DNA of 64,000 nt, from NCBI GenBank assembly GCA_028283655.1, contig JAPWKE010000003.1, positions 3,286,001-3,350,000 on the forward strand. The letters are read 5' to 3'. The translations under genes and the position numbers were made by a program. Shown one piece after another: positions 1-64,000 of this stretch; within the stretch, counting starts at the first letter, position 1, and each line of letters begins with the position of its first letter. This DNA comes from Acidobacteriaceae bacterium. Lineage in GTDB: Bacteria > Acidobacteriota > Terriglobia > Terriglobales > Acidobacteriaceae. The notes beneath the pieces are model-generated. The model was not told where the DNA came from. It ran no database searches and saw only the letters and a list, made by a program, of their open reading frames with translations.

Positions 1-448
1 CGTCGTCCAGCCGCTGGCTGAAGCCGTTGCCCTCGCGAAGCGCCACCATCTCCAGCGAGTTGATCGCGCTGAGCAGGTGCTCAAACTCATCGTTCAGCGT
101 CGGGTCGCTCTTGATGTCGATGCCGCTCGACATCATCGTGTCGACGGCGTAATCAAAGTCCTGACGAGCTGCATCCAGCCGGTTTGCGTTGTAGTTCCGA
201 ACGCCCGAGGCGTAGCTCGTCTCCGCGCGCGAGATAATTGCGGCCACCTTAGCATCATGCTGGCTGTCCGCGCTCTGCGCCGTGGCCGCTGCACTCTGCT
301 GCTGTTGCTGAGCCACCGTCGTCGGCGCTTTGCCGTACGCGGGAATGCTGTTTGGTGCGCCCGCCTGCGCGGTGTCGCTCGGACATCCTGTCAACACAGC
401 AAGCAACGGAGCTACCGCCAACGCTGTCAGAAATTTTCGATTACCCAT
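1..448 (-). CDS. MltD-like lytic transglycosylase lipoprotein, N-terminal part
   Basis: Partial gene that runs off the left edge; 149 residues are visible. It begins MGNRKFLTAL and has a lipobox LTGC near residue 22, so it is probably a lipid-anchored envelope protein. A Gln/Ala-rich linker follows, then a helical segment with ARQDFDYAVDTMM and NSLEMVALREGNGF. That arrangement resembles the N-terminus of acidobacterial LysM/SLT-domain transglycosylases (MltD type), which cleave peptidoglycan glycan strands. The catalytic domain lies outside the window, so the function is inferred from the N-terminus only. It is divergent from lepA, with about 150 bp between them for two promoters. Confidence 0.6.
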   Translation of the reverse strand, partial: MGNRKFLTALAVAPLLAVLTGCPSDTAQAGAPNSIPAYGKAPTTVAQQQQQSAAATAQSADSQHDAKVAAIISRAETSYASGVRNYNANRLDAARQDFDYAVDTMMSSGIDIKSDPTLNDEFEHLLSAINSLEMVALREGNGFSQRLDD

Positions 449-599
449 GATGGCGCGGCGGTTCCCCTGCATCCTGCCATTGTATGACGCAGCCCGGCTA
501 CTTCCGTGAGGTGGTTCACCATCTGGAAACAGGCACCGCCCTGACCGCCCTACACTGCTATCCTAGAGATTCGCAGGCTATTCGCCGCGCCTTCTATTC

Positions 600-2402
<1,803 letters not shown>

Positions 2403-2508
2403 GTCCTGCTCCGTTACAGTGAAAGACTCGCTTCCTTTGCGCGCAGATCGTCGTAACAAAGTACGTTCGTAGATTTTGGGGCGCTAGAGGCATAACCAAG
2501 CTTACAAA

Positions 2509-2544
2509 GCGCAAGGCCTTCCGACTCAACGGAAGGCCTTGCGC
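2509..2544. terminator. Bidirectional hairpin terminator between lepA and zapA
   Basis: Perfect 15-bp inverted repeat, GCGCAAGGCCTTCCG with its complement, around the loop ACTCAA. It lies between the ends of two convergent genes. T-rich sequence follows on the minus strand (TTTGTAAG), so it could end transcription from both sides. Confidence 0.8.
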
Positions 2545-2565
2545 GTTTCAAACTTGTCAGAGAGA

Positions 2566-2946
2566 CTAGCCGACCTTGCGCTCGTCGAAGATCGCGTCCA
2601 GCATCCCGTTCAACGAGCCGGTCTTCGTCCGCACCGTCGACTGCGACTGCTCAAAGCGCGAGGTCAGCGTCTCATAGCGTGTACGCAGCGTCACCAGCTC
2701 GTCCGCAATGTTCAGCGAAGCCAGCACCGCGACGCGCAGCGAGTCCACCGTAGCGCCGTGCGCTGAGACAGCGCGCATCTTCGCGTCCACCAACTGGGCC
2801 AGCTTTTCGATGTACTCAGGGTCCGTACCGCGCAACTGGTAGACCTGGTCGTAGATGTCCACGACGACAGCTCCGCTCTCGCGGGCTTCAAGCTCTGCCC
2901 GGCTCTTCTCTGCAGCGGTTTGTGGTGTCATCTCGTTCAACGTCAA
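2566..2946 (-). CDS. zapA: Cell division protein ZapA
   Basis: 126 residues. After a short acidic lead, the core VVVDIYDQVYQLRGTDPEYI followed by KLAQLVDAKM matches the ZapA N-terminal domain, and a C-terminal helix forms the coiled-coil part. ZapA binds FtsZ and cross-links protofilaments at the division ring in the cytoplasm. The gene lies 15 bp downstream of a small coiled-coil gene on the same strand, probably one transcript. This pair is common in Acidobacteriota and suggests both proteins work at the Z-ring. Confidence 0.9.
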   Translation of the reverse strand: MTLNEMTPQTAAEKSRAELEARESGAVVVDIYDQVYQLRGTDPEYIEKLAQLVDAKMRAVSAHGATVDSLRVAVLASLNIADELVTLRTRYETLTSRFEQSQSTVRTKTGSLNGMLDAIFDERKVG

Positions 2947-2961
2947 TCTCCCAACTTCCAG

Positions 2962-3375
2962 TTACAGCAGTTCATCCATTTGCGACAACATCTTTTCTAC
3001 CCGCAGCCGAACCGTTTCACGCTCGCGGTGCAGGTTCTCGACCTCCGACTGCGAGGCAGAAGCTACGGCGAGCTTTTCGTGCAATCCAGCCGCTTCCGCA
3101 TGGGCTCCGGCGAGCTGGTTCTGCGTTTCCGCCAGTTTGGCTTCCAGCGTTTCTACCTGCACACGAAGCGCTTCCGACTCATGCTGCGCGTGGCCCTTCG
3201 CCTCGGTGACGTCGGCCAGTTCCTTGCGGAGACCATCGACTTCGCCACGAGCCCAGTCACGAGCTTCTTCTGCCGTGGCGCGAGCTTCGCGTTCCTTGCG
3301 GATCAGCTCGACAGCTTGAAGCACACGCGCTTCAAGCGCCTGAAACTCGTCCACACTGATCGTCGCTGAACCCAT
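2962..3375 (-). CDS. ZapB-like coiled-coil protein upstream of zapA
   Basis: 137 residues, almost entirely heptad-rich helix. It opens MGSATISVDEFQALEARV and is then rich in Glu, Ala, Arg and Leu, ending EKMLSQMDELL. The composition and its position just upstream of zapA suggest a ZapB-like partner that would bridge ZapA to other divisome or nucleoid proteins. No catalytic motif is visible. The ZapB assignment rests on context and coiled-coil nature, not on a clear signature. Confidence 0.65.
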   Translation of the reverse strand: MGSATISVDEFQALEARVLQAVELIRKEREARATAEEARDWARGEVDGLRKELADVTEAKGHAQHESEALRVQVETLEAKLAETQNQLAGAHAEAAGLHEKLAVASASQSEVENLHRERETVRLRVEKMLSQMDELL

Positions 3376-3603
3376 TCGCCCGTTCCTTTACCGCAAAAAC
3401 CACGGTTTTCTCTTTGAAGTATAGCGATATCGAATGAGAATTCCGATTCCCGATTTACGGGTGTTTTGAGCCAGTGCCGATGTGGGTACCCCTCCCCCAG
3501 AGACTGCCTGACTGTCTGCCTTGATCTTATTGATTCTGCTTTACTTAACTTAGAGACTGATTGCCCGGCAGGCAACACTTTTTCCAAGATTTGCATAAGC
3601 TTT

Positions 3604-3968
3604 TCAGAGAAAAAAGAGAGAGATACGCATTTCTAGGCAGTCAGCCGCGGCTTGAGAATTCCACCCGGATCTTTCTTGATAGCTGAAGACCATCTTGGTC
3701 AGCGAAGCTCCGTACATCACCGTGTCCGTGGTGAGCGGATCGCCCTGTTCATTGCGGAGACCATAGGCATGCACATAACGAACCCTGCCATGATCGATCA
3801 AAGCAATCGCCAGGCCCATCGCATGCTCTGAGCCATCACCTGCTTCACCTTTGCGTCAATGGCGCTTCCGGTAGGGAGAGTATGGGTGGTCGTTTGCGCC
3901 AATGATTGCGCGGAGAAAGAAAACACCAACGCTGCGAGCAGAGCAAGCTTCGAAAGTGGCTTTTTCAT
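3604..3968 (-). pseudogene. Remnant of a secreted beta-lactamase-family serine hydrolase
   Basis: A signal peptide (MKKPLSKLALLAALVFSFSA, then QSLAQ) starts at 3968 and leads into IDAKVKQVMAQSM. The frame then breaks near 3820-3826. In the next frame the text continues MGLAIALIDHGRV, then YGASLTKMVF, which contains the S-x-x-K active-site motif of class C beta-lactamase/penicillin-binding-protein-like esterases. Inserting one base near GAGCATGCGATG would restore the frame. Homology stops soon after the SxxK motif, and the remaining 250 or more residues of the family are absent. So it carries one frameshift and a large 3' deletion and cannot encode the full enzyme. Confidence 0.75.
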
Positions 3969-4048
3969 GGTGAACGGAATTTTAGCGCATGGCAATGAAT
4001 CACACGCTGTGCGCTGAGTCTTACTATTTCCTGCCGTGACGCCACACG

Positions 4049-4081
4049 TTGCAGTTACCGGAGGAAGCCGGGTAACTGCAA
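4049..4081 (-). terminator. Hairpin just downstream of tyrS
   Basis: An 11-bp inverted repeat, TTGCAGTTACC with its complement, separated by 11 bases and starting 8 bp after the tyrS stop codon. It lacks a long T tract on the minus strand, so it may be a weak terminator or a 3' end stabiliser. Confidence 0.45.
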
Positions 4082-4088
4082 AGGCCGC

Positions 4089-5378
4089 TTAGGCGGTGAA
4101 AACGACGCGGACAGCCTTCTTGCCCAGCCGCAGCACAGGCGCTTCGCCCAGCGCTTCGCGCGTGATCGAGCGCTCGGCAAACTTCTCGCCGTTCACGCTG
4201 ACCGCGTTCTCGCCGAGCTTGCGCGTGGCTTCGCCGCCGGAGGCTGCGAGCTTTGCCAGGACCAACAACTTGGGCAGACGCACGGTGCCGTCTTCGCCGA
4301 GAAGACCCTCGCTCGCGAGCGAAATCTCCACCTCGGCTACATCCTCGCTCACCTTGCGCTGCTGGAACATCTCGGCCCAGCCGCGAGCCGCGTCTGCTGC
4401 GGCGTCCTTCGTGTGGAAGTCGGCGGTGATCATCTCCGCGAGGTTCTTCTTTGCCTGCATCGGGTGCAACGCGCCGCTGGCGACCTCGGCCTTCATCTGC
4501 TCAATATCGCTCGCGGGCATATCGGTAAGGAACGTCCAGTAGCGCCACATCAGTTCGTCGGAGACGCTCATCAACTTGCCGTACATCTCTGCCGGAGCCT
4601 CCGTTACGCCGATGAAGTTGCCCAGCGACTTCGACATCTTCTGTACGCCATCGAGGCCTTCGAGAATCGGCGTCATCAGCACAATCTGCGGCTTCTGCTC
4701 GGCGTCTCGCTGCAGATCGCGGCCACGCATCAGGTTGAACTTCTGGTCCGTGCCGCCCAGCTCGACATCGCAACGCAGCGCGACCGAGTCATAGCCCTGC
4801 ACCATCGGGTAAAGCAGTTCGTGGACGCTTATAGGCTGCTCATCCGTAAAGCGCTTATGAAAGTCCTCGCGCTCGAGCATCTGCGAAACCGTAAACTTGG
4901 CCGCGAGCTTCACCATGCCCTCAAAGCCAAGCTCGCCGAGCCACTCCGAGTTGTAGCGCACCTCGGTCTTCTCGCGATCCAGGATCTTGAAGACCTGCTC
5001 CTGATACGTAGCGGCGTTCACCGCAATCTGCTCGCGCGTCAGCGGCTTGCGCGTAACGTTCTTGCCGGTCGGATCGCCGATCAGCGCAGTCGCATCGCCG
5101 ATAAGAAAGATAACCGTGTGGCCGAGCTGCTGAAAGTGGCGCAGCTTGCGCATCAGCACCGTGTGGCCAAGGTGGAGGTCAGGCGCGGTGGGGTCAAACC
5201 CGGCCTTGATGCGCAGTGGCACACCGTTCTGGCGAGAGAGTTCGAGGCGCGCGCGTAGCGCTTCCTTGGAGTCGGACGTGGCGGCCGGAATCATCTCGGC
5301 GACGCCCTTCGTAATCAGATCGAGCTGCTCGTCGATGGGCGCAAAGGCGATAGACGGTGTGGTGTTGGCATCAGACAT
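4089..5378 (-). CDS. tyrS: Tyrosyl-tRNA synthetase
   Basis: 429 residues. The class I signatures are clear: HLGH at residues 69-72 in a [11 protein letters not shown] context, the tyrosine-site motif LGGTDQKFN near 208-215, and KMSKS at 247-251. A C-terminal S4-like RNA-binding region follows ([18 protein letters not shown]). The enzyme charges tRNA-Tyr in the cytosol. The form with a longer N-terminus and these motifs fits the TyrRS type related to TyrZ. It is a single gene, followed by the hairpin at 4049-4081. No T-box-like leader is evident upstream. Confidence 0.96.
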
Positions 5379-5485
5379 AGTGGCGTCTTCAAGTATAAGA
5401 GCCGCCGCGCTCCGGCAGGCGCACCAAGAGTCGCAACGGCCCGTGGCACATATCCACGCCCAGTGTCGTTAGCCTTGGGAGCAGG

Positions 5486-5779
5486 ATGAGACTGACGTCA
5501 AAACCGCGAGCCGGTTCCGGAGTGCGCGAAGGCGCACGCGCCGTCACCACCGAGCCGGGCTTTCGCAACCCGAACGCCCAGGTCGTAGTCGCACGCACCG
5601 GCGCAGCCTCCACCCTGCGGGCCAACCAGGTGATCTACCGGATGAAGTGCCAGGGCTGCAGCCGGGAGTACGGCTGTAACGGCATGGACATCAAGGCACG
5701 GCTTTGCCCGTTCTGCCAGGGCGGAGCGGCCGCCGAACCGCTGCGCGACGACAGCGCACAGCCCACGCTCTTCGGCTAA
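5486..5779 (+). CDS. Small conserved zinc-finger-like protein
   Basis: 97 residues. The C-terminal half carries MKCQGCSREYGC, then LCPFCQGG: two CxxC pairs spaced like a zinc ribbon. The N-terminal half is basic and looks disordered. Proteins with the REYGCNGMDI core are, to my knowledge, common uncharacterised neighbours in Acidobacteriota. It could bind nucleic acid or act as a metal-bound adaptor, but nothing here shows which. It is divergent from tyrS and about 320 bp upstream of rpoD. Confidence 0.6.
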   Translation: MRLTSKPRAGSGVREGARAVTTEPGFRNPNAQVVVARTGAASTLRANQVIYRMKCQGCSREYGCNGMDIKARLCPFCQGGAAAEPLRDDSAQPTLFG

Positions 5780-5845
5780 GCGTCGAAAACCGCCTTCCGG
5801 ACCACAAACGCTACCGCAACCCTGCATCTTTTTCCACAACTTCCC

Positions 5846-5861
5846 GTCTAATTTGTTAGAC
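5846..5861. promoter_or_regulatory. Palindrome GTCTAA-TTTG-TTAGAC upstream of rpoD
   Basis: Perfect 6-bp inverted repeat around TTTG, about 240 bp before the rpoD start. A near-identical 16-mer (15 of 16 bases) occurs at 11231-11246, directly before the FecR-like gene. Two matches that close suggest a shared binding site, but no regulator is identified. Confidence 0.3.
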
Positions 5862-6102
5862 TGGTTCTCGCTGGAGACGTGCGCCTTGAGTGCCTGAAAG
5901 CCTTCCCTGCGCGGATTTTTGATCCGCCAAATGTGCTTAGGCCTGCGCCCGCGGCCCTGACCGCAACCCAATGTCCCGCGATCCGATCTAACCCAGGGAG
6001 AGCTGTCTGTGTACCAGCCGGTGCACACGCGTCCCGCAGATATTGATTTTCCGCCCGCGTTGGTCGCAGCTCACGCACCGGGCTAATCAGGAGTGCCGCC
6101 TC

Positions 6103-7818
6103 ATGGCTGAAGAAATCGACAAGTACGAAGAAGACGTAGACCGGATCATCGAGACCGGCAAAGACAAGGGATTCCTCACGTTTGGCGACGTGAATGACAT
6201 GATCTCGGGCGACGTGACGAACTCCGATCAGCTCGACGATCTGTTGATGACGATCAACACGCAGGGCATCGACGTGTTGAACTCCGAGTCACGCCGCTCG
6301 CGCCAGGAAATTGAACGCGATACCGAAGAAGTTGACGAAGACTCCGACGACGTCGAACTCGATCTGACGCCCGGCCAGCTGGAAAAGACCAACGACCCGG
6401 TCCGCATGTACCTGCGCGAAATGGGTACCGTGCCGCTGCTGACGCGTGAAGGCGAAGTCGAAATCGCCAAGCGTATCGAGCGCGGACAACTCCGCGTCAT
6501 GAAGGCGATCTCCCGTTCGGCGATCGTGATTCGCGAGATCGTGGGCCTCGGCGAAGATCTGAAGCGCGGCGTCCGCAACATCAAGGAAGTCGTCACCTTC
6601 GACGAAGAAGAGCTGACCGAAGACATCCTTGCGGCACGCGTAAAGGCAACAGCCACGCGCATCGACGCGCTGGTGAAGCACCAGAAGAAGGCCGCCGACT
6701 ACGAAGCCAAGGCTGCAGAGCCGACCGGCAAGGACGCCAAGGCCAAGGAAAAGGAACGCCGCAAGTATCGCTGGCTGATGGGCCGCGAGCTGGTGCAGAT
6801 TTCACGCGTCGTTCGCGACCTGAAGTACACCAACGCAGAAAAGAAGCGTCTGCTCGACCGCGTGAACAAGACGGTCGACTCGATGCGTACGCTCGAGCGC
6901 CAGATCAAGACGCTGGACGCCAAGTTTGACGCGTCTAAGAGCGAAGAGCTGAAGAAGGAGTATCGCCGCCAGCAGAAGAACTGCCGCGTCGACCTCGAAC
7001 GCCTGGAGCAGGACTCCGACATATCACTCGACGATCTGAAGCGCACACAGCGCGAGATGATCCAGGGTGACATGGACGCGGAGCGCGCCAAGCGCGAGCT
7101 CATCGAAGCGAACCTTCGTCTCGTCGTTTCGATCGCGAAGAAGTACACGAACCGTGGCCTGCAGTTCCTCGACCTGATCCAGGAAGGCAACATCGGCCTG
7201 ATGAAGGCCGTCGACAAGTTCGAGTATCGCCGTGGCTACAAGTTCTCGACGTACGCCACATGGTGGATCCGTCAGGCCATCACCCGCGCGATCGCCGATC
7301 AGGCCCGCACCATTCGTATCCCGGTGCACATGATTGAAACGATTAACAAGCTCATCCGCACCTCCCGTCAGCTGGTGCAGGAGCTCGGCCGCGAGGCTTC
7401 GTCGGAAGAGATCGCCAAGCGCATGGATATCCCTGTTGCGAAGGTCCGCAAGGTCCTGAAGATCGCGCAGGAGCCCATCTCGCTCGAGACTCCGATCGGT
7501 GAAGAAGAAGATTCGCATCTTGGTGACTTCATCGAAGATCGCATGGCGGTTTCGCCGTCGGATGCGGTTATCTCGGTGAATCTCAAGGAGTACACCTCGC
7601 AGGTGCTGCGCACGTTGACTCCGCGTGAAGAGCGCGTGATCAAGATGCGCTTCGGCCTCGAAGACGGCTCAGAGCACACGCTGGAAGAAGTAGGCCAGAG
7701 CTTCCAGGTTACCCGCGAACGTATCCGCCAGATCGAAGCGAAGGCTCTCCGCAAGCTGCGTCACCCGAGCCGCTCGCGCAAGCTGAAGGCGTTCGTCGAC
7801 GGTGTGAAGGAAATCTAA
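6103..7818 (+). CDS. rpoD: RNA polymerase primary sigma factor RpoD (sigma-70)
   Basis: 571 residues from the ATG at 6103, which follows an AGGAG site and gives [12 protein letters not shown]. An in-frame start at 6043 would add 20 residues unlike the family. Region 1.1 comes first, then region 1.2 ([21 protein letters not shown]), a charged non-conserved insert, region 2 with [21 protein letters not shown], region 3, and region 4.2 with TLEEVGQSF and [16 protein letters not shown]. This is the housekeeping sigma factor that directs RNA polymerase to most promoters. The 320 bp upstream contain no gene, so it may have its own promoter rather than the dnaG-rpoD arrangement of some bacteria. Confidence 0.97.
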
Positions 7819-7837
7819 GCTATCCCATCTGCAACAC

Positions 7838-7863
7838 AAAGGCCCCGCAAAAGCGGGGCCTTT
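7838..7863 (+). terminator. rpoD terminator
   Basis: An 11-bp GC-rich stem, AAGGCCCCGC type, around the loop AAAA and followed by TTTGTATT. It starts about 20 bp after the rpoD stop. A classic intrinsic terminator. Confidence 0.85.
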
Positions 7864-8004
7864 GTATTGCCCCCCGAGAATCCGGCTTCACGCATGTACC
7901 GCACATTCGATCAAACTCGTCGGATGCATGTGACAGCCGCCACCAAACCTTTCCGCGCAGCCTCGATATACTTTCGGCAACTCGTGAGAGTTGAAGGAGC
8001 CTTC

Positions 8005-10134
8005 GTGCGCTTGCTTTCCCCGCGTCTTCTTGGTTGTCTGTTTTCGCTTTCCTGCTTTGCGATGAACGCAGCCGCACAAGCGCATCCCTCCCCCCACGCC
8101 GACTGGCCTACTTACGGCGGCGATGCAGGCGGACAGCGCTATACCGCCGCGACACAGATCACGCCAGCCAATCTTCAGAAGCTCAAACCCGCATGGACGT
8201 TCCACACCGGCGTGCTGACACAGAACCGGCCGGGCCTCGCAGGCTCTTCGTTTGAAGCCACGCCGATTCTCTTTCATGGCTCGCTTCTGCTCACTTCGCC
8301 GTTCGATGAAGTCTTCTCACTCGATCCTGCTACCGGCAAAGCACTATGGAACTTCGATCCGAAGCTGGGCGACGTCTCCAGCGCGGGCATTCTCACCTCG
8401 CGAGGCGTAGCGGCGTGGCCCCTCGCAACGGATGATGCCCCTCTGCCCGCTAACGCTGCGGCCTGCTCGGCACGCGTCTTCGTCGCCACCATGGACGCGC
8501 GGCTGATGGCGCTCGATGCCGCAACCGGCAAGCCTTGCCTCGACTTCGGCAAACAAGGCACCGTCAGTCTGCTGGGTGACGTTGGCTACAAGCCGCACGA
8601 TCCGTACTTCATGACCTCCCCGCCGACCGTCGTTAGCGATGCCGTGATCGTTGGCTCCGGCATCGGCGACAATCGCCGCGTGGATATTGAGTCCGGGCTG
8701 GTTCGTGCCTTCGATGCCCGCACAGGCAAGCTGCTTTGGAAGTGGGAGCCGCTGCCGTGGGCCGATCGCCAGAAGCTGCGCACCGGTGCAGGCAACGCGT
8801 GGAGCGTGATCGCCGCAGACCCCGAGCACAACCTCGTCTTCGTCCCCACCGGCGCACCCAGTCCTGACTTCTACGGCGGTCTGCGGCCTGGCGACAACCG
8901 CGATGCCAACTCCGTCGTTGCGCTCGACGCGTCTACGGGGCGTCGCGTATGGGGCTTCCAGGTGACGCACCACGATCTGTGGGATTACGACGTGGCTGCC
9001 GAGCCGTTGCTCTTCACGTGGCATGGGCCCGACGGCAAGCAGAACGTGCCGGCCATTGCGATCAACACCAAGCAGGGTATGGTCTTTGAGTTGAACCGGC
9101 TAACGGGTGAGCCGCTCTTCCCTGTCGACGAAAAGCCAGTGCCGAAGACAGATGTCCCGGGCGAAACTTCGTCGCCGACGCAGCCGTTTCAGCGCGTGGA
9201 CTCGCTGGCTCCGTTGACGATTCCCGGCGAGGACATGCTGGGAATGAATGCGGCTGACAACACAGAATGTCGGCAGATTCTCTCAGGGCTGCGGTATGAG
9301 GGGATATACACGCCGCCAACGCTCGGCGGGTCGCTGCAGTTTCCCGGCAACCTCGGCGGCGTGAACTGGGGATCAGCCTCGGTCGATCCCCAGACCGATG
9401 TGCTCTACGCCAACACCAATCGCTACGCCTTTATCGTGCAGCTTCAGCCACGGCAAACCGCGCTCGATGAGTATTTTTCGCATTGGGAAAACCCGCTCTA
9501 CACCTTTGGCGGATTGGCCCTGGTGCTGATTCTCGGCGTGGGTATGGTCAGGCGGCGGTCGATCTACCCCGGGACGACTGCCATGGTGCTTTGCGTTGTC
9601 GTCTTCGGCGGAGCAGCTATCGCCTTTCTCGTCCTGAACCACCAGGACCAGGTCGCACTGCATCAGCGGTCGCACTCCAACACCGAGCACTTCGGCTACG
9701 AGCACAGCGCTCAGGATGAAACGCCGTACTCGATCATCCGCAAGCCGTTCCGCACAGCGGCCGGACACCCGTGCGCGGTGATGCCGTTCGGCACACTCTC
9801 CGCGCTGAACCTGAACACGGGCAAGCTGGTCTTCTCGTCCACCCTCGGAACGCTGAACCACATTCAGCCTAAGACCGGCACCATCACCCTTGGCGGATCG
9901 CTGATCACAGCCAGCGGGCTGGCCTTCGCCGCAGCGACGCGAGAGCCGTTGCTGCGTGCGTTCGACTCTCACACCGGAAGCGAACTGTGGAGCGCTCCCC
10001 TGCCTGTGCCCGCACAGGCAACGCCGATGTCGTACACCTGGCACGGCAAGCAGTACGTCGTGATCGCTGCCGGTGGACACGGCGGCTTCGGGACGCCGAT
10101 CGGCGACAGCCTGATGGCTTTTGCCCTGGAGTAA
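8005..10134 (+). CDS. PQQ-dependent dehydrogenase (glucose dehydrogenase-like) with internal membrane segments
   Basis: 710 residues from the GTG at 8005, which has a GAAGGAG site and yields a signal peptide ending NAAAQA. The upstream in-frame TTG at 7867 overlaps the rpoD terminator and is not credible. The periplasmic beta-propeller has WPTYGGDAGGQRY, repeated DxxTGK.LW blade motifs and HHDLWDYDVAAEP, as in quinoprotein sugar and alcohol dehydrogenases that pass electrons to the respiratory chain. Unusually, two hydrophobic segments (about 499-518 and 521-546, joined by RRR) interrupt the propeller between NRYAFIVQL and the next blade, so the protein may be membrane-anchored from the middle. 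Substrate is not determinable. It stands alone and ends at a strong hairpin. Confidence 0.85.
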   Translation: MRLLSPRLLGCLFSLSCFAMNAAAQAHPSPHADWPTYGGDAGGQRYTAATQITPANLQKLKPAWTFHTGVLTQNRPGLAGSSFEATPILFHGSLLLTSPFDEVFSLDPATGKALWNFDPKLGDVSSAGILTSRGVAAWPLATDDAPLPANAAACSARVFVATMDARLMALDAATGKPCLDFGKQGTVSLLGDVGYKPHDPYFMTSPPTVVSDAVIVGSGIGDNRRVDIESGLVRAFDARTGKLLWKWEPLPWADRQKLRTGAGNAWSVIAADPEHNLVFVPTGAPSPDFYGGLRPGDNRDANSVVALDASTGRRVWGFQVTHHDLWDYDVAAEPLLFTWHGPDGKQNVPAIAINTKQGMVFELNRLTGEPLFPVDEKPVPKTDVPGETSSPTQPFQRVDSLAPLTIPGEDMLGMNAADNTECRQILSGLRYEGIYTPPTLGGSLQFPGNLGGVNWGSASVDPQTDVLYANTNRYAFIVQLQPRQTALDEYFSHWENPLYTFGGLALVLILGVGMVRRRSIYPGTTAMVLCVVVFGGAAIAFLVLNHQDQVALHQRSHSNTEHFGYEHSAQDETPYSIIRKPFRTAAGHPCAVMPFGTLSALNLNTGKLVFSSTLGTLNHIQPKTGTITLGGSLITASGLAFAAATREPLLRAFDSHTGSELWSAPLPVPAQATPMSYTWHGKQYVVIAAGGHGGFGTPIGDSLMAFALE

Positions 10135-10153
10135 ACCGCAATAAGACAAAGAA

Positions 10154-10188
10154 AAAGGGGCTGCGTTCGCGAAGAACGCAGCCCCTTT
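10154..10188. terminator. Bidirectional hairpin terminator
   Basis: Perfect 15-bp stem, AAAGGGGCTGCGTTC with its complement, loop GCGAA, flanked by A-rich sequence on the left and TTTGATG on the right. It sits between the convergent PQQ dehydrogenase and FecR-like genes and can serve both. Confidence 0.85.
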
Positions 10189-10200
10189 GATGTATCAGCC

Positions 10201-11220
10201 TTAGCGATGACCGCCGCCACCACCGTGGAAGCCACCGCCACCACCGCCGTGGAAACCACCACCACCGCCGCCATGGAAACCACCACCACCGCCGCCATGG
10301 AAGCCGCCAAAACCGCCGCCTCCACGATAGCCACCATATCCGCCACGGTAACCACCGTATCCACCGCGATAGCCGTAACCACCGCCGTAGTAGCCACCAT
10401 AGTAGCCAAGGCCTAGCCCCCAACCGTAGCCGGGATAACCAAAGCCCCAGCCCCAACCGGGATAGCCGTAGCCGTATCCATAACCGTAGTACGGATAACC
10501 GGCATAGAAGCCGTCACCGTAATAGCCGTAATCGCTCGCGCAGCCATCGCAACCGCTGTCGGTGTATCCCTGCGGATAGCCCTGCTGCTGCTGACCGTTC
10601 TTCATCGCGACATCCGACGGACCAGCACCACCGCTCCACGGCAGAATGTCGGCCTGCGCCTGCGAGTCATAGAGGTCGTCCGGATGCGGGTGGCCGTTGA
10701 GTACAACACCCTGCCCTTCCTTCACCGTCTTGCCCTCGGCGTTCGCAGGAGCATCCGGAGCGAAGACCTTCGCCTCGCCATGCAGTACGGAGACACGGTT
10801 GGTCTGCGCATTCAGCGTATAAAAGCCGTCGCGGATAAGGTCGACCTGGCCGCCGGGAAGATCGATGAGAATCAGAGCGCCGTCTGCCGGGTTGTCAACA
10901 ATCACGTTCGCCTTACCACTGCTGAGGCGAAGCTCTGTGCGACCGTTGCCGGTGGCGATGGTTTCCAGTTGCGTGTTCGTCAGCACGCGAACGCCCTGCG
11001 CCGGGTTCAGAACATGCGTTGCAATCTGGCCGCGAAGGTGATGGGGACGATCCTGTTGCACCTGTGGCATGGGCTGATCGGCAGCATAGCTGGTCGAGGC
11101 AGAAGCGGACGGCGCCGGGCGCTCAATCGGGGCAGCGTCCTGTACGGGCGACATCTGGGCAAAAGCCACACTGCTCGAGAGAGCCAGCACCGCGAAAACA
11201 AGCTTGTAATTCGGGGTCAT
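10201..11220 (-). CDS. Secreted FecR-domain protein with Gly/Tyr/His-rich tail
   Basis: 339 residues. A signal peptide (MTPNYKLVFAVLALSSSVAFA) is followed by a Pro/Ser linker. A FecR-like beta domain comes next, with GRTELRLSSGKANVIVDNP and GQVDLIRDGFYTLNAQTNRVSVLHGEAKVFAP. The last 115 residues are extreme low complexity: first Tyr/Gly/Trp-rich (GYGYGYGYPGWGWGFGYPG), then four GGFHG units spaced by runs of Gly. FecR domains usually sense or scaffold at the envelope. Here there is no sigma factor next door, so a structural or surface-coating role is possible. The start follows an AGGAG site. At the DNA level the tail is a 24-bp tandem repeat. Confidence 0.7.
   Translation of the reverse strand: MTPNYKLVFAVLALSSSVAFAQMSPVQDAAPIERPAPSASASTSYAADQPMPQVQQDRPHHLRGQIATHVLNPAQGVRVLTNTQLETIATGNGRTELRLSSGKANVIVDNPADGALILIDLPGGQVDLIRDGFYTLNAQTNRVSVLHGEAKVFAPDAPANAEGKTVKEGQGVVLNGHPHPDDLYDSQAQADILPWSGGAGPSDVAMKNGQQQQGYPQGYTDSGCDGCASDYGYYGDGFYAGYPYYGYGYGYGYPGWGWGFGYPGYGWGLGLGYYGGYYGGGYGYRGGYGGYRGGYGGYRGGGGFGGFHGGGGGGFHGGGGGGFHGGGGGGFHGGGGGHR
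10210..10315 (-). repeat. 24-bp tandem repeat coding the GGGGGFHG tail
   Basis: Imperfect copies of a 24-bp CCACC/CCGCC-rich unit encode GGGGGFHG within the 3' end of the FecR-like gene. Such repeats are prone to length change by slippage. Confidence 0.7.
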
Positions 11221-11429
11221 GGCAAAACTCCTCTAATTTGTTAGACGCTATTTTGCGCAAGGAGTCGCGGTGAGTAGCTCTTCCGTGTGCGTTTTCCGGC
11301 AAGCACATGAAGACAGGGGAGATTGAGGCGCACAAAGCGAAGAACAAGGCTCCGGAATTTCATTGCTATCAAGTCAACAGACAGATAGGCTTATCCGACC
11401 AATCATTTTTGTGTTTCTTTGAGGGCCTG

Positions 11430-12035
11430 ATGAGAGCTTTATCCCTTTTCTGCGCCTGCGCACTTTGCGCAGGTAGTGCTTTTGCGCAACAGACAGCTGC
11501 TGCGACAAACGCGCCTGCAGCGACTCCTGTTGCAGCCGTGGCTTCCCCTGCAACTCCTACTCCTGTCGCCGCTGTTCCTGTCTCCCTGGGACCGGATGCA
11601 AGTGGCAAATACCTGCTCCGCGAAGGTGAGGATGTGAACCTGGCGTTCATGGACGCACTTAGCTCAAAGACCTCGTCCGAGGGTGACGCGGTGAATCTTC
11701 GCCTGGTGGACGACCTGAAAGTAAACGGTGTCGTTGTCGCAAAGGCTGGCTCGCCTGCTGTAGGTGAAGTAACCAAAGCCGAGAAGAACGGCATGATGGG
11801 CAAGGCCGGACAACTGAACATCCGTCTGGACTATGTGAAAACAGACTCGGGCAAGATCCGCCTGCGCGGCACGAAGGGTAAGGAAGGCGCGAACGGCACA
11901 ACCGGTACCGTCGTTTTGACCGTGCTGTTTGGGCCGCTCGGTTTGATCCACCACGGGTCGAACGTGGAGATCAAAAAGGGACAGCCGATCCATGCGTTTG
12001 TCTCGGACGATATCGCTCTGCTGCCTGCCGCGTAA
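11430..12035 (+). CDS. Conserved secreted protein of unknown function
   Basis: 201 residues from the ATG at 11430 (MRALSLFCACALCAGSAFAQ, a clear signal peptide after a GAGGG site). An earlier in-frame codon at 11307 would place 41 unlikely residues before the signal. An Ala/Pro/Thr-rich linker leads to a beta-rich domain containing LMDALSSKTSSEGDAVNLRL, VVVAKAGSPAVGEVTKAEK and GQLNIRLDYV. This pattern is shared, in my recollection, by acidobacterial exported proteins without assigned function. Near the end, VVLTVLFGPLGLIHHGSNVEI looks like a buried or glycine-rich turn rather than a membrane helix. Probably periplasmic. Confidence 0.65.
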   Translation: MRALSLFCACALCAGSAFAQQTAAATNAPAATPVAAVASPATPTPVAAVPVSLGPDASGKYLLREGEDVNLAFMDALSSKTSSEGDAVNLRLVDDLKVNGVVVAKAGSPAVGEVTKAEKNGMMGKAGQLNIRLDYVKTDSGKIRLRGTKGKEGANGTTGTVVLTVLFGPLGLIHHGSNVEIKKGQPIHAFVSDDIALLPAA

Positions 12036-12050
12036 GAGCTTGCAAGCGTA

Positions 12051-12081
12051 AACAAGCCCTGCCAGATTGGCAGGGCTTGTT
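12051..12081 (+). terminator. Intrinsic terminator
   Basis: Perfect 14-bp stem, AACAAGCCCTGCCA with its complement, loop GAT, 15 bp after the stop of the secreted-protein gene and followed by TCGTTACATTT. Confidence 0.85.
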
Positions 12082-12513
12082 CGTTACATTTCTTGCATGC
12101 TTCGTAAGGGCCATAGCCGGCTCGTCAGTCATTCCGCCTATGGCAGTTTCCTATCTATCCGAAAAGCACGCATAAAGAGAGCACCCGAAGAGTAATAGCT
12201 TCCAGCAAACCTGCGGATTTCACCAGTCCGCGATGCAGAGTCTTCTCTTGCGAGGCCATGCCCTCTTGATCCCCCGCAGATCCATGCTGTCCGTCGAGAA
12301 GTTGGAGTTCTACGTCATAACGCTAAACCCAACAAGATCTATAGCTACCAGCTCCGGTTTGCAGCGCAGATGCGGAGCAGAAGTTTCACTGCCCCACAGA
12401 GACGAAACAGGTATCCTTGACCCTACGAACTCTTACCGAAGCTTCGCTTCTCTTTCCTGCATGCCCGACATGCCCGAGATGGAAACGTTGCTTATCCTAC
12501 GCTGCGGTGGTTC
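12082..12513. other. Intergenic region without a recognisable gene
   Basis: About 430 bp before the glycosyltransferase cassette. One 94-codon ORF exists on the plus strand but its composition is not protein-like. No RNA gene, repeat or clear promoter was recognised. It presumably contains the promoter of the downstream cassette. Confidence 0.5.
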
Positions 12514-13479
12514 ATGAAGAGTCTTTGCGTCGTCACACCGGTCTTCAATGATTGGATTTCCTTTGCAATTCTGCTGAAGAATCTGGATAAACTTGCCAGC
12601 GAAACCGGGCTTTCGATCAAGGTGTGCGCGGTCGATGATGGCAGCAGTGAGCCTGTAGAGGTCCTGCTGGACCGGCTTCCCCGGTTCCAGTCCCTGAAAG
12701 CTGTCGATATCGTTCATCTCGGCGTGAATATTGGCCACCAACGCGCCATCGCAGTAGGGCTCTGCACGGTCGTGGAGCAAAACGCATGTGAAGCCGTTGT
12801 AGTGATGGATGCCGACGGCGAAGACATGCCAGAGGCTATTCCCCGGTTGCTGAATGCGGCTAAAGACTCTGAGAGTTTCTGCGTAGTGGCGCAGCGACGA
12901 CGGCGCACAGAGGCGCTCGTCTTCCGCACCTCATACATCCTCTACAAGATGCTGTTTCTCGTTGTGACGGGAAGAAAGATTAGCTTCGGAAATTTTTCGG
13001 TGATGTCGATCAGTCAGGCACGCCGTCTCACGCTCGTTTCGGAACTCTGGAACCATCTACCTTCCGCGATCCTGCGCTCGCGCATCCCCATCACGCAGGT
13101 TCCTGTAGACCGGGGCTATCGCTATGATGGCAAATCAAAGATGAACTTTGTCTCACTGATCGTGCATGGACTAAGCGGTATCTCCGTCTATGCTGATGCG
13201 ATCTTTGTTCGCTTGCTGCTGTTGTCGGTGATCTTCGCCGGTGGCACTGTGCTTGCCATCTTTGCAGTAACAGCACTTCGTTTCTTTATGCCGCAACATG
13301 CCACACCAGGCTGGGCAACAGAAGTGAGCTTTGGCATGATCATTCTGCTCTCCCAGATCGGTCTCACCGCACTGTCGTCCATCCTGATGCTGCTCAATAG
13401 TCGCGTGCAGCGGCAGGTATTGCCGCGCCTGGACTACAAACCTTACGTTTTGAGCATTCGAAACCTCTTCACGAACTAA
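12514..13479 (+). CDS. Family 2 glycosyltransferase, polyprenyl-phosphate type
   Basis: 321 residues. The GT-A domain begins LCVVTPVFNDW and has VDDGSSEP, the VVVMDADGEDMPEAI motif holding the DxD, and QRRRRTEA. The C-terminus has two membrane segments (around 230-255 and 275-295), as in DPM1/GtrB-type enzymes that transfer a sugar from a nucleotide donor to a polyprenyl-phosphate carrier at the inner membrane. Two polytopic GT-C-like genes follow at once, so the sugar-lipid made here may be their donor. Start ATG overlaps the end of a non-coding ORF only; the spacing to the next gene is about 40 bp. Confidence 0.85.
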   Translation: MKSLCVVTPVFNDWISFAILLKNLDKLASETGLSIKVCAVDDGSSEPVEVLLDRLPRFQSLKAVDIVHLGVNIGHQRAIAVGLCTVVEQNACEAVVVMDADGEDMPEAIPRLLNAAKDSESFCVVAQRRRRTEALVFRTSYILYKMLFLVVTGRKISFGNFSVMSISQARRLTLVSELWNHLPSAILRSRIPITQVPVDRGYRYDGKSKMNFVSLIVHGLSGISVYADAIFVRLLLLSVIFAGGTVLAIFAVTALRFFMPQHATPGWATEVSFGMIILLSQIGLTALSSILMLLNSRVQRQVLPRLDYKPYVLSIRNLFTN

Positions 13480-13518
13480 CACTCTCCACACCCGTTGAGA
13501 ATTAGGAGGGATTCCCTT

Positions 13519-15270
13519 TTGAAGCACCGTGCGCAACAACTCTTGCCCTTGCTGCTATGCGTAGCATTTCTGCCGCTCTGCGCCCTCTTCCTCCATCCGT
13601 GGGTCGAAATAGGCATCGTCGACGATTTCTCTTATGTGCGCACCGCGCAGGTGCTGGCGAACACAGGGCATATCGTCTACAACGGCTGGGCTACCGCGAT
13701 GCTCGGCTGGCAACTCTACGTTGGCGCGTTGATGATCAAGCTCTTCGGCTTTTCTTTCGCCGCTGCACGCGTGGGAACGCTGCTGATGTCGATGGTGACG
13801 GCGGCACTTATGCACCGCCTACTGGTACGTCTCCGTATCACTCCCTGGAACGCTGCAGCGATCACGCTCGCCTTCCTCGCCTCAGCCACATGGCTGGCCG
13901 TGACCTTCAGCTTCATGAGCGATGTCTATGGAATGGTCGCGATGCTGCCTTGCATTTACGGCTGCGTTCGCGCGCTTCAGACCACGGAAGAATCGCATGC
14001 AGCCTATTGGCTCTGCTTTGCCGCAGTGTTCAACACCGTCATGGGTACAGCAAGACAGATTTCCTGGCTAGGCGTACTCGTGATGGTGCCGTGCACGCTT
14101 TGGCTGCTGCGTCGAAATCGTAAAGCGATGCTCGCCGGGGTTCCCTGCACACTTCTCTGCATCGCCGGAGTATTCGCTTGCCTGCACTGGTTTAACCGTC
14201 AGCCCTACGCCATCGTTGAGCACCTCCTTCCGCCGCAACGGCCTGGCATCAAGCTGCTTGTGATGCGCCTGATCCAGTTCGGCGTACAAGCAGGTTTTGA
14301 GCTTTTGCTGCTGAGCCTGCCACTGTTGATCGCGCTGCTTCCGCTTGCCTTCCGCAACCGACGTGCCATGAAAGCCGCGGCACTCTGGCTGCTGTTTGTT
14401 ATCGTTCGTCTGGCATATCTCCATCACGTGCACAAACTTTTCGTCTGGGAGATCCCTTACGGGTACAACAACTTCTGGAACGAAGGATTTGAATATACGC
14501 GTGCCTATCTCGGCCACGCCCCATTGATGATCACGCCGCTAATGCGACACAGCTTCCTGGGGCTGCTGATCGCTGCGGAGTTGGGGCTGATCGCTCTATT
14601 CTTTCTCCCGACACATACGCCTGTGCCGCAACACACAACATCAGACAGTTCGCGCAAACTCAGCAACTTTGAGCTCCTGGTTTTGTTCGGACCTTGCACC
14701 GTGGCCTATATCGCGCTGCTGATTCCCCGCTACATCCCTGTACCTCGAGTCCTCGATCGCTACATGCTCTTTCCCGAGTTCGTCCTGCTGTTCGTGGCCG
14801 TACGGCTCTATCAGGAGCGTGTGGCTGATCATCTACCCCGTACAGTCTGGCTCTCGATTGCGCTGCTAAGTATCTTTTACGTTATAGGCATGCGCGACGC
14901 CTTCTCGCTCTTCAATGCGGAGGCTGGACTGCTGCACCAGGTGGAAGCCAGCGGTGTTCCACGTCAGCAGATCGATGGTGGCATTCAGTTCAATGGATGG
15001 ACTCAGATCATGACTGCCGGCTCCCTGAACGATCCACGTATCGTGAAGCCGATTGGAACCTACACCCCAATCGAGCCGATAGAGAACAACTCCTGCATCA
15101 CCAATGGAAGCGACGAGACGCCGGTAGTCCACGGAAAATATGTCATCTCTTATGATCCGAACGCCTGCGGAGGAAGAGCTCCTGAATTCGCGCCGTATCG
15201 ATTCCATACCTTCTTCAAACCACAAGAGCGCTCGCTCTACATGGTGAAGGGGCCGGAATACTTGCATTAG
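13519..15270 (+). CDS. Polytopic GT-C-like membrane glycosyltransferase, paralogue 1
   Basis: 583 residues from the TTG at 13519, placed 9 bases after a strong AGGAGG. The protein has about ten or more hydrophobic helices. The first periplasmic loop carries VDDFSYVRTAQVLANTGHIVYNGW, with an Asp-Asp pair where GT-C enzymes (PMT/ArnT/GT39-like) keep their catalytic acid. A soluble C-terminal segment contains IDGGIQFNGWTQIMTAG and ends YMVKGPEYLH. It probably transfers a sugar from a polyprenyl carrier in the outer leaflet of the inner membrane; acceptor unknown. It closely resembles the next gene along the whole length, so the pair arose by tandem duplication. Genes are not overlapping but likely co-transcribed with the GT2. 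Confidence 0.75.
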   Translation: MKHRAQQLLPLLLCVAFLPLCALFLHPWVEIGIVDDFSYVRTAQVLANTGHIVYNGWATAMLGWQLYVGALMIKLFGFSFAAARVGTLLMSMVTAALMHRLLVRLRITPWNAAAITLAFLASATWLAVTFSFMSDVYGMVAMLPCIYGCVRALQTTEESHAAYWLCFAAVFNTVMGTARQISWLGVLVMVPCTLWLLRRNRKAMLAGVPCTLLCIAGVFACLHWFNRQPYAIVEHLLPPQRPGIKLLVMRLIQFGVQAGFELLLLSLPLLIALLPLAFRNRRAMKAAALWLLFVIVRLAYLHHVHKLFVWEIPYGYNNFWNEGFEYTRAYLGHAPLMITPLMRHSFLGLLIAAELGLIALFFLPTHTPVPQHTTSDSSRKLSNFELLVLFGPCTVAYIALLIPRYIPVPRVLDRYMLFPEFVLLFVAVRLYQERVADHLPRTVWLSIALLSIFYVIGMRDAFSLFNAEAGLLHQVEASGVPRQQIDGGIQFNGWTQIMTAGSLNDPRIVKPIGTYTPIEPIENNSCITNGSDETPVVHGKYVISYDPNACGGRAPEFAPYRFHTFFKPQERSLYMVKGPEYLH

Positions 15271-15359
15271 TCAGTTGCGCCTGAGAATGAGTTTGCTGAC
15301 AACCTAATCGCTGCTCCAGCGCAACACCCGAACAACTCACGCTTTCTCCAGGAGTGCTC

Positions 15360-17129
15360 GTGTCCCAACGTATTCGCTCGTTGCTACCCACACTGCTATG
15401 CATGCTGTTTCTGCCGTTCTGCGCCATCTTCATCCATCCTTGGGCAGAGATGGCGCAGGTTGATGACTTCTCCTACACGCGGTCAGCACAGCTCCTCGCG
15501 CATACGGGGCATATCGTCTACAACGGGTGGGCAACTGCAATGCTGGGCTGGCAGCTCTATCTGGGTGCGTTGATGATCAAGCTCTTCGGCTTCTCGATGA
15601 GCACGCTCAGAGTCGGTACGCTACTGGTTGCAATCCTCGTCGCGGCGCTGCTGCAACGCCTGCTCGTACGCATGGGCACGACGCCATGGAACGCTGCAGC
15701 CATCACGCTGACAATGATGCTCTCTTCCACCTGGTTAGGTGTGACCTTCAGCTTTATGAGCGATATCTACGGCATGTTGGTGCTCTTCGGTTGCTGCTAT
15801 GCCTGTGTGCGTGCGCTGCAGGCCTCCACTCCAGGACGCGCGGCCATGTGGGTATGCGCGGCAGCCCTTAGCAACGGAGTAGGTGGAACCGCACGCCAGA
15901 TCGCATGGCTTGGAGTCCTGGTGATGGTTCCCTGCACCTTGTGGCTACTGCGAAAGAATCGTCTCGCTGCGGTCACGGGCCTGCTCTGCACCATGATAGG
16001 CATCACCACGATGATCGGCTTTCTGCATTGGTTTAACCAGCAACCGTATGCGCTGGCAGAACACCTGCTGCCACCCCGAATTCCTGGGATAAAGTCGCTG
16101 GTGATCATCACCATCAAGTTCGTTGTCATGACCCTGCTTGAAACGCTACTGCTAGCTATGCCGGTGCTGATCGTACTAAGCCCCACAGCGTTTCGGAGTC
16201 GCAAAACCAGAAGAGTCGCAACCTCATGGATACTGCTTGCCCTGCTCTTTGTAGCAGGTGCCGCGTTGGTTCACAAAGAACGCGCGTGGGAGATTCCTTA
16301 TGGCTACTCCAACTTCACCTACTATGGTTTCGAGTACTACCAGACCTTCCTGGGAACACCTTCGCTCTTCCTGACACCTCTGCTGCGTCACACCTTCCTT
16401 GTGCTTTTGCTCGCTGCGCAGGTGGGCTTCATTGCAGTCCTCTTCACCTCTCGTGAGCCAAGTACCCCGCGTACAGATCGCCCGGTCACGGAACCAAGAA
16501 CAACACTGACAACCTACGAACTGGTCGTATTACTGGGCCCTTGCACGCTGGCTTACCTGCTTCTGCTGCTACCTCGCTTTTCCGTTGTTCTGCTGAACAT
16601 TGACCGCTACATTCTCATCCCACAATTCATCCTGCTGCTGGCTGCGGTACTGCTCTATCAGCGACATGTCAGCCTTCGCCTTCCTCGCACCGTCTGGCTT
16701 TCCATTGCGCTCTTTGCAGCGTTCTACGTTGCAGGCCTGCGCGATACGTTCACGCTCTATCAAGCTCAAGTTGATACGCTGCAGGAGGTCGAGCATACAG
16801 GCGTTCCCCGCGAAGCGATCGACGGCGGCTTCGCCTACAACGCGTGGACACAGATTATGACAGCGGGATATATGAATGACTCACGCCTGCTACACCCGGC
16901 AAACAAGTATCACTACGAGACGCCGGTGATAGATGATGCCTGCCGCACCTATGCAGGAGACCTTGTACCTGTCGTTCACGGCCGCTATGCGATCTCGATG
17001 AATCCGAACTCCTGCGGCGGCGCAACCTCCTTCGCCCCTCGACACTTCTCCATGCTTTTCGCACCGCATGACCGCGTGTTCTACATCGTGAAGGGGCCCG
17101 CGTGGACGAAGCAGACCCTGCTGCGGTAA
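15360..17129 (+). CDS. Polytopic GT-C-like membrane glycosyltransferase, paralogue 2
   Basis: 589 residues from the GTG at 15360, five bases after GGAG; another GTG at 15354 lies too close to that site. The layout is the same as the preceding gene: helix, VDDFSYTRSAQLLAHTGHIV loop with Asp-Asp, many helices, WEIPYGYSNF loop, and a C-terminal domain with IDGGFAYNAWTQIMTAG and FYIVKGPAW. The segments TGHIVYNGWATAMLGWQL and TPWNAAAITL are identical between the two proteins, while the middle has diverged. That suggests different acceptors or sugars. A hairpin about 150 bp downstream probably ends the cassette. Confidence 0.75.
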   Translation: MSQRIRSLLPTLLCMLFLPFCAIFIHPWAEMAQVDDFSYTRSAQLLAHTGHIVYNGWATAMLGWQLYLGALMIKLFGFSMSTLRVGTLLVAILVAALLQRLLVRMGTTPWNAAAITLTMMLSSTWLGVTFSFMSDIYGMLVLFGCCYACVRALQASTPGRAAMWVCAAALSNGVGGTARQIAWLGVLVMVPCTLWLLRKNRLAAVTGLLCTMIGITTMIGFLHWFNQQPYALAEHLLPPRIPGIKSLVIITIKFVVMTLLETLLLAMPVLIVLSPTAFRSRKTRRVATSWILLALLFVAGAALVHKERAWEIPYGYSNFTYYGFEYYQTFLGTPSLFLTPLLRHTFLVLLLAAQVGFIAVLFTSREPSTPRTDRPVTEPRTTLTTYELVVLLGPCTLAYLLLLLPRFSVVLLNIDRYILIPQFILLLAAVLLYQRHVSLRLPRTVWLSIALFAAFYVAGLRDTFTLYQAQVDTLQEVEHTGVPREAIDGGFAYNAWTQIMTAGYMNDSRLLHPANKYHYETPVIDDACRTYAGDLVPVVHGRYAISMNPNSCGGATSFAPRHFSMLFAPHDRVFYIVKGPAWTKQTLLR

Positions 17130-17278
17130 TGCTGAAGGCAAGGATTCCTCTACCAGTGACAGCCTCCGGCCGGGGGTAGCTCCAGCACCCCAAACCAGGA
17201 GAACCAGAGATCGAGACTGGGGTAATTTCTTGCGGCAAGAGGGGCAAGTAAGCAAACCTCCGCGAGAAGCATCAGTAC

Positions 17279-17316
17279 GCAAAAGGGTTCTGCCGATGTT
17301 GGCAGAAACCTTTTGC
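17279..17316 (+). terminator. Hairpin terminator after the glycosyltransferase cassette
   Basis: A 16-bp stem with one mismatch, GCAAAAGGGTTCTGCC against GGCAGAAACCTTTTGC, loop GATGTT. A second small stem (AAACCGAGG/CCTCGGTTT, 17387-17407) follows. The rest of 17130-17456 shows nothing else. Confidence 0.65.
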
Positions 17317-17456
17317 ATGGCTTGCTCAGCCGTAAAGCGGGTGTTTTTTGATTCAAACCGAGGGGACCTTCGGTAGGGTTTTGGCGAAACCGAGGGTTCC
17401 TCGGTTTCTGCGTGTTTTGCTTGCCCGGATGTGCCGCTGCGGACCCTTTGACGGGC

Positions 17457-17687
17457 TTACTTCTGGAGCGCGTGGCGGAGTTTGTCGACGTGCGTGCCGT
17501 GGACGCGAATCAACTCATGCAGCTTGTCACCCGAAACGCCGAGTTCGTGGGACCAGTAGGCGATATCGGAAGCGAGCTTGGGGTTGATCTCTTTGGGATC
17601 GTGCGGCCCCTTGTGCTGGTCTTCGTGGACGGCGTGCGGCTGGTGCGCCTTCGATTTCTGCTCGTGCTCGTGGTTGTCCTGGGACAT
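17457..17687 (-). CDS. DUF3606-like small protein
   Basis: 76 residues. The N-terminal half is His/Lys/Glu-rich (MSQDNHEHEQKSKAHQPHAV). The C-terminal half reads KLASDIAYWSHELGVSGDKL then HELIRVHGTHVDKLRHAL, matching the DUF3606 fold pattern (a short helical domain of about 45 residues). Function is unknown in the family. An AGAGGTG site precedes the ATG. It lies at the boundary of the AT-richer segment that contains the large ATPase. Confidence 0.7.
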   Translation of the reverse strand: MSQDNHEHEQKSKAHQPHAVHEDQHKGPHDPKEINPKLASDIAYWSHELGVSGDKLHELIRVHGTHVDKLRHALQK

Positions 17688-17783
17688 CGTTCACCTCTGG
17701 AGGCTTTGATGCAATCTCTCAACGATTATGTAAGTCGGGGAGACCGAGCGTGTTCGGTACACGGAATGTGTCCTATCACTTCA

Positions 17784-20210
17784 TCAGTCTTGAATCTCAA
17801 GATAGCAACGAAATGGTTTGTTAACTTCAAACCTCTCCTGCTGGCCAGACTTCTCGTAAAAGCGCTCACTTAGAACTTGATTCTTCCTCAACTCTCTCGA
17901 TTCTTCAGCAAATGCGAAGGAGTCTTCGGACACCTCTAGTCCAAGGAAAGATAGTCTAACGAGTTGTTCTATGACATCTCGATGCTTTTCGGGGGCTATG
18001 TGCGCCCTCGTCAAGTTGCGTTCTACTTCTGCGATGGAAACGACGGCTGGCGATCCAACAAACTCAAAAAGCACCTGCTCGAGCTGAGGAATCGTAGAAA
18101 CATTCTCGACAAGGATTGAATCCATCGCATACTGCGAGTATTCCTTCTCACCGTCGAGGACATCTTTCTCTTCGACACGATCTCGTTTTCGGTTTACCGC
18201 AAACGAGACTGCGGCCTTTACGAGGTAAATAATATCGCGCGGACGTTGGAGAATCCTCGTTGTTAAATATTCTCGAGTCGGAATGCCGCGAACCTCCGCA
18301 CAGAAATACTTACGCCATAACGCAGTTGGATTACTCTGAGGCCCATGGGAGGCGATATACCGTTCCTCAATGACGCGAATCAACATTTCAGGATCATCCC
18401 ATTTCATTCGCGTGTACGCCAGTTTATCTGGTTCAAGGGTCACATCTAGCACGCGGTCGAAAATGTCGGAACGAAGAAAAACGGCACTATTAAAGCTGAC
18501 AAATTGCTTATCTTTGTCAGACCTGTTTATCTGTTCACCGAGGCGAGAAGTCGCAATCAACAATCCCGAAATAAATTCAGCCAACTCGCCTAAATCAGCT
18601 TTTTTAGTCCAAGGCTTGTCCAAGTTATCAATCAGCATCAAGACGGTCCGCTTTTTTGCGAGGACCTTGTTTAAGCTATTACGAAGCTTCGCGATGGCAC
18701 CACTGTGAAGGGCTTCGGATATTCCTTTACGAAACGTCTCTTCTGAGCTGGAAGATATTACGGCCTCCATGCTATTCACAATTCTTTCTAGGCGAATCGT
18801 GAAGTCGCCCGAAAAAGATAGCTCTGACTCCATAATTGCTACGAATGCCGCGACGTCAGGATCGGCCATTTCCCACAAGGTTGTTTGGCTGACCTGCTTG
18901 TACGCGGCAGAGGCAATTTCTGTATAGAGCATAAATTTCCAAAGGCTTTCGATCACATATCCTTTGACATCATGTTCTTTGTAACGAGCAAACAACCTTA
19001 CAAGCCCCTCTATCTCATAACCAACGGGCTTCATTAAGCAAACAAGGTTTCTGCTGTCTGCTCCAATCACTGATTCTGCATGTATGAGGTTGGCGCTCTT
19101 CCCTGTACCCTTCCGGCCAACAAAGACGTTTTGCGTGCCGTTTAGGATGTCCAGGCTCACGGTTGTTTCGACGAAGTAGCTATTGAGAGAAGCCTTTTCG
19201 TTCTCGGCAATCCAGTCTCCGAGTTTGACGTGAAAATCCTTAAGCTGCGTAGCCAGCTTAAGAGCACTCGCATGCTTGTTGACGCTCTGTTTCTCAACAG
19301 CAGTTCGTATAGCGATCGGATCAAGCCATGCGCTGGAGAGTTCAGCAGCTTCACTTGGAGTTGTGTAGCTCTGCATCATATCTCTGTAGTCTAGTGGAGC
19401 CAACATTTCGGAATGCTCACTAAGCATGAGCAACTTCAAATCAAGACCTACAGCAAGACCACTGATTAGAGCATACCTAGCGTTATGGCGTCGAAAACCA
19501 TCTCGTGCGGGGCTTACGAAGTGTGTGATGCACCCCACACAATTCCAAAGGCTCTGCGCATACCAACTAAGCGGCTGGAGATTGCTATCTCTTGGATCGT
19601 TGAGAATTGTCGGAACACTTGAGTCCTCGATCGTCCGAGTGATATACACGCTAGCTTCTGTGTCATGCAAACTCTTCAAATAAAGAATTGAAGGGATTTC
19701 TGACTGCGGGCCGAGTATCGAAGCAATAGAGTTTTCATAGATTGTGTCCGTTAGGTTCTCATAAGGCTTGTCATTGAAAAACGCGTCAATGATGTTTGCC
19801 GAGTTTGTATAAGACGCATATCCAGTGGTGGTCAAGATCTTCAGCTGCTCAAATTCCTTTTTAGTGTCAATAAGGGAACCATCGCGTACGAGCCAAATTT
19901 TCTTGTTCCGAGCAATCGCATACCCGATTTCAAAAAGCACGTTCGGGTTGATGCCAGTTACATCCGCACATACGAAATCGCAGTCGTCGATTGCCTTCGT
20001 TATTTCACGGATGATGAAACGACCGTTAACGCAAAGGTCTTCCCATCCAACGATCAGAGCGTTGCCCGTCGCATTTATGCCTTCAATCGCGGCCCGGATC
20101 GTTGGGGGCAACATAGGTGGGGTCGATGGATATGCAAAAAAGCCGAACGGAGTTTTCCCGTTCGGCTCCTCAGCCCATTCTTGATCGGCAAGCTCTAGCT
20201 GATGGCTCAT
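17784..20210 (-). CDS. Large P-loop ATPase with NDT/TIR-like N-terminal domain; candidate defence protein
   Basis: 808 residues. Residues about 20-160 read like a nucleoside deoxyribosyltransferase/TIR-like fold: GFFAYPSTPP, ITKAIDDCDFVCADVTG, then NPNVLFEIGYAIA, the Asp and Glu positions expected of an N-glycosidase or NADase-like site. A second Rossmann-like stretch near 215-265 has HNARYALISGLAVGLDLKLL. The Walker A GRKGTGKS is at 365-372, Walker B VLMLIDNLDKPW near 523-533, and a helical C-terminus with RPRDIIYLVKAAVSFA follows. The P-loop context resembles the Sll1717-type P-loop ATPase family. Fusion of a nucleotide-cleaving or sensing domain to such an ATPase is typical of anti-phage sensors, but activity is inferred. 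The gene is much more AT-rich than its neighbours, which suggests transfer. Confidence 0.75.
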   Translation of the reverse strand: MSHQLELADQEWAEEPNGKTPFGFFAYPSTPPMLPPTIRAAIEGINATGNALIVGWEDLCVNGRFIIREITKAIDDCDFVCADVTGINPNVLFEIGYAIARNKKIWLVRDGSLIDTKKEFEQLKILTTTGYASYTNSANIIDAFFNDKPYENLTDTIYENSIASILGPQSEIPSILYLKSLHDTEASVYITRTIEDSSVPTILNDPRDSNLQPLSWYAQSLWNCVGCITHFVSPARDGFRRHNARYALISGLAVGLDLKLLMLSEHSEMLAPLDYRDMMQSYTTPSEAAELSSAWLDPIAIRTAVEKQSVNKHASALKLATQLKDFHVKLGDWIAENEKASLNSYFVETTVSLDILNGTQNVFVGRKGTGKSANLIHAESVIGADSRNLVCLMKPVGYEIEGLVRLFARYKEHDVKGYVIESLWKFMLYTEIASAAYKQVSQTTLWEMADPDVAAFVAIMESELSFSGDFTIRLERIVNSMEAVISSSSEETFRKGISEALHSGAIAKLRNSLNKVLAKKRTVLMLIDNLDKPWTKKADLGELAEFISGLLIATSRLGEQINRSDKDKQFVSFNSAVFLRSDIFDRVLDVTLEPDKLAYTRMKWDDPEMLIRVIEERYIASHGPQSNPTALWRKYFCAEVRGIPTREYLTTRILQRPRDIIYLVKAAVSFAVNRKRDRVEEKDVLDGEKEYSQYAMDSILVENVSTIPQLEQVLFEFVGSPAVVSIAEVERNLTRAHIAPEKHRDVIEQLVRLSFLGLEVSEDSFAFAEESRELRKNQVLSERFYEKSGQQERFEVNKPFRCYLEIQD

Positions 20211-20236
20211 CGCTGCTTTCTCTGCATATGGTGGTT

Positions 20237-20350
20237 ACTGGATGGGGAGTTCGCCTTCGGTGGTGCCGTTGGGGCCTTGGTAGGGGGGATGACCATGGCG
20301 GCGGCTACCTTGTCGGCGTCGATGGAGGTCGAGGAGCTTGAGGACCATCG
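20237..20350 (-). repeat. Diverged duplicate of the gyrA 3' end
   Basis: 114 bp that align end to end with 21055-21168, the last codons of gyrA, in the same orientation and with roughly 90 percent identity. There is one 1-bp deletion (six versus seven G after GGTA/GGTC) and one compensating 1-bp insertion. Even the stop-codon end (CAGTAA versus CAGTAG on the minus strand) is preserved. It is not part of any gene. The two copies bracket a PIN-domain gene pair, as seen when an element inserts at a gene end and restores it. Confidence 0.9.
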
Positions 20351-20357
20351 AGATTAC

Positions 20358-20582
20358 CTATTCTCGGGTAAGGTCTTTTGATTTGAGTTCTTGCCAAGCG
20401 CTCTCAATGGACACGTCTGCGAGGAGGGTGTCGCGGTCGACGGTGTAGTCACCCTTACCGGAGTAGTTGAGGCTGAGGAACCGGGCGAGCCCGCCCAAAC
20501 CGTACTCGCGACGGATGAGTTCGAACGTGCTCTTTTGGAACTGTTCGTCCGTCATGTCCGGCATCATCGTGTGAGTCGCCAT
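20358..20582 (-). CDS. Small protein paired with PIN toxin, putative antitoxin
   Basis: 74 residues: MATHTMMPDMTDEQFQKST, then LIRREYGLGGLARFLSLNYSGKG and a Glu/Asp-rich end. No named antitoxin family was recognised. It overlaps the upstream PIN-domain gene by 19 bp and ends just before the gyrA-like repeat, so the two are translated from one message. That coupling, its small size and its acidic character suggest a partner or antitoxin. Gene order would be toxin first, unlike classic vapBC. No DNA-binding ribbon-helix-helix or AbrB motif is obvious. Confidence 0.6.
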   Translation of the reverse strand: MATHTMMPDMTDEQFQKSTFELIRREYGLGGLARFLSLNYSGKGDYTVDRDTLLADVSIESAWQELKSKDLTRE

Positions 20583-21022
20583 GGGCGTCTCCTTCGCAAC
20601 CAGTCTATCGGATTCAATACGGGGACGGTTGGGTTTCCTTCACCGCGAGCAGCGCGGCTGAGGAAGCGGTCGTCAACCGTGAGCAATGCATCCACCTTGG
20701 CCTGCTCTGCAATCGCCAGGTGAAGCGAGTCCATGGCGCCATAACCGAGGCTTTCGAGATTCTGTGCTCGACGGAATGTGGCTTCTGTTGGGAGGACATA
20801 TTCGCTGGCGAAGGTGAGGAAGTCGAGCGCGGCCTGCCGCTGGACTGGGTTGCGTTTGCGTTCGAGCTCGAACTTGATTGCAGAGCTGGCGATCCAACGA
20901 ATGTGTCCCAGACTTACTGCATCCAAAACGCCGAAGATCGCTTCCAGCTCTTCGCGGATGCGAGGCTGAGAGCGATCATCGGTGAGTCTGTTGAGAGCGC
21001 AGGTGTCGAGGTAAATGTTCAT
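20564..21022 (-). CDS. PIN-domain ribonuclease, VapC-like toxin
   Basis: 152 residues. The acidic residues expected of a PIN nuclease are present: D6 in MNIYLDTCALNRL, E52/E54 in KFELERKR, D98 in YGAMDSLHLA, and D117 in LLTVDDRF. PIN toxins cut RNA (tRNA, rRNA or mRNA) using Mg2+ held by these acids. It begins 30 bp downstream of the gyrA stop on the same strand and overlaps the small gene that follows. The pair lies exactly between the two copies of the gyrA 3' end, which suggests it arrived as a unit. Confidence 0.8.
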   Translation of the reverse strand: MNIYLDTCALNRLTDDRSQPRIREELEAIFGVLDAVSLGHIRWIASSAIKFELERKRNPVQRQAALDFLTFASEYVLPTEATFRRAQNLESLGYGAMDSLHLAIAEQAKVDALLTVDDRFLSRAARGEGNPTVPVLNPIDWLRRRRPWRLTR

Positions 21023-21052
21023 ACGTCGTGACCTGCGCCTCTGTAGTTGGAG

Positions 21053-24013
<2,961 letters not shown>

Positions 24014-24051
24014 GTTCAGTGTTGATTATACGAGTTTGGGGCGAAGAAAGA

Positions 24052-24074
24052 GCGTCCGCAGAGTGTGCGGACGC
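24052..24074 (-). terminator. Hairpin between the GloVer gene and gyrA
   Basis: Perfect 9-bp stem, GCGTCCGCA with its complement, loop GAGTG, followed on the minus strand by TCTTTCTTC. It lies 22 bp after the GloVer stop and before the gyrA start. Confidence 0.6.
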
Positions 24075-24096
24075 CCTTTGTTTGGTGCTGCTTGGG

Positions 24097-25536
24097 TTAT
24101 TGGACGGTAAGGGTCGTGGAGTTCGACTCTGTGCCGCCGCAAGTGAGGGACAGGGTGTACGTTCCCGGTGTGGCGGGGGCTGTGAGCGGGATCGTAGAGG
24201 ACGTCGGGCTGCCGACGACAGCATCGAGCAAGGTGTAGACGCCGGTGCTGCTAGTCACGCTGGCAAAGCAGCTTTCCATCGTAGCGCTGTAGGCGTTGCT
24301 AACGGTGAAGGTCAGCGGGAATAAGAAGCCCGCGACGATGCTGGCAGGGGGTGCGATGACGATGGGAGCAGCGAGGGCAGGAGTAGGCGTCAGATTGTAA
24401 ATCGTGCCGCCGCCGGTGCTGCCTCCCGCGTATGTCGTGCCGTAGAAGTTACCGTCGCTGCCCTGGAGCAGGCCTCCGACAGCAGAGGCGCCGTCGGTCT
24501 GCGTGGTGCCCGAAAGAGCTCCGCCGGTGAACTGGTGAAGAACGGAAAATCCTGACCCGTCCTGCCCCAACCGCTCCACCAAGCCAAGGCCGTTGCTTCC
24601 GCCAGCAGACGAGGCACCATAGAGGTTTCCATCGCTGGCCAGCAGGAGCGAGCCAAACACTTCCACAGGGCCGGTAGAGCTTGTGTTGGCGTAAATCGTG
24701 GAGAGGGTTGTGGCATCGGGACTGAGACGGTAGTAGCTGTCAATATTCGTGGTGGTGGTGGACGCCGAGCCATAAAACCCGCCGTCGGAGCCTTCCACCA
24801 GACCGTTCGCATAGGAGTAGAGGACCGGTTGAGTTGAACCGCCGAAGGAATGTTGCACGGTATAGGTCGCGGTTGCGGGGCTGTAGTTATAGATAATGCC
24901 GTAACCGGAAGCTCCACCGGTCAAAGTGGTTCCCAGGATCGCTCCGTTGGAAGCCTGCACGATGTCCGTGGCGGTGGGCGAAAGACCGTCGACCAGAGTG
25001 GTACCGGGAAGAGTGGTGCCGTTAAAGGAATGGAGCTGGGTGTAACCGGTTCCGTCAGGGTTGATTTTGAAGAGGGTTCCGCCCTTGCTGAGGCCGCCGG
25101 CAGAGGTTGTGGAGTAGAGGGTTCCGTCGCTGGTCTGAAGCAGACGTGTGGTGGGGTTTGCCCCGTCTATGAGTTGCGTGCCAGAGATAGCCGCGCCGGT
25201 AAAGGAATAGAGCACGCTATAACCGGTGCCATCGAGAGCGATTTTGAAGACCGTGCCGACGGAGTGAGCTCCACCGGCATCGGTCGTGCCATAGAGATAG
25301 CCATCCTTGCCTTGAATGAGTCCGACAGCGGGAACGGCACCGTCAACCTGCGAGGTGCCGGAGATGGCGGCGCCTGTGAAAGCGTGAAGCTGCGTATAGC
25401 TCGTTGTCGTAGCAATGAGGAGCGTACTGGTAGCGGAGGCCGCTGCATAACCGCTGGCAGCGTTGAAACTTGCGGTGAGGTCTGCCGTGTAGGGCCGGCA
25501 GCCAGCGTGGCAGATGGAGTGTAGTTCACCGAACAT
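24097..25536 (-). CDS. GloVer-repeat lipoprotein, 3' part in a shifted frame
   Basis: 479-codon open frame whose first 16 or so residues (MFGELHSICHAGCR) are not protein-like. From PYTADLTASFNAASGYAA it continues the sequence that the upstream frame (5' part) leaves at TPSATLAAG. It contains repeated QGKDGYLYGTTDAGG and GSDGNFYGTTYAGG units, the GloVer beta-propeller-like repeat, then an Ig-like module ending LTCGGTESNSTTLTVQ. It has no own Shine-Dalgarno or signal. It is best read as the C-terminal third of one long cell-surface protein separated by a 1-base deletion near 25492-25494. Confidence 0.75.
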   Translation of the reverse strand: MFGELHSICHAGCRPYTADLTASFNAASGYAAASATSTLLIATTTSYTQLHAFTGAAISGTSQVDGAVPAVGLIQGKDGYLYGTTDAGGAHSVGTVFKIALDGTGYSVLYSFTGAAISGTQLIDGANPTTRLLQTSDGTLYSTTSAGGLSKGGTLFKINPDGTGYTQLHSFNGTTLPGTTLVDGLSPTATDIVQASNGAILGTTLTGGASGYGIIYNYSPATATYTVQHSFGGSTQPVLYSYANGLVEGSDGGFYGSASTTTTNIDSYYRLSPDATTLSTIYANTSSTGPVEVFGSLLLASDGNLYGASSAGGSNGLGLVERLGQDGSGFSVLHQFTGGALSGTTQTDGASAVGGLLQGSDGNFYGTTYAGGSTGGGTIYNLTPTPALAAPIVIAPPASIVAGFLFPLTFTVSNAYSATMESCFASVTSSTGVYTLLDAVVGSPTSSTIPLTAPATPGTYTLSLTCGGTESNSTTLTVQ

Positions 25537-28534
25537 ATACCGGCGGCAATGGTGCAGGTGGTGGGCGAGAAGCTGCCACCGATGCTGCCCGCTGTGCCGA
25601 AAGTAACGACCGAGCCTTCGGCCGGGGAGCTGGCCGTAAGCGTCTGGGGCGTCGTGCTGCCGTAATCACTGGTGACGTTGCTGAGGAGCGCCGTGGTGGA
25701 GGTGATGATGTAGGCAGCACTGTTGACAGGGCTGTTGGTGTAGCCGGTGGCTACGGTGAGGGCCTTGATCGTCATAGATGAACTGACGGTCAGAGGGCTC
25801 GTGTAGACCAGAGAGCTGGTGGTCGGGGTAGAGCCGTCCACGGTGTAGTAGATGGTGGCTGGAGACGTGGCTGAAGTAATGCTCACGGTCTGAGGTCCCG
25901 TGTACGTTCCCGCAGCGAGAGAGAAGAGCGGGAGGGCGGCGGTTCCCTGAACCGTCAAGGGAGTGTTGGAGGATTCCTGACCGCCGCAGGTGAGCGAGAG
26001 GGTGTAGCTGCCCGAAGTGGAAGGTGCTGTCAGCGTGGTGTTGGTCGAGGTGGTGCTACCGGTGACAGCGCCGAGGTTGGTGAAGACGCCGGAGCTGCTC
26101 GTCACGCTGGCAAAGCAGGTTTTCAGCGTGGTGCTGTAAGCGTTCGACACGGTGGCGGTGAGGGAGAAGCTGGCTCCCGGGGTGACCACCGACGGTGCCG
26201 AGATGACCACGGGGGCAGAAAGCACCGGCACGGGCGCAATCTTGAAAATGTTTCCATCCTGAAGATGGGTTGTTCCGTAGAGGCTTCCATCCATGCCCTG
26301 AACGAGTCCCGCGTAAGGGAAATAGCCCTCGCCCGAGAAGGAGTGGATCGAGGTCATTGTGCCGGAGGGGGTCAACTGGAAGACGGTGCCCTCGGCGCCC
26401 GCGGCGCCCGCGCTGGTGGTTCCGTAAAAATTGCCATCCGAAGCGAGAAAGAGCGGAGCTACGGAACCAGCTCCTATGTTTGTCCCCTGAGTGGGAGGGA
26501 TGGAAGTGAAGACGCCAGCAGTTGTGATCTTGTAGACCGTGCTGACAGAGGTCGTTCCTCCCGAACTGAGGGTTCCGTAGAGGCTTCCGTCCGCACCCTG
26601 AATGAGCGCCGACCAGATTTCGTTCCCGTCCGTGCCGATGAAGGAATGGAGGAGGGTGAAGGTGCCGGTGGGGGTGATTTTGAAGACGGTACCGTCGCCG
26701 TTCTCGCCGCCCTGATAGGTGGTTCCGCAGAAATTGCCTTCGGAGGCCTGGAGAAGTTCAGCCATGGGGATTGAACCGTCCGTGCCGGTGAAGGAGTGAA
26801 GGAGGGTGAAAGCTCCCGAGGAGGTGATCTTGAAGACGGTGCCGTCGCCGTTCGCGCCGCCCTTTTCGGCTGTTCCGTAGAAGCTGCCGTCCGAACCCTG
26901 TACGACACCGCCATAAAGCGTGACACCTTCCGAGCCATCGGAAGCGAAGTCATGGAGGACGGAGAAGACTCCTGCGGGAGTCATTTTGAAGACGGTGCCG
27001 TATAGGTATCCGTCTTCCGAAGTGGTTCCGTAGAAGTTTCCGTCCGCGGCCTGGATGAGTCCGTCATAGGGCTGGATGCCATCTGTTGTACCGAGGGAGT
27101 GGAGCAGCGTGTAGTTATAGGAAGGGGTGAGGGTCAGGGTGCTGTAGGCGAGCTCAGAGTTGGCGCTTCCGTCGAAGCGCGCGGCCAGGGCATTCGTGTA
27201 GGTTCCGACAGCGAGCGAGCCAGTGGGAATGTAGCTGACCGAGCAGGAGCCTGCCGTAATGGTGCACTTGGTGGGAGAGAAGGTTCCGTCAATCGAACCA
27301 TCGTCGCCGAAGGTGACAACATAACCATCAATGCTTGAAGTCGCAGTAATCGTTACGGGAGTCGTCGTGCCGGCACCCACGGTGATGGAGCTAAGCGAAA
27401 CGGCGGGCAGAGTGGGAGATGACGAGGTGATCGTAAAGATGCCAGAAGTTACGCCACTGACGAGACGCGACCTAACGATGGCGACAGCGTTGAGTGTCGT
27501 GCTGGCACTGAGGGTGATCGGCCCGGAGTAGATCGAAGAGCTTGCCGTGGGCGTGGTGCCATCGGTGGTGTAGTAGATGACCGCTGCGGGATTGCTGTCT
27601 GTGATGCCAACGGTCTGCGCGGCGGTGAAGGTGCCGCCCGCGGGAGAAAAGACCGGAGTGCTGGGCAGCTGCAGAATCGGCAGTGACCAGTCAATGGGCG
27701 CGGCGCTATCGTTGGGCAGGAAGGCCGGGGTTGCGGGCTGGCGAGCGAAGAGCGCCGCTACATTGTTGGTCGGCGTGTTGAAGATGTCGACTAGAGCCTG
27801 GATCGTGTCGGCAGGAGCGTTTTGCGCGGTGCCCTGGGCAAGGGTGAAGAAGGTGCCGCAGGGTTGGTCGGAAGCAATGCTGCCGGTGGAGTTCACGCAT
27901 GTCTGCACGATGTTGGCGAGGGTGCGGAGATCGTTGGAGGAGGCGTCGTAGCCTGTGGGCAGCGCTGCACCGGGGGCGGTGCCGGTGTTGATGTTGGCGT
28001 ACTCCGTGACGGTTGTGAAGGCGTTGGTCAGCGCGCTTAGATCGGTCGCGCCGATGTGGTCATAGTCGGCGATGTAGCCTTTGAGACCGCGGACCGTAGC
28101 TACGGTGGTGACCTCGTTCATGAGAACAAAGTAGTTGGTCGTAGCGAGCGAACTGCATGCGCCGACTGCGGCGAGGCTGGTCTGGACAGCGTTATTGGCG
28201 AGTGCGCCAGAGTCACCGCCGACGGCAGCGAGGTAGACGAGCGTATTCGGCGTCGGGCAGCTGTAGTCGCCGGAGTAGTTGAAGTTACCGTTGCTGTCGG
28301 TGGTGACGGTAGTGGTCAGCAGGTCGGTGGATGCGCCTGCGACGATGGATTCATTCACAGCATAAAGGTGGATGACTGAGCCGAAGATCGGCTGCTCGCC
28401 GCCGTAGAGCTTGCCTGCTAGCGCGATGCGTGAGGTGGTGGCCGGGGAAACATGAGAGGCCGTGCAGCCGCTGAGTAAGAACGCTATGGGAGAAAGGGAA
28501 AGCAGGATAGGGCAAGGCGGCGTGCGGTGCTCAC
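25167..28534 (-). CDS. GloVer-repeat lipoprotein, 5' part (frameshifted)
   Basis: Very long surface protein. A lipobox IAFLLSGC marks a lipoprotein. A large unknown domain follows (KLYGGEQPIFGSVIHLYAVNES), then chitobiase-like Ig modules (PTASSSIYSGPITLS and similar), then seven or more GloVer units of the form GSDGSFYGTAEKGG with GTVFKIT. The best start is the GTG at 28534 after AGGAGAT, but that frame hits a stop after 16 codons. One extra C at 28510-28512 would join it to the lipobox frame as MSTARRLAPILLSLSP. A second break near 25493 leads to the 3' part; after it this frame runs only through an unnatural Arg/Pro/Ser-rich tail to 25167. Function unknown; probably adhesion or polymer contact. 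Confidence 0.75.
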
Positions 28535-28578
28535 GATGGATCTCCTGAGATCGGAAGTTTATGCGATGTACGAGAAAA

Positions 28579-28606
28579 AACGGGACAGGCCGGAGCCTGT
28601 CCCGTT
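28579..28606 (-). terminator. Intrinsic terminator downstream of the TonB receptor
   Basis: Perfect 12-bp stem, AACGGGACAGGC with its complement, loop CGGA, followed by TTTTTT on the minus strand. It is 27 bp after the receptor stop codon and precedes the GloVer gene start. Confidence 0.9.
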
Positions 28607-28632
28607 CGGCAAATGCCAAAAGTTGAAGTTGG

Positions 28633-31600
28633 TTAGAAGAGGAACTTCGCCGAAAGCTGAAGAATTCGGGGGTTGTTGCTGAAGACCTTTTCAGGATGAT
28701 TGAAGGCAGCGTTACCGACAGTGACGTACTCGAGCCCGGTGTAGCTGTAAGCGTTCACGTCATCGACCGAACCCGGCAGGTACTGGGCGTGGTTGAGAGC
28801 ATTGAAAGCCTGAGCACCAAACTCGATGGTGTAGTGGTCATAAGCCGTGAAGCGCTTGAACGCTGACAGATCGAGGTTGTTGGTGGGACGTCCTGGCATG
28901 GTGTTACGGCCAGAATTCGGCATAGCACCGCCGCCCGCCTGGATGTAGTAGGCATTGGGGTTATCAGCCGTATAGCCGGTCGTGTTGCCGTTCACGTCAG
29001 TGATAGCGGTAACCGTAGAACCGGTTCCCTTTACACCGTTGGGGTTGATGATCGTACGTCCAACGTAGGCGCCATCACCAGTGAGCAGGCCGTTGCTGCC
29101 GCCGAGAACGGTGGCGTACTCAGGAGACTCATAGGTGTAGATGGGCGATACGACCCAGTTGCCGACGAGGTTCTTCAGCATCCAGTTGGCGTTGTCATGG
29201 AAAGGCTGGATCTTGTAGTTGGCTTCGAGGGTTAAGCGGTGGGTGTGGTCAAGCGCAGAACGGCTGTACTCAGAGCGCATGTCGCGGGGGTTCTGAGGAC
29301 GGCGGGGTGTCAGCGTGGTGGAGAACACTTCAGCGGTTGAGTCGTCCATTGCCTTGGAGAAGGTGTACGACGCATTCAATTGAAGGCCATGGATGCGGCC
29401 CTTCACATTGGCAAGCAGGCCGTTATAGTTTGAGCTGCCCCATGGCTGGTAGGAAGTAATGACGCTGGTATATCCAGCTGCAAGGAAGTCAGGACGGATG
29501 TTCGACTGAGCATTGATAGCAGCAAGTGTTGTCGCCGCCGTGCCCTTGCCGTTAATGGCAGCGCCATTGACAAAGGTGGGAAGGTAGTTCGCCGTGGTCG
29601 TGCGAGGCTGAATGTTGAGCTGATCCTGCACGGGGAGATGGATGCCGCGGTTGCCCACGTATCCGATCATTGCCGTTACGCCCTTGCTGATCTCACGCTC
29701 GATGGTAAGCGTGTAGTTCTCCGAGTAAGGAACAACCTGGTTAGGAACAAAAGCCGAGGTTGCAGCAATGGCGTCTGCAGGCGAAAGGACAGTTACGCCT
29801 GAACCATTTCCGGGAGGAAGGCCGCCGTTCGCGAGGAAGTTCGGATCACCGTAGTTAACGCTCGAGGAGGCCTGACCTACATCCTGCGTCGAGGAATACT
29901 GCGGAGGGAAAGAAAGGGTTCCCAGGTTATCGAAGAGGGTGTCATACGCGATGCCGTAGCCAAAGCGGATGGAGGTCTTGTTGTCCGGTGCGTACTCGAT
30001 GCCGAGACGAGGTGCCCAGCTCACATAAGACGGCTGAGGAGCGCCAATGGTGAGGACCGAGGTAGAAGCACCGGAATTGAGGGCCTGAGCACGCTCACCG
30101 ACGGGGACCGAGGTGAACTCATAACGAACACCGAAGTTCAACGTGAGCTTGTCGGTGGCGCGCCATGTGTCGTTTGCATAGCCGTAGAGCTGCGTCTGGT
30201 CGCCGTAATAGGTCTGGTTACCTGTCGAGCGTTCGCCAACACCGTTTGCATCCGGAGCGTAATCGTGGAGGAAGTCGCTCAGGAGCGAGTATTCATAGTC
30301 ACCGCGAGCGCGTTGCGTGAATCCCTGCGGCGAGATGTACTTACGACCATCGAAGCCAAAGGCCATCGTGTGACGGCCGTGTGTGTAATGGACGTTGTCC
30401 GTGATCTGGTAAAGGTTTTGAATGGTGAATTGAGGTGCGTTCGGGTCAGGACCATACTGAAGATAGCCCTGATCGAAGAACTGCAAGTTCGGGAACTGAT
30501 CAAGACCCGGGTAAGAGTAGTTACCGGAGTTGATCGTGTTCTCAAAGCGGTTGAAACCAATACGCGCTTCGTTGATCAGGTTCGGCGTGAAGTTGTGGTA
30601 TTCGGAGAGAGCCACGAGATGGTACTTGTACGGGGTGCTCTGCCAGAATGTCGGCAGATTTGCAGCGATATCTGTGGTGCCTTCCGTGTTGTACACGTAG
30701 CGGAGACGGAAGGAGTCCTTTGACGACATGGTGTAATCCGCGCTGGTGGTCAGCGTGTCCATGTTGGTGAAGTACGGTGAGTTGATGGGGAGCGATCCAA
30801 CAGGGATGGTCGCCTGTGACGTACCGGTATTGTTGCCGGAAGCGTCGGCATGACCGCTGCTGATGTTCAACGCGGCGGCACCGCAAGCGTTCAGAGTTGC
30901 GTCGCTAGCAAGATTTGTTGCAGCTTGCGTGTACTTCAAATACTGCGTGATGTTGTTCTGAGAAAAACCAGCAACGGTCGAAAGTCCCTGAATCATTTGC
31001 AAACCAGCTGCGGTCGGAGTGCAAATGTTATAGGACTCGTTCTGACCAATGGTGTTGCGCTCGTAATTCACAAAGAAGAAGAGCTTGTCCTTGAGAACCG
31101 GACCGCCGATCTGTCCGCCGTAACGATTGAAGTCGTAACGAGGCACGGCCGACTGCTTCACACCTTCAGAGACTTCAGCCGCATCGAGGTTGCGGTTGCG
31201 GAAGTACTCATACAGCTTGCCGTGAAACTTGTTTGTGCCCGAGAGAACGTTGGTGTTGAACTGACCACCGGAAGAGTGACCGAATTCAGGCGAGAACTGC
31301 GTGGTGATGAGCGTGAACTCACCGACAGCGTCGTTCGGAACGTAGACGAGGGGACCGGTGACAGACTTGTTGTTGTTGTCGATGCCTTCGATCGTGAAAT
31401 TGTTGTTACGCGGACGCTTACCACCGATAGACGGGCCAACACCGATGCCGATGCCACCGGTCGATCCAACACCGGGGGCGAGCAGCGAGGTATTCAAAAC
31501 GCCCTCGCCAGTGGAGGCGACGGGGAGCGTTGCCAACTCTTCAGGCTCAAAGGTCGTCGTGAGGTTCTGCGTGGTGGTGTCAAGAGCAACGCCAGAGTCG

Positions 31601-31953
31601 GTATCGACTTCTACGCTAGCGGTGCTGGAGCCTACACCCATTGCAACATCACGGGTCGCGCTGGTGTTGATCGTAACCGTCACGCCTTTGACCGTCGTGG
31701 TGGCAAAGCCAGAAGCTGAACTGGTGACGTCATACAAACCAGGCAGCAAATTCTCAGCGCGGTACTGCCCCTGAGCATTGGCGACCACACGGACAGTGAC
31801 GCCAGTGGCCTGACTGCGAACGCTCACGGCAGCGTTCGGAATAGCAGCCCCTGCGGGGTCCTTGACCGTACCGACCACGTTACCGCTGGTCATCTGGGCG
31901 TGAGCAGCAGCAGGGAGAAAGCCCTGAACAGCTCCGAAAATTGTTGGTACCAC
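28633..31953 (-). CDS. Oar-like TonB-dependent receptor with carboxypeptidase-like N-terminal domain
   Basis: 1106 residues from the only possible in-frame start, GTG 31953. After FLPAAAHAQ comes a carboxypeptidase regulatory-like domain (SGNVVGTVKDPAGAAIPNAAVSV). A plug-like region with GGKRPRNNNFTIEGIDNNNK and an outer-membrane barrel of many strands follow, ending with an aromatic residue (LSAKFLF). Acidobacteria use many such receptors for uptake of oligosaccharides and other polymers; the ligand is unknown. The signal peptide lacks its basic start here: a GTG at 32000 with a GGAGA site encodes MNRLF and would read into LVRWTFAATLVVPT if one base were added at 31984-31988. So the 5' end is probably misread or broken. 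Confidence 0.85.
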   Translation of the reverse strand: MVPTIFGAVQGFLPAAAHAQMTSGNVVGTVKDPAGAAIPNAAVSVRSQATGVTVRVVANAQGQYRAENLLPGLYDVTSSASGFATTTVKGVTVTINTSATRDVAMGVGSSTASVEVDTDSGVALDTTTQNLTTTFEPEELATLPVASTGEGVLNTSLLAPGVGSTGGIGIGVGPSIGGKRPRNNNFTIEGIDNNNKSVTGPLVYVPNDAVGEFTLITTQFSPEFGHSSGGQFNTNVLSGTNKFHGKLYEYFRNRNLDAAEVSEGVKQSAVPRYDFNRYGGQIGGPVLKDKLFFFVNYERNTIGQNESYNICTPTAAGLQMIQGLSTVAGFSQNNITQYLKYTQAATNLASDATLNACGAAALNISSGHADASGNNTGTSQATIPVGSLPINSPYFTNMDTLTTSADYTMSSKDSFRLRYVYNTEGTTDIAANLPTFWQSTPYKYHLVALSEYHNFTPNLINEARIGFNRFENTINSGNYSYPGLDQFPNLQFFDQGYLQYGPDPNAPQFTIQNLYQITDNVHYTHGRHTMAFGFDGRKYISPQGFTQRARGDYEYSLLSDFLHDYAPDANGVGERSTGNQTYYGDQTQLYGYANDTWRATDKLTLNFGVRYEFTSVPVGERAQALNSGASTSVLTIGAPQPSYVSWAPRLGIEYAPDNKTSIRFGYGIAYDTLFDNLGTLSFPPQYSSTQDVGQASSSVNYGDPNFLANGGLPPGNGSGVTVLSPADAIAATSAFVPNQVVPYSENYTLTIEREISKGVTAMIGYVGNRGIHLPVQDQLNIQPRTTTANYLPTFVNGAAINGKGTAATTLAAINAQSNIRPDFLAAGYTSVITSYQPWGSSNYNGLLANVKGRIHGLQLNASYTFSKAMDDSTAEVFSTTLTPRRPQNPRDMRSEYSRSALDHTHRLTLEANYKIQPFHDNANWMLKNLVGNWVVSPIYTYESPEYATVLGGSNGLLTGDGAYVGRTIINPNGVKGTGSTVTAITDVNGNTTGYTADNPNAYYIQAGGGAMPNSGRNTMPGRPTNNLDLSAFKRFTAYDHYTIEFGAQAFNALNHAQYLPGSVDDVNAYSYTGLEYVTVGNAAFNHPEKVFSNNPRILQLSAKFLF

Positions 31954-31999
31954 GAGAGTTGCAGCAAAGGTCCAGCGGACTAAGGAAAGAGACGATTCA

Positions 32000-32125
32000 C
32001 TAAGGGTCTCCGATTAGGGCTCCTGGCTTCTTGCCAGAAGACTTCCTATCGGAGAACGAGGCAACTCAAGTGCCAAAATGGGTCAGCCTGCTATCTTTCG
32101 ATAGCAGGCTGGGCTCCAAGAGCCC
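32000..32125 (-). promoter_or_regulatory. Structured 5' leader of the TonB receptor with masked ribosome site
   Basis: On the minus strand three stems lie before the GTG at 32000. A GGGCTC/GAGCCC stem at 32111-32125 comes first. Next is a perfect 12-bp stem with a GAAA tetraloop (32084-32111). Last, an outer helix CTCCGAT/ATCGGAG (32008-32014 with 32048-32054) encloses CTGGC/GCCAG (32023-32037). The 3' strand of the outer helix contains the GGAG ribosome-binding site, so folding would hide it. It matches no riboswitch class I can name. The rest of the region to 32275 is AT-rich promoter-like sequence. Confidence 0.5.
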
Positions 32126-32275
32126 GCTTGACAATGCTTTTGTAACGGAAATTTCTTTAAAAATTGCCATAAGGCGGTTTACCCCATCACAATCACTTCG
32201 ATTTTATAAATATCTATACATTTTTCGGTATCGATATTTCGGTCGAATATGTTTTTACATACTCAATACTTCACC

Positions 32276-35200
32276 TTAGGGCGTGACGATGAGGGTGAGG
32301 TGGGCGGATTGTGTGACGGCCTGGCCGCTGAGGTCGGTGGCGGTGCCGGTGATGACGACGTCGTAGGTTCCCGGCGGGGTGTGGTTCGGATAATGGCCGG
32401 AGCAGCCGCTCAGTGAGGCGATACCCACGAGGGCGACTGCGGAAAGAGCCAGGTGAGAGAAGATACGGCGACGACGGCGGAAGAAGATCGCCGCCGCGAG
32501 GAGTGAGCCTGCGGCGAGGAACGGTGCCGAGTCGCGGTCCGGGTGCGGGTTGTGGGCCGCGGTGTTCGATGCGTAGAAGTTCGCGATGGCGTCGGTTTCG
32601 AGGTTCAGCGAAGTGGTCGCGGTGCCGTTCTGCTGCACGCTGAGGGCGCTCTGCGCGAAGGTGCAGGTGAGCACGGCTGGCAACGGCGTGGCGCAGCCCA
32701 GGGTGATGGGGCCGGAGAACGCGCCAACCGAGGTGACGGTGACGTTGAGCGATTTATGGTGCTCGGTCTGGATGCTGATCGTCGTGGGGTCGGTTGTGAC
32801 GGTGAAGCTGGAGGGAAGGATCGTTACCGTGACGGGGGTGATCGCGGTGGTGAGCGCGTTGGAGTTGAGATCCGGCAGGTAGCTCGCCGAGATAGTGTGC
32901 GAGCCTACGGCGAGGTTGTTGAGGGGGATGCTGAGGGTCGCCGTGTTGGAGGTAAGCGAGGCGGCCGGGAGGTTTGCCGCGGCGAGGGTCGTACTACCTT
33001 CGGTGAGGACGATGGAACCCGAGGGCGAAGGGGTTCCGGTGAGGTCTGCGAGGGTGACGACGAAGTTCACCGTCTGGCCCTGGTAGGCGGTCGTCGCGGA
33101 AGCGAGGAGCGTCGCGCTGACGTCGTTGGCAATGACCTGCACCGTGGCGCCAGCCTGCGAGGAGGTATAGCTGGCTGTGGCGACGGCGGTAGCCGCGAGG
33201 GTGTACGGACCGGCGTTGAGCTGCAGCGTGAAGGTGGCGTCGCCGGAAGCGTTGGTCGTGGCGCTGAGGGTGGAGGAGCCGGTGCTGAGGGTGACGGTTC
33301 CACCAGAGACAGGCTGGCTGTTCGAGGTGAGATGCGCGACGGCGGTGAACGCCGTAAGTGCGCGCGGGGTGGAGTTGCTGACCGCGAGCGTGAGCGAGGA
33401 GGCTGAGGCCGAGATGGTTCCGCTGACGGGGGCGCAGGTGGAGCTGTTATAGACGGAGTCGCCGAGGTACTGGCAGGTGTAGCTGTGCGTGCCCGCAGTG
33501 AGAGCGGTGCTGGCGTAGGTGGCCGACGCGGTGGTACCGGTGGCCGTGCTGGCAGAGGCCGCGACGACGTTGCCGTCGACGAGGAACTGAATGTTGCCCG
33601 TGGGGGCAACGGTGGCCGTGGTGGTGGGCGTGACGGTGGCGAGGAAGCTGACGCTCTGGCCGTAGACCGAGGTGGTGGGCGTGACGGAGAGCGAGGCGGT
33701 CGTGCTCTTGAGGGCTGCGGGGTTCACGATTTGCGTGAGCACGCCGGTGGAACCGTTGAACGCTCCTGTAGGAACGAATCCCGCGGTGAGCGAATGGCTG
33801 CCGGCAGTAAAGTCAGTGACCGAGACAGAGGCAGAACCGGTGGAGTCGACCGCAGCACTGCCAAGAGATGCTGCTCCGTCAGTGAAGTAGACCGTGCCGG
33901 TGGGCGTGCTGCTTCCGGTAAGAGCGGCAACGGCTGCTGTAAGTTTGACGGTATCGCCGACGTTGGAAGGGTTCAGAGAGGAAGAGAGTTTGGTGGAGGT
34001 GTTTGTGGCGTTGGCGGCAGAGGCGAGGAGATACAGGTAAATCGAGCTGGCGGGGCCATTGTTTGTGTCGCCCGAGTAAGCGGCATAGAAAGTGTGCGTG
34101 CCGGAGGCGAAGCCTGTGACCGTGTAGCTGGCCGAGAGGGTACTGGCGAGGAAGGTCACGGGTACAGTGGCAAGCGCTGTTCCATCTTCGTAGAAGGTGA
34201 TGGTGCCGGTGGGGGTTCCGGGCAAGGAGCTAGAGGTAGCAGACAAAATGACAGAGCCACCGATGGTGGGATTCCAGGTCGACGGCGTAAGCGTAAGCGT
34301 CGTGTAGTTCTTGGAAGGAGTCGCCGTGGAGGCAAACTCATAGGCTCCCATATCGATATTGGCGTAGCCCTTCCCTGTGGCATCGACGTAACGGGGGTTA
34401 CCGACAAAATCTGTGGTGAGAGCGTAGGTCTCCGAGTTGTTGCCGCTATCGATGATGGGCGAACCGGACTGCACGTTGAGCTTGGCGGTAGCCGCGCTTA
34501 GCAAAGTAGAGGAAGCGTCGACAAAGAGAGGATCAGCCGAGATGTTTCCGAATGTTCCGGTGGGGCTGGAGCATGCACCACCGATGGGCTTGTTGGTGCT
34601 GGAGGTGACGGAGTAAATATCGTTGTGATCGATCACCAGCGGCGTTACTGTCTGGCTCGAGTAAGAGGTGCCGCAGTTGACCGCATACTGTCCGTTCGAA
34701 TTACCGACGACGACATTGTTCACCAGCTGGTACTGCGCCAGATTGCCGCCGATATAGATGTCCGAGCCTGCGTTACTGCTGGTCGCGGTGTTGTACGCAA
34801 TGGTGTTGTTGGAGATGACGCCCTGTGGCGCTCCAACGGTCGAACCAGGAACGACGAGATCGAGTCCACCGGAAAGACCGGTGTTGCCGTAGATGACGTT
34901 GTTATTGATCGACATTTTCAAAATATTGGCGGTATAGATTGCGCCACCATATCCGCCGGAAACATTGTTTGCGACGAGATTGGTGTCAACGACAAAATAG
35001 GAGAGGTTGGTTGCATTGATGCCGGCGCCGCCACCTTTGTCTCCGCTGTACTGCAAAGATTTGGTGTTGGAGGTGAGGGTGTTGCCGAGGATGTCCGCCC
35101 CCGCAGTGCTGGTGTTGCCAACGAGCACGATGGCGCTGCCGGTGCCTTCCTCACTGGCACAGCCAGAGGAGAGTGTGCCGGTGATGCTGCTGTTGTAAAG

Positions 35201-35653
35201 CGAGACGAAGTTCGTCGACGCATATAACCCGGCGCAGTAGGCACCCGTAATTTTGAGGTTGCGAAGCGTAGCCTGCGGGGAGGAAAGATAGATGGCGCCA
35301 TGGGGTCCACCGGTCGTCGCGGGAAGGCCTCCTCCCTGAATGCTGAAACCGTCCACGATCACGTTTGCGGAAGTGCCCGTAAGGCTGATAGCAGGACCGC
35401 TGCCAGATGGCTTGATGATGACCGCAGCCCCGTTCGGATCGGCCATCAAAGTAATCGCCTTGCTCGCCACGGAGACATGCTCTGCGTAGGTGCCCGCCGT
35501 AACGTATACGGTGTCGCCATCACTGGCAGCGTTGACCGCAGCCTGGATCGTTGGGTAGGAGGCCGGCACGTTGAGAAGGTTCTGGGCCGCAGCGGGGAGT
35601 GCGGAGAACAGAAAAGCTGCAGGAAGCAGTGTGCGGAGAAAAATATTTTTCAT
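32276..35653 (-). CDS. Giant secreted parallel beta-helix and Ig-like repeat protein
   Basis: 1125 residues from the ATG at 35653 (MKNIFLRTLLPAAFLFSALPAAAQ, signal peptide). The ORF extends 52 codons upstream without a signal. Residues about 25-430 form a right-handed beta-helix, with YPTIQAAVNAASDGDTVYV and GTYAEH at the start and PIIDSGNN and DMGAYEF near its end. Five or six bacterial Ig-like modules follow (VILSATSSSLPGTPTGTITF, TPTGTVYFTDG, and similar). Near the C-terminus a hydrophobic stretch with FFRRRRRIF is followed by LVGIASLSGC. Such proteins sit on the cell surface and bind or process polysaccharides. No catalytic residues were identified. Confidence 0.8.
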   Translation of the reverse strand: MKNIFLRTLLPAAFLFSALPAAAQNLLNVPASYPTIQAAVNAASDGDTVYVTAGTYAEHVSVASKAITLMADPNGAAVIIKPSGSGPAISLTGTSANVIVDGFSIQGGGLPATTGGPHGAIYLSSPQATLRNLKITGAYCAGLYASTNFVSLYNSSITGTLSSGCASEEGTGSAIVLVGNTSTAGADILGNTLTSNTKSLQYSGDKGGGAGINATNLSYFVVDTNLVANNVSGGYGGAIYTANILKMSINNNVIYGNTGLSGGLDLVVPGSTVGAPQGVISNNTIAYNTATSSNAGSDIYIGGNLAQYQLVNNVVVGNSNGQYAVNCGTSYSSQTVTPLVIDHNDIYSVTSSTNKPIGGACSSPTGTFGNISADPLFVDASSTLLSAATAKLNVQSGSPIIDSGNNSETYALTTDFVGNPRYVDATGKGYANIDMGAYEFASTATPSKNYTTLTLTPSTWNPTIGGSVILSATSSSLPGTPTGTITFYEDGTALATVPVTFLASTLSASYTVTGFASGTHTFYAAYSGDTNNGPASSIYLYLLASAANATNTSTKLSSSLNPSNVGDTVKLTAAVAALTGSSTPTGTVYFTDGAASLGSAAVDSTGSASVSVTDFTAGSHSLTAGFVPTGAFNGSTGVLTQIVNPAALKSTTASLSVTPTTSVYGQSVSFLATVTPTTTATVAPTGNIQFLVDGNVVAASASTATGTTASATYASTALTAGTHSYTCQYLGDSVYNSSTCAPVSGTISASASSLTLAVSNSTPRALTAFTAVAHLTSNSQPVSGGTVTLSTGSSTLSATTNASGDATFTLQLNAGPYTLAATAVATASYTSSQAGATVQVIANDVSATLLASATTAYQGQTVNFVVTLADLTGTPSPSGSIVLTEGSTTLAAANLPAASLTSNTATLSIPLNNLAVGSHTISASYLPDLNSNALTTAITPVTVTILPSSFTVTTDPTTISIQTEHHKSLNVTVTSVGAFSGPITLGCATPLPAVLTCTFAQSALSVQQNGTATTSLNLETDAIANFYASNTAAHNPHPDRDSAPFLAAGSLLAAAIFFRRRRRIFSHLALSAVALVGIASLSGCSGHYPNHTPPGTYDVVITGTATDLSGQAVTQSAHLTLIVTP

Positions 35654-35946
35654 GGGCCTTCGCGACAAACAAGGGAGATACGTTCCAGCATACGCTGAAC
35701 GAGCGAATATCAGACCAATTAGGTCGAGCCGCGTCGTTGTTGACGATGTGAAATGCCGACCGATCCAGTAGACATTTCCAGACAGATCTCGGACTGATTT
35801 TGTCGCCACATATCGGACTCAATTAGTCGCGCAACCCCAGTGTTTACGCCGGTATCAGATGTGTTTAGAGTGAACGCAATGAGGAATGAGGGCTCCTCAA
35901 CTGCTTTAGAACACGACGTCATCTTGGTCTTAAAAGGAGAACGAAC
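35654..35946. other. Intergenic region between divergent genes
   Basis: Holds the promoters of the beta-helix protein (minus) and the small Cys-rich protein (plus). Overlapping short ORFs here look non-coding. No repeat or RNA gene recognised. Confidence 0.5.
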
Positions 35947-36156
35947 ATGCAGGCAGTTCATGATGGACAGTGCGGATTGTGTACACACTTTGGCGAACCC
36001 CACGCCAAGAGCGATGTTCTGGTGAGCATCATGTCAAACAAGAGTGCTTCTGAGACTCTCGTAGATGAGTGCGGACACCCGAAGCATGCGTCGCTTCACC
36101 TGAAGGTGACGCCGATTTCGGGTTGTGACGGCTTTATGGCCGTGGCCGCAGCGTAG
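35947..36156 (+). CDS. Small conserved Cys/His-rich protein
   Basis: 69 residues with a good AAAGGAG site before the ATG. The sequence reads MQAVHDGQCGLCTHFGEPHA, then LVDECGHPKHASLHLKVTPISGCDGF. Four Cys and several His suggest a metal-binding mini-domain (CxxC with later Cys-Gly-His). I recall near-identical short proteins in other Acidobacteriota; none has a known role. It is followed by its own terminator. Confidence 0.75.
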   Translation: MQAVHDGQCGLCTHFGEPHAKSDVLVSIMSNKSASETLVDECGHPKHASLHLKVTPISGCDGFMAVAAA

Positions 36157-36235
36157 CGTTTTCCCCGACGCCAGGTTCTTTCTGGGCATGTCGGTGTGGA
36201 TCCCACGGATCACTAACGGATTTCAAACAGACAAG

Positions 36236-36272
36236 AAAGGGTTCTTTCCAAAGCGCTTGGAAAGAGCCCTTT
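36236..36272 (+). terminator. Intrinsic terminator
   Basis: A 16-bp stem with one G-T pair, AAAGGGTTCTTTCCAA, loop AGCGC, followed by TTGTGCTGC. It ends the small Cys/His gene about 80 bp upstream. Confidence 0.8.
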
Positions 36273-36382
36273 TGTGCTGCTTTTTAGACTATGTGCGCTG
36301 GAGCTGATTCGCATTGCGGCTGAAGCGAAACGCATCCAACGCTATACCCGTCCGAAATGTGTGAGCTGACGGAGGCTGTGGA

Positions 36383-36565
36383 ATGACGCTTGTACGTATT
36401 TTGCTGGGCGTGATTCAGGCCATTGTTCGAGCGCTGGGCGGAGCGTTGCTAGCGTTGTTCTCCTCGGCAGCCACGATCGTGGCAGGACTGCTGGGTCTTG
36501 GCGTGCTAGTCTTTGCGCTGTTTAGCTTGCTGGGTGTGGGCTTTGCTCGCAGACGCGGAGGCTGA
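36383..36565 (+). CDS. Small membrane protein
   Basis: 60 residues from an ATG 7 bases after GGAGG. Nearly all hydrophobic (LLGVIQAIVRALGGALLALF, then AATIVAGLLGLGVLVFALF), probably two membrane helices, ending RRRGG. No family recognised. It sits just upstream of nadD on the same strand, 79 bp away. Confidence 0.55.
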   Translation: MTLVRILLGVIQAIVRALGGALLALFSSAATIVAGLLGLGVLVFALFSLLGVGFARRRGG

Positions 36566-36644
36566 TTCCCTGCTCTGTTTCTGCTTCCTGCAATAATTCG
36601 TGGGGCGTAAGCTGAAGGCGTAGAGGCGGAGGCTATTGGTTGCT

Positions 36645-37274
36645 ATGCGCGTAGGATTTTTCGGGGGCACGTTCGACCCTCCGCATAAGGGCCACCTGGC
36701 CGTGGCACGAGCAGCCGCAGATCGTTTTGCGCTGGACAAGGTGTTGATGGCTCCCGTTGGACTGCAGCCGCTGAAGCAGGAGCATGGGCCATCGGCGAGC
36801 TTTGAGGATCGGCTACAGATGGTGAGGCTGACCGCTGCGCACGATGTGCGGCTGGAGGCTTCGGATGTGGATGCTCCGCTCACAGGCCAGAAGCCGAATT
36901 ACACGCTGGATACGCTGACGCTCTTACACGCAATGCTTGGTGCCGAGACGCAATTGTTTGCGATCATCGGTGCGGATTCTTTCCGGCAGTTTGCACGTTG
37001 GCACAAGCCTTTACAGCTGCTTGAGAAAGCGGAGTGGATCGTGGCGGCACGGCCCGGGGAAGAATTCAGCAGCGGTTGGGGGGCTTTGGAAGCTGATTTC
37101 CCTGAAGCCGAGTTGGCTCCCGTGCGGCACAGAATCCACTTTCTGACTGAGCCTGACCAAGACATCAGCGCCACGCAGCTTCGTCATGAGTTGCAGAGAG
37201 GCGTCGTGAGCTCCGAGTGGTTGCTGCCGGAGGTGGCTGCGTATATCCGGGAACAGCAGCTTTACCGAGTCTAG
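36645..37274 (+). CDS. nadD: Nicotinate-nucleotide adenylyltransferase
   Basis: 209 residues from ATG 36645; a TTG three codons earlier is too close to the GGAGG site. The nucleotidyltransferase motif GGTFDPPHKGHL and the later ISATQLR signature identify NadD, which makes deamido-NAD from nicotinate mononucleotide and ATP. It heads the common nadD-rsfS-rlmH operon, with 66 bp to rsfS. Confidence 0.95.
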   Translation: MRVGFFGGTFDPPHKGHLAVARAAADRFALDKVLMAPVGLQPLKQEHGPSASFEDRLQMVRLTAAHDVRLEASDVDAPLTGQKPNYTLDTLTLLHAMLGAETQLFAIIGADSFRQFARWHKPLQLLEKAEWIVAARPGEEFSSGWGALEADFPEAELAPVRHRIHFLTEPDQDISATQLRHELQRGVVSSEWLLPEVAAYIREQQLYRV

Positions 37275-37340
37275 ATGGTTGTTATCGCAGGATTTTGCAG
37301 CCAAATGCGCTAGGATGGGAAGGTTTAGAGGAGATTATTG

Positions 37341-37841
37341 ATGGCCAGCGAATTGACGAATCGAATGCTTGCCGCAGCGGCTGCGGCGTGTGAAGACAAG
37401 AAAGCAGAGGACATTCGTATCCTCGCGCTGGATCCGACGGAGAGCGGACTTACGGATTATTTTTTGATCTGCAACGGCACAAACGAACGCCAGAATATTG
37501 CGATCGCCGACGAGATTGAACTGCGCTTGAAGCGCGAGTTCGGAGAGTACGCCAAGTCTGTCGAAGGCCGCCGCCAGGCAGAGTGGGTCCTGTTGGATTA
37601 TGTCGACTTCATCGTCCACATCTTCTCGGAAGAAAAACGCGCGTTCTATGGCCTGGAGCGTCTGCGAAAGACTGCGACGTCGTTGAGCGTGAATGAATTA
37701 AATGCGGAGCTAAAGGAACAGATTACGGCGACGCGTAAGAAGGCTACGCCTGCCAAGAAGACCGTAGCGAAGAAAGTTGCTGCGAAGAAGACCGCAAGTA
37801 AGAAGGCTCCAGCAAAGAAAATAGTCCCGAAGAAGAAATAA
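37341..37841 (+). CDS. rsfS: Ribosomal silencing factor RsfS with Lys/Ala-rich tail
   Basis: 166 residues from the ATG at 37341 after GAGGAG. The core has DPTESGLTDYFLICNGTNERQ, EGRRQAEWVLLDYVDFIVHIF and RAFYGLERL, all typical of RsfS, which blocks joining of the ribosomal subunits under starvation by binding uL14. The last 37 or so residues are a repeating KKATPAKKTVAKKVAAKK-type tail, like histone H1 tails. The usual family ends near residue 125, so the tail is an extra. It ends 3 bp before rlmH. Confidence 0.92.
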   Translation: MASELTNRMLAAAAAACEDKKAEDIRILALDPTESGLTDYFLICNGTNERQNIAIADEIELRLKREFGEYAKSVEGRRQAEWVLLDYVDFIVHIFSEEKRAFYGLERLRKTATSLSVNELNAELKEQITATRKKATPAKKTVAKKVAAKKTASKKAPAKKIVPKKK

Positions 37842-37844
37842 CTT

Positions 37845-38291
37845 ATGCGAATTCTTTTGTCTTATGTGGGAGATCGTCCAAAAGAAAAAGCAATTCGGGA
37901 ATTATTTGATCTCTATTTAAAACGAGCTACACGATATCTTGATGTAACAGAAAAGAGCTTCTCGTCCACCGAGAAGCTGCTTTCTTTTGTGGAAACGCAG
38001 CGAGCCGCCAACTCATTGCGCTGCATCTTCTGTGATCCAAGAGGAAAGCTGGTTTCCTCGGAAGATATAGCAGAGGTGGTGGAGAAAGCCGCACTAAGCG
38101 GAGTAAAGCAATTGCTCGTTGCAATTGGTCCAGCTAATGGGTGGACGGAACAACAGAGAGTGCTTGCTGATCAGCTCATATCCCTGGGAAGGATTACATT
38201 ACCCCATGAGCTTTGCTTGCTTATTTTAATGGAGCAGGTATACCGAGCTTTAACTATTCGAGCTGGCCACCCATACCACTCGGGACACTAG
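37845..38291 (+). CDS. rlmH: 23S rRNA pseudouridine(1915) N3-methyltransferase RlmH
   Basis: 148 residues, standard length. The SPOUT knot is visible: CIFCDPRGKLVSSEDIA, LLVAIGPANGWTE, LPHELCLLILMEQVYRALTI, and the C-terminal HPYHSGH. It methylates pseudouridine 1915 in helix 69 of the large ribosomal RNA. It follows rsfS by 3 bp, so translation is coupled. Codon use is noticeably more AT-rich than in nadD and rsfS. Confidence 0.95.
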   Translation: MRILLSYVGDRPKEKAIRELFDLYLKRATRYLDVTEKSFSSTEKLLSFVETQRAANSLRCIFCDPRGKLVSSEDIAEVVEKAALSGVKQLLVAIGPANGWTEQQRVLADQLISLGRITLPHELCLLILMEQVYRALTIRAGHPYHSGH

Positions 38292-38321
38292 GTAGTATTT
38301 TTACTTTATTTGACCAACATA

Positions 38322-38356
38322 AAAGAGGACGGTGTTATAGCGACACCGTCCTCTTT
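38322..38356. terminator. Bidirectional hairpin terminator
   Basis: Perfect 14-bp stem AAAGAGGACGGTGT, loop TATAGCG, between rlmH (plus) and a TonB receptor (minus). T-runs occur on both strands. Confidence 0.85.
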
Positions 38357-38373
38357 AGTTATCCACTTGCAAG

Positions 38374-41300
38374 TTAGAAGGTAAAGCGAGCTCCAATGCG
38401 GATGTAGCGTGAGCTACCCGAGTTGTAGCGCGTGTCTTGGAAGCTGACGTCGTCAATTTCCGGATCTGGTGTTCCTAGATATTGACGATTGAGAACATTG
38501 CGACCTTCCATGGAGAGCTGGAAGCGATAGTTATCCCTAACTCGGAAATTCTTGTATATGGCTGCATCAAGGTTATTCCAAGTGTTGGCGCGTAGGGTAT
38601 TACGCTTGACAGGCGAGAATGCTTGGCCTCGCGCATTTGCTTCGCGGGTGTTTGCATAAATCCAGTGGTAGCTATTGGAATTTACAGGAGTCCCGCCTGA
38701 AGCAGCCGAACCGTTATTAAGGTAATCCTGCATCTCATAGTAATTTCCATCAATATCTCGGATAGCAACAGATCCAATAGGAGCCTTCGGATTGCCCAGG
38801 AATGGGCGAGCCGAGCTAATGCCGCTGTTGAAGCCATAGTCAAACGACTGATCCGTGTACTGTTGGTAAGAATATCCCGTACCGTAGGCTGTATCGCTGT
38901 AGAGGTAACCATATGCGTAGTTAAAGGGAGTAACAGTATTACCACTGTCGTAGGTGTAGAGACCGGTAACCTGGAAGCCACCAAGCAATTGACCGATAAG
39001 AGTGTCTTGCTTCTTGTAGAACGGAAGATTATATACAAACGAAGCGGAAACTACACTAGGAACATCAATTCCGCTGCGAGCATATTCTCCATAACTGGAG
39101 TTCAGTGGATTCTGTGCGAATGCATTCGTACCACCACCACCAATCGAAGAGAAGACTTCGGAAGCCGTATCAAATGTAGCTGATAGGGAGTAAGAAAGTG
39201 TTGTTGTCAAACCATGCCACTCACGGCTGCTCATCTTGAACTGAGCTGCGTTATAGTTAGAACCCGCAGTGTTATTACGTGAGCGAACGAGATTGCGGCT
39301 GCAGTCCGGACGATTGGTAACAACAGTACCCGCCGTAGAGCAAGCAGTATAAGCAACCTGCGATGGAAAAGCAGAGGCGGCAGCAGAAAGATTGGGGTTT
39401 GCGTTTAGCGATTGGAAAAGCTTTACACCATGATTACCGACATAGCGTGCTTCGAACACAAGCCTTGAGGTCGGGCTATATTCAACAATAAGGTTCCAGC
39501 TCTCCGTGTACGGATTTTGAAAATTATTACCAACGGTAGTCTGGCTAAAAGTACCAGGATTAGGCTTTGTCGAACCCGTTACAACAGGAAGATTCTGTGC
39601 ACGGAAGCCATTGGCAACAGCCCCAGAGTTCAAGCAGGTCGATCCGCAGGAATTGTTGGTGCTGAGCAGAACCACTGGCGAACCCGAAGCTGCGTTCAGG
39701 AACATATTGTAGAACTCAGGATCATAATTGATCGCGAATCCGCCCTTGATAACAGTTCGTCCACCCAGTGCATCAGGATGATAAGCAAAGCCGAGACGAG
39801 GCTGGAAATTCTTATAGTTCTGTGGAACTGAAGGGAAAGTACGTGCGGCAAGCGAGTAGGCACTGTTCCAGATGGCCGTAGAGGGATTCGATTCGCGAGC
39901 TACAGTCTGGTTATGGAGCAGGTTGATTGCTTGACCAAAGAACTCCCAACGGAGACCAAGGTTCAATGTCAAGTTAGGCGTTACCTTCCAGTCATCCTGA
40001 AAGTAGGCGGCAGCGTCCGGCTCAGTAAAGTGAATGTTTACATCACCGTTTGCCAAGCTATATGTACCAGTCTGGTTTAGGAAATTGCTTAGACCCGCCG
40101 AAGGTACAGAGCCGCTGGAGGTGCCTGTAAAGCTAGCAGAACCAATGTATGTAGGAAGGAAGACGTTGGGAGAGTTTTGATAATCAAACTCACCACCAAA
40201 GGTGATGTTATGACGCCCCTTGGTCCAAGTAGCATTGTCCTGAATCTGTGTGACCTTTACAACACGTCCCTGCGGAAAGCTGCTGCTGTAGGTGCCAAAT
40301 CCACCGAAGGTATCCGAAGCTGCTGCCGTAAAGCTACCAAGTGAGCCGAGCGATGCATTGCCACCAATCGCAACAGGCGTAGGACAGGCACCTGGGTTCG
40401 TAATCGTGCAGTTAGGATTACCGCCGCCCTGGAAAGCTACCGTTGTTTGCTGGAAGCTGTAACGTAGCTGGTTCACCCAGTTTTGGTTAAAAGTATGCGT
40501 TATATCTGCGCCAATTGAGTGCGAGGTGCTAGGAACGTCATACCAGCGACCAAGCGCCGTAGTGCTACCCGTACCGAGCGCGTTTTCGTAGGGATCATCC
40601 TGATAGATGTACCGAAGAAATACGCGATCCTTCGACGTCGCCTGCCAGTCAAGTCGCCCCATAATCTCTTCATCGTTCGACTGGGAAGGTACGTTACGTT
40701 GAACTCCGGCAACTTCAACAGTGTGCTGAATGCCATCAGGTCCCGTAAATACAGCGTTTTGGGTATTAGAGGCAATCGGATGCGGATTACCCGCAGTAAC
40801 TGAGTACGGACCGTTTGCGATTAATGCTTGAACGGCAGCATTAGTCGGATAATACGATTGGAGTTGCTGAAGTCCCGTAGGGGTCGGGGTGAGAACAGCG
40901 CCGGTGGCACTGTTGGTTGTGTAGCTGGGAGCTGCGCCCTCATGGTAGCGATCAAACAGTACTCCCGTTGAGAAGAAAAGCTTATCCTTCCAGAGCGGAC
41001 CGCTCAGAGCACCACCAAAGCGGTTCTCAACATACCGAGGCAGACTAGGTGCGACGCAGGTGCTTGGGTCCTGACCTGCTGCGCAATACCCAAGAAAAGA
41101 GCTTTTCGAGCCCTGGTTGAAGGACTGAAAAAGGTTCGACTCATAGTACTCAAAAAGGGCACCGTGGAATTTATTGGTCCCCTGACGCGTCAGATAGTTG
41201 ACGACTGAACCAGTGTTGCGGCCATACTGCGCAGAGAAGGTGTTTGTGATGATCTGAACGCCTTCTAGCGCATCTTGGTTGCCAAAAAACACTTGGGGGC

Positions 41301-41922
41301 CAGACACCGAATTATCGTTGTTTGACTGACCATCAATTTCAAAATTGTTTGAACGACCACGCTGTCCCTGCGAAGAGAAGCCAGCGCCGTTCGTGTTGGC
41401 AAAGTTACCGTCGTGCGTCTGCACGACACCAGGCTCCAACAAGGCCAGCTTATCGAAACCGCCGGCGAGCGGAAGGTTTGCAATCTGATTGATGGTAAAC
41501 GTCTCTGAAACCTGAGACTGGGTTACGTCCAACAACGGAGTGGCATCACCAACCTCTACTTGCGTAGAACTGGAGCCAACGGCAAGACTCACTTTGCCGA
41601 GATCTGAACGGCTCACAGTAACAAAAATTGGGGAAATAATTTTCGTTGCAAAGCCCGCTTCCAATACCGTCACCGAGTAGCGACCAGTGGGAAGTGCGAG
41701 AAAGTCAAAGGCTCCATCAGACTTGCTTGAGTGAGTAAAGCTAATGCCCGTGTCAAGGTTATTCACGGTAACGGTCGCATTAGGAATCAGTGAGCCGGTA
41801 GAATCCACCAGCGTTCCCGAAATGCTACCAGTGGTAATACCCTGGGCTACGAGAGAGTTGCCGCCCATTAGGCCGCCGACCAGAAGAGCCGCCACAGCCA
41901 GTTTTGTTGTCAGTCGATTCAA
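38374..41922 (-). CDS. Oar-like TonB-dependent receptor, second copy
   Basis: 1182 residues from ATG 41922 (MNRLTTKLAVAALLVGGL signal peptide). Then a carboxypeptidase regulatory-like domain (GSISGTLVDSTGSLIPNATVTV), a plug with GQRGRSNNFEIDGQSNNDNS, and an outer-membrane barrel ending RYIRIGARFTF. It shares the plan of the receptor at 28633-31953 but is only distantly similar. Codon use is more AT-rich than the core genes nearby. The ligand is unknown; likely a plant or microbial polymer. Confidence 0.9.
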   Translation of the reverse strand: MNRLTTKLAVAALLVGGLMGGNSLVAQGITTGSISGTLVDSTGSLIPNATVTVNNLDTGISFTHSSKSDGAFDFLALPTGRYSVTVLEAGFATKIISPIFVTVSRSDLGKVSLAVGSSSTQVEVGDATPLLDVTQSQVSETFTINQIANLPLAGGFDKLALLEPGVVQTHDGNFANTNGAGFSSQGQRGRSNNFEIDGQSNNDNSVSGPQVFFGNQDALEGVQIITNTFSAQYGRNTGSVVNYLTRQGTNKFHGALFEYYESNLFQSFNQGSKSSFLGYCAAGQDPSTCVAPSLPRYVENRFGGALSGPLWKDKLFFSTGVLFDRYHEGAAPSYTTNSATGAVLTPTPTGLQQLQSYYPTNAAVQALIANGPYSVTAGNPHPIASNTQNAVFTGPDGIQHTVEVAGVQRNVPSQSNDEEIMGRLDWQATSKDRVFLRYIYQDDPYENALGTGSTTALGRWYDVPSTSHSIGADITHTFNQNWVNQLRYSFQQTTVAFQGGGNPNCTITNPGACPTPVAIGGNASLGSLGSFTAAASDTFGGFGTYSSSFPQGRVVKVTQIQDNATWTKGRHNITFGGEFDYQNSPNVFLPTYIGSASFTGTSSGSVPSAGLSNFLNQTGTYSLANGDVNIHFTEPDAAAYFQDDWKVTPNLTLNLGLRWEFFGQAINLLHNQTVARESNPSTAIWNSAYSLAARTFPSVPQNYKNFQPRLGFAYHPDALGGRTVIKGGFAINYDPEFYNMFLNAASGSPVVLLSTNNSCGSTCLNSGAVANGFRAQNLPVVTGSTKPNPGTFSQTTVGNNFQNPYTESWNLIVEYSPTSRLVFEARYVGNHGVKLFQSLNANPNLSAAASAFPSQVAYTACSTAGTVVTNRPDCSRNLVRSRNNTAGSNYNAAQFKMSSREWHGLTTTLSYSLSATFDTASEVFSSIGGGGTNAFAQNPLNSSYGEYARSGIDVPSVVSASFVYNLPFYKKQDTLIGQLLGGFQVTGLYTYDSGNTVTPFNYAYGYLYSDTAYGTGYSYQQYTDQSFDYGFNSGISSARPFLGNPKAPIGSVAIRDIDGNYYEMQDYLNNGSAASGGTPVNSNSYHWIYANTREANARGQAFSPVKRNTLRANTWNNLDAAIYKNFRVRDNYRFQLSMEGRNVLNRQYLGTPDPEIDDVSFQDTRYNSGSSRYIRIGARFTF

Positions 41923-42211
41923 GTTATTTGTCTCCAGACTGTTCAGTAATCAGTAAACACAAGTCAATGTGAAAGGGCGCAAGGGGAGTTTGCGGCTAGC
42001 ACAAAAGAAAGAAAGCTTTGATGCATTCCATACATGCAATCCTCATGCCAAACTCATTTTGCATCATATTGTATTGCTTTATAAGGAAATCAAGCACACC
42101 TTACACACTCAGATAGCGGGATACATTTTCAATTTTTGATAAATCGTCGCTTGTCGATATGAAAATGTGTAACGCTATGGAAATAATGATGAAAACGGAG
42201 CGGATAGAGTC
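41923..42211. other. AT-rich divergent promoter region
   Basis: About 290 bp between the divergent TonB receptor and cobO. AT-rich blocks fit promoters for both. No gene, riboswitch or repeat was recognised, and no B12 box was seen before cobO. Confidence 0.45.
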
Positions 42212-42769
42212 ATGGGTACGGATGAGCAAGCTCGTAAGGGGTTAATCCTCATCAACACCGGTCCAGGCAAGGGCAAGACCACTGCGGCGCTGGGGACAGC
42301 GTTTCGGGCGGCCGGGTGCGGGATGAGGGTGTTGGTGCTGCAGTTTCTCAAAGGATCCTGGCATTATGGGGAGCTTGATTCGGCCGAAGCGTTGAGCGGA
42401 GTCGAGGGGTTTTCTTATGTCATGAGGCAGATGGGGCAAGGGTTTGTGAAGGTCGGTGGAGCGGATGCTGATCCGGCTGATCTGAAGATGGTGGCGGATG
42501 CCTGGGAAGAGTCGGCGAGAGAGATTCGGTCAGGGGAATGGGATCTGATCGTGCTGGATGAGATCAACTATGCGATTGGCTACGGGATGCTGGATCCGGA
42601 AACCGTAGCGGCAGTTCTGCGGGAGAAGCCCGAGATGCTGCACGTGATTCTGACCGGGAGAAACGCCCATCCGCTGCTGGTGGAGCTGGCCGATACTGTG
42701 ACCGAGATGCGTGAAGTCAAACATGCCTATCAAAAAGGGATTTTGGCACAGCGCGGAATCGAGTTTTAG
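42212..42769 (+). CDS. cobO: Corrinoid adenosyltransferase (CobO/BtuR)
   Basis: 185 residues. The P-loop NTGPGKGKTTAA near residues 15-26, then QFLKGSWHYGE and the VLDEINYAIGYGML and LTGRNAHP motifs match CobO/BtuR, which adds the adenosyl group to the corrin cobalt. It stands alone, so it probably serves salvaged cobalamin rather than a full local synthesis pathway. A terminator follows at 42789-42813. Confidence 0.93.
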   Translation: MGTDEQARKGLILINTGPGKGKTTAALGTAFRAAGCGMRVLVLQFLKGSWHYGELDSAEALSGVEGFSYVMRQMGQGFVKVGGADADPADLKMVADAWEESAREIRSGEWDLIVLDEINYAIGYGMLDPETVAAVLREKPEMLHVILTGRNAHPLLVELADTVTEMREVKHAYQKGILAQRGIEF

Positions 42770-42788
42770 TCTGTTCGGGAAAGGAAGA

Positions 42789-42813
42789 CCCCGTTCGCGG
42801 TTCGCGAGCGGGG
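42789..42813 (+). terminator. cobO terminator
   Basis: An 11-bp stem with one wobble pair, CCCCGTTCGCG against CGCGAGCGGGG, loop GTT, then CTTCTCTTT. Confidence 0.8.
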
Positions 42814-42873
42814 CTTCTCTTTGCAGAGGAGGAGAGATTCTCCACGGGATAGAGCCCTGGGCCAAAGGGATCG

Positions 42874-42897
42874 ACTTTTGGCCTATCTATATATATG
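42874..42897. repeat. TATA-rich direct repeat, copy 1
   Basis: ACTTTTGGCCTATCTATATAT-type sequence, repeated 95 bp further on at 42969-42992, where it runs into the mnmE start codon. Possibly a promoter-linked site; nothing more can be read. Confidence 0.5.
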
Positions 42898-42968
42898 TTC
42901 GGAGCGGCTGCCCATAGGGCAAGAACCATTTGGCCGGGTGGAGATGTTTGTGGTGCCCGCATTCACGC

Positions 42969-42992
42969 ACTTTTGGCGTATCTATATATAGA
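42969..42992. repeat. TATA-rich direct repeat, copy 2, at the mnmE start
   Basis: Second copy of the 42874-42897 repeat, differing at GGCG versus GGCC and near the end. The A of the mnmE ATG is its last base. No Shine-Dalgarno is visible between the repeat and the start. Confidence 0.5.
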
Positions 42993-44389
42993 TGGGCTCT
43001 GGCGAGACAATTGTGGCGGTTTCGACCCCGCCGGGACGTGGCGGGATTGGGATAGTGCGGCTTTCGGGGCCGGCGGCGCTGGCCGTGGCGGCCGAAGTCG
43101 TCTCGCTGAAGGCCGAATTGGACCATGGGCGGGCCCGGCTGGGGAGGATTGTCGAGGGACCTGAGCAGCGGGTCATCGATGAGGCGGTGGTGACGGCGTT
43201 TCGGACTCCTCGTTCGTATACCGGCGAGGATGTCGTGGAGATTGCGACGCATGGGTCGCCGGTGGTGCTGGAGACGGTAATCCGCGGAGCGTTGGAAGCT
43301 GGGCGGAGACTGGGGCTGGAGGTTCGGCTGGCGGAGCCGGGCGAGTTTACTCAGCGGGCGTTCGCTTCCGGCCGCCTCGATCTGACGCAGGCTGAGGCCG
43401 TGCATGATTTGATTGCGGCGCGCACGCTGGACCAGGTTCGGCAAGCGGCTGGGCAGTTGGGCGGAGGGCTTTCGCGGCGGTTGGCTGGGCCGAAAGACCG
43501 CCTGTTGCATTTGCTCGCGCTATTGGAAGCGGGGATGGACTTTGCTTCAGGTGAGTTGGATGACGTGGATGTGGTTCCTCCTCCCTATATAGAGGCAGAG
43601 ATTGCTGGAGTGCTGGCAGAGTTGCGGGCTCTGGAACGGAGCTTTGCGGGAGGACATTTGCTGCGGCAAGGCGTGGGAATGGCTTTGGTCGGCCGGCCAA
43701 ACGCAGGTAAAAGCTCTATTTTCAACTACTTACTAGAGCGGGATCGGGCGATTGTGACGCCTATGGCGGGGACAACTCGCGATACCGTGGAGGAGAGCTG
43801 GTCGCTGGGGGGTATTCCTCTGCGACTGGTGGATACGGCAGGGTTACGCGGTATGGGCACGGAAGCTGATGAGAAGCCTGTCGATGAGGCCGAAGCGATG
43901 GGTATCGCCCGATCTCGGGAGGCGCTGGCCGATGCTGACCTGGTGCTGGTGGTGCATGATGCGACGCTTCCCCTGAGCGAGGGTGAGCGGGAGTTGCTGG
44001 AGGAGTTGGAGCATCGGCCCCATTTGCTGGTGGCGAATAAGGCTGACCTTCCCGGTGTCGATGCGGAGCTATGGGCGACGACGTTAGCCACCTCGACGGT
44101 GACCGGAGAGGGCATGGAAGCTCTGCGGGAGCGGATTCTATCCCTGCTAGGAGCGGATTCGGCTTTGGCCGAAACGGCTGCTCTCACAACACCGAGGCAG
44201 TTAGCCGCGATTCAAGCTGGGATTCAGGCTCTGGAGCAGGCGGCGGAGGCGAACCAGGCCGGTTTGCCGCACGAGGTACTGCTGGTCGATCTGCATCGTG
44301 CGCGGGAAGCGGTTGACGGGCTGACGGGACAGACAACCCCGGACGATATCCTGCAAAGGATCTTCTCCACCTTCTGCATTGGCAAATAA
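42992..44389 (+). CDS. mnmE: tRNA uridine-5-carboxymethylaminomethyl modification GTPase MnmE
   Basis: 465 residues. The TrmE N-terminal domain opens ETIVAVSTPPGRGGIGIVRL. A helical domain follows, interrupted by the G domain: GRPNAGKSS at 234-242, TTRDTVEE near 261-268, DTAGLR from 281, and NKADL. The C-terminus ends FSTFCIGK with the Cys that is conserved in the family. With MnmG it modifies the wobble uridine of several tRNAs. Start chosen by the conserved opening; ribosome site weak. It leads the run of origin-linked genes toward rsmG and parAB. Confidence 0.96.
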   Translation: MGSGETIVAVSTPPGRGGIGIVRLSGPAALAVAAEVVSLKAELDHGRARLGRIVEGPEQRVIDEAVVTAFRTPRSYTGEDVVEIATHGSPVVLETVIRGALEAGRRLGLEVRLAEPGEFTQRAFASGRLDLTQAEAVHDLIAARTLDQVRQAAGQLGGGLSRRLAGPKDRLLHLLALLEAGMDFASGELDDVDVVPPPYIEAEIAGVLAELRALERSFAGGHLLRQGVGMALVGRPNAGKSSIFNYLLERDRAIVTPMAGTTRDTVEESWSLGGIPLRLVDTAGLRGMGTEADEKPVDEAEAMGIARSREALADADLVLVVHDATLPLSEGERELLEELEHRPHLLVANKADLPGVDAELWATTLATSTVTGEGMEALRERILSLLGADSALAETAALTTPRQLAAIQAGIQALEQAAEANQAGLPHEVLLVDLHRAREAVDGLTGQTTPDDILQRIFSTFCIGK

Positions 44390-44476
44390 AGCGGTTTGTC
44401 TCTTTTAGAAAGCCAAGGTGAACCGGAGCAGGAAACGGTGCGCGAAGTGTGGTTGGCACGGTAGGCTAGTGGAGTG

Positions 44477-45241
44477 ATGAATCTTCCTCGTATCGCTGTT
44501 CCGGTGCCGACGTCAACCAATCTGGAGTACAACCGAAAGTCCTGGCCGCAGTATGCTGCCGCCTTGCGTGAAGCTGGAGCAGAGCCGGTTGAAGTCCCCT
44601 TGAACCTGGGCGAAGCTGCCTGGCGAGAGATCGCAGACACCTGCGATGGTGTGCTCTTGCCGGGAAGTCCCGCGGATGTTGCTCCTGAGCGCTATGGGCA
44701 GGAGGCAGATCCGGCTACCGCAAAGGCTGATTCTGAGAGAGAGACGCTGGATTTCCTTTTGATGGAGGATGCCGTTGCCAAGGGAAAGCCCGTGCTTGGG
44801 ATCTGCTTCGGGCTTCAGTCCATGAATACGTGGCGCGGCGGTTCGCTGGTGCAGGACCTGATGCCGGCCCCGGTGAATCATTCTGCTGGAGCTCAAGTGG
44901 CGGTGGCGCACACCGCGCTGATAGCGGCCGATTCCCTGCTTGGCTCGCTGGTAGACCGGGAGGAGGCCGTTGAAGCAGACCATTTCCTTCGCCTGCCGGT
45001 GAATACGAGCCACCATCAGGCGGTGGCGGTTCCGGGAGACGGCTTGCGCGTCGTAGCGCGCTGTCCCGAGGATGGGGTAATCGAGGCACTTGAGGCGGAT
45101 GCGGGTCTGGATGGCTCGGCGGAACAGTTTTTAGTGGGCGTGCAGTGGCATCCGGAGCGATCGACAGCGATTAGCGCGAGCTCTCGGGCACTGTTTCAGC
45201 GACTGGTACAAGAAGCGGCGCGTGTGCGCGCAGAACGGTAG
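44477..45241 (+). CDS. Class I glutamine amidotransferase, gamma-glutamyl-GABA hydrolase family
   Basis: 254 residues from ATG 44477; a GTG one codon earlier is also possible. The nucleophile motif is GICFGLQSMNTWRGG, with the Cys at about residue 115. Then VNTSHHQAVAVPGDGL and the His/Glu of VGVQWHPERS complete the triad. It resembles PuuD-type hydrolases of gamma-glutamyl compounds, but the substrate cannot be told here. It is 6 bp from rsmG and probably co-transcribed. Confidence 0.85.
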   Translation: MNLPRIAVPVPTSTNLEYNRKSWPQYAAALREAGAEPVEVPLNLGEAAWREIADTCDGVLLPGSPADVAPERYGQEADPATAKADSERETLDFLLMEDAVAKGKPVLGICFGLQSMNTWRGGSLVQDLMPAPVNHSAGAQVAVAHTALIAADSLLGSLVDREEAVEADHFLRLPVNTSHHQAVAVPGDGLRVVARCPEDGVIEALEADAGLDGSAEQFLVGVQWHPERSTAISASSRALFQRLVQEAARVRAER

Positions 45242-45247
45242 AGATCA

Positions 45248-45853
45248 ATGAGCAGTACGGCTTCAACAGAACAGATGGAGCGGCTTTTGAAGCCGTTTCT
45301 CGGCGAATTCCCTGCTCCGGCAGACCTTTTTACGAAGCTTGCGCAGTACCTGGAGCTTCTGCTGGTATGGAACCGGCGTACCAACCTGACGGCTTTGCGG
45401 GAGCCGGAGCAGATCATTACCCGTCACTTCGGAGAAAGCCTGTTTGCGGCACAGTTGCTGGCTCCAAAGCTGGAATCGGGGGCGATGGTGTTGGATTTTG
45501 GTTCAGGCGCAGGATTTCCGGGCGTACCTTTGGGACTTCTGCTGCCCGAAGTTCGGGTAATACTGGGCGAGTCGCAGAACAAAAAGGCGACGTTTTTACG
45601 AGAAGTGGTGCGGACACTGGGGCTTTCGAACGTCCAGGTTCACGCAGGACGGGTTGAATCCTTGCCTGCGGCTACGCTTTTTGAGGCGGTAACGATGCGT
45701 GCCGTGGACGATCCGGAGCTAGCGGCAACCGAGGCCGCGAAGCGCGTCGCGCCGGGAGGATGGCTGGTTTCTCTGCAAGGCGGCGAGGAAGCAGAGGGAA
45801 TGGTGGCGATTCCTGGGAGCGAGCGGCGTTTTGTGAGGTTGGAGCAGCGGTAA
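45248..45853 (+). CDS. rsmG: 16S rRNA (guanine(527)-N7)-methyltransferase RsmG
   Basis: 201 residues. VWNRRTNLTALREPEQIITRHFGESL and the SAM motif VLDFGSGAGFPGVPL are diagnostic. RsmG adds a methyl group to guanine 527 of the small-subunit RNA. It is often found next to parA and parB near the chromosome origin, as here. Its stop is followed almost at once by the first parS palindrome. Confidence 0.95.
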   Translation: MSSTASTEQMERLLKPFLGEFPAPADLFTKLAQYLELLLVWNRRTNLTALREPEQIITRHFGESLFAAQLLAPKLESGAMVLDFGSGAGFPGVPLGLLLPEVRVILGESQNKKATFLREVVRTLGLSNVQVHAGRVESLPAATLFEAVTMRAVDDPELAATEAAKRVAPGGWLVSLQGGEEAEGMVAIPGSERRFVRLEQR

Positions 45854-45854
45854 A

Positions 45855-45870
45855 TGTTCCACGTGGAACA
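45855..45870. other. parS centromere site 1
   Basis: Perfect 16-bp palindrome TGTTCCACGTGGAACA, a ParB-binding parS sequence, 2 bp after rsmG. Confidence 0.9.
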
Positions 45871-45889
45871 TTGAGTGTGCCTGAGAGGA

Positions 45890-45905
45890 TGTTCCACGTG
45901 GAACA
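45890..45905. other. parS centromere site 2
   Basis: Perfect palindrome TGTTCCACGTGGAACA, 19 bp after site 1. Confidence 0.9.
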
Positions 45906-46081
45906 TCCTCTTTCGCTTGCCGATAGGTCTCGGCAAGAAGCTCTAAAAGCAAGGCCCAAAGTAGCCCGCTATATCCATGGACTAGTCTTCAGGAGTTCAG
46001 TTTTCATATGCATCGAATGATGCTTCAAGCCTATGGGGAAATTAGATCTGGCATAGGAGTGATTTCAAGACCCTGACGTGA

Positions 46082-46097
46082 TGTTCCACGTGGAACA
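46082..46097. other. parS centromere site 3
   Basis: Perfect palindrome TGTTCCACGTGGAACA. Confidence 0.9.
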
Positions 46098-46122
46098 TTA
46101 CGTAGCAACGAACCGTGAAGAG

Positions 46123-46138
46123 TGTTCCACATGGAACA
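46123..46138. other. parS-like site 4, one mismatch
   Basis: TGTTCCACATGGAACA; the central CACGTG is CACATG, so ParB affinity may be lower. Confidence 0.75.
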
Positions 46139-46462
46139 CTTGCGGAGGGGTAAAGCTTAGGCTTATCCCTAATGAGCTGCCTCTTCAGGAGTAAGCCCAG
46201 AGAGCACCACCCGTTCGACTCGAACAGAACTACCACTCTCGCATTCCTCCCGCCTAACGCATGCGATGAGCGAGAGAACAAGACCGCCTTGTTTCGATTT
46301 CGGAGGCGAAAAACTCCGGGAGGCCCAAGGGAAAATTCGACATAGAGTAGCCCCACCGATTCTCTGTCGACCTCTCCAGCAAGCTCCCGCAGAATTCACC
46401 CTGTGGCGCCACGTCGTAAGTTCGGAATGCGGTAATCGCTACGTCGCGATATATCTGGGCGA

Positions 46463-46478
46463 TGTTCCACGTGGAACA
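46463..46478. other. parS centromere site 5
   Basis: Perfect palindrome TGTTCCACGTGGAACA, 54 bp before the parA start. The 680-bp stretch 45854-46532 otherwise has no credible gene and no TTATCCACA-type DnaA box cluster. Confidence 0.9.
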
Positions 46479-46532
46479 TCGGGAATTACTCGTAATGCGC
46501 CCCCATGGCTGCTACTCTAAGCGGGCACTGTT

Positions 46533-47486
46533 ATGTCTGAGACCCCTGTAAAAGAGCTACCAAAACTGCCGCGTGTGATTGCTGTCGTCAACCAAAAGGG
46601 TGGCGTGGGCAAGACGACGACTGCGATCAACCTTTCGACCGCGCTGGCGCTGGAAGGCCAACGCGTCCTGCTGATTGACGTCGACCCCCAGGCGAACACC
46701 ACTGGCGGACTCGGCTTTGGTCGTGATGATGAGCGACTGAGTGTCTACGACATCCTGCTGGGCGAAGCGAGCGCTAAAGAGGCGATTCTGCCGACAGAGG
46801 TCGAAAATCTTTCGTTGATTCCCGGAACAAAGAACATGATCGGCGCCAATGTGGAGCTGGTGAGCGCGGAGCGACGGGAGTTCCGGTTGCGCGAGGCATT
46901 GGAGCCTCTGCGTGCGGAGTACCCGTTCATCCTGCTGGATTGCCCTCCTGCGCTCGACTTGCTGACGCTGAATGCGCTGGTAGCGAGCGACGGACTGCTG
47001 GTTCCGATGCAGGCCGAGTACTTTGCGCTGGAAGGCATCTCGGAGCTGGTTTCGACGCTGGATAAGGTTGCAGCGGCGTTCAACGGAGGACTTTCTCTCG
47101 AGGGCGTGCTGCTGACGATGTTTGACGACCGCACGAACCTTTCTCAGCAGGTGCGCGAGAACCTGAAGTCGTTCTTTGGCGATAAGCTGTTTGCGACGAC
47201 GATTCCCCGGAATATTCGCCTTGCAGAAGCCCCATCGCATGGCAAGCCGGTGGCTTTGTATGACGCTCGCTCACGCGGCGCAGAAGCGTACAAAGACCTG
47301 GCTGTCGAGTTACTGAAGCGGTATGGAATTGGGCCGAAGACAGCGCCTGTGCAACCGAACGGCCGAAAACGGCTCATTCTCGATGACATTCCGGCACCCA
47401 GGCCGATTGAAGGTGGCATTCTGGATGCTTCGCAGCCCAAGAAGAAGAAATTCTGGAAGTTTGGGAAGCCCGAAGCCGAAGAGTAG
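46533..47486 (+). CDS. parA: Chromosome-partitioning ATPase ParA/Soj
   Basis: 317 residues. The deviant Walker A KGGVGKTTTAINL has signature Lys22 and Lys27. VLLIDVDPQANTTGGLG and FILLDCPPALDLL follow, typical of ParA/Soj. It forms nucleoid-bound ATP dimers that ParB-parS complexes follow during origin segregation. A Lys-rich tail (PKKKKFWKFGKPEAEE) closes it. Located directly after the parS cluster; parB is 131 bp downstream. Confidence 0.96.
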   Translation: MSETPVKELPKLPRVIAVVNQKGGVGKTTTAINLSTALALEGQRVLLIDVDPQANTTGGLGFGRDDERLSVYDILLGEASAKEAILPTEVENLSLIPGTKNMIGANVELVSAERREFRLREALEPLRAEYPFILLDCPPALDLLTLNALVASDGLLVPMQAEYFALEGISELVSTLDKVAAAFNGGLSLEGVLLTMFDDRTNLSQQVRENLKSFFGDKLFATTIPRNIRLAEAPSHGKPVALYDARSRGAEAYKDLAVELLKRYGIGPKTAPVQPNGRKRLILDDIPAPRPIEGGILDASQPKKKKFWKFGKPEAEE

Positions 47487-47617
47487 CCCGCTAAAAAGGC
47501 CTGAGTGTGCTGCCGAAGAAGTTTTCGGCGAATCGCAGTACTGACTGATATCTCGATCCAGTTGTCGAAAGCGGATGCGAGAGAGAAACTTTAGGTAAGG
47601 ATTTACAGGAACCAAGA

Positions 47618-48568
47618 ATGTCAACAGCAGACAAGAAGCGAGCGTTGGGTCGGGGGCTGGAGTCACTACTCCCCTCTCGCCCGGCAGCAAAGCCGGCAGT
47701 AACGGAAGCGCCTGCGGTGGTGGCGAATGTGGCGGCAGTAGCGGTGCCGGTGGAAGCGCCTGCGGGCAAGCCATTGGAGATTGCGCTGGAGCTGATCGAC
47801 CGCAACCCTTTCCAGACCCGTACGCAGTTTGACGAAGAGAAGCTGGACGAGCTGGCAAAGTCGATTAAGGCCACCGGTGTGGTGCAGCCGATCGTGGTGC
47901 GGTTGGGCGCGGATCATAAGAAGGACGGACGCTACACACTCATCACCGGCGAGCGCCGCCTGCTGGCTTCGAAGAAAGCTGGCAAGGCGACGATCCCTGC
48001 CATTGTGCGTGAAGTTTCGAACGTGCAGGCGATGGAGATGACCATCGTCGAAAACCTGCAGCGTGCGGACCTGAATCCGATGGAGCAATCACAAGCCTAT
48101 GCACGGTTGAGCCGCGAGTTCCACATGACGCAGGAGCAGATGGCCGAGCGCACGGGACAAAGCCGCGCCTCGGTGGCAAACTTCCTGCGCCTGCTGAAGC
48201 TGCCGATGTCGACGCAGATGCATGTGGAGGCGGGTGATATTTCGTTCGGCCATGCGCGTGCTTTGCTGGCGCTGGAGAACCATGACCGCATTGAAGCGGC
48301 TGCGGCAAAGGTGTTGGCACTGCATCTGAGTGTTCGCTCGACGGAGTCGATGGTGCAGAACATGCTGCATCCCGAGGCCAAGGAGAAGAAGGAAGATAAG
48401 CCGAAGCAGGCTGTCGACCCGAACGTGCGTGAGGCCGAAGGCCAGATACGCCGCGCTCTGGGGCTCCGTGTTCAGATTGAAGATAAGAACGGCAAGGGCC
48501 GCGTGATTATTGAGTACGCGGGCGTGGACGACTTCGACGCGATCTTGAGCGCGCTCGGCAACAAGTAA
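47618..48568 (+). CDS. parB: Chromosome-partitioning protein ParB, CTP-dependent parS clamp
   Basis: 316 residues. The N-terminus has KRALGRGLESLLPSRPA, then the CTP-binding part (RNPFQTRTQFDEEKLDELAKSI, and ITGERRLLASKKAG), then the helix-turn-helix region LNPMEQSQAYARL and RTGQSRASVANFLRLLKLP. It binds the parS sites upstream and spreads as a sliding clamp. About ten bases separate it from the next gene. Confidence 0.96.
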   Translation: MSTADKKRALGRGLESLLPSRPAAKPAVTEAPAVVANVAAVAVPVEAPAGKPLEIALELIDRNPFQTRTQFDEEKLDELAKSIKATGVVQPIVVRLGADHKKDGRYTLITGERRLLASKKAGKATIPAIVREVSNVQAMEMTIVENLQRADLNPMEQSQAYARLSREFHMTQEQMAERTGQSRASVANFLRLLKLPMSTQMHVEAGDISFGHARALLALENHDRIEAAAAKVLALHLSVRSTESMVQNMLHPEAKEKKEDKPKQAVDPNVREAEGQIRRALGLRVQIEDKNGKGRVIIEYAGVDDFDAILSALGNK

Positions 48569-48577
48569 GGAGTATCT

Positions 48578-49312
48578 ATGCGCGCGTTTCGGTTGGAGTA
48601 TCGTTTTCGCTTTGTTCTGCACGCCATCATCTTTGTGCTGGGCTTCTGGTCGCCCTGGGTGCAGCGAAATGCCATTACGGCGAAGTCGGCGTGGGTAACG
48701 CTGTCAGCCATGGCGGCTGAGCATCGCTGGCTGAACTTTATGGCCGCGGTGGACGTGCTGCTGGCTGTGGCGATCGTGTTTGCGGTGCTGGGAGCGTGGT
48801 TCCGCGTTTGGGGCTCGGCCTATGTGGGTTCCGACGTCGTCGCATCGCGTGCGATGCATGGTGAAGCGCTCCTGGCGGATGGGCCGTATCGCCGTACGCG
48901 AAACCCGCTGTACCTGGGAACGCTGCTGCACACTGTCGGCATTAGCCTGCTGATGCCGTGGAGCGGTGCTGTGATGACGATTGTGCTGATCTGGATTCTG
49001 CAGATTCGTCTGGCACTCGCCGAGGAGTCGTTCCTGGCAGCAAAGTTTGGTGCAGCGTATGAGTCGTACAAGAAGCGCGTGCCACGTTTTCTCCCTGCTC
49101 CGACACCGCAGGTTCCTGCTGCAGGACAACAGCCGCGCTGGCTTCAGGCAATTGTTGGCGAACTCTACTTTGTCGTTGCAGCGATCGTGCTGGCGACGTG
49201 GGGATGGCAGTTCAACGCACAGCCTCTGCTGCGTGGTCTGCTGATCGCGCTGGGTGTGTGGCTGGTCGCACGAGCGTTCCTGCCGAAGCCCGCGGAAGCC
49301 GCAACAGCGTAA
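48578..49312 (+). CDS. Isoprenylcysteine carboxyl methyltransferase family protein
   Basis: 244 residues with five or six membrane segments. The signature GPYRRTRNPLYLGTLLHTVGISL and later EESFLAAKFGAAYESYKKRVPRFLP match the PEMT/ICMT membrane methyltransferase family, which uses SAM at the cytoplasmic face. Bacterial substrates vary (lipids, isoprenoids), so none is claimed. Ten bases after parB, with a terminator at 49338-49371. Confidence 0.82.
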   Translation: MRAFRLEYRFRFVLHAIIFVLGFWSPWVQRNAITAKSAWVTLSAMAAEHRWLNFMAAVDVLLAVAIVFAVLGAWFRVWGSAYVGSDVVASRAMHGEALLADGPYRRTRNPLYLGTLLHTVGISLLMPWSGAVMTIVLIWILQIRLALAEESFLAAKFGAAYESYKKRVPRFLPAPTPQVPAAGQQPRWLQAIVGELYFVVAAIVLATWGWQFNAQPLLRGLLIALGVWLVARAFLPKPAEAATA

Positions 49313-49337
49313 GAACTGCAAACGAATACGACCACAG

Positions 49338-49371
49338 AAGCCCGCCCTGCTTAAGATGCAGAGGCGGGCTT
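49338..49371 (+). terminator. Intrinsic terminator with one bulge
   Basis: Stem AAGCCCGCCCTGC against GCAG-A-GGCGGGCTT, loop TTAAGAT, bulged A, then TCTACTACG. Confidence 0.7.
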
Positions 49372-49414
49372 TCTACTACGCGAAGAAACTTGCTGGCTGA
49401 TTTTTCGAAAACTT

Positions 49415-49443
49415 CTATTACGGACACTCAATATCCGTAATAG
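49415..49443. promoter_or_regulatory. Probable Rrf2-type operator before the AhpD-like gene
   Basis: Perfect 10-bp inverted repeat CTATTACGGA / TCCGTAATAG with a 9-bp centre (CACTCAATA), 20 bp before the start of the AhpD-like gene. An Rrf2 regulator is the next gene, so it is the natural binder. The spacing and AT-flanked GGA/TCC halves are like known Rrf2 sites. Confidence 0.65.
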
Positions 49444-49463
49444 ATTTTAAGCAAGGAGACCTC

Positions 49464-49937
49464 ATGCGTATCAACTACACAAAGCAATCGGAGACGCTCT
49501 ACAAGAAGTTTCTGGAAGTGAGCCTGGCATTAACAAAAGGCTCTATTGAAGCGGGTTTGCTGCATCTTGTGGAGTTGCGTGCCTCGCAAATGAACGGTTG
49601 CGCGTTCTGCGTGGACATGCACTCGAAGCAGGCGAAGATTGGCGGCGAGCGTGAGTTGCGTTTGTACCATGTGACGGTGTGGCGTGAGTCTCCACTGTTC
49701 ACAGAACGCGAGCGAGCAGCCCTGGAGTGGACCGAACTGCTGACAAAGCTGCCGCCGCACGGCGTGTCGCAGGAGAGCTTCGATGCAGCGCGGCATCAGT
49801 TTAGCGAGCAGGAGCTTTCCGACCTGACGTTTGCCATCATGACCATCAACGGTTGGAACCGTGTGAGCATCGCGTTCGCAGTCGAACCGGGCTCGCAGGA
49901 TGCGGCGTACGGATTGAGCAAGGCAGGGTTGAGCTAA
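49464..49937 (+). CDS. AhpD-like carboxymuconolactone decarboxylase family protein
   Basis: 157 residues. LHLVELRASQMNGCAFCVDMHSKQA carries the CxxC of AhpD-like proteins, which reduce peroxide-linked partners or decarboxylate lactones. Here the redox Cys pair argues for peroxidase-type function. It directly abuts the Rrf2 regulator gene (0 bp gap), and a likely operator lies just upstream, so it is probably induced by redox or nitrosative stress. Confidence 0.85.
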   Translation: MRINYTKQSETLYKKFLEVSLALTKGSIEAGLLHLVELRASQMNGCAFCVDMHSKQAKIGGERELRLYHVTVWRESPLFTERERAALEWTELLTKLPPHGVSQESFDAARHQFSEQELSDLTFAIMTINGWNRVSIAFAVEPGSQDAAYGLSKAGLS

Positions 49938-50423
49938 ATGCAGCTACGCAACCAGGTAGAGTGGGCGTTGCACTGCGCTGCGATTCTCGCAGCCGTGCCC
50001 GAGGAGCGATTTCTTCCGGCGCGGGACCTTGCCGAGATGCATGGTGTGCCGAAGGAGTATCTTTCGAAGGCGCTGCAGGCGTTGGCGATGGCGGGACTTG
50101 TGAGCACGACGCTGGGGCCCAGCGGAGGCTATCGGCTGGCTCGCGCGCCGAAGCAGATCACGTTTCTCGACGTTGTCGATGCCATAGAAGGCAGCGGGCG
50201 AGCGTTCGTCTGCACTGAGATTCGGAAGAACAATCCCTGTCGCCCCAGCAAGCAGCGCGATGCGGCACCGTGTGCGATTGCGCGGGTGATGTGGGGAGCG
50301 GAAGAGGCCTGGCGCAAGAAGCTTAGGAAGGTCACGCTGGCGGATCTGCTGGAGACACTTGAGGAAGATGTCGATGCGAAGACGCTGGCGAAGACCGCGG
50401 AGTGGGTGCAGTTGCGTTGTTAG
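49938..50423 (+). CDS. Rrf2-family transcriptional regulator, possible Fe-S sensor
   Basis: 161 residues. A winged-helix with LAEMHGVPKEYLSKALQALAMAGL and GPSGGYRLARAPKQITFLDV is classic Rrf2. CTEIRKNNPC and, 10 residues later, APC give three Cys in the region where IscR/NsrR hold an iron-sulphur cluster. It probably represses its own operon via the inverted repeat at 49415-49443. Its 3' end overlaps the convergent PIN-like gene by 4 bp. Confidence 0.88.
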   Translation: MQLRNQVEWALHCAAILAAVPEERFLPARDLAEMHGVPKEYLSKALQALAMAGLVSTTLGPSGGYRLARAPKQITFLDVVDAIEGSGRAFVCTEIRKNNPCRPSKQRDAAPCAIARVMWGAEEAWRKKLRKVTLADLLETLEEDVDAKTLAKTAEWVQLRC

Positions 50424-50791
50424 CGTCCAGGAAACGGAAGAGTACGCGCTCGCATTTTCTTACCATCCAAAGTGATCAGGTATCCGGACTCGATCTCATG
50501 GGCAAGCCGCTCAAGAGCATGTAACACCATCTCGCCAAGGTTCTCCGGCGCAAGCAATTCGGACCGCAATTGAATTACCGAAGGGTGAGAGTCTCCGCTT
50601 ACACGAAGCCTCTCTCCAAAATCAAGATCACTCGTAAGGATCGCGTACTGGTGCTGCTGTGCGTACGACATGATCTATTCGTCTCTGTCAAAAGCCCTGC
50701 CAATACCAGACCAAGGACAAGCATCATGATTCGCCATCTTCAAATAAGTCACCCAACGAGATGTCAGGTTCATGTCGATGAGTATCTTCAC
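50420..50791 (-). pseudogene. DUF5615 PIN-like toxin with in-frame amber stop
   Basis: The GTG at 50791 overlaps the DUF433 stop (GTGA) and gives MKILIDMNLTSRWVTYLKMA, the usual opening of DUF5615 PIN-like toxins. Codon 39 is TAG (50675-50677), in the position where the family has S/E before IM. Reading continues in the same frame with MSYAQQHQYAILTSDLDFG and a normal C-terminus to 50420. So only one nonsense change separates it from an intact toxin; an ATG at 50671 could restart translation without the first catalytic Asp. Probably inactivated toxin. Confidence 0.8.
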
Positions 50792-51018
50792 GCTATGGCT
50801 AATTCAACATCAAAGCCTTGTACCAAGGCTGCAGCGTAAGCGAGCGCTTGATGAATGTCTTCCCGCTCAAGATACGGATAATCTGCGAGTAGTTGATCCA
50901 CGGTGTAACCACCAGCGATCTGCCCAACGATCATTCCTACCGTAACGCGCATTCCCCGTATGCAAGGTTTGCCGCCCATGAGTCCTGGTGTTTGCGTGAT
51001 TCGATCGAATTTTGCCAA
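50788..51018 (-). CDS. DUF433 antitoxin
   Basis: 76 residues. RITQTPGLMGGKPCIRGMRVTVGMI and DYPYLEREDIHQALAYAA are the DUF433 consensus, a helical DNA-binding antitoxin that pairs with DUF5615 toxins. It overlaps the toxin start by 4 bp, the normal coupling for this type II pair. With the toxin broken, it may persist as an orphan antitoxin. Confidence 0.88.
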   Translation of the reverse strand: MAKFDRITQTPGLMGGKPCIRGMRVTVGMIVGQIAGGYTVDQLLADYPYLEREDIHQALAYAAALVQGFDVELAIA

Positions 51019-51094
51019 CGGTCACACCTCACAGTTACAACTCATCGTAGACGAAAGATGATCGCAGTCCCAAGAACTTCTCGAGCAGCCATAA

Positions 51095-51128
51095 AAACGC
51101 CGGAGGCCTTTGCAGGCTTCCGGCGTTT
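51095..51128 (-). terminator. hup terminator
   Basis: A 14-bp stem with one wobble, AAACGCCGGAGGCC against GGCTTCCGGCGTTT, loop TTTGCA, followed on the minus strand by a T-run. It ends the HU gene about 40 bp upstream. Confidence 0.85.
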
Positions 51129-51170
51129 CGTTGTTGCTGTATCGCATGCGCTCGTGAGGAGCGCGATCAA

Positions 51171-51467
<297 letters not shown>

Positions 51468-51598
51468 GTTGTGTCTCCTTATCGAAATCTGTTGGGCGCT
51501 TTGGGCCCATCTCCCGCATGTTGCTGGCGTGAGCACTTCCTCATAGAGGAAGCGATTCGCCAGTGTTTATGCGGGTGCGAAGTACCGCGCCGAGATTC

Positions 51599-51627
51599 AC
51601 TCTCAAGCCCACGAAAAAGTTTGTCAA
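51599..51627 (-). promoter_or_regulatory. Possible hup promoter
   Basis: A perfect -35 box TTGACA (51622-51627 on the minus strand) is followed 17 bp later by a weak -10 (GAGAGT, 51599-51604). It is about 135 bp before the HU start; no better match was seen. Confidence 0.35.
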
Positions 51628-51722
51628 CCGCAAATATCGGTTTTTTACGGTTTTCTTGTGGGTTTTTACCGTATTTCAGTATTTTTGCACCATTTCGGGT
51701 CAAAAACGGCTGATTCGCCCCC

Positions 51723-52448
51723 CTAAAGAAAGCGGTTCATCGCGCTTGTACTTGCTGGGGCAGACGCTGAAATGGCCGCGTTCAGAGCCTCCACAATGGG
51801 CGTTGTGCGCTTGAACGTGGACACGATTGTGCGGACGAAGGAGGGGTCCAGGGCGGTCTCGGCGGGGAGCTCCAGGATGACACCCCAGCTCTGGGCGCGA
51901 AGCAGGTCCCCGGCAGGATGGTCCGCAGGAAAGCCCTTGGGCATCCGCGTGAGCGAGTGCAGGTTGAACGAGGCCAGGGTGCCGAGGTCGCCTTTGCGGG
52001 GCTTGAGGCTGCTTTGCAGCGAGGTCCGGTACTCTTCGTGGTGCTCGGCCATCCAACGGCGTATGGCAGCAAGTTGCTCGCGCGCGGGCATGAAGACACC
52101 TGCGGCCAACTCGACCTTCTTCGGAGAGACCTGTAGGTAGAAGCCACCGCCGGAGGTCTTCTCCATGCCACGGCGAGCCCACCAGGCGGCCACGTGGGGC
52201 TTGTAGGGCCTCTTGTCGGCGCTGAAGCGTATGTCGCGATAGATCCGCATCATCGTCTTCGGCGCAGGGCGAATGTGCTCGGGAGCAAAGCTTGCGAGAC
52301 CACTGTTTACTTCGTCGATGAGCGTGAGCATCGGGGTCTTCAGTTCACGCTCGTAGAGTTCGCGGCGAGCTTCAAACCACTCGCGGTCGTTGTTGCGGTT
52401 CAGGCCTTTGAGGAACTTGAGCGCGGCGGGGGTGAAGTGTGTGCCCAT
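51723..52448 (-). CDS. DUF2461 family protein
   Basis: 241 residues from ATG 52448 (MGTHFTPAALKFLKGLNRNNDREWF). The reading frame is open for about 190 codons upstream but that part is not protein-like. Motifs TMMRIYRDIRFSADKRPYKPH, GGGFYLQVSPKKVELAAGVF and RKGDLGTLASF match DUF2461/TIGR02453, a family with no established activity. It is alone, divergent from the downstream oxidoreductase gene. Confidence 0.85.
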   Translation of the reverse strand: MGTHFTPAALKFLKGLNRNNDREWFEARRELYERELKTPMLTLIDEVNSGLASFAPEHIRPAPKTMMRIYRDIRFSADKRPYKPHVAAWWARRGMEKTSGGGFYLQVSPKKVELAAGVFMPAREQLAAIRRWMAEHHEEYRTSLQSSLKPRKGDLGTLASFNLHSLTRMPKGFPADHPAGDLLRAQSWGVILELPAETALDPSFVRTIVSTFKRTTPIVEALNAAISASAPASTSAMNRFL

Positions 52449-52606
52449 ATCGTGATGGTAGTGGCTCCTGAGCTGAGTAAAAAGAACGTGCCGGAACGCA
52501 AAGCGCAGCGTTCGCCTCGAAACTTTACCGAGATTTGATGTGGAGCATGGCTTGAAGTCTTCTTTTGAAAATGCCACGAGGCCATCTGATTGCATCTGAA
52601 GAGAGC

Positions 52607-53515
52607 ATGAAGGCTGTTCTGTTGCATGAGTACGGCAAGCCAGGCTTGCTGAAGTGGGAAGAGGCTGCCGACCCCAAGCCCGGGCAAGGCGAAGTGCTGG
52701 TGCGTGTACAAGCCGCAAGCGTGAACCCTGTCGATCTGAAGCGACGCTCCGGTGCTGCGGCAGAGCGCTTTCCTGTGCAGTTTCCGGGCATCCTTGGGCG
52801 AGACTTTGCCGGCGTAATTCGTGAGCTTGGCGAAGGTGTCCACGGCTTTGCGGTGGGTGATCGCGTCTTTGGTCTGGCGTGGGATACGTACGCCGAGCTG
52901 TGCGTCTGCAAAGCGGATGAGATGGCAAAGATTCCTGATGGCGTGGACGTCTCAACAGCAGCGGCGATTCCGTTGGTGAGTGCGACCGGCGATCAGCTTG
53001 TGCGTGAAGCGGCAAAGGCGCAGAAGGGCGATGCGCTGGTGATCTCAGGCCTGACCGGCAGCGTGGGCCGGTGTGCGTTGTTCACCGCGAAAGAGCTTGA
53101 GGTGAAGGTCATTGCTGCCGTGCGCAAACATGCGATGGAGGAAGCTCGATCCCTTGGTGCGGTGGACGCGATTGATCTTGAAGACGACAAGAGCATCGCA
53201 CTGCTTGGCTTTGTGGATGCCGTTGCCGACACGGTTGGCCGCGAGGCAGGCACGAAGCTCATCGGCAAGGTGAAGGCTGGAGGCAACTACGGCAGTATCG
53301 TAGGCGTGCCGAAGAACGCGTCCCTTCATCCGACCGTGCAGGTGAACGCAATGATGACGCATCCTGATGCGAAGACGTACGTTCGCTTCGCAGAGGCGAT
53401 CCGCGATGGCAAGCTGGTGCTGCCGATTGATCGTGTTGTGCCGATGGCGGAAGCAGCGGAAGCGCATGCTGCGGCGGAGAAGGGCGGCATTGGAAAGATT
53501 GTTCTCACGGCATAG
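52607..53515 (+). CDS. MDR-superfamily NADPH-dependent oxidoreductase (quinone reductase-like)
   Basis: 302 residues from ATG 52607, MKAVLLHEYGKPGLLKWEEA; an earlier in-frame ATG at 52565 adds 14 residues without family character. GEVLVRVQAASVNPVDLKRRSG, GRDFAGVI, VGDRVFGL and GLTGSVGRCALFTAKELEVKVIAAV show the GroES-like and Rossmann halves of zinc-free MDR quinone oxidoreductases. The nucleotide loop is SGLTGSVG. Substrate unknown; probably quinones or reactive enones. Confidence 0.85.
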   Translation: MKAVLLHEYGKPGLLKWEEAADPKPGQGEVLVRVQAASVNPVDLKRRSGAAAERFPVQFPGILGRDFAGVIRELGEGVHGFAVGDRVFGLAWDTYAELCVCKADEMAKIPDGVDVSTAAAIPLVSATGDQLVREAAKAQKGDALVISGLTGSVGRCALFTAKELEVKVIAAVRKHAMEEARSLGAVDAIDLEDDKSIALLGFVDAVADTVGREAGTKLIGKVKAGGNYGSIVGVPKNASLHPTVQVNAMMTHPDAKTYVRFAEAIRDGKLVLPIDRVVPMAEAAEAHAAAEKGGIGKIVLTA

Positions 53516-53577
53516 ATTCGCTTCGTCGTATCCTGTGGCAACTGTTTCATCCATTACCCACGCCGAGGGATACCTTG

Positions 53578-55353
53578 ATGTCGTATTTGCCGATTGAGAA
53601 GCGCTGCCGCACGATGGCCGCTGTGATGCTGAGTGCCATGATGTGTGCGCCGTTTACGGCCGCTGTTGCGCAGAAGAAAGGCACAGAGGTCGATGGCTAC
53701 TACGGCCCACAGCCTGCCACCGAATCGCTTGATCTGGCGATGTATCAGCGGATCCGCAACGAGGGCCTGCAGCATGGCAAGGTGATGCAGTTCGCCTATG
53801 CGTTGATGGATGGCATCGGGCCGCGTCTTACGGGTTCGCCGAACCTTGCGAAGGCCAATGCGTGGACGCGCGACACGATGACGTCGATCGGCTTGTCGAA
53901 CGCGCACCTCGAAGACTGGGGCGAGTTCGGCATGGGCTGGCAACAGATCAATACCTGGGCACAGATGACGTCGCCTGATCCCGAACCGCTGTGGATGCAG
54001 GCGCTGCCGTGGTCGGTCTCGACGAACGGCACGGTGGATGGCGACATTGTGTATATGCCGCTGACAGCGGATACGGACCTCGAACAGTACAAGGGCAAGC
54101 TGAAAGGCAAGATCGTTCTGCTGGGTGCGATGCGCACAACGCCCGATCTTACCGAGCCTCTCTTCCATCGCTACACCGACGATGAGTTGCAGAAGATGAC
54201 GGAGTTTCAGGCTACGGAAGGCGGTCCGCGTCTGATCAACGGCAAGACGTTTGCCGAGTTCATGGCAGAACGGCGCAAGATGTCTGAGGTGAAGACGAAG
54301 GCGTTGAAGATGATGGCCGACGAAGGTGTTCTCGCCATCATTACGCCGACACGCGATGGCAGCAAAGGCGGCGGCACAGGCGTAATCTTCGACGACAACG
54401 GCAACATGCTTTCGCGCGATGGTTACAAGGTTGAAGGCAAGGTCATGATCCCCTGCGCGGTGATGATGATTGAGCACTATAACCGGCTGGCGCGTATGTA
54501 TGAGCATCATGTAGCCGTGCACGTCGCGGTGAACATCGAGACCAAGTTCACCGGCGACCATGAGCACGGTTTCAATACGGTGGCGGAGATTCCTGGAACC
54601 GATCCGAAGCTGAAGGACCAGGTGGTGATGGTCGGCGGACATCTCGATAGCTGGATCTCTGCGACGGGTGCGACGGACAACGGCGCAGGCACAGTGGTTG
54701 CGATGGAAGCGATGCGCATTCTGAAGTCACTGGGTGTTGAGCCAAAGCGTACGATTCGCATTGGCTTGTGGACCGGTGAAGAGCAAGGCATCTTCGGTTC
54801 GGAAGGCTATGTGAAGCAGCACTTCGGCGCGTTTGCCAAGCCCGCAACGCCGGATGCTCCAGGCACGCCGAGCTTTATGAGCAACAACCACGGGCCTTTG
54901 CAGACCACGAAGGAGTGGGAGAAGCTGGACGCCTACTACAACATGGACAACGGCACGGGTATGCTGCGCGGCATCTACACGCAGGGCAACTTCGCGATCG
55001 CTCCGATCTTTCAGCAGTGGATCGCGCCGCTGAAGGACCTCGGCGTAACGACAGTGACGACGCGCAACACGGGCGGCACCGATCACCTCTCGTTCGATGC
55101 CGTGGGACTGCCGGGCTTCCAGTTCATTCAGGACCCGATGGACTATGGCACACGCACGCATCACTCCGACATGGACACGGTCGATCGTCTGCATGAGAGC
55201 GACCTCGAGCAGGCTGCGATTGTGGAAGCGATCTTCCTTTGGAACACGAGCCAGCGTGAGGCGATGATGCCTCGCAAGCCGTTCCCGCATCCTGAGGACG
55301 ACGACAAACTGAACGCTCCGCTGAAGGGGATTTATCCGAACGCGCAACAGTAA
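53578..55353 (+). CDS. Secreted M28-family metallopeptidase
   Basis: 591 residues from ATG 53578 (a TTG lies one codon earlier). The signal peptide ends APFTAAVAQ. A PA-type insert comes before the catalytic core: GGHLDSW, ATGATDNGAG, LWTGEEQGIFGS and THHSDMDTVDRL, which supply the two-zinc ligands His, Asp, Glu and His/Asp. Such aminopeptidases trim peptides in the periplasm or outside. A strong terminator follows. Confidence 0.88.
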   Translation: MSYLPIEKRCRTMAAVMLSAMMCAPFTAAVAQKKGTEVDGYYGPQPATESLDLAMYQRIRNEGLQHGKVMQFAYALMDGIGPRLTGSPNLAKANAWTRDTMTSIGLSNAHLEDWGEFGMGWQQINTWAQMTSPDPEPLWMQALPWSVSTNGTVDGDIVYMPLTADTDLEQYKGKLKGKIVLLGAMRTTPDLTEPLFHRYTDDELQKMTEFQATEGGPRLINGKTFAEFMAERRKMSEVKTKALKMMADEGVLAIITPTRDGSKGGGTGVIFDDNGNMLSRDGYKVEGKVMIPCAVMMIEHYNRLARMYEHHVAVHVAVNIETKFTGDHEHGFNTVAEIPGTDPKLKDQVVMVGGHLDSWISATGATDNGAGTVVAMEAMRILKSLGVEPKRTIRIGLWTGEEQGIFGSEGYVKQHFGAFAKPATPDAPGTPSFMSNNHGPLQTTKEWEKLDAYYNMDNGTGMLRGIYTQGNFAIAPIFQQWIAPLKDLGVTTVTTRNTGGTDHLSFDAVGLPGFQFIQDPMDYGTRTHHSDMDTVDRLHESDLEQAAIVEAIFLWNTSQREAMMPRKPFPHPEDDDKLNAPLKGIYPNAQQ

Positions 55354-55372
55354 GCTTTCGCAAGAAGCATAG

Positions 55373-55400
55373 GCGGCGAAGAGTACTAACTCTTCGCCGC
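55373..55400 (+). terminator. Intrinsic terminator after the M28 peptidase
   Basis: Perfect 12-bp stem GCGGCGAAGAGT, loop ACTA, followed by TTTTATTTT. Confidence 0.92.
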
Positions 55401-55442
55401 TTTTATTTTGGGGACGCAGTCAGGAAAGATGCGAGCGTGGCT

Positions 55443-55952
55443 TTAGGCTGGCATGTACTGCTGCCACTCATTGGTTGATTCAGCCAGTCGCTTGAGCAGC
55501 GCGAAGCGTTGGTTCGCTAACTTGAGGATATGGGGCTTGAGGAGAGCGAGAGAAGCTGCGCGGCCAAGGATGCCGAAGGGAAGATCGAAGTACACGTGGT
55601 CTTCCATGATGGTGGGTGAGCCCGGCGTGCTGCTCTGGCGGAAGAAGTGATCGTGATGGAAGTGCGCGAAGCGGCCCTGCTCCTGCGTGTCCTGAAAGAA
55701 CGCGGTCAGCGTTGGCTCACCGTCGAGTGTATGCAGCGCCGGTGGCGTGAAGGCCGTGATCAAGGTGTGGTGCGTTGTGGGCAGACCAAACTTGATGCCG
55801 CGCCAGACGATGCGACTCTCTGCAATGACAAAGCTCGGGCCGCTGATCTGCTTCATGCCGAGTGTGCCCTGCACCAGCTCCACGTTCGTCGAGAGCGCGA
55901 AGCAGCGCTCGATGGGGGCGTGCACTTCGATGCTGAGGGAGAGAGGAGACAT
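55443..55952 (-). CDS. SRPBCC (START-like) family protein
   Basis: 169 residues. LSIEVHAPIERCFALSTNVEL is the N-terminal strand-helix of this ligand-binding fold, followed by a HFHHDHFF-type strand and GTPTIMEDHVYFDLPFGIL (approximate). The family binds lipids, polyketides or other small hydrophobic ligands; here the ligand is unknown. A 22-codon remnant of a related protein lies at 63130. It converges with the M28 gene across the terminator. Confidence 0.8.
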   Translation of the reverse strand: MSPLSLSIEVHAPIERCFALSTNVELVQGTLGMKQISGPSFVIAESRIVWRGIKFGLPTTHHTLITAFTPPALHTLDGEPTLTAFFQDTQEQGRFAHFHHDHFFRQSSTPGSPTIMEDHVYFDLPFGILGRAASLALLKPHILKLANQRFALLKRLAESTNEWQQYMPA

Positions 55953-55960
55953 TAGATTAA

Positions 55961-56134
55961 AGCGTAGACATTAGACAGTAGAGGGTAGACGTGGCGCGGC
56001 GGCCGTATGTGTTCTGCGCGGCACTACTACTTAGGATGCGGCGCGAGTGCACTGCGTTGGCAATTGCTTCTCACAACACCAGCACTCTATCGCTAAGCGG
56101 CACGGCCGACTCTCTGCTGTCTAATATCTACGCT
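55961..56134. repeat. TAGAC-rich inverted repeat
   Basis: AGCGTAGACATTAGACAGTA (55961-55980, extending to 55985) is matched in inverted orientation by 56110-56134 with a few mismatches; short TAGAC units are also repeated in tandem. The arms flank about 125 bp without a gene. Could be a REP-like or slippage-derived element. Confidence 0.5.
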
Positions 56135-56878
56135 CTACTGTCTATCCTTCGTGTATGTCTCGAAGATGACGGAGCGGAGCTGTTGCGTAAGAGCGTCGGC
56201 GTCGCGCGTGGTGAGGCCGATCGTTGGGATGGGTTCGCCGACGATGAGCTTCAACGGACGCGGATGCATGGCGTAGACGTGGATCGGCAGAAGCTCGTAG
56301 GTACCGATGAGGGTCAGCGGTACGAGCGGAACCTGCGCCTTGATGGCCATCCATGCGGCTCCGGCGACCATGTCCTGTAACTCGCCGGTGGCAGCACGTC
56401 CACCTTCAGGAAAGATCACGAGAGGAAGCCCCGCACTGAGCGTCTTGACGCCGCGAGCCAGCGAGGTAACGCCTGCGCGCGCGGAGCTTTGGTCGATGGG
56501 CACCTGGCCCGAACGATTGAGATACCAGCCGATGAAGGGGATCTTCCAGAGCGGTGCCTTGGCGAGGATGCGGAACTGGAACGGCAGCCGCGCGAAGAGC
56601 ACAGGCGTGTCGTAGTAGCTGAGGTGGTTGCTCGCACAGACGCATGCACCGAGGCCGCGAAGGCGCTCCGCGTGAACGATCTCCGTCGGAGAGAGAGCGA
56701 TCTTCAGCAACACACGCGCCCATTGACGAGCGATCCAGTGCTGCTGACGGCCGCTCTTATCCCACAACCCAGCGATGAGCGAAATCGTGCCGAAGAAGGT
56801 AGTAGCCAGCGCGATGAGAGGCATCAGCAGCAGGTAGGTGGTCCACTTCCAGAACGGCGGCGGGGTCTTTGATGACAT
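56135..56878 (-). CDS. plsC: 1-acyl-sn-glycerol-3-phosphate acyltransferase (PlsC-like)
   Basis: 247 residues from ATG 56878. A membrane helix (WTTYLLLMPLIALATTFFGT) precedes the catalytic NHLSYYD (His-x4-Asp), then FPEGGRAATGELQDM and VPLVPLTLIGTYEL. These are acyltransferase motifs I and III-IV of PlsC, which makes phosphatidic acid at the inner membrane. A GTG four codons upstream is an alternative start. It lies 19 bp after folC on the same strand. Confidence 0.88.
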   Translation of the reverse strand: MSSKTPPPFWKWTTYLLLMPLIALATTFFGTISLIAGLWDKSGRQQHWIARQWARVLLKIALSPTEIVHAERLRGLGACVCASNHLSYYDTPVLFARLPFQFRILAKAPLWKIPFIGWYLNRSGQVPIDQSSARAGVTSLARGVKTLSAGLPLVIFPEGGRAATGELQDMVAGAAWMAIKAQVPLVPLTLIGTYELLPIHVYAMHPRPLKLIVGEPIPTIGLTTRDADALTQQLRSVIFETYTKDRQ

Positions 56879-56897
56879 CTCTTCGGACACTGTGTGC

Positions 56898-58334
56898 CTA
56901 TCGTACTTCTTCTGCAAGCAGAGCGCGGATTTCGGCGACAAGGAAGACGCTGCCGGTGGCGACGATGACACCGTGCGGCGGCGTGATGGCTTCAGCCTGC
57001 GCGAGCGCCGCGGGAATGTGCGGAGCGCCATGTGCGGGGACGTCCATGGCGTGCGCCACGGTGAGGAGCTCATCGAGCGTGGAGGCGCGGGCGTTCTGGA
57101 TGGGCGCGAGAACAATGTGGTCGTGCGCTCGTTCGGGTTCGCTCGAAGCAGAGTCAAAGAGCGGGAAGAGTACCTGCGCCATCTCCTGCACGGGCTTGTC
57201 CGCGAGTGCAGAGAAGACGAGCGTGCGCGGCGTGGTGGCGGGCAGGGAGGCTAGTGCGGAGCGAAGTGTCCAGGCGCCTGCAGGGTTGTGTGCAACGTCA
57301 AGCAGCAGCGGAGCGTGCCCGCGCTGAGAGGGGATGAACTCCAGACGGCCGGGCCACTGCGTGTTGCGTACACCCGCTTCAATCGCAGAGTTCGTGATGT
57401 TCGCAAACCCGTGGTTGGCGCGGAGTTCGAGCGCGGTGGCCACGGCAAGCGCAAGGTTGCGCTGCTGGTGCACACCAGAGAGCGGCGAGTCGATGTGCAG
57501 CACCTCGCCATCGATGGAGAGCTCGTAGCGGTTGCGCGGAAGCAGCGAGTCGGCGGAAGGAACGCCGCCGGATGCCATCAGGTTGCGCGGCGGCAGGCAG
57601 CGCGCCGCGTCCACGCCACGCACGTTGTTGCTGACGGCGATTTCGCCGATGGCGGCGTTCGCTTCAGGGTGCTGCGAGAGCGTGACCAGCACGCCGTCCT
57701 GGCGCAGGATGCCGGCCTTCTCCCGCGCGATCTCGCCGATGGTGTTGCCAAGAAACTCGGTATGGTCGAGACCGATGTCGGTGATGACAGAGACGAGCGG
57801 TTCGACGGAGTTGGTCGCGTCGAGACGGCCCCCAAGGCCGACTTCCAGCACGGCGAGTTGCACACGCTGCTCCGCGAAGAAGGAGAAGGCTACGGCGGTG
57901 AAGAGCTCGAAGAAGCTGGGCGTATGCGGCAGCACACCTTCGATGACAAGACGCTCAGAGACGCTCCAGGCACGGCCAAAGAGCTCGCCAAAGGCTGCGT
58001 CGGGGATCTCGTTCAGAGCAGCGTCTGTTCCACCGGCAGAGGTGCGAATGCGCTCGTTGACGCGCAGAAGGTGTGGCGAGGTATACAGGCCCGTGCGCAG
58101 GCCGCTGGCGGCGGCGATGGAGGCCAGCGTGGCCGCGGTGGAGCCTTTGCCGTTGGTTCCGGCGATCAGCACACTCGGAAACGACCTCTGCGGCAAGCCA
58201 AGCGCGGTGAGCAGGGCTCGGATATGGTCGAGCGAAAACTTGCGCGGAGCGGCGGCCGCGGCGCCGGAAGCACGGCCGGTGCGAAGCTCGGGGCCGAGGG
58301 ATGCGAGAGTTTCGAGTGCGTGTTCGTACGTCAT
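56898..58334 (-). CDS. folC: Folylpolyglutamate/dihydrofolate synthase
   Basis: 478 residues. GTNGKGS at 59-65, TSPHLLRVNERI, LEVGLGGRLDATN, and LDVAHNPAGAW are the FolC/Mur-ligase-family signatures. It adds glutamates to folates and, in bacteria with one FolC, also makes dihydrofolate from dihydropteroate. An Ala-rich stretch near residues 22-30 is a little unusual. Co-oriented with plsC downstream. Confidence 0.95.
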   Translation of the reverse strand: MTYEHALETLASLGPELRTGRASGAAAAAPRKFSLDHIRALLTALGLPQRSFPSVLIAGTNGKGSTAATLASIAAASGLRTGLYTSPHLLRVNERIRTSAGGTDAALNEIPDAAFGELFGRAWSVSERLVIEGVLPHTPSFFELFTAVAFSFFAEQRVQLAVLEVGLGGRLDATNSVEPLVSVITDIGLDHTEFLGNTIGEIAREKAGILRQDGVLVTLSQHPEANAAIGEIAVSNNVRGVDAARCLPPRNLMASGGVPSADSLLPRNRYELSIDGEVLHIDSPLSGVHQQRNLALAVATALELRANHGFANITNSAIEAGVRNTQWPGRLEFIPSQRGHAPLLLDVAHNPAGAWTLRSALASLPATTPRTLVFSALADKPVQEMAQVLFPLFDSASSEPERAHDHIVLAPIQNARASTLDELLTVAHAMDVPAHGAPHIPAALAQAEAITPPHGVIVATGSVFLVAEIRALLAEEVR

Positions 58335-58470
58335 TTTTGTTTGCTTTTCCCTGCCGGAGGAGTAACGTTACCTAAAGCGTTTCCCCCTCACATGAAAACT
58401 GTACCTTTTTTCATGGATAGAGGCTGGGAAGCGGCATACTGGGCACGGAAGTACAGGACATCTTCGCTCT

Positions 58471-58821
58471 ATGAACCTTCACGACACGCTGATACTTATC
58501 GAGTTCTTTGTCATCCTGCTGAGCCCTTGCGTCTCGGCCACGATGGTGACGATGCGCTGGGACAAGGCCGAAGCGGCTTATCTGCTCTTTGAAGAGCAGG
58601 TAGCGCGTCTGATGGAGCCGAAGGCCAAGCCTGTTCCAGGCAACCTGATGATTCGCCCGTACGAAGCCTGGGCGTTCCACTGTGCAGCCGCACCGATGGA
58701 GTCCGCAACCGAGTTCCGTCTACGCGTGTTCAACCCGCGCAAGCCTCGCGCTGTCGCCGCGGAGCACGAGATCGTCACTGCGGTCGCTCAGATATCGAGC
58801 GTTCAGGTCGCTGCTGCCTAA
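58471..58821 (+). CDS. Hypothetical protein, convergent overlap with methyltransferase gene
   Basis: 116 residues. Begins MNLHDTLILIEFFVILLSPC, a hydrophobic start, then an amphipathic part (WDKAEAAYLLFEEQVARLM). Its composition and GC-rich third positions look like real coding sequence. It overlaps the last 102 bp of the methyltransferase gene on the other strand, which is uncommon. No family recognised and no strong Shine-Dalgarno; moderately likely to be real. Confidence 0.5.
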   Translation: MNLHDTLILIEFFVILLSPCVSATMVTMRWDKAEAAYLLFEEQVARLMEPKAKPVPGNLMIRPYEAWAFHCAAAPMESATEFRLRVFNPRKPRAVAAEHEIVTAVAQISSVQVAAA

Positions 58822-59607
58822 GGCTTCGCAGAGCTTCCAACCGCAGGCTGCTACTTCGTTCGCTAGCTCCTGCTCCGAAAAGAAAAGCTGGAACGGTTCG
58901 CCGACCTGCGCGACACGCTCGCTGATGCTGTCACGCTGACGCTGCTCGTCTTCGTTCAGCAGATGGCGTGGCCAGGCGTAGTCGAAGACGAGCTCTGTGC
59001 CGGGGGCGCATTGTGCCAGCGCACGCATCGTCGTTCGAAAGGCTTCTGACGTGAGGTAAGGCACGACGCCAAGCCAGGCGATGACTGTGGGGGTATCCCA
59101 GCGAAAACCTGCGGCGGTCAGTTGATCCACAAGCGAGTCCCGTTCGAAGTCGACGGGGACGAAGTGCATCGAGGGCGGGATCGTGATGTCCGCGTTCGCA
59201 AGGCACTCCTGCTTCCAGGCTTGCGTAGCCGGGTGGTCGACTTCGAAGACCTGCACGTCGCTGTAGGGGTTGCGGTAGGCGAAGGTGTCGAGCCCAGCGC
59301 CGAGGACGAGGTACTGCGCGGCCAATCCCTGCGAGGCGGGACCCTGCAAGACGGAGCCCTGCTCGTGGCGCGCGGCCAGCGTGTCCTCCGCGAAGCGGGC
59401 GCGGGTGACCATCCAGGCGCGGAGGGCGGCGGAGAAAGGGCGCTTGCGGCTCTTCGGTGTGCGGGAGAGCTCTTCCCACTGCCCTGCAGGCAGGATTTTG
59501 ACCGCGAGAGGATCGCGGAAGACGAGCGGTTCGGCGTCGAAGAGCTGGTGCGAGGCCCGACGCAGAGCCACTCGAAGCGCGGTGCGGGATGGCTGGGCGT
59601 GGATCAA
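58720..59607 (-). CDS. Class I SAM-dependent methyltransferase, LCMT-like
   Basis: 295 residues. Matches the TIGR00027/Ppm1-like family: FRDPLAVKILPAG, RARFAEDTL, YLVLGAGLDTFAYRNPY (SAM loop), FEVDHPATQAWKQ, and WLGVVPYLT. The C-terminus ends NARYLSDRSDDLVLRG, normal for the family, so the overlap with the plus-strand ORF does not shorten it. Substrate unknown; some relatives act on polyketides or proteins. Lies just after accD on the same strand, 7 bp apart. Confidence 0.85.
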   Translation of the reverse strand: MIHAQPSRTALRVALRRASHQLFDAEPLVFRDPLAVKILPAGQWEELSRTPKSRKRPFSAALRAWMVTRARFAEDTLAARHEQGSVLQGPASQGLAAQYLVLGAGLDTFAYRNPYSDVQVFEVDHPATQAWKQECLANADITIPPSMHFVPVDFERDSLVDQLTAAGFRWDTPTVIAWLGVVPYLTSEAFRTTMRALAQCAPGTELVFDYAWPRHLLNEDEQRQRDSISERVAQVGEPFQLFFSEQELANEVAACGWKLCEALGSSDLNARYLSDRSDDLVLRGDSARLARVEHA

Positions 59608-59614
59608 CGCGCGC

Positions 59615-60466
59615 TTAGGCGACCTTGGTGCCGAGCATCCAGCGGAAGGCGTTCGCGAGGTAATCCTTCAGGTCCTTGCGCTCGACAATGGCGTCGAGGA
59701 AGCCGTGCTCCAGCAGGAACTCTGAGCGCTGGAAGCCCTCAGGGAGCTTCTGGCGCGTGGTCTGCTCGATAACGCGCGGGCCCGCAAAGCCGATCAGAGC
59801 GCCAGGCTCCGCGATGTTCAGGTCGCCCTGCATCGCGAAAGACGCCGTAATGCCGCCGGTCGTGGGGTCCGTCATCAGGCTGATGTAGGGCACCTTGGCG
59901 TCATCCAGCTTCGCCAGTACGGCAGAGACCTTCGCAAGCTGCATCAGGCTCACAATGCCCTCCTGCATGCGTGCGCCGCCGGAGGCGGAGACGATGATAA
60001 GCGGAGTCTTTGTGGCGAGCGCGCGATCCCCTGCGCGGGCGATGGTTTCGCCAACAACCGCGCCCATGGAGCCGCCATTGAACTCAAACGCCATGGTGCT
60101 GAGCACGACGGGCTGGCCGTTGATGGTGCCCAGAGCGTTCAGGATCGCGTCGTCTAGGCCGGTCTTCTTCTGCGCCTGCCTGATGCGGTCCTTGTATGGC
60201 TTGAGATCCGTGAATTCGAGCGGATCGGTGGTGACGAGGCCGGTATCGACGATCTCGAAACCTGCGTCGAGGAGCAGTTCAATGCGCTGATGCGCGCTGA
60301 TGCGGAAGTGCCTGCCGCAGTTGGGGCAGACCATCAGGTTCGCTTCCAGGTCAGCCTTCCAGAGCGTCTTGCGGCACTGGTCGCACTTGATCCAGAGGCC
60401 TTCGGTGCGGACTTCATGGTCCGGCGTCGGAACGATCTCGTGGTCTTGGCGTTTGAACCAGGTCAT
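59615..60466 (-). CDS. accD: Acetyl-CoA carboxylase carboxyltransferase subunit beta
   Basis: 283 residues. The N-terminal zinc ribbon CDQC...CPNC is followed by the carboxyltransferase core: AFEFNGGSMGAVVGETIARA, IIVSASGGARMQEG, SLMTDPTTGG, GFAGPRVIEQT. AccD pairs with AccA to move the carboxyl group from biotin to acetyl-CoA, the first step in fatty acid synthesis. No accA in the window. Confidence 0.96.
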   Translation of the reverse strand: MTWFKRQDHEIVPTPDHEVRTEGLWIKCDQCRKTLWKADLEANLMVCPNCGRHFRISAHQRIELLLDAGFEIVDTGLVTTDPLEFTDLKPYKDRIRQAQKKTGLDDAILNALGTINGQPVVLSTMAFEFNGGSMGAVVGETIARAGDRALATKTPLIIVSASGGARMQEGIVSLMQLAKVSAVLAKLDDAKVPYISLMTDPTTGGITASFAMQGDLNIAEPGALIGFAGPRVIEQTTRQKLPEGFQRSEFLLEHGFLDAIVERKDLKDYLANAFRWMLGTKVA

Positions 60467-60682
60467 CGGCTGGGGGCTGCTCCTCTGGGGCCTCGAAGGC
60501 CCTGTTTATTGTAGCGGAGCGAGGAAACTCTGGCAGGAGAAGAGAAAAAGCCTCGGCGCAAAGGGCGCCAGGAGCGCAGAGGGAACGCGACGGCTTCGTA
60601 GCCTTACGAGAGTTCGTAGCGTTACGTTGCGTGCCTGGCGCCCACTGCGTCGAAGCTTGGCATCGAGGCTCGGAGAGGGAGC

Positions 60683-60952
60683 TTAGGCCGTGGCCCAGGC
60701 AGGTGCGTTGCCGAGAAGTGCGGCAGCGGAGAAGCGGGGGTCGCCGTTCCACTCCGGCAGATGGAAGCCGGTCTGCGGGTGGGCCTCAGCAGCGCCCGTG
60801 GCGTGCTGCTGACGGAGCGATTCGAGAATTTCAGCGCGGCGGCGGTCGCGTTCCGGCGCAGAGGTACGCGTCCAGTAAACGTGGAATCCCTGGCCGCAGA
60901 CTTCGCAGCGGACATCAGAGGCGGTTTCAGAAGCTTTACAGAGAACTTGCAT
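60683..60952 (-). CDS. Small CxxC protein, function unknown
   Basis: 89 residues. Starts MQVLCKASETASDVRCEVCGQGF; the Cys pair CEVC and Trp/Tyr-rich HVYW follow. A Glu/Arg helix and a Pro-rich end complete it. I recall similar short proteins in other Acidobacteriota. It may bind a metal; no function is known. It is divergent from thrS. Confidence 0.6.
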   Translation of the reverse strand: MQVLCKASETASDVRCEVCGQGFHVYWTRTSAPERDRRRAEILESLRQQHATGAAEAHPQTGFHLPEWNGDPRFSAAALLGNAPAWATA

Positions 60953-61093
60953 GGAGTCTTGGTGTCCTTTCTGAGGAATTGGTGACGCTCAGCAGGTGTG
61001 TGGCTAGAGTATCGCGTCCCGGCGATAGGAACATTGCATCTTTCCATGAGATCGATACAACTTCGGCAGCAACGAATCCGATATCCTTGCAGG

Positions 61094-63130
61094 GTGAGTG
61101 ATTTGATCAAGGTCCAGCTTCCTGATGGCTCTGTGCGCGAGGTTGCGCGCGGAACATCGCCGTTTGAGATTGCTTCGAGCATCTCCCCCCGTCTTGCCGC
61201 CGCGGTTGTCGTGGCGCGTGTTCGTCCGCTGAACACCACGACGACTACGGACGCTGACACCGAAGCCAAAGCCGAGCAGACCGAAGAGGCAATGTACGGC
61301 GGCGAAGCCACGGGTGAGCGCATCGTCGACCTGAACGCTCCGCTGACCGAAGACGTCGCGCTGGAGTTGCTGAAGGAGACCGACCCCGCTGCGCTGCGCG
61401 TGGTGCGCCACTCGGCCGCGCACGTCATGGCAACGGCGATCCTCGAGCTCTTTCCGGAGACCAAGCTTGGCCACGGCCCGGCAACAGACAACGGCTTCTT
61501 CTACGACGTGTATCGCGAAGTGCCGTTCACGGAACTCGACCTCGCTGCCATCGAAGGCCGCATGGCTGAAGTCGTCAAGCGCGACGAACCGTTCGTGCGC
61601 GTGGAAGAGTCGCGCAACAAGGGCCTTACCGATTACTCCGCTCAGGGTGAGTTCATGAAGGTCCACTTCATCGAACGCTTCACCAAAGAGGGCGACGAGA
61701 TCTCGCTGTACAAGAACGGCAACTTCACCGACTTCTGCCGTGGGCCGCATGTGCCTTCGACGGGCCGCGTGAAGGCGTTCAAGGTGATGTCCATCGCTGG
61801 CGCTTACTGGCTGGGCAATGAGAACAACCAGCAGTTGCAGCGCATCTACGGCACGGCATTCTTCAACGCCAAGGACCTCGACGCGCACTTCAAGCACCTG
61901 GAAGAAATCAAGGCGCGTGATCATCGCGTGCTCGGCAAGCAGCTCGACCTCTTCAGCATTCAGGAGATCGCTGGCGCAGGTCTGATCTTCTGGCACCCCA
62001 AGGGCGGCCTGATCCGCAAGACGATGGAAGACTGGATGCGCGACGAGTGCGTGCGCCGTGGTTACAACCTCGTCTACACGCCGCACATCATGCGTCGCGA
62101 GCTCTGGAAGGTCTCAGGCCACGAGGACGTCTACGCGGAGAACATGTATCCGCCGATGGAGCTGGACGATGCAGAGTACCGGCTCAAGCCGATGAACTGC
62201 CCCGGCCACATTCTCATCTACAAGTCGTCGCCGAAGTCTTATCGCGACCTGCCGCAGCGTTACGCCGAGCTTGGCAACGTGTATCGCTACGAACGCTCGG
62301 GCACCATGCATGGCTTGCTGCGTGTGCGTGGCTTTACGCAGGACGATGCGCACATCTTCTGCACGCGTGACCAGATTGTTTCGGAGATCGAAGGCTGCCT
62401 GGACTTCGCAGAAGCCGTGCTGAAGACCTTCGGGTTCAAGGAGTATCGCGTCGAGCTTTCGACACACGAGCCCGGCAACTCTGACTTCATCGGCACGCCG
62501 GAAGAGTGGGCGGAGAGCGAAGGAGCTTTGACGGACGTGCTCAAGAAGCGCGGCCTCACGTTCCAGAGCTTCCCTGGCGAAGCAGCCTTCTACGGCCCGA
62601 AGATCGACGTCAAGCTCGTCGATGTGCTCGGCCGTTTGTGGCAGCTTTCGACGGTGCAGTTCGACTTCAATCTGCCCAAGCGCTTTGAGCTGGAGTACGT
62701 TGGCGAAGATGGTGAACGTCATCAGCCGGTGATGGTGCATCGTGCGCTCTTCGGTTCGGTAGAACGCTTCTTCGGCGTACTGATCGAGCACTACGCGGGC
62801 TCGTTCCCGATGTGGCTTGCGCCTGTGCAGGTGGGCCTCGTGCCTATCTCGAACGAGAAGCACGTGGAGTATGCAGAGAGCTTGAAGAAGCGTCTCGAAG
62901 CTGCTGGCCTGCGCGTGGAACTCGATGCAACGAACGGCAAGATGCAGGGCAAGATTCGCGACTTCGGTGTCGCGAAGGTGCCGTTCATTCTGGTGGTCGG
63001 CGACAAGGAAGCGCAGACAGATTCGGTGAGCGTGCGTACACGTGGCAAGGGCGATCAGGGCTCGGTGACGGTGGAAGAGTTCATCGCACGCGCAACAGCG
63101 CTGACGAAAGAACACTCGATGGAGCTGTAG
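61094..63130 (+). CDS. thrS: Threonyl-tRNA synthetase
   Basis: 678 residues from GTG 61094, giving MSDLIKVQLPDGSVREV, the normal start of the TGS domain; the ORF is open 32 codons further up. An unusual Thr/Asp/Glu-rich insert (NTTTTTDADTEAKAEQTEEA) follows the TGS fold. Editing motif HSAAHVMATAI, then the class II core with KPMNCPGHILIYK, and RYERSGTMHGLLRVRGFTQDD. The C-terminal anticodon domain ends TALTKEHSMEL. Charges tRNA-Thr. Confidence 0.96.
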   Translation: MSDLIKVQLPDGSVREVARGTSPFEIASSISPRLAAAVVVARVRPLNTTTTTDADTEAKAEQTEEAMYGGEATGERIVDLNAPLTEDVALELLKETDPAALRVVRHSAAHVMATAILELFPETKLGHGPATDNGFFYDVYREVPFTELDLAAIEGRMAEVVKRDEPFVRVEESRNKGLTDYSAQGEFMKVHFIERFTKEGDEISLYKNGNFTDFCRGPHVPSTGRVKAFKVMSIAGAYWLGNENNQQLQRIYGTAFFNAKDLDAHFKHLEEIKARDHRVLGKQLDLFSIQEIAGAGLIFWHPKGGLIRKTMEDWMRDECVRRGYNLVYTPHIMRRELWKVSGHEDVYAENMYPPMELDDAEYRLKPMNCPGHILIYKSSPKSYRDLPQRYAELGNVYRYERSGTMHGLLRVRGFTQDDAHIFCTRDQIVSEIEGCLDFAEAVLKTFGFKEYRVELSTHEPGNSDFIGTPEEWAESEGALTDVLKKRGLTFQSFPGEAAFYGPKIDVKLVDVLGRLWQLSTVQFDFNLPKRFELEYVGEDGERHQPVMVHRALFGSVERFFGVLIEHYAGSFPMWLAPVQVGLVPISNEKHVEYAESLKKRLEAAGLRVELDATNGKMQGKIRDFGVAKVPFILVVGDKEAQTDSVSVRTRGKGDQGSVTVEEFIARATALTKEHSMEL

Positions 63131-63201
63131 TGCAGGTCATTCAACTGGAGACGAAGATCGCAGCGCCTGTTGAGCGCTGCTTTCTTTTGTCTTTGAAGTG
63201 A
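63130..63201 (+). pseudogene. Truncated SRPBCC gene, first 23 codons only
   Basis: A GTG overlapping the thrS stop (TAGTG) encodes VQVIQLETKIAAPVERCFLL then SLK and a stop. This is the characteristic N-terminus of SRPBCC/cyclase-dehydrase proteins (compare the intact gene at 55443). The rest is missing; the dioxygenase reading frame begins at 63198, four bases inside it. So a deletion has fused two genes here. Confidence 0.7.
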
Positions 63202-63815
63202 ATGATCTGCTCGCAATCATCGAAACGCAAGCTCATGCAAAACGAGGTCGCGGCGGTGTGCGGGATGTCTTGGACAATGTACCCGCGCTGCGCAACGTTG
63301 CTGATCATCCTGCGGTACGAGATGTTGTTGAAGGTGTGCTTGGCGAAGATGCCTTCCTTGTTCGCTCAATCCTTTTCGATAAGACTGACACGGCGAACTG
63401 GAAAGTGCCCTGGCACCAGGACGTCACGATTGCTGTACGTGAACGGCGCGATACAGAAAACTTCGGGCCCTGGTCGAGCAAGCAAGGCGTAACGCATGTA
63501 CAGCCGCCAACTGCGGTACTTGAAAGCATGGTGACGGTTCGCATTCATCTCGATCCTTGTCCAAAGGAAAACGGCGCGTTGAGAGTGATGCCTGGGACTC
63601 ATAAGCTTGGGCGCATTGATCAGAATGAGGCGCCACTTCACATCGAAGATCCCGGCATAGTCACCTGCACCGCAGCGTTAGGAGAAGCCCTCGTGATGAG
63701 ACCTCTACTCTTACATGCGTCTTCTGCCTCTGAAAATCCGAAACACAGAAGAGTGCTGCATTTTGATTTTGCCAATATAAGACTCCCAAACAGTCTTTCC
63801 TGGCATTTGCAATAA
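63198..63815 (+). CDS. Phytanoyl-CoA dioxygenase family protein, probably N-terminally truncated
   Basis: 205 residues. Iron and 2-oxoglutarate ligands are visible: KVPWHQDVTIAV (His, Asp) and the later MRPLLLHASSAS (His) with Arg in HRRVLHFDF. VRIHLDPCPKENGALRVMPGTHKLGRI is typical of the family. The N-terminal 30 or so residues that other members have before the LLAII helix appear to be missing, at the junction with the SRPBCC remnant. Activity is possible since ligands are intact. Substrate unknown. Confidence 0.75.
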   Translation: MNDLLAIIETQAHAKRGRGGVRDVLDNVPALRNVADHPAVRDVVEGVLGEDAFLVRSILFDKTDTANWKVPWHQDVTIAVRERRDTENFGPWSSKQGVTHVQPPTAVLESMVTVRIHLDPCPKENGALRVMPGTHKLGRIDQNEAPLHIEDPGIVTCTAALGEALVMRPLLLHASSASENPKHRRVLHFDFANIRLPNSLSWHLQ

Positions 63816-63844
63816 CACTAAGTCGCTTTTTTCAGCGTGTTTAT

Positions 63845-63868
63845 GACTATGGTCATAGACTATGGTCA
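63845..63868. promoter_or_regulatory. Direct-repeat operator before the Phd-type antitoxin
   Basis: GACTATGGTCA occurs twice (63845-63855, 63858-63868), each containing TGAC/GTCA-like half-sites. It is 12 bp before the antitoxin start, as expected for auto-repression by a Phd-family antitoxin. Confidence 0.55.
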
Positions 63869-63880
63869 CGAGGTGCGCTG

Positions 63881-64000
63881 ATGGCTGCGAAACAGGAAGT
63901 TCTGACGATCCCTGCGGGAGAGTTCAAGGCGAAGTGTCTGGCGCTCCTGGACCAGGTAAATAATGGCTCGCTCAAGGTGATTGTGACAAAGCGTGGCAAG
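63881..64000 (+). CDS. Phd/YefM-type antitoxin, 5' end
   Basis: Partial; 40 residues before the window ends. MAAKQEVLTIPAGEFKAKCL then ALLDQVNNGSLKVIVTKRGK is the Phd/YefM N-terminal DNA-binding fold. It probably precedes a Doc, YoeB or VapC-type toxin outside the window. The direct repeats just upstream fit self-regulation. Confidence 0.8.
   Translation, partial: MAAKQEVLTIPAGEFKAKCLALLDQVNNGSLKVIVTKRGK

Follow-up and report, generated by a model that had tools for sequence, protein, structure and literature searches.

A GTG-started gene in the window, the 64,000-nucleotide stretch of acidobacterial DNA analysed here, encodes by sequence a PQQ dehydrogenase of the membrane glucose dehydrogenase type. 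Comparison with homologues confirmed that its product bears a predicted in-frame hairpin of two helices within the PQQ propeller. It is proposed, with a probability of roughly 0.55, that the product is a periplasmic PQQ dehydrogenase anchored by this hairpin in the B–C loop of blade 6, with its PQQ face on the membrane and its electrons passing to menaquinone.

Gene and protein family

The features of the gene are as follows.

7994–7999, + strand: AAGGAG, a probable ribosome binding site 5 nt upstream of the GTG (as read in the sequence)
8005–10134, + strand: PQQ-dependent dehydrogenase gene, 709 aa (GTG start, open frame, PF01011 at 670 bits)
8005–8082, + strand: predicted Sec-type signal peptide, residues 1–26, ending ...NAAAQA (sequence and hydropathy; cleavage place guessed)
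8104–9462, + strand: first propeller part, residues 34–486, through blade 6 strand B and the following strand (PF01011 positions 1–450, AF2)
9493–9549, + strand: hydrophobic helix 1, residues 497–515, predicted to enter the membrane (hydropathy; counterpart in 8 proteins)
9550–9579, + strand: inter-helix stretch RRRSIYPGTT, residues 516–525, predicted cytoplasmic (charge pattern)
9580–9636, + strand: hydrophobic helix 2, residues 526–544, predicted to return to the periplasm (hydropathy; counterpart in 8 proteins)
9721–10128, + strand: second propeller part, residues 573–708, the rest of blade 6 and blades 7 and 8 (PF01011 positions 446–595, AF2 strands)

The open reading frame list gives a TTG-started frame at 7867–10134, but the GTG at 8005 is the likelier start because AAGGAG stands five bases upstream. 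Counting from this GTG, coordinates 9499–9642 correspond to residues 499–546. The protein scores 670.3 bits against the Pfam profile PF01011, over the gathering cut-off of 26.7, and a whole-genome search with this profile returned a single gene in two stretches, the window gene. The best stretch reaches residue 486, which is position 450 of the 595 in the profile. In the genome search, positions 446–595 resume after the insert, at window position 9637, in agreement with the first-pass annotation, which had the propeller resuming behind the helices.

The top NCBIfam model is TIGR03074 (membrane-bound glucose/quinate/shikimate PQQ dehydrogenase), at 627 bits and below its cut-off of 832.65; the match begins at position 145 of 783, and profile positions 1–144 are unmatched in the window protein. 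The loop of the protein holds no CxxCH motif, and its Pfam scan returned no cytochrome model. Escherichia coli Gcd, to which TIGR03074 applies, resembles the window protein in its propeller, in overall identity (40% pairwise, 37% in a large alignment) and in the key PQQ-site residues; a periplasmic location and a quinone acceptor are presumed to be shared as well. The two differ at the N-terminus and in the loop: Gcd begins with a membrane domain and its loop counts 29 residues at the site of the insert, whereas the window protein begins with a signal peptide and its loop holds the hairpin.

Around the gene, a frame at window 6043–7818 resembles rpoD by eye and is directly followed by the PQQ gene. 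A similar rpoD-like frame near the homologue of genome G016 (L121:3042–4823) suggests an orthologous place. A scan of 7780–10280 for promoters found no sigma-70-like site. Downstream, 10201–11220 on the − strand carries a FecR-like stretch just under the cut-off and a long Gly/Tyr-rich tail. A family 2 glycosyltransferase at 12514–13479 is followed by two tandem 591-residue proteins (13495–15270 and 15354–17129), which are mutually similar by eye and have many hydrophobic stretches and no Pfam match.

The hydrophobic hairpin

Residues 497–515 (PLYTFGGLALVLILGVGMV) and 526–544 (AMVLCVVVFGGAAIAFLVL) reach Kyte–Doolittle values of 1.97 and 2.81, respectively, in a 19-residue window, and are the two strongest such peaks of the protein. 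In 17-residue windows, a pair score as high as the observed one came up in 1 of 1000 shuffles of residues 34–709; the two close hydrophobic segments are therefore not attributed to chance. The best segment pair in the propeller part (residues 41–475) scored at most 1.2 across 90 proteins, compared with 1.61–2.44 for the eight hairpins described below. The reading frame is open through the whole insert, which upholds the first-pass description of two helices joined by RRR inside the later half of the propeller. A frame error or chimera is out, as no stop interrupts the frame and homologues of 50–59% overall identity share the insert.

The stretch between the helices is positively charged in all eight hairpin proteins, with a net charge of +2 to +5. 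Lys and Arg make up 27 of 77 inter-helix residues versus 29 of 239 residues in the outer flanks. In L002, L033 and L058, the outer flanks together carry +4 and exceed the turn (+3, +2 and +2, respectively), so that the positive-inside pattern is clear by density but, in these three of eight, not by sum. The turn fits the earlier suggestion that both propeller halves lie on one side of the membrane, more weakly in these three.

Position of the insert in the propeller

A first AF2 model, from three sequences, was poor (mean pLDDT 43) and drew helices at 497–516 and 522–556. A second model, from nine sequences, reached pLDDT 73 and pTM 0.80, with residues 494–572 below 50 (residue numbers here are the model number plus 24). 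It matches PQQ dehydrogenases at VIA-align Z scores of 33.8–39.0 (4mh1, 39.0; 1yiq, 38.4). Z values up to 36 are also obtained with other propellers, designed ones among them, and the fold alone is no proof of family. By the second model, the window protein has the eight-bladed propeller fold of PQQ dehydrogenases.

When the modelled strands are read blade by blade, strand B of blade 6 comes before the insert and strand C after it. In the same model, E84, W266, D327 and N454 would lie in D–A loops, K356 and H692 in B–C loops, and N470 in strand B, two residues short of its B–C end. By alignment, E84, W266, D327, K356, N470 and H692 correspond to Gcd residues E217, W404, D466, K493, N607 and H775, which we take to be residues that matter in Gcd. 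In a propeller, D–A and B–C loops lie on the same face; therefore, on this topological argument, the hairpin would leave from the PQQ face, and we read the modelled insert as sitting there. Three further Gcd residues, H262, R201 and D730, are replaced by I129, H67 and E647, which makes glucose doubtful as the substrate.

The insert itself is of low confidence in both models, being helical in the first and partly strand in the second, where weak strands are drawn at 527–534 and 537–544 in the region of helix 2. These strands are the evidence for taking the segments as not transmembrane at all; they would then be hydrophobic strands, or two helices on the surface, packed against the propeller or at a dimer interface. 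We consider this very improbable: the strands have a pLDDT near 30, and two helices are drawn in the first model, poor as that model is; the hydropathy rises to 2.8 over 19 residues; and the Arg/Lys-rich turn is present in eight of eight proteins. Buried propeller strands in particular are unlikely despite the low-confidence strands of the second model, as short-looped homologues share the propeller and keep its sequence without these segments.

Signal peptide and proposed topology

Before residue 34, the window protein has only the predicted signal peptide, whose hydropathy peak of 1.46 at residue 8 is the third strongest in the protein; a multi-helix N-terminal membrane domain is absent. In the first alignment, of 40 proteins, no member has more than one N-terminal hydrophobic peak of at least 1.6, and therefore none shows such a domain. 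It had been noted at first pass that a signal takes the place of N-terminal membrane helices, and this holds: the long N-terminal domain of Gcd is replaced by a signal peptide.

In the proposed mechanism, the N-terminal membrane domain would have been lost, or never present, and the hairpin would have grown in the B–C loop as an anchor. The signal peptide would export the N-terminal half, helix 1 would enter the inner membrane, the Arg-rich turn would stay in the cytoplasm, helix 2 would return, and the C-terminal half would close the propeller in the periplasm. The loop lies on the face with the PQQ residues, and the hairpin would therefore hold that face against the membrane. Electrons of an oxidised sugar or alcohol would pass from PQQ to a membrane quinone, namely menaquinone. 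The gene, its open frame, the insert, the recurrence of the insert in homologues, its charge pattern and its place in the propeller chain are observed; that the insert enters the membrane, that PQQ occupies its site and comes close to the bilayer, and that menaquinone is the acceptor, we infer.

Hairpin homologues and their spread

An alignment of homologues, the check suggested at first pass, showed that the hairpin recurs at the same place in eight proteins from seven genomes: the window protein, L002 and L033 (both from G011), L003, L004, L005, L006 and L058. In a survey of 93 aligned proteins, with the window protein and Gcd included, 8 carry the hairpin, 14 carry CxxCH in the loop and 71 carry neither, although these proteins were picked by best match and the proportions are not prevalences. 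The 71 have loops of 6 to 54 residues (29 in Gcd). The survey took one frame per locus and a few of its rows are fragments; L052–L057, L081 and L106 were removed as duplicates, L027–L032 were left out and L112–L116 came later. Two relatives of the same order, L017 and L020, have Gly/Arg-rich loops of about 50 residues.

Searches for the spread of the hairpin used a profile of its region built from seven rows. In the family, class and phylum searches, no more than eight candidates per genome were scored, and the counts are lower bounds. Continuous matches to the hairpin were found in at least 7 of 398 genomes of the family. Within the genus, 6 of 28 genomes carry it and the other 22, some of them incomplete, show none; one further hairpin genome comes from another genus. 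The class search (399 genomes) showed no hairpin outside the genus, G229 not being among the matches listed. Besides the hairpins of G002 and G000, it gave seven continuous matches; the five that were read (L082, L090, L092, L093 and L105) have CxxCH, and the other two are in G679. In the phylum search (396 genomes), the only hairpin was that of the window, the others being a CxxCH protein (L127) and a short loop (L128). Among plasmid records, 588 gave a match, none at 60% identity or above, and a search of genome contigs for related loci gave two relatives only, one cut by the contig end. Several IMG/VR contigs filed as viral carry PQQ dehydrogenase genes (L107–L111 and L115) and are probably host DNA.

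The hairpin sequence drifts fast. In five of the six pairs compared, the insert is 21–36% identical versus 54–69% for the propeller, and hydrophobicity is kept. The close pair L003/L004 is 85% identical in the insert versus 94–98% in the propeller, with 10 codons replaced and 4 silently changed among the 69 of the insert. In a seven-row alignment, the single invariant helix residue is a Phe near the end of helix 2, and the helices show no residue pattern suggesting a quinone site. Judged by these sequences, the insert behaves as an anchor would, with fast drift and constant hydrophobicity.

The same observations feed a competing explanation, in which the hairpin only keeps the enzyme at the inner membrane and a cytochrome c, soluble or in the membrane, takes the electrons in place of direct transfer to quinone. 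Fast drift without a conserved polar residue suits a plain tether, and the family also lives with other arrangements, as seen in relatives whose loop is short or carries a cytochrome domain. Furthermore, the midpoint potential of menaquinone lies below that of PQQ, so that menaquinone is a poor thermodynamic match and a less favourable acceptor than ubiquinone. Against this stands the modelled exit of the hairpin on the PQQ face, an odd place for a mere tether. In addition, the closest characterised relatives reduce ubiquinone, according to the accessible part of PMC9171043. A pure tether is judged unlikely, if the strongest of the competing explanations.

Quinone and PQQ supply

The first-pass annotation had set the propeller perhaps next to ubiquinone; the genomes point elsewhere. 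UbiG is over its cut-off in none of the seven hairpin genomes (2 of 14 controls), whereas MqnC, which we take to mark menaquinone synthesis by the futalosine route, is over its cut-off in six of seven, including that of the window; G016 falls below. MenD is over its cut-off in none of the seven. The MqnC matches suggest menaquinone rather than ubiquinone in the hairpin genomes. The transfer of electrons to ubiquinone by the periplasmic domain of E. coli Gcd is the subject of Elias et al. (2001), by its title as listed in the references of PMC8348568.

PqqB, PqqC and PqqE are all below their cut-offs in the genome of the window, and therefore the enzyme either depends on outside PQQ or has none. 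PqqB is over its cut-off in two of the seven hairpin genomes (G002 and G022), and PqqC in the same two of six tested. No genome was over the PqqE cut-off, the 14 controls included, so that this absence carries no positive control. In the portion of a 2025 study available to us (PMC12124388), the importer PqqU is reported in Acidobacteria only from Vicinamibacteria; the same text describes E. coli, too, as relying on imported PQQ.

These gaps in PQQ synthesis favour a decayed or cofactor-free quinoprotein, which would no longer bind PQQ in this organism and whose hairpin would have some other membrane role. An acidobacterial empty-quinoprotein model exists (TIGR04528, group A), which the window protein matches at 231 bits, below the cut-off of 650. 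Moreover, the G229 homologue (L117:6435–8523) is split over two overlapping frames, as a broken gene or a sequencing error. Nevertheless, the residues matching Gcd E217, W404, D466, K493, N607 and H775 are kept, the frame is whole in seven of eight hairpin copies, and the imported PQQ of E. coli offers a precedent. Decay is held to be improbable. For the binding of PQQ and a metal ion, the site residues are in place, although no PQQ synthesis gene of the genome is over its cut-off.

Other ways of joining a quinoprotein to the membrane

In the part of PMC9171043 that is accessible, membrane quinoproteins are described as an N-terminal membrane domain plus a catalytic domain. The same text provides a partial parallel in SldA/SldB, the polyol/glycerol dehydrogenase of acetic acid bacteria, where a hydrophobic part outside the catalytic propeller ties the quinoprotein to the membrane; SldB is a separate hydrophobic protein, to judge from titles in its reference list. 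The membrane part of the window protein instead lies inside the propeller chain.

Type II quinohaemoprotein alcohol dehydrogenases (1yiq, 1kv9, 1kb0) have a cytochrome at the C-terminus and, to our knowledge, no membrane helices. They share the propeller fold with the window protein (Z 37–38). A further likeness is an electron-exit module facing PQQ: in the accessible text of PMC8348568, PQQ faces the cytochrome domain. That domain sits on a flexible linker in the same account, whereas the insert of the window protein lies within a loop.

A cytochrome at the same loop

Fourteen relatives, 29–35% identical to the window protein, carry CxxCH in the loop (L015, L018, L019, L024, L026, L038, L046, L062, L082, L090, L092, L093, L105 and L111). 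In Pfam scans of L015, L024 and L038, a cytochrome (PF13442) lies inside PF01011. The best PF01011 stretch ends at positions 450, 451 and 453 in these three, and at 450, 451 and 448 in the hairpin proteins of the window, L002 and L006. These acidobacterial quinohaemoproteins thus belong to the same family and have their insert at the same profile position (450–453), but the insert is a cytochrome and they stand on a separate branch, whereas the window protein has a hairpin.

In a 24-row tree from which the loop columns were left out, one branch (93/90) unites the eight hairpin proteins with L034 and L035. This branch stands beside six proteins with loops of 40–54 residues, and all sixteen group together (100/99). 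L034 and L035 lack the hairpin and are nested within its branch; their genomes, G002 and G022, also carry the hairpin proteins L004 and L003, respectively. The hairpin proteins as one clean clade were rejected (AU test, p 2.8e-54), L034 and L035 lying inside. One gain and one loss would be the simplest account of these sequences, further gains or losses being possible. The eight CxxCH proteins (of 14) included in a 49-row tree form a separate branch (100*). As hairpin and CxxCH fall in separate branches, the two inserts arose separately at one place.

The sister clade (L009, L010, L036, L037 and L059) has loops of 49–54 residues without transmembrane helices. Their Trp-rich and Lys/Arg-rich stretches may be amphipathic, and such a loop is perhaps a forerunner of the hairpin.

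Implications

The family is known, and the place and form of the anchor are new; a literature search by title and abstract opening, with few subscription papers, found none about a hairpin or a cytochrome inside the propeller. More tentatively, the B–C loop of blade 6 may be an evolutionary socket over PQQ, filled by cytochrome c in one clade and by a transmembrane hairpin in another. The hairpin would then be a new quinone-reducing design, threaded through the propeller, which clamps the redox face on the bilayer and replaces the N-terminal membrane domain.

The window protein raises the question of how such an enzyme can function in an organism with menaquinone and, seemingly, no PQQ synthesis of its own. 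If the socket reading is true, an exchange of what one surface loop contains could change the way in which a PQQ dehydrogenase hands on its electrons, and a single genus offers natural examples of each state: a short loop (L012), a cytochrome (L018) and a hairpin (the window protein). It would also provide a compact natural design for tying a sugar-oxidising propeller to the membrane via its redox face.
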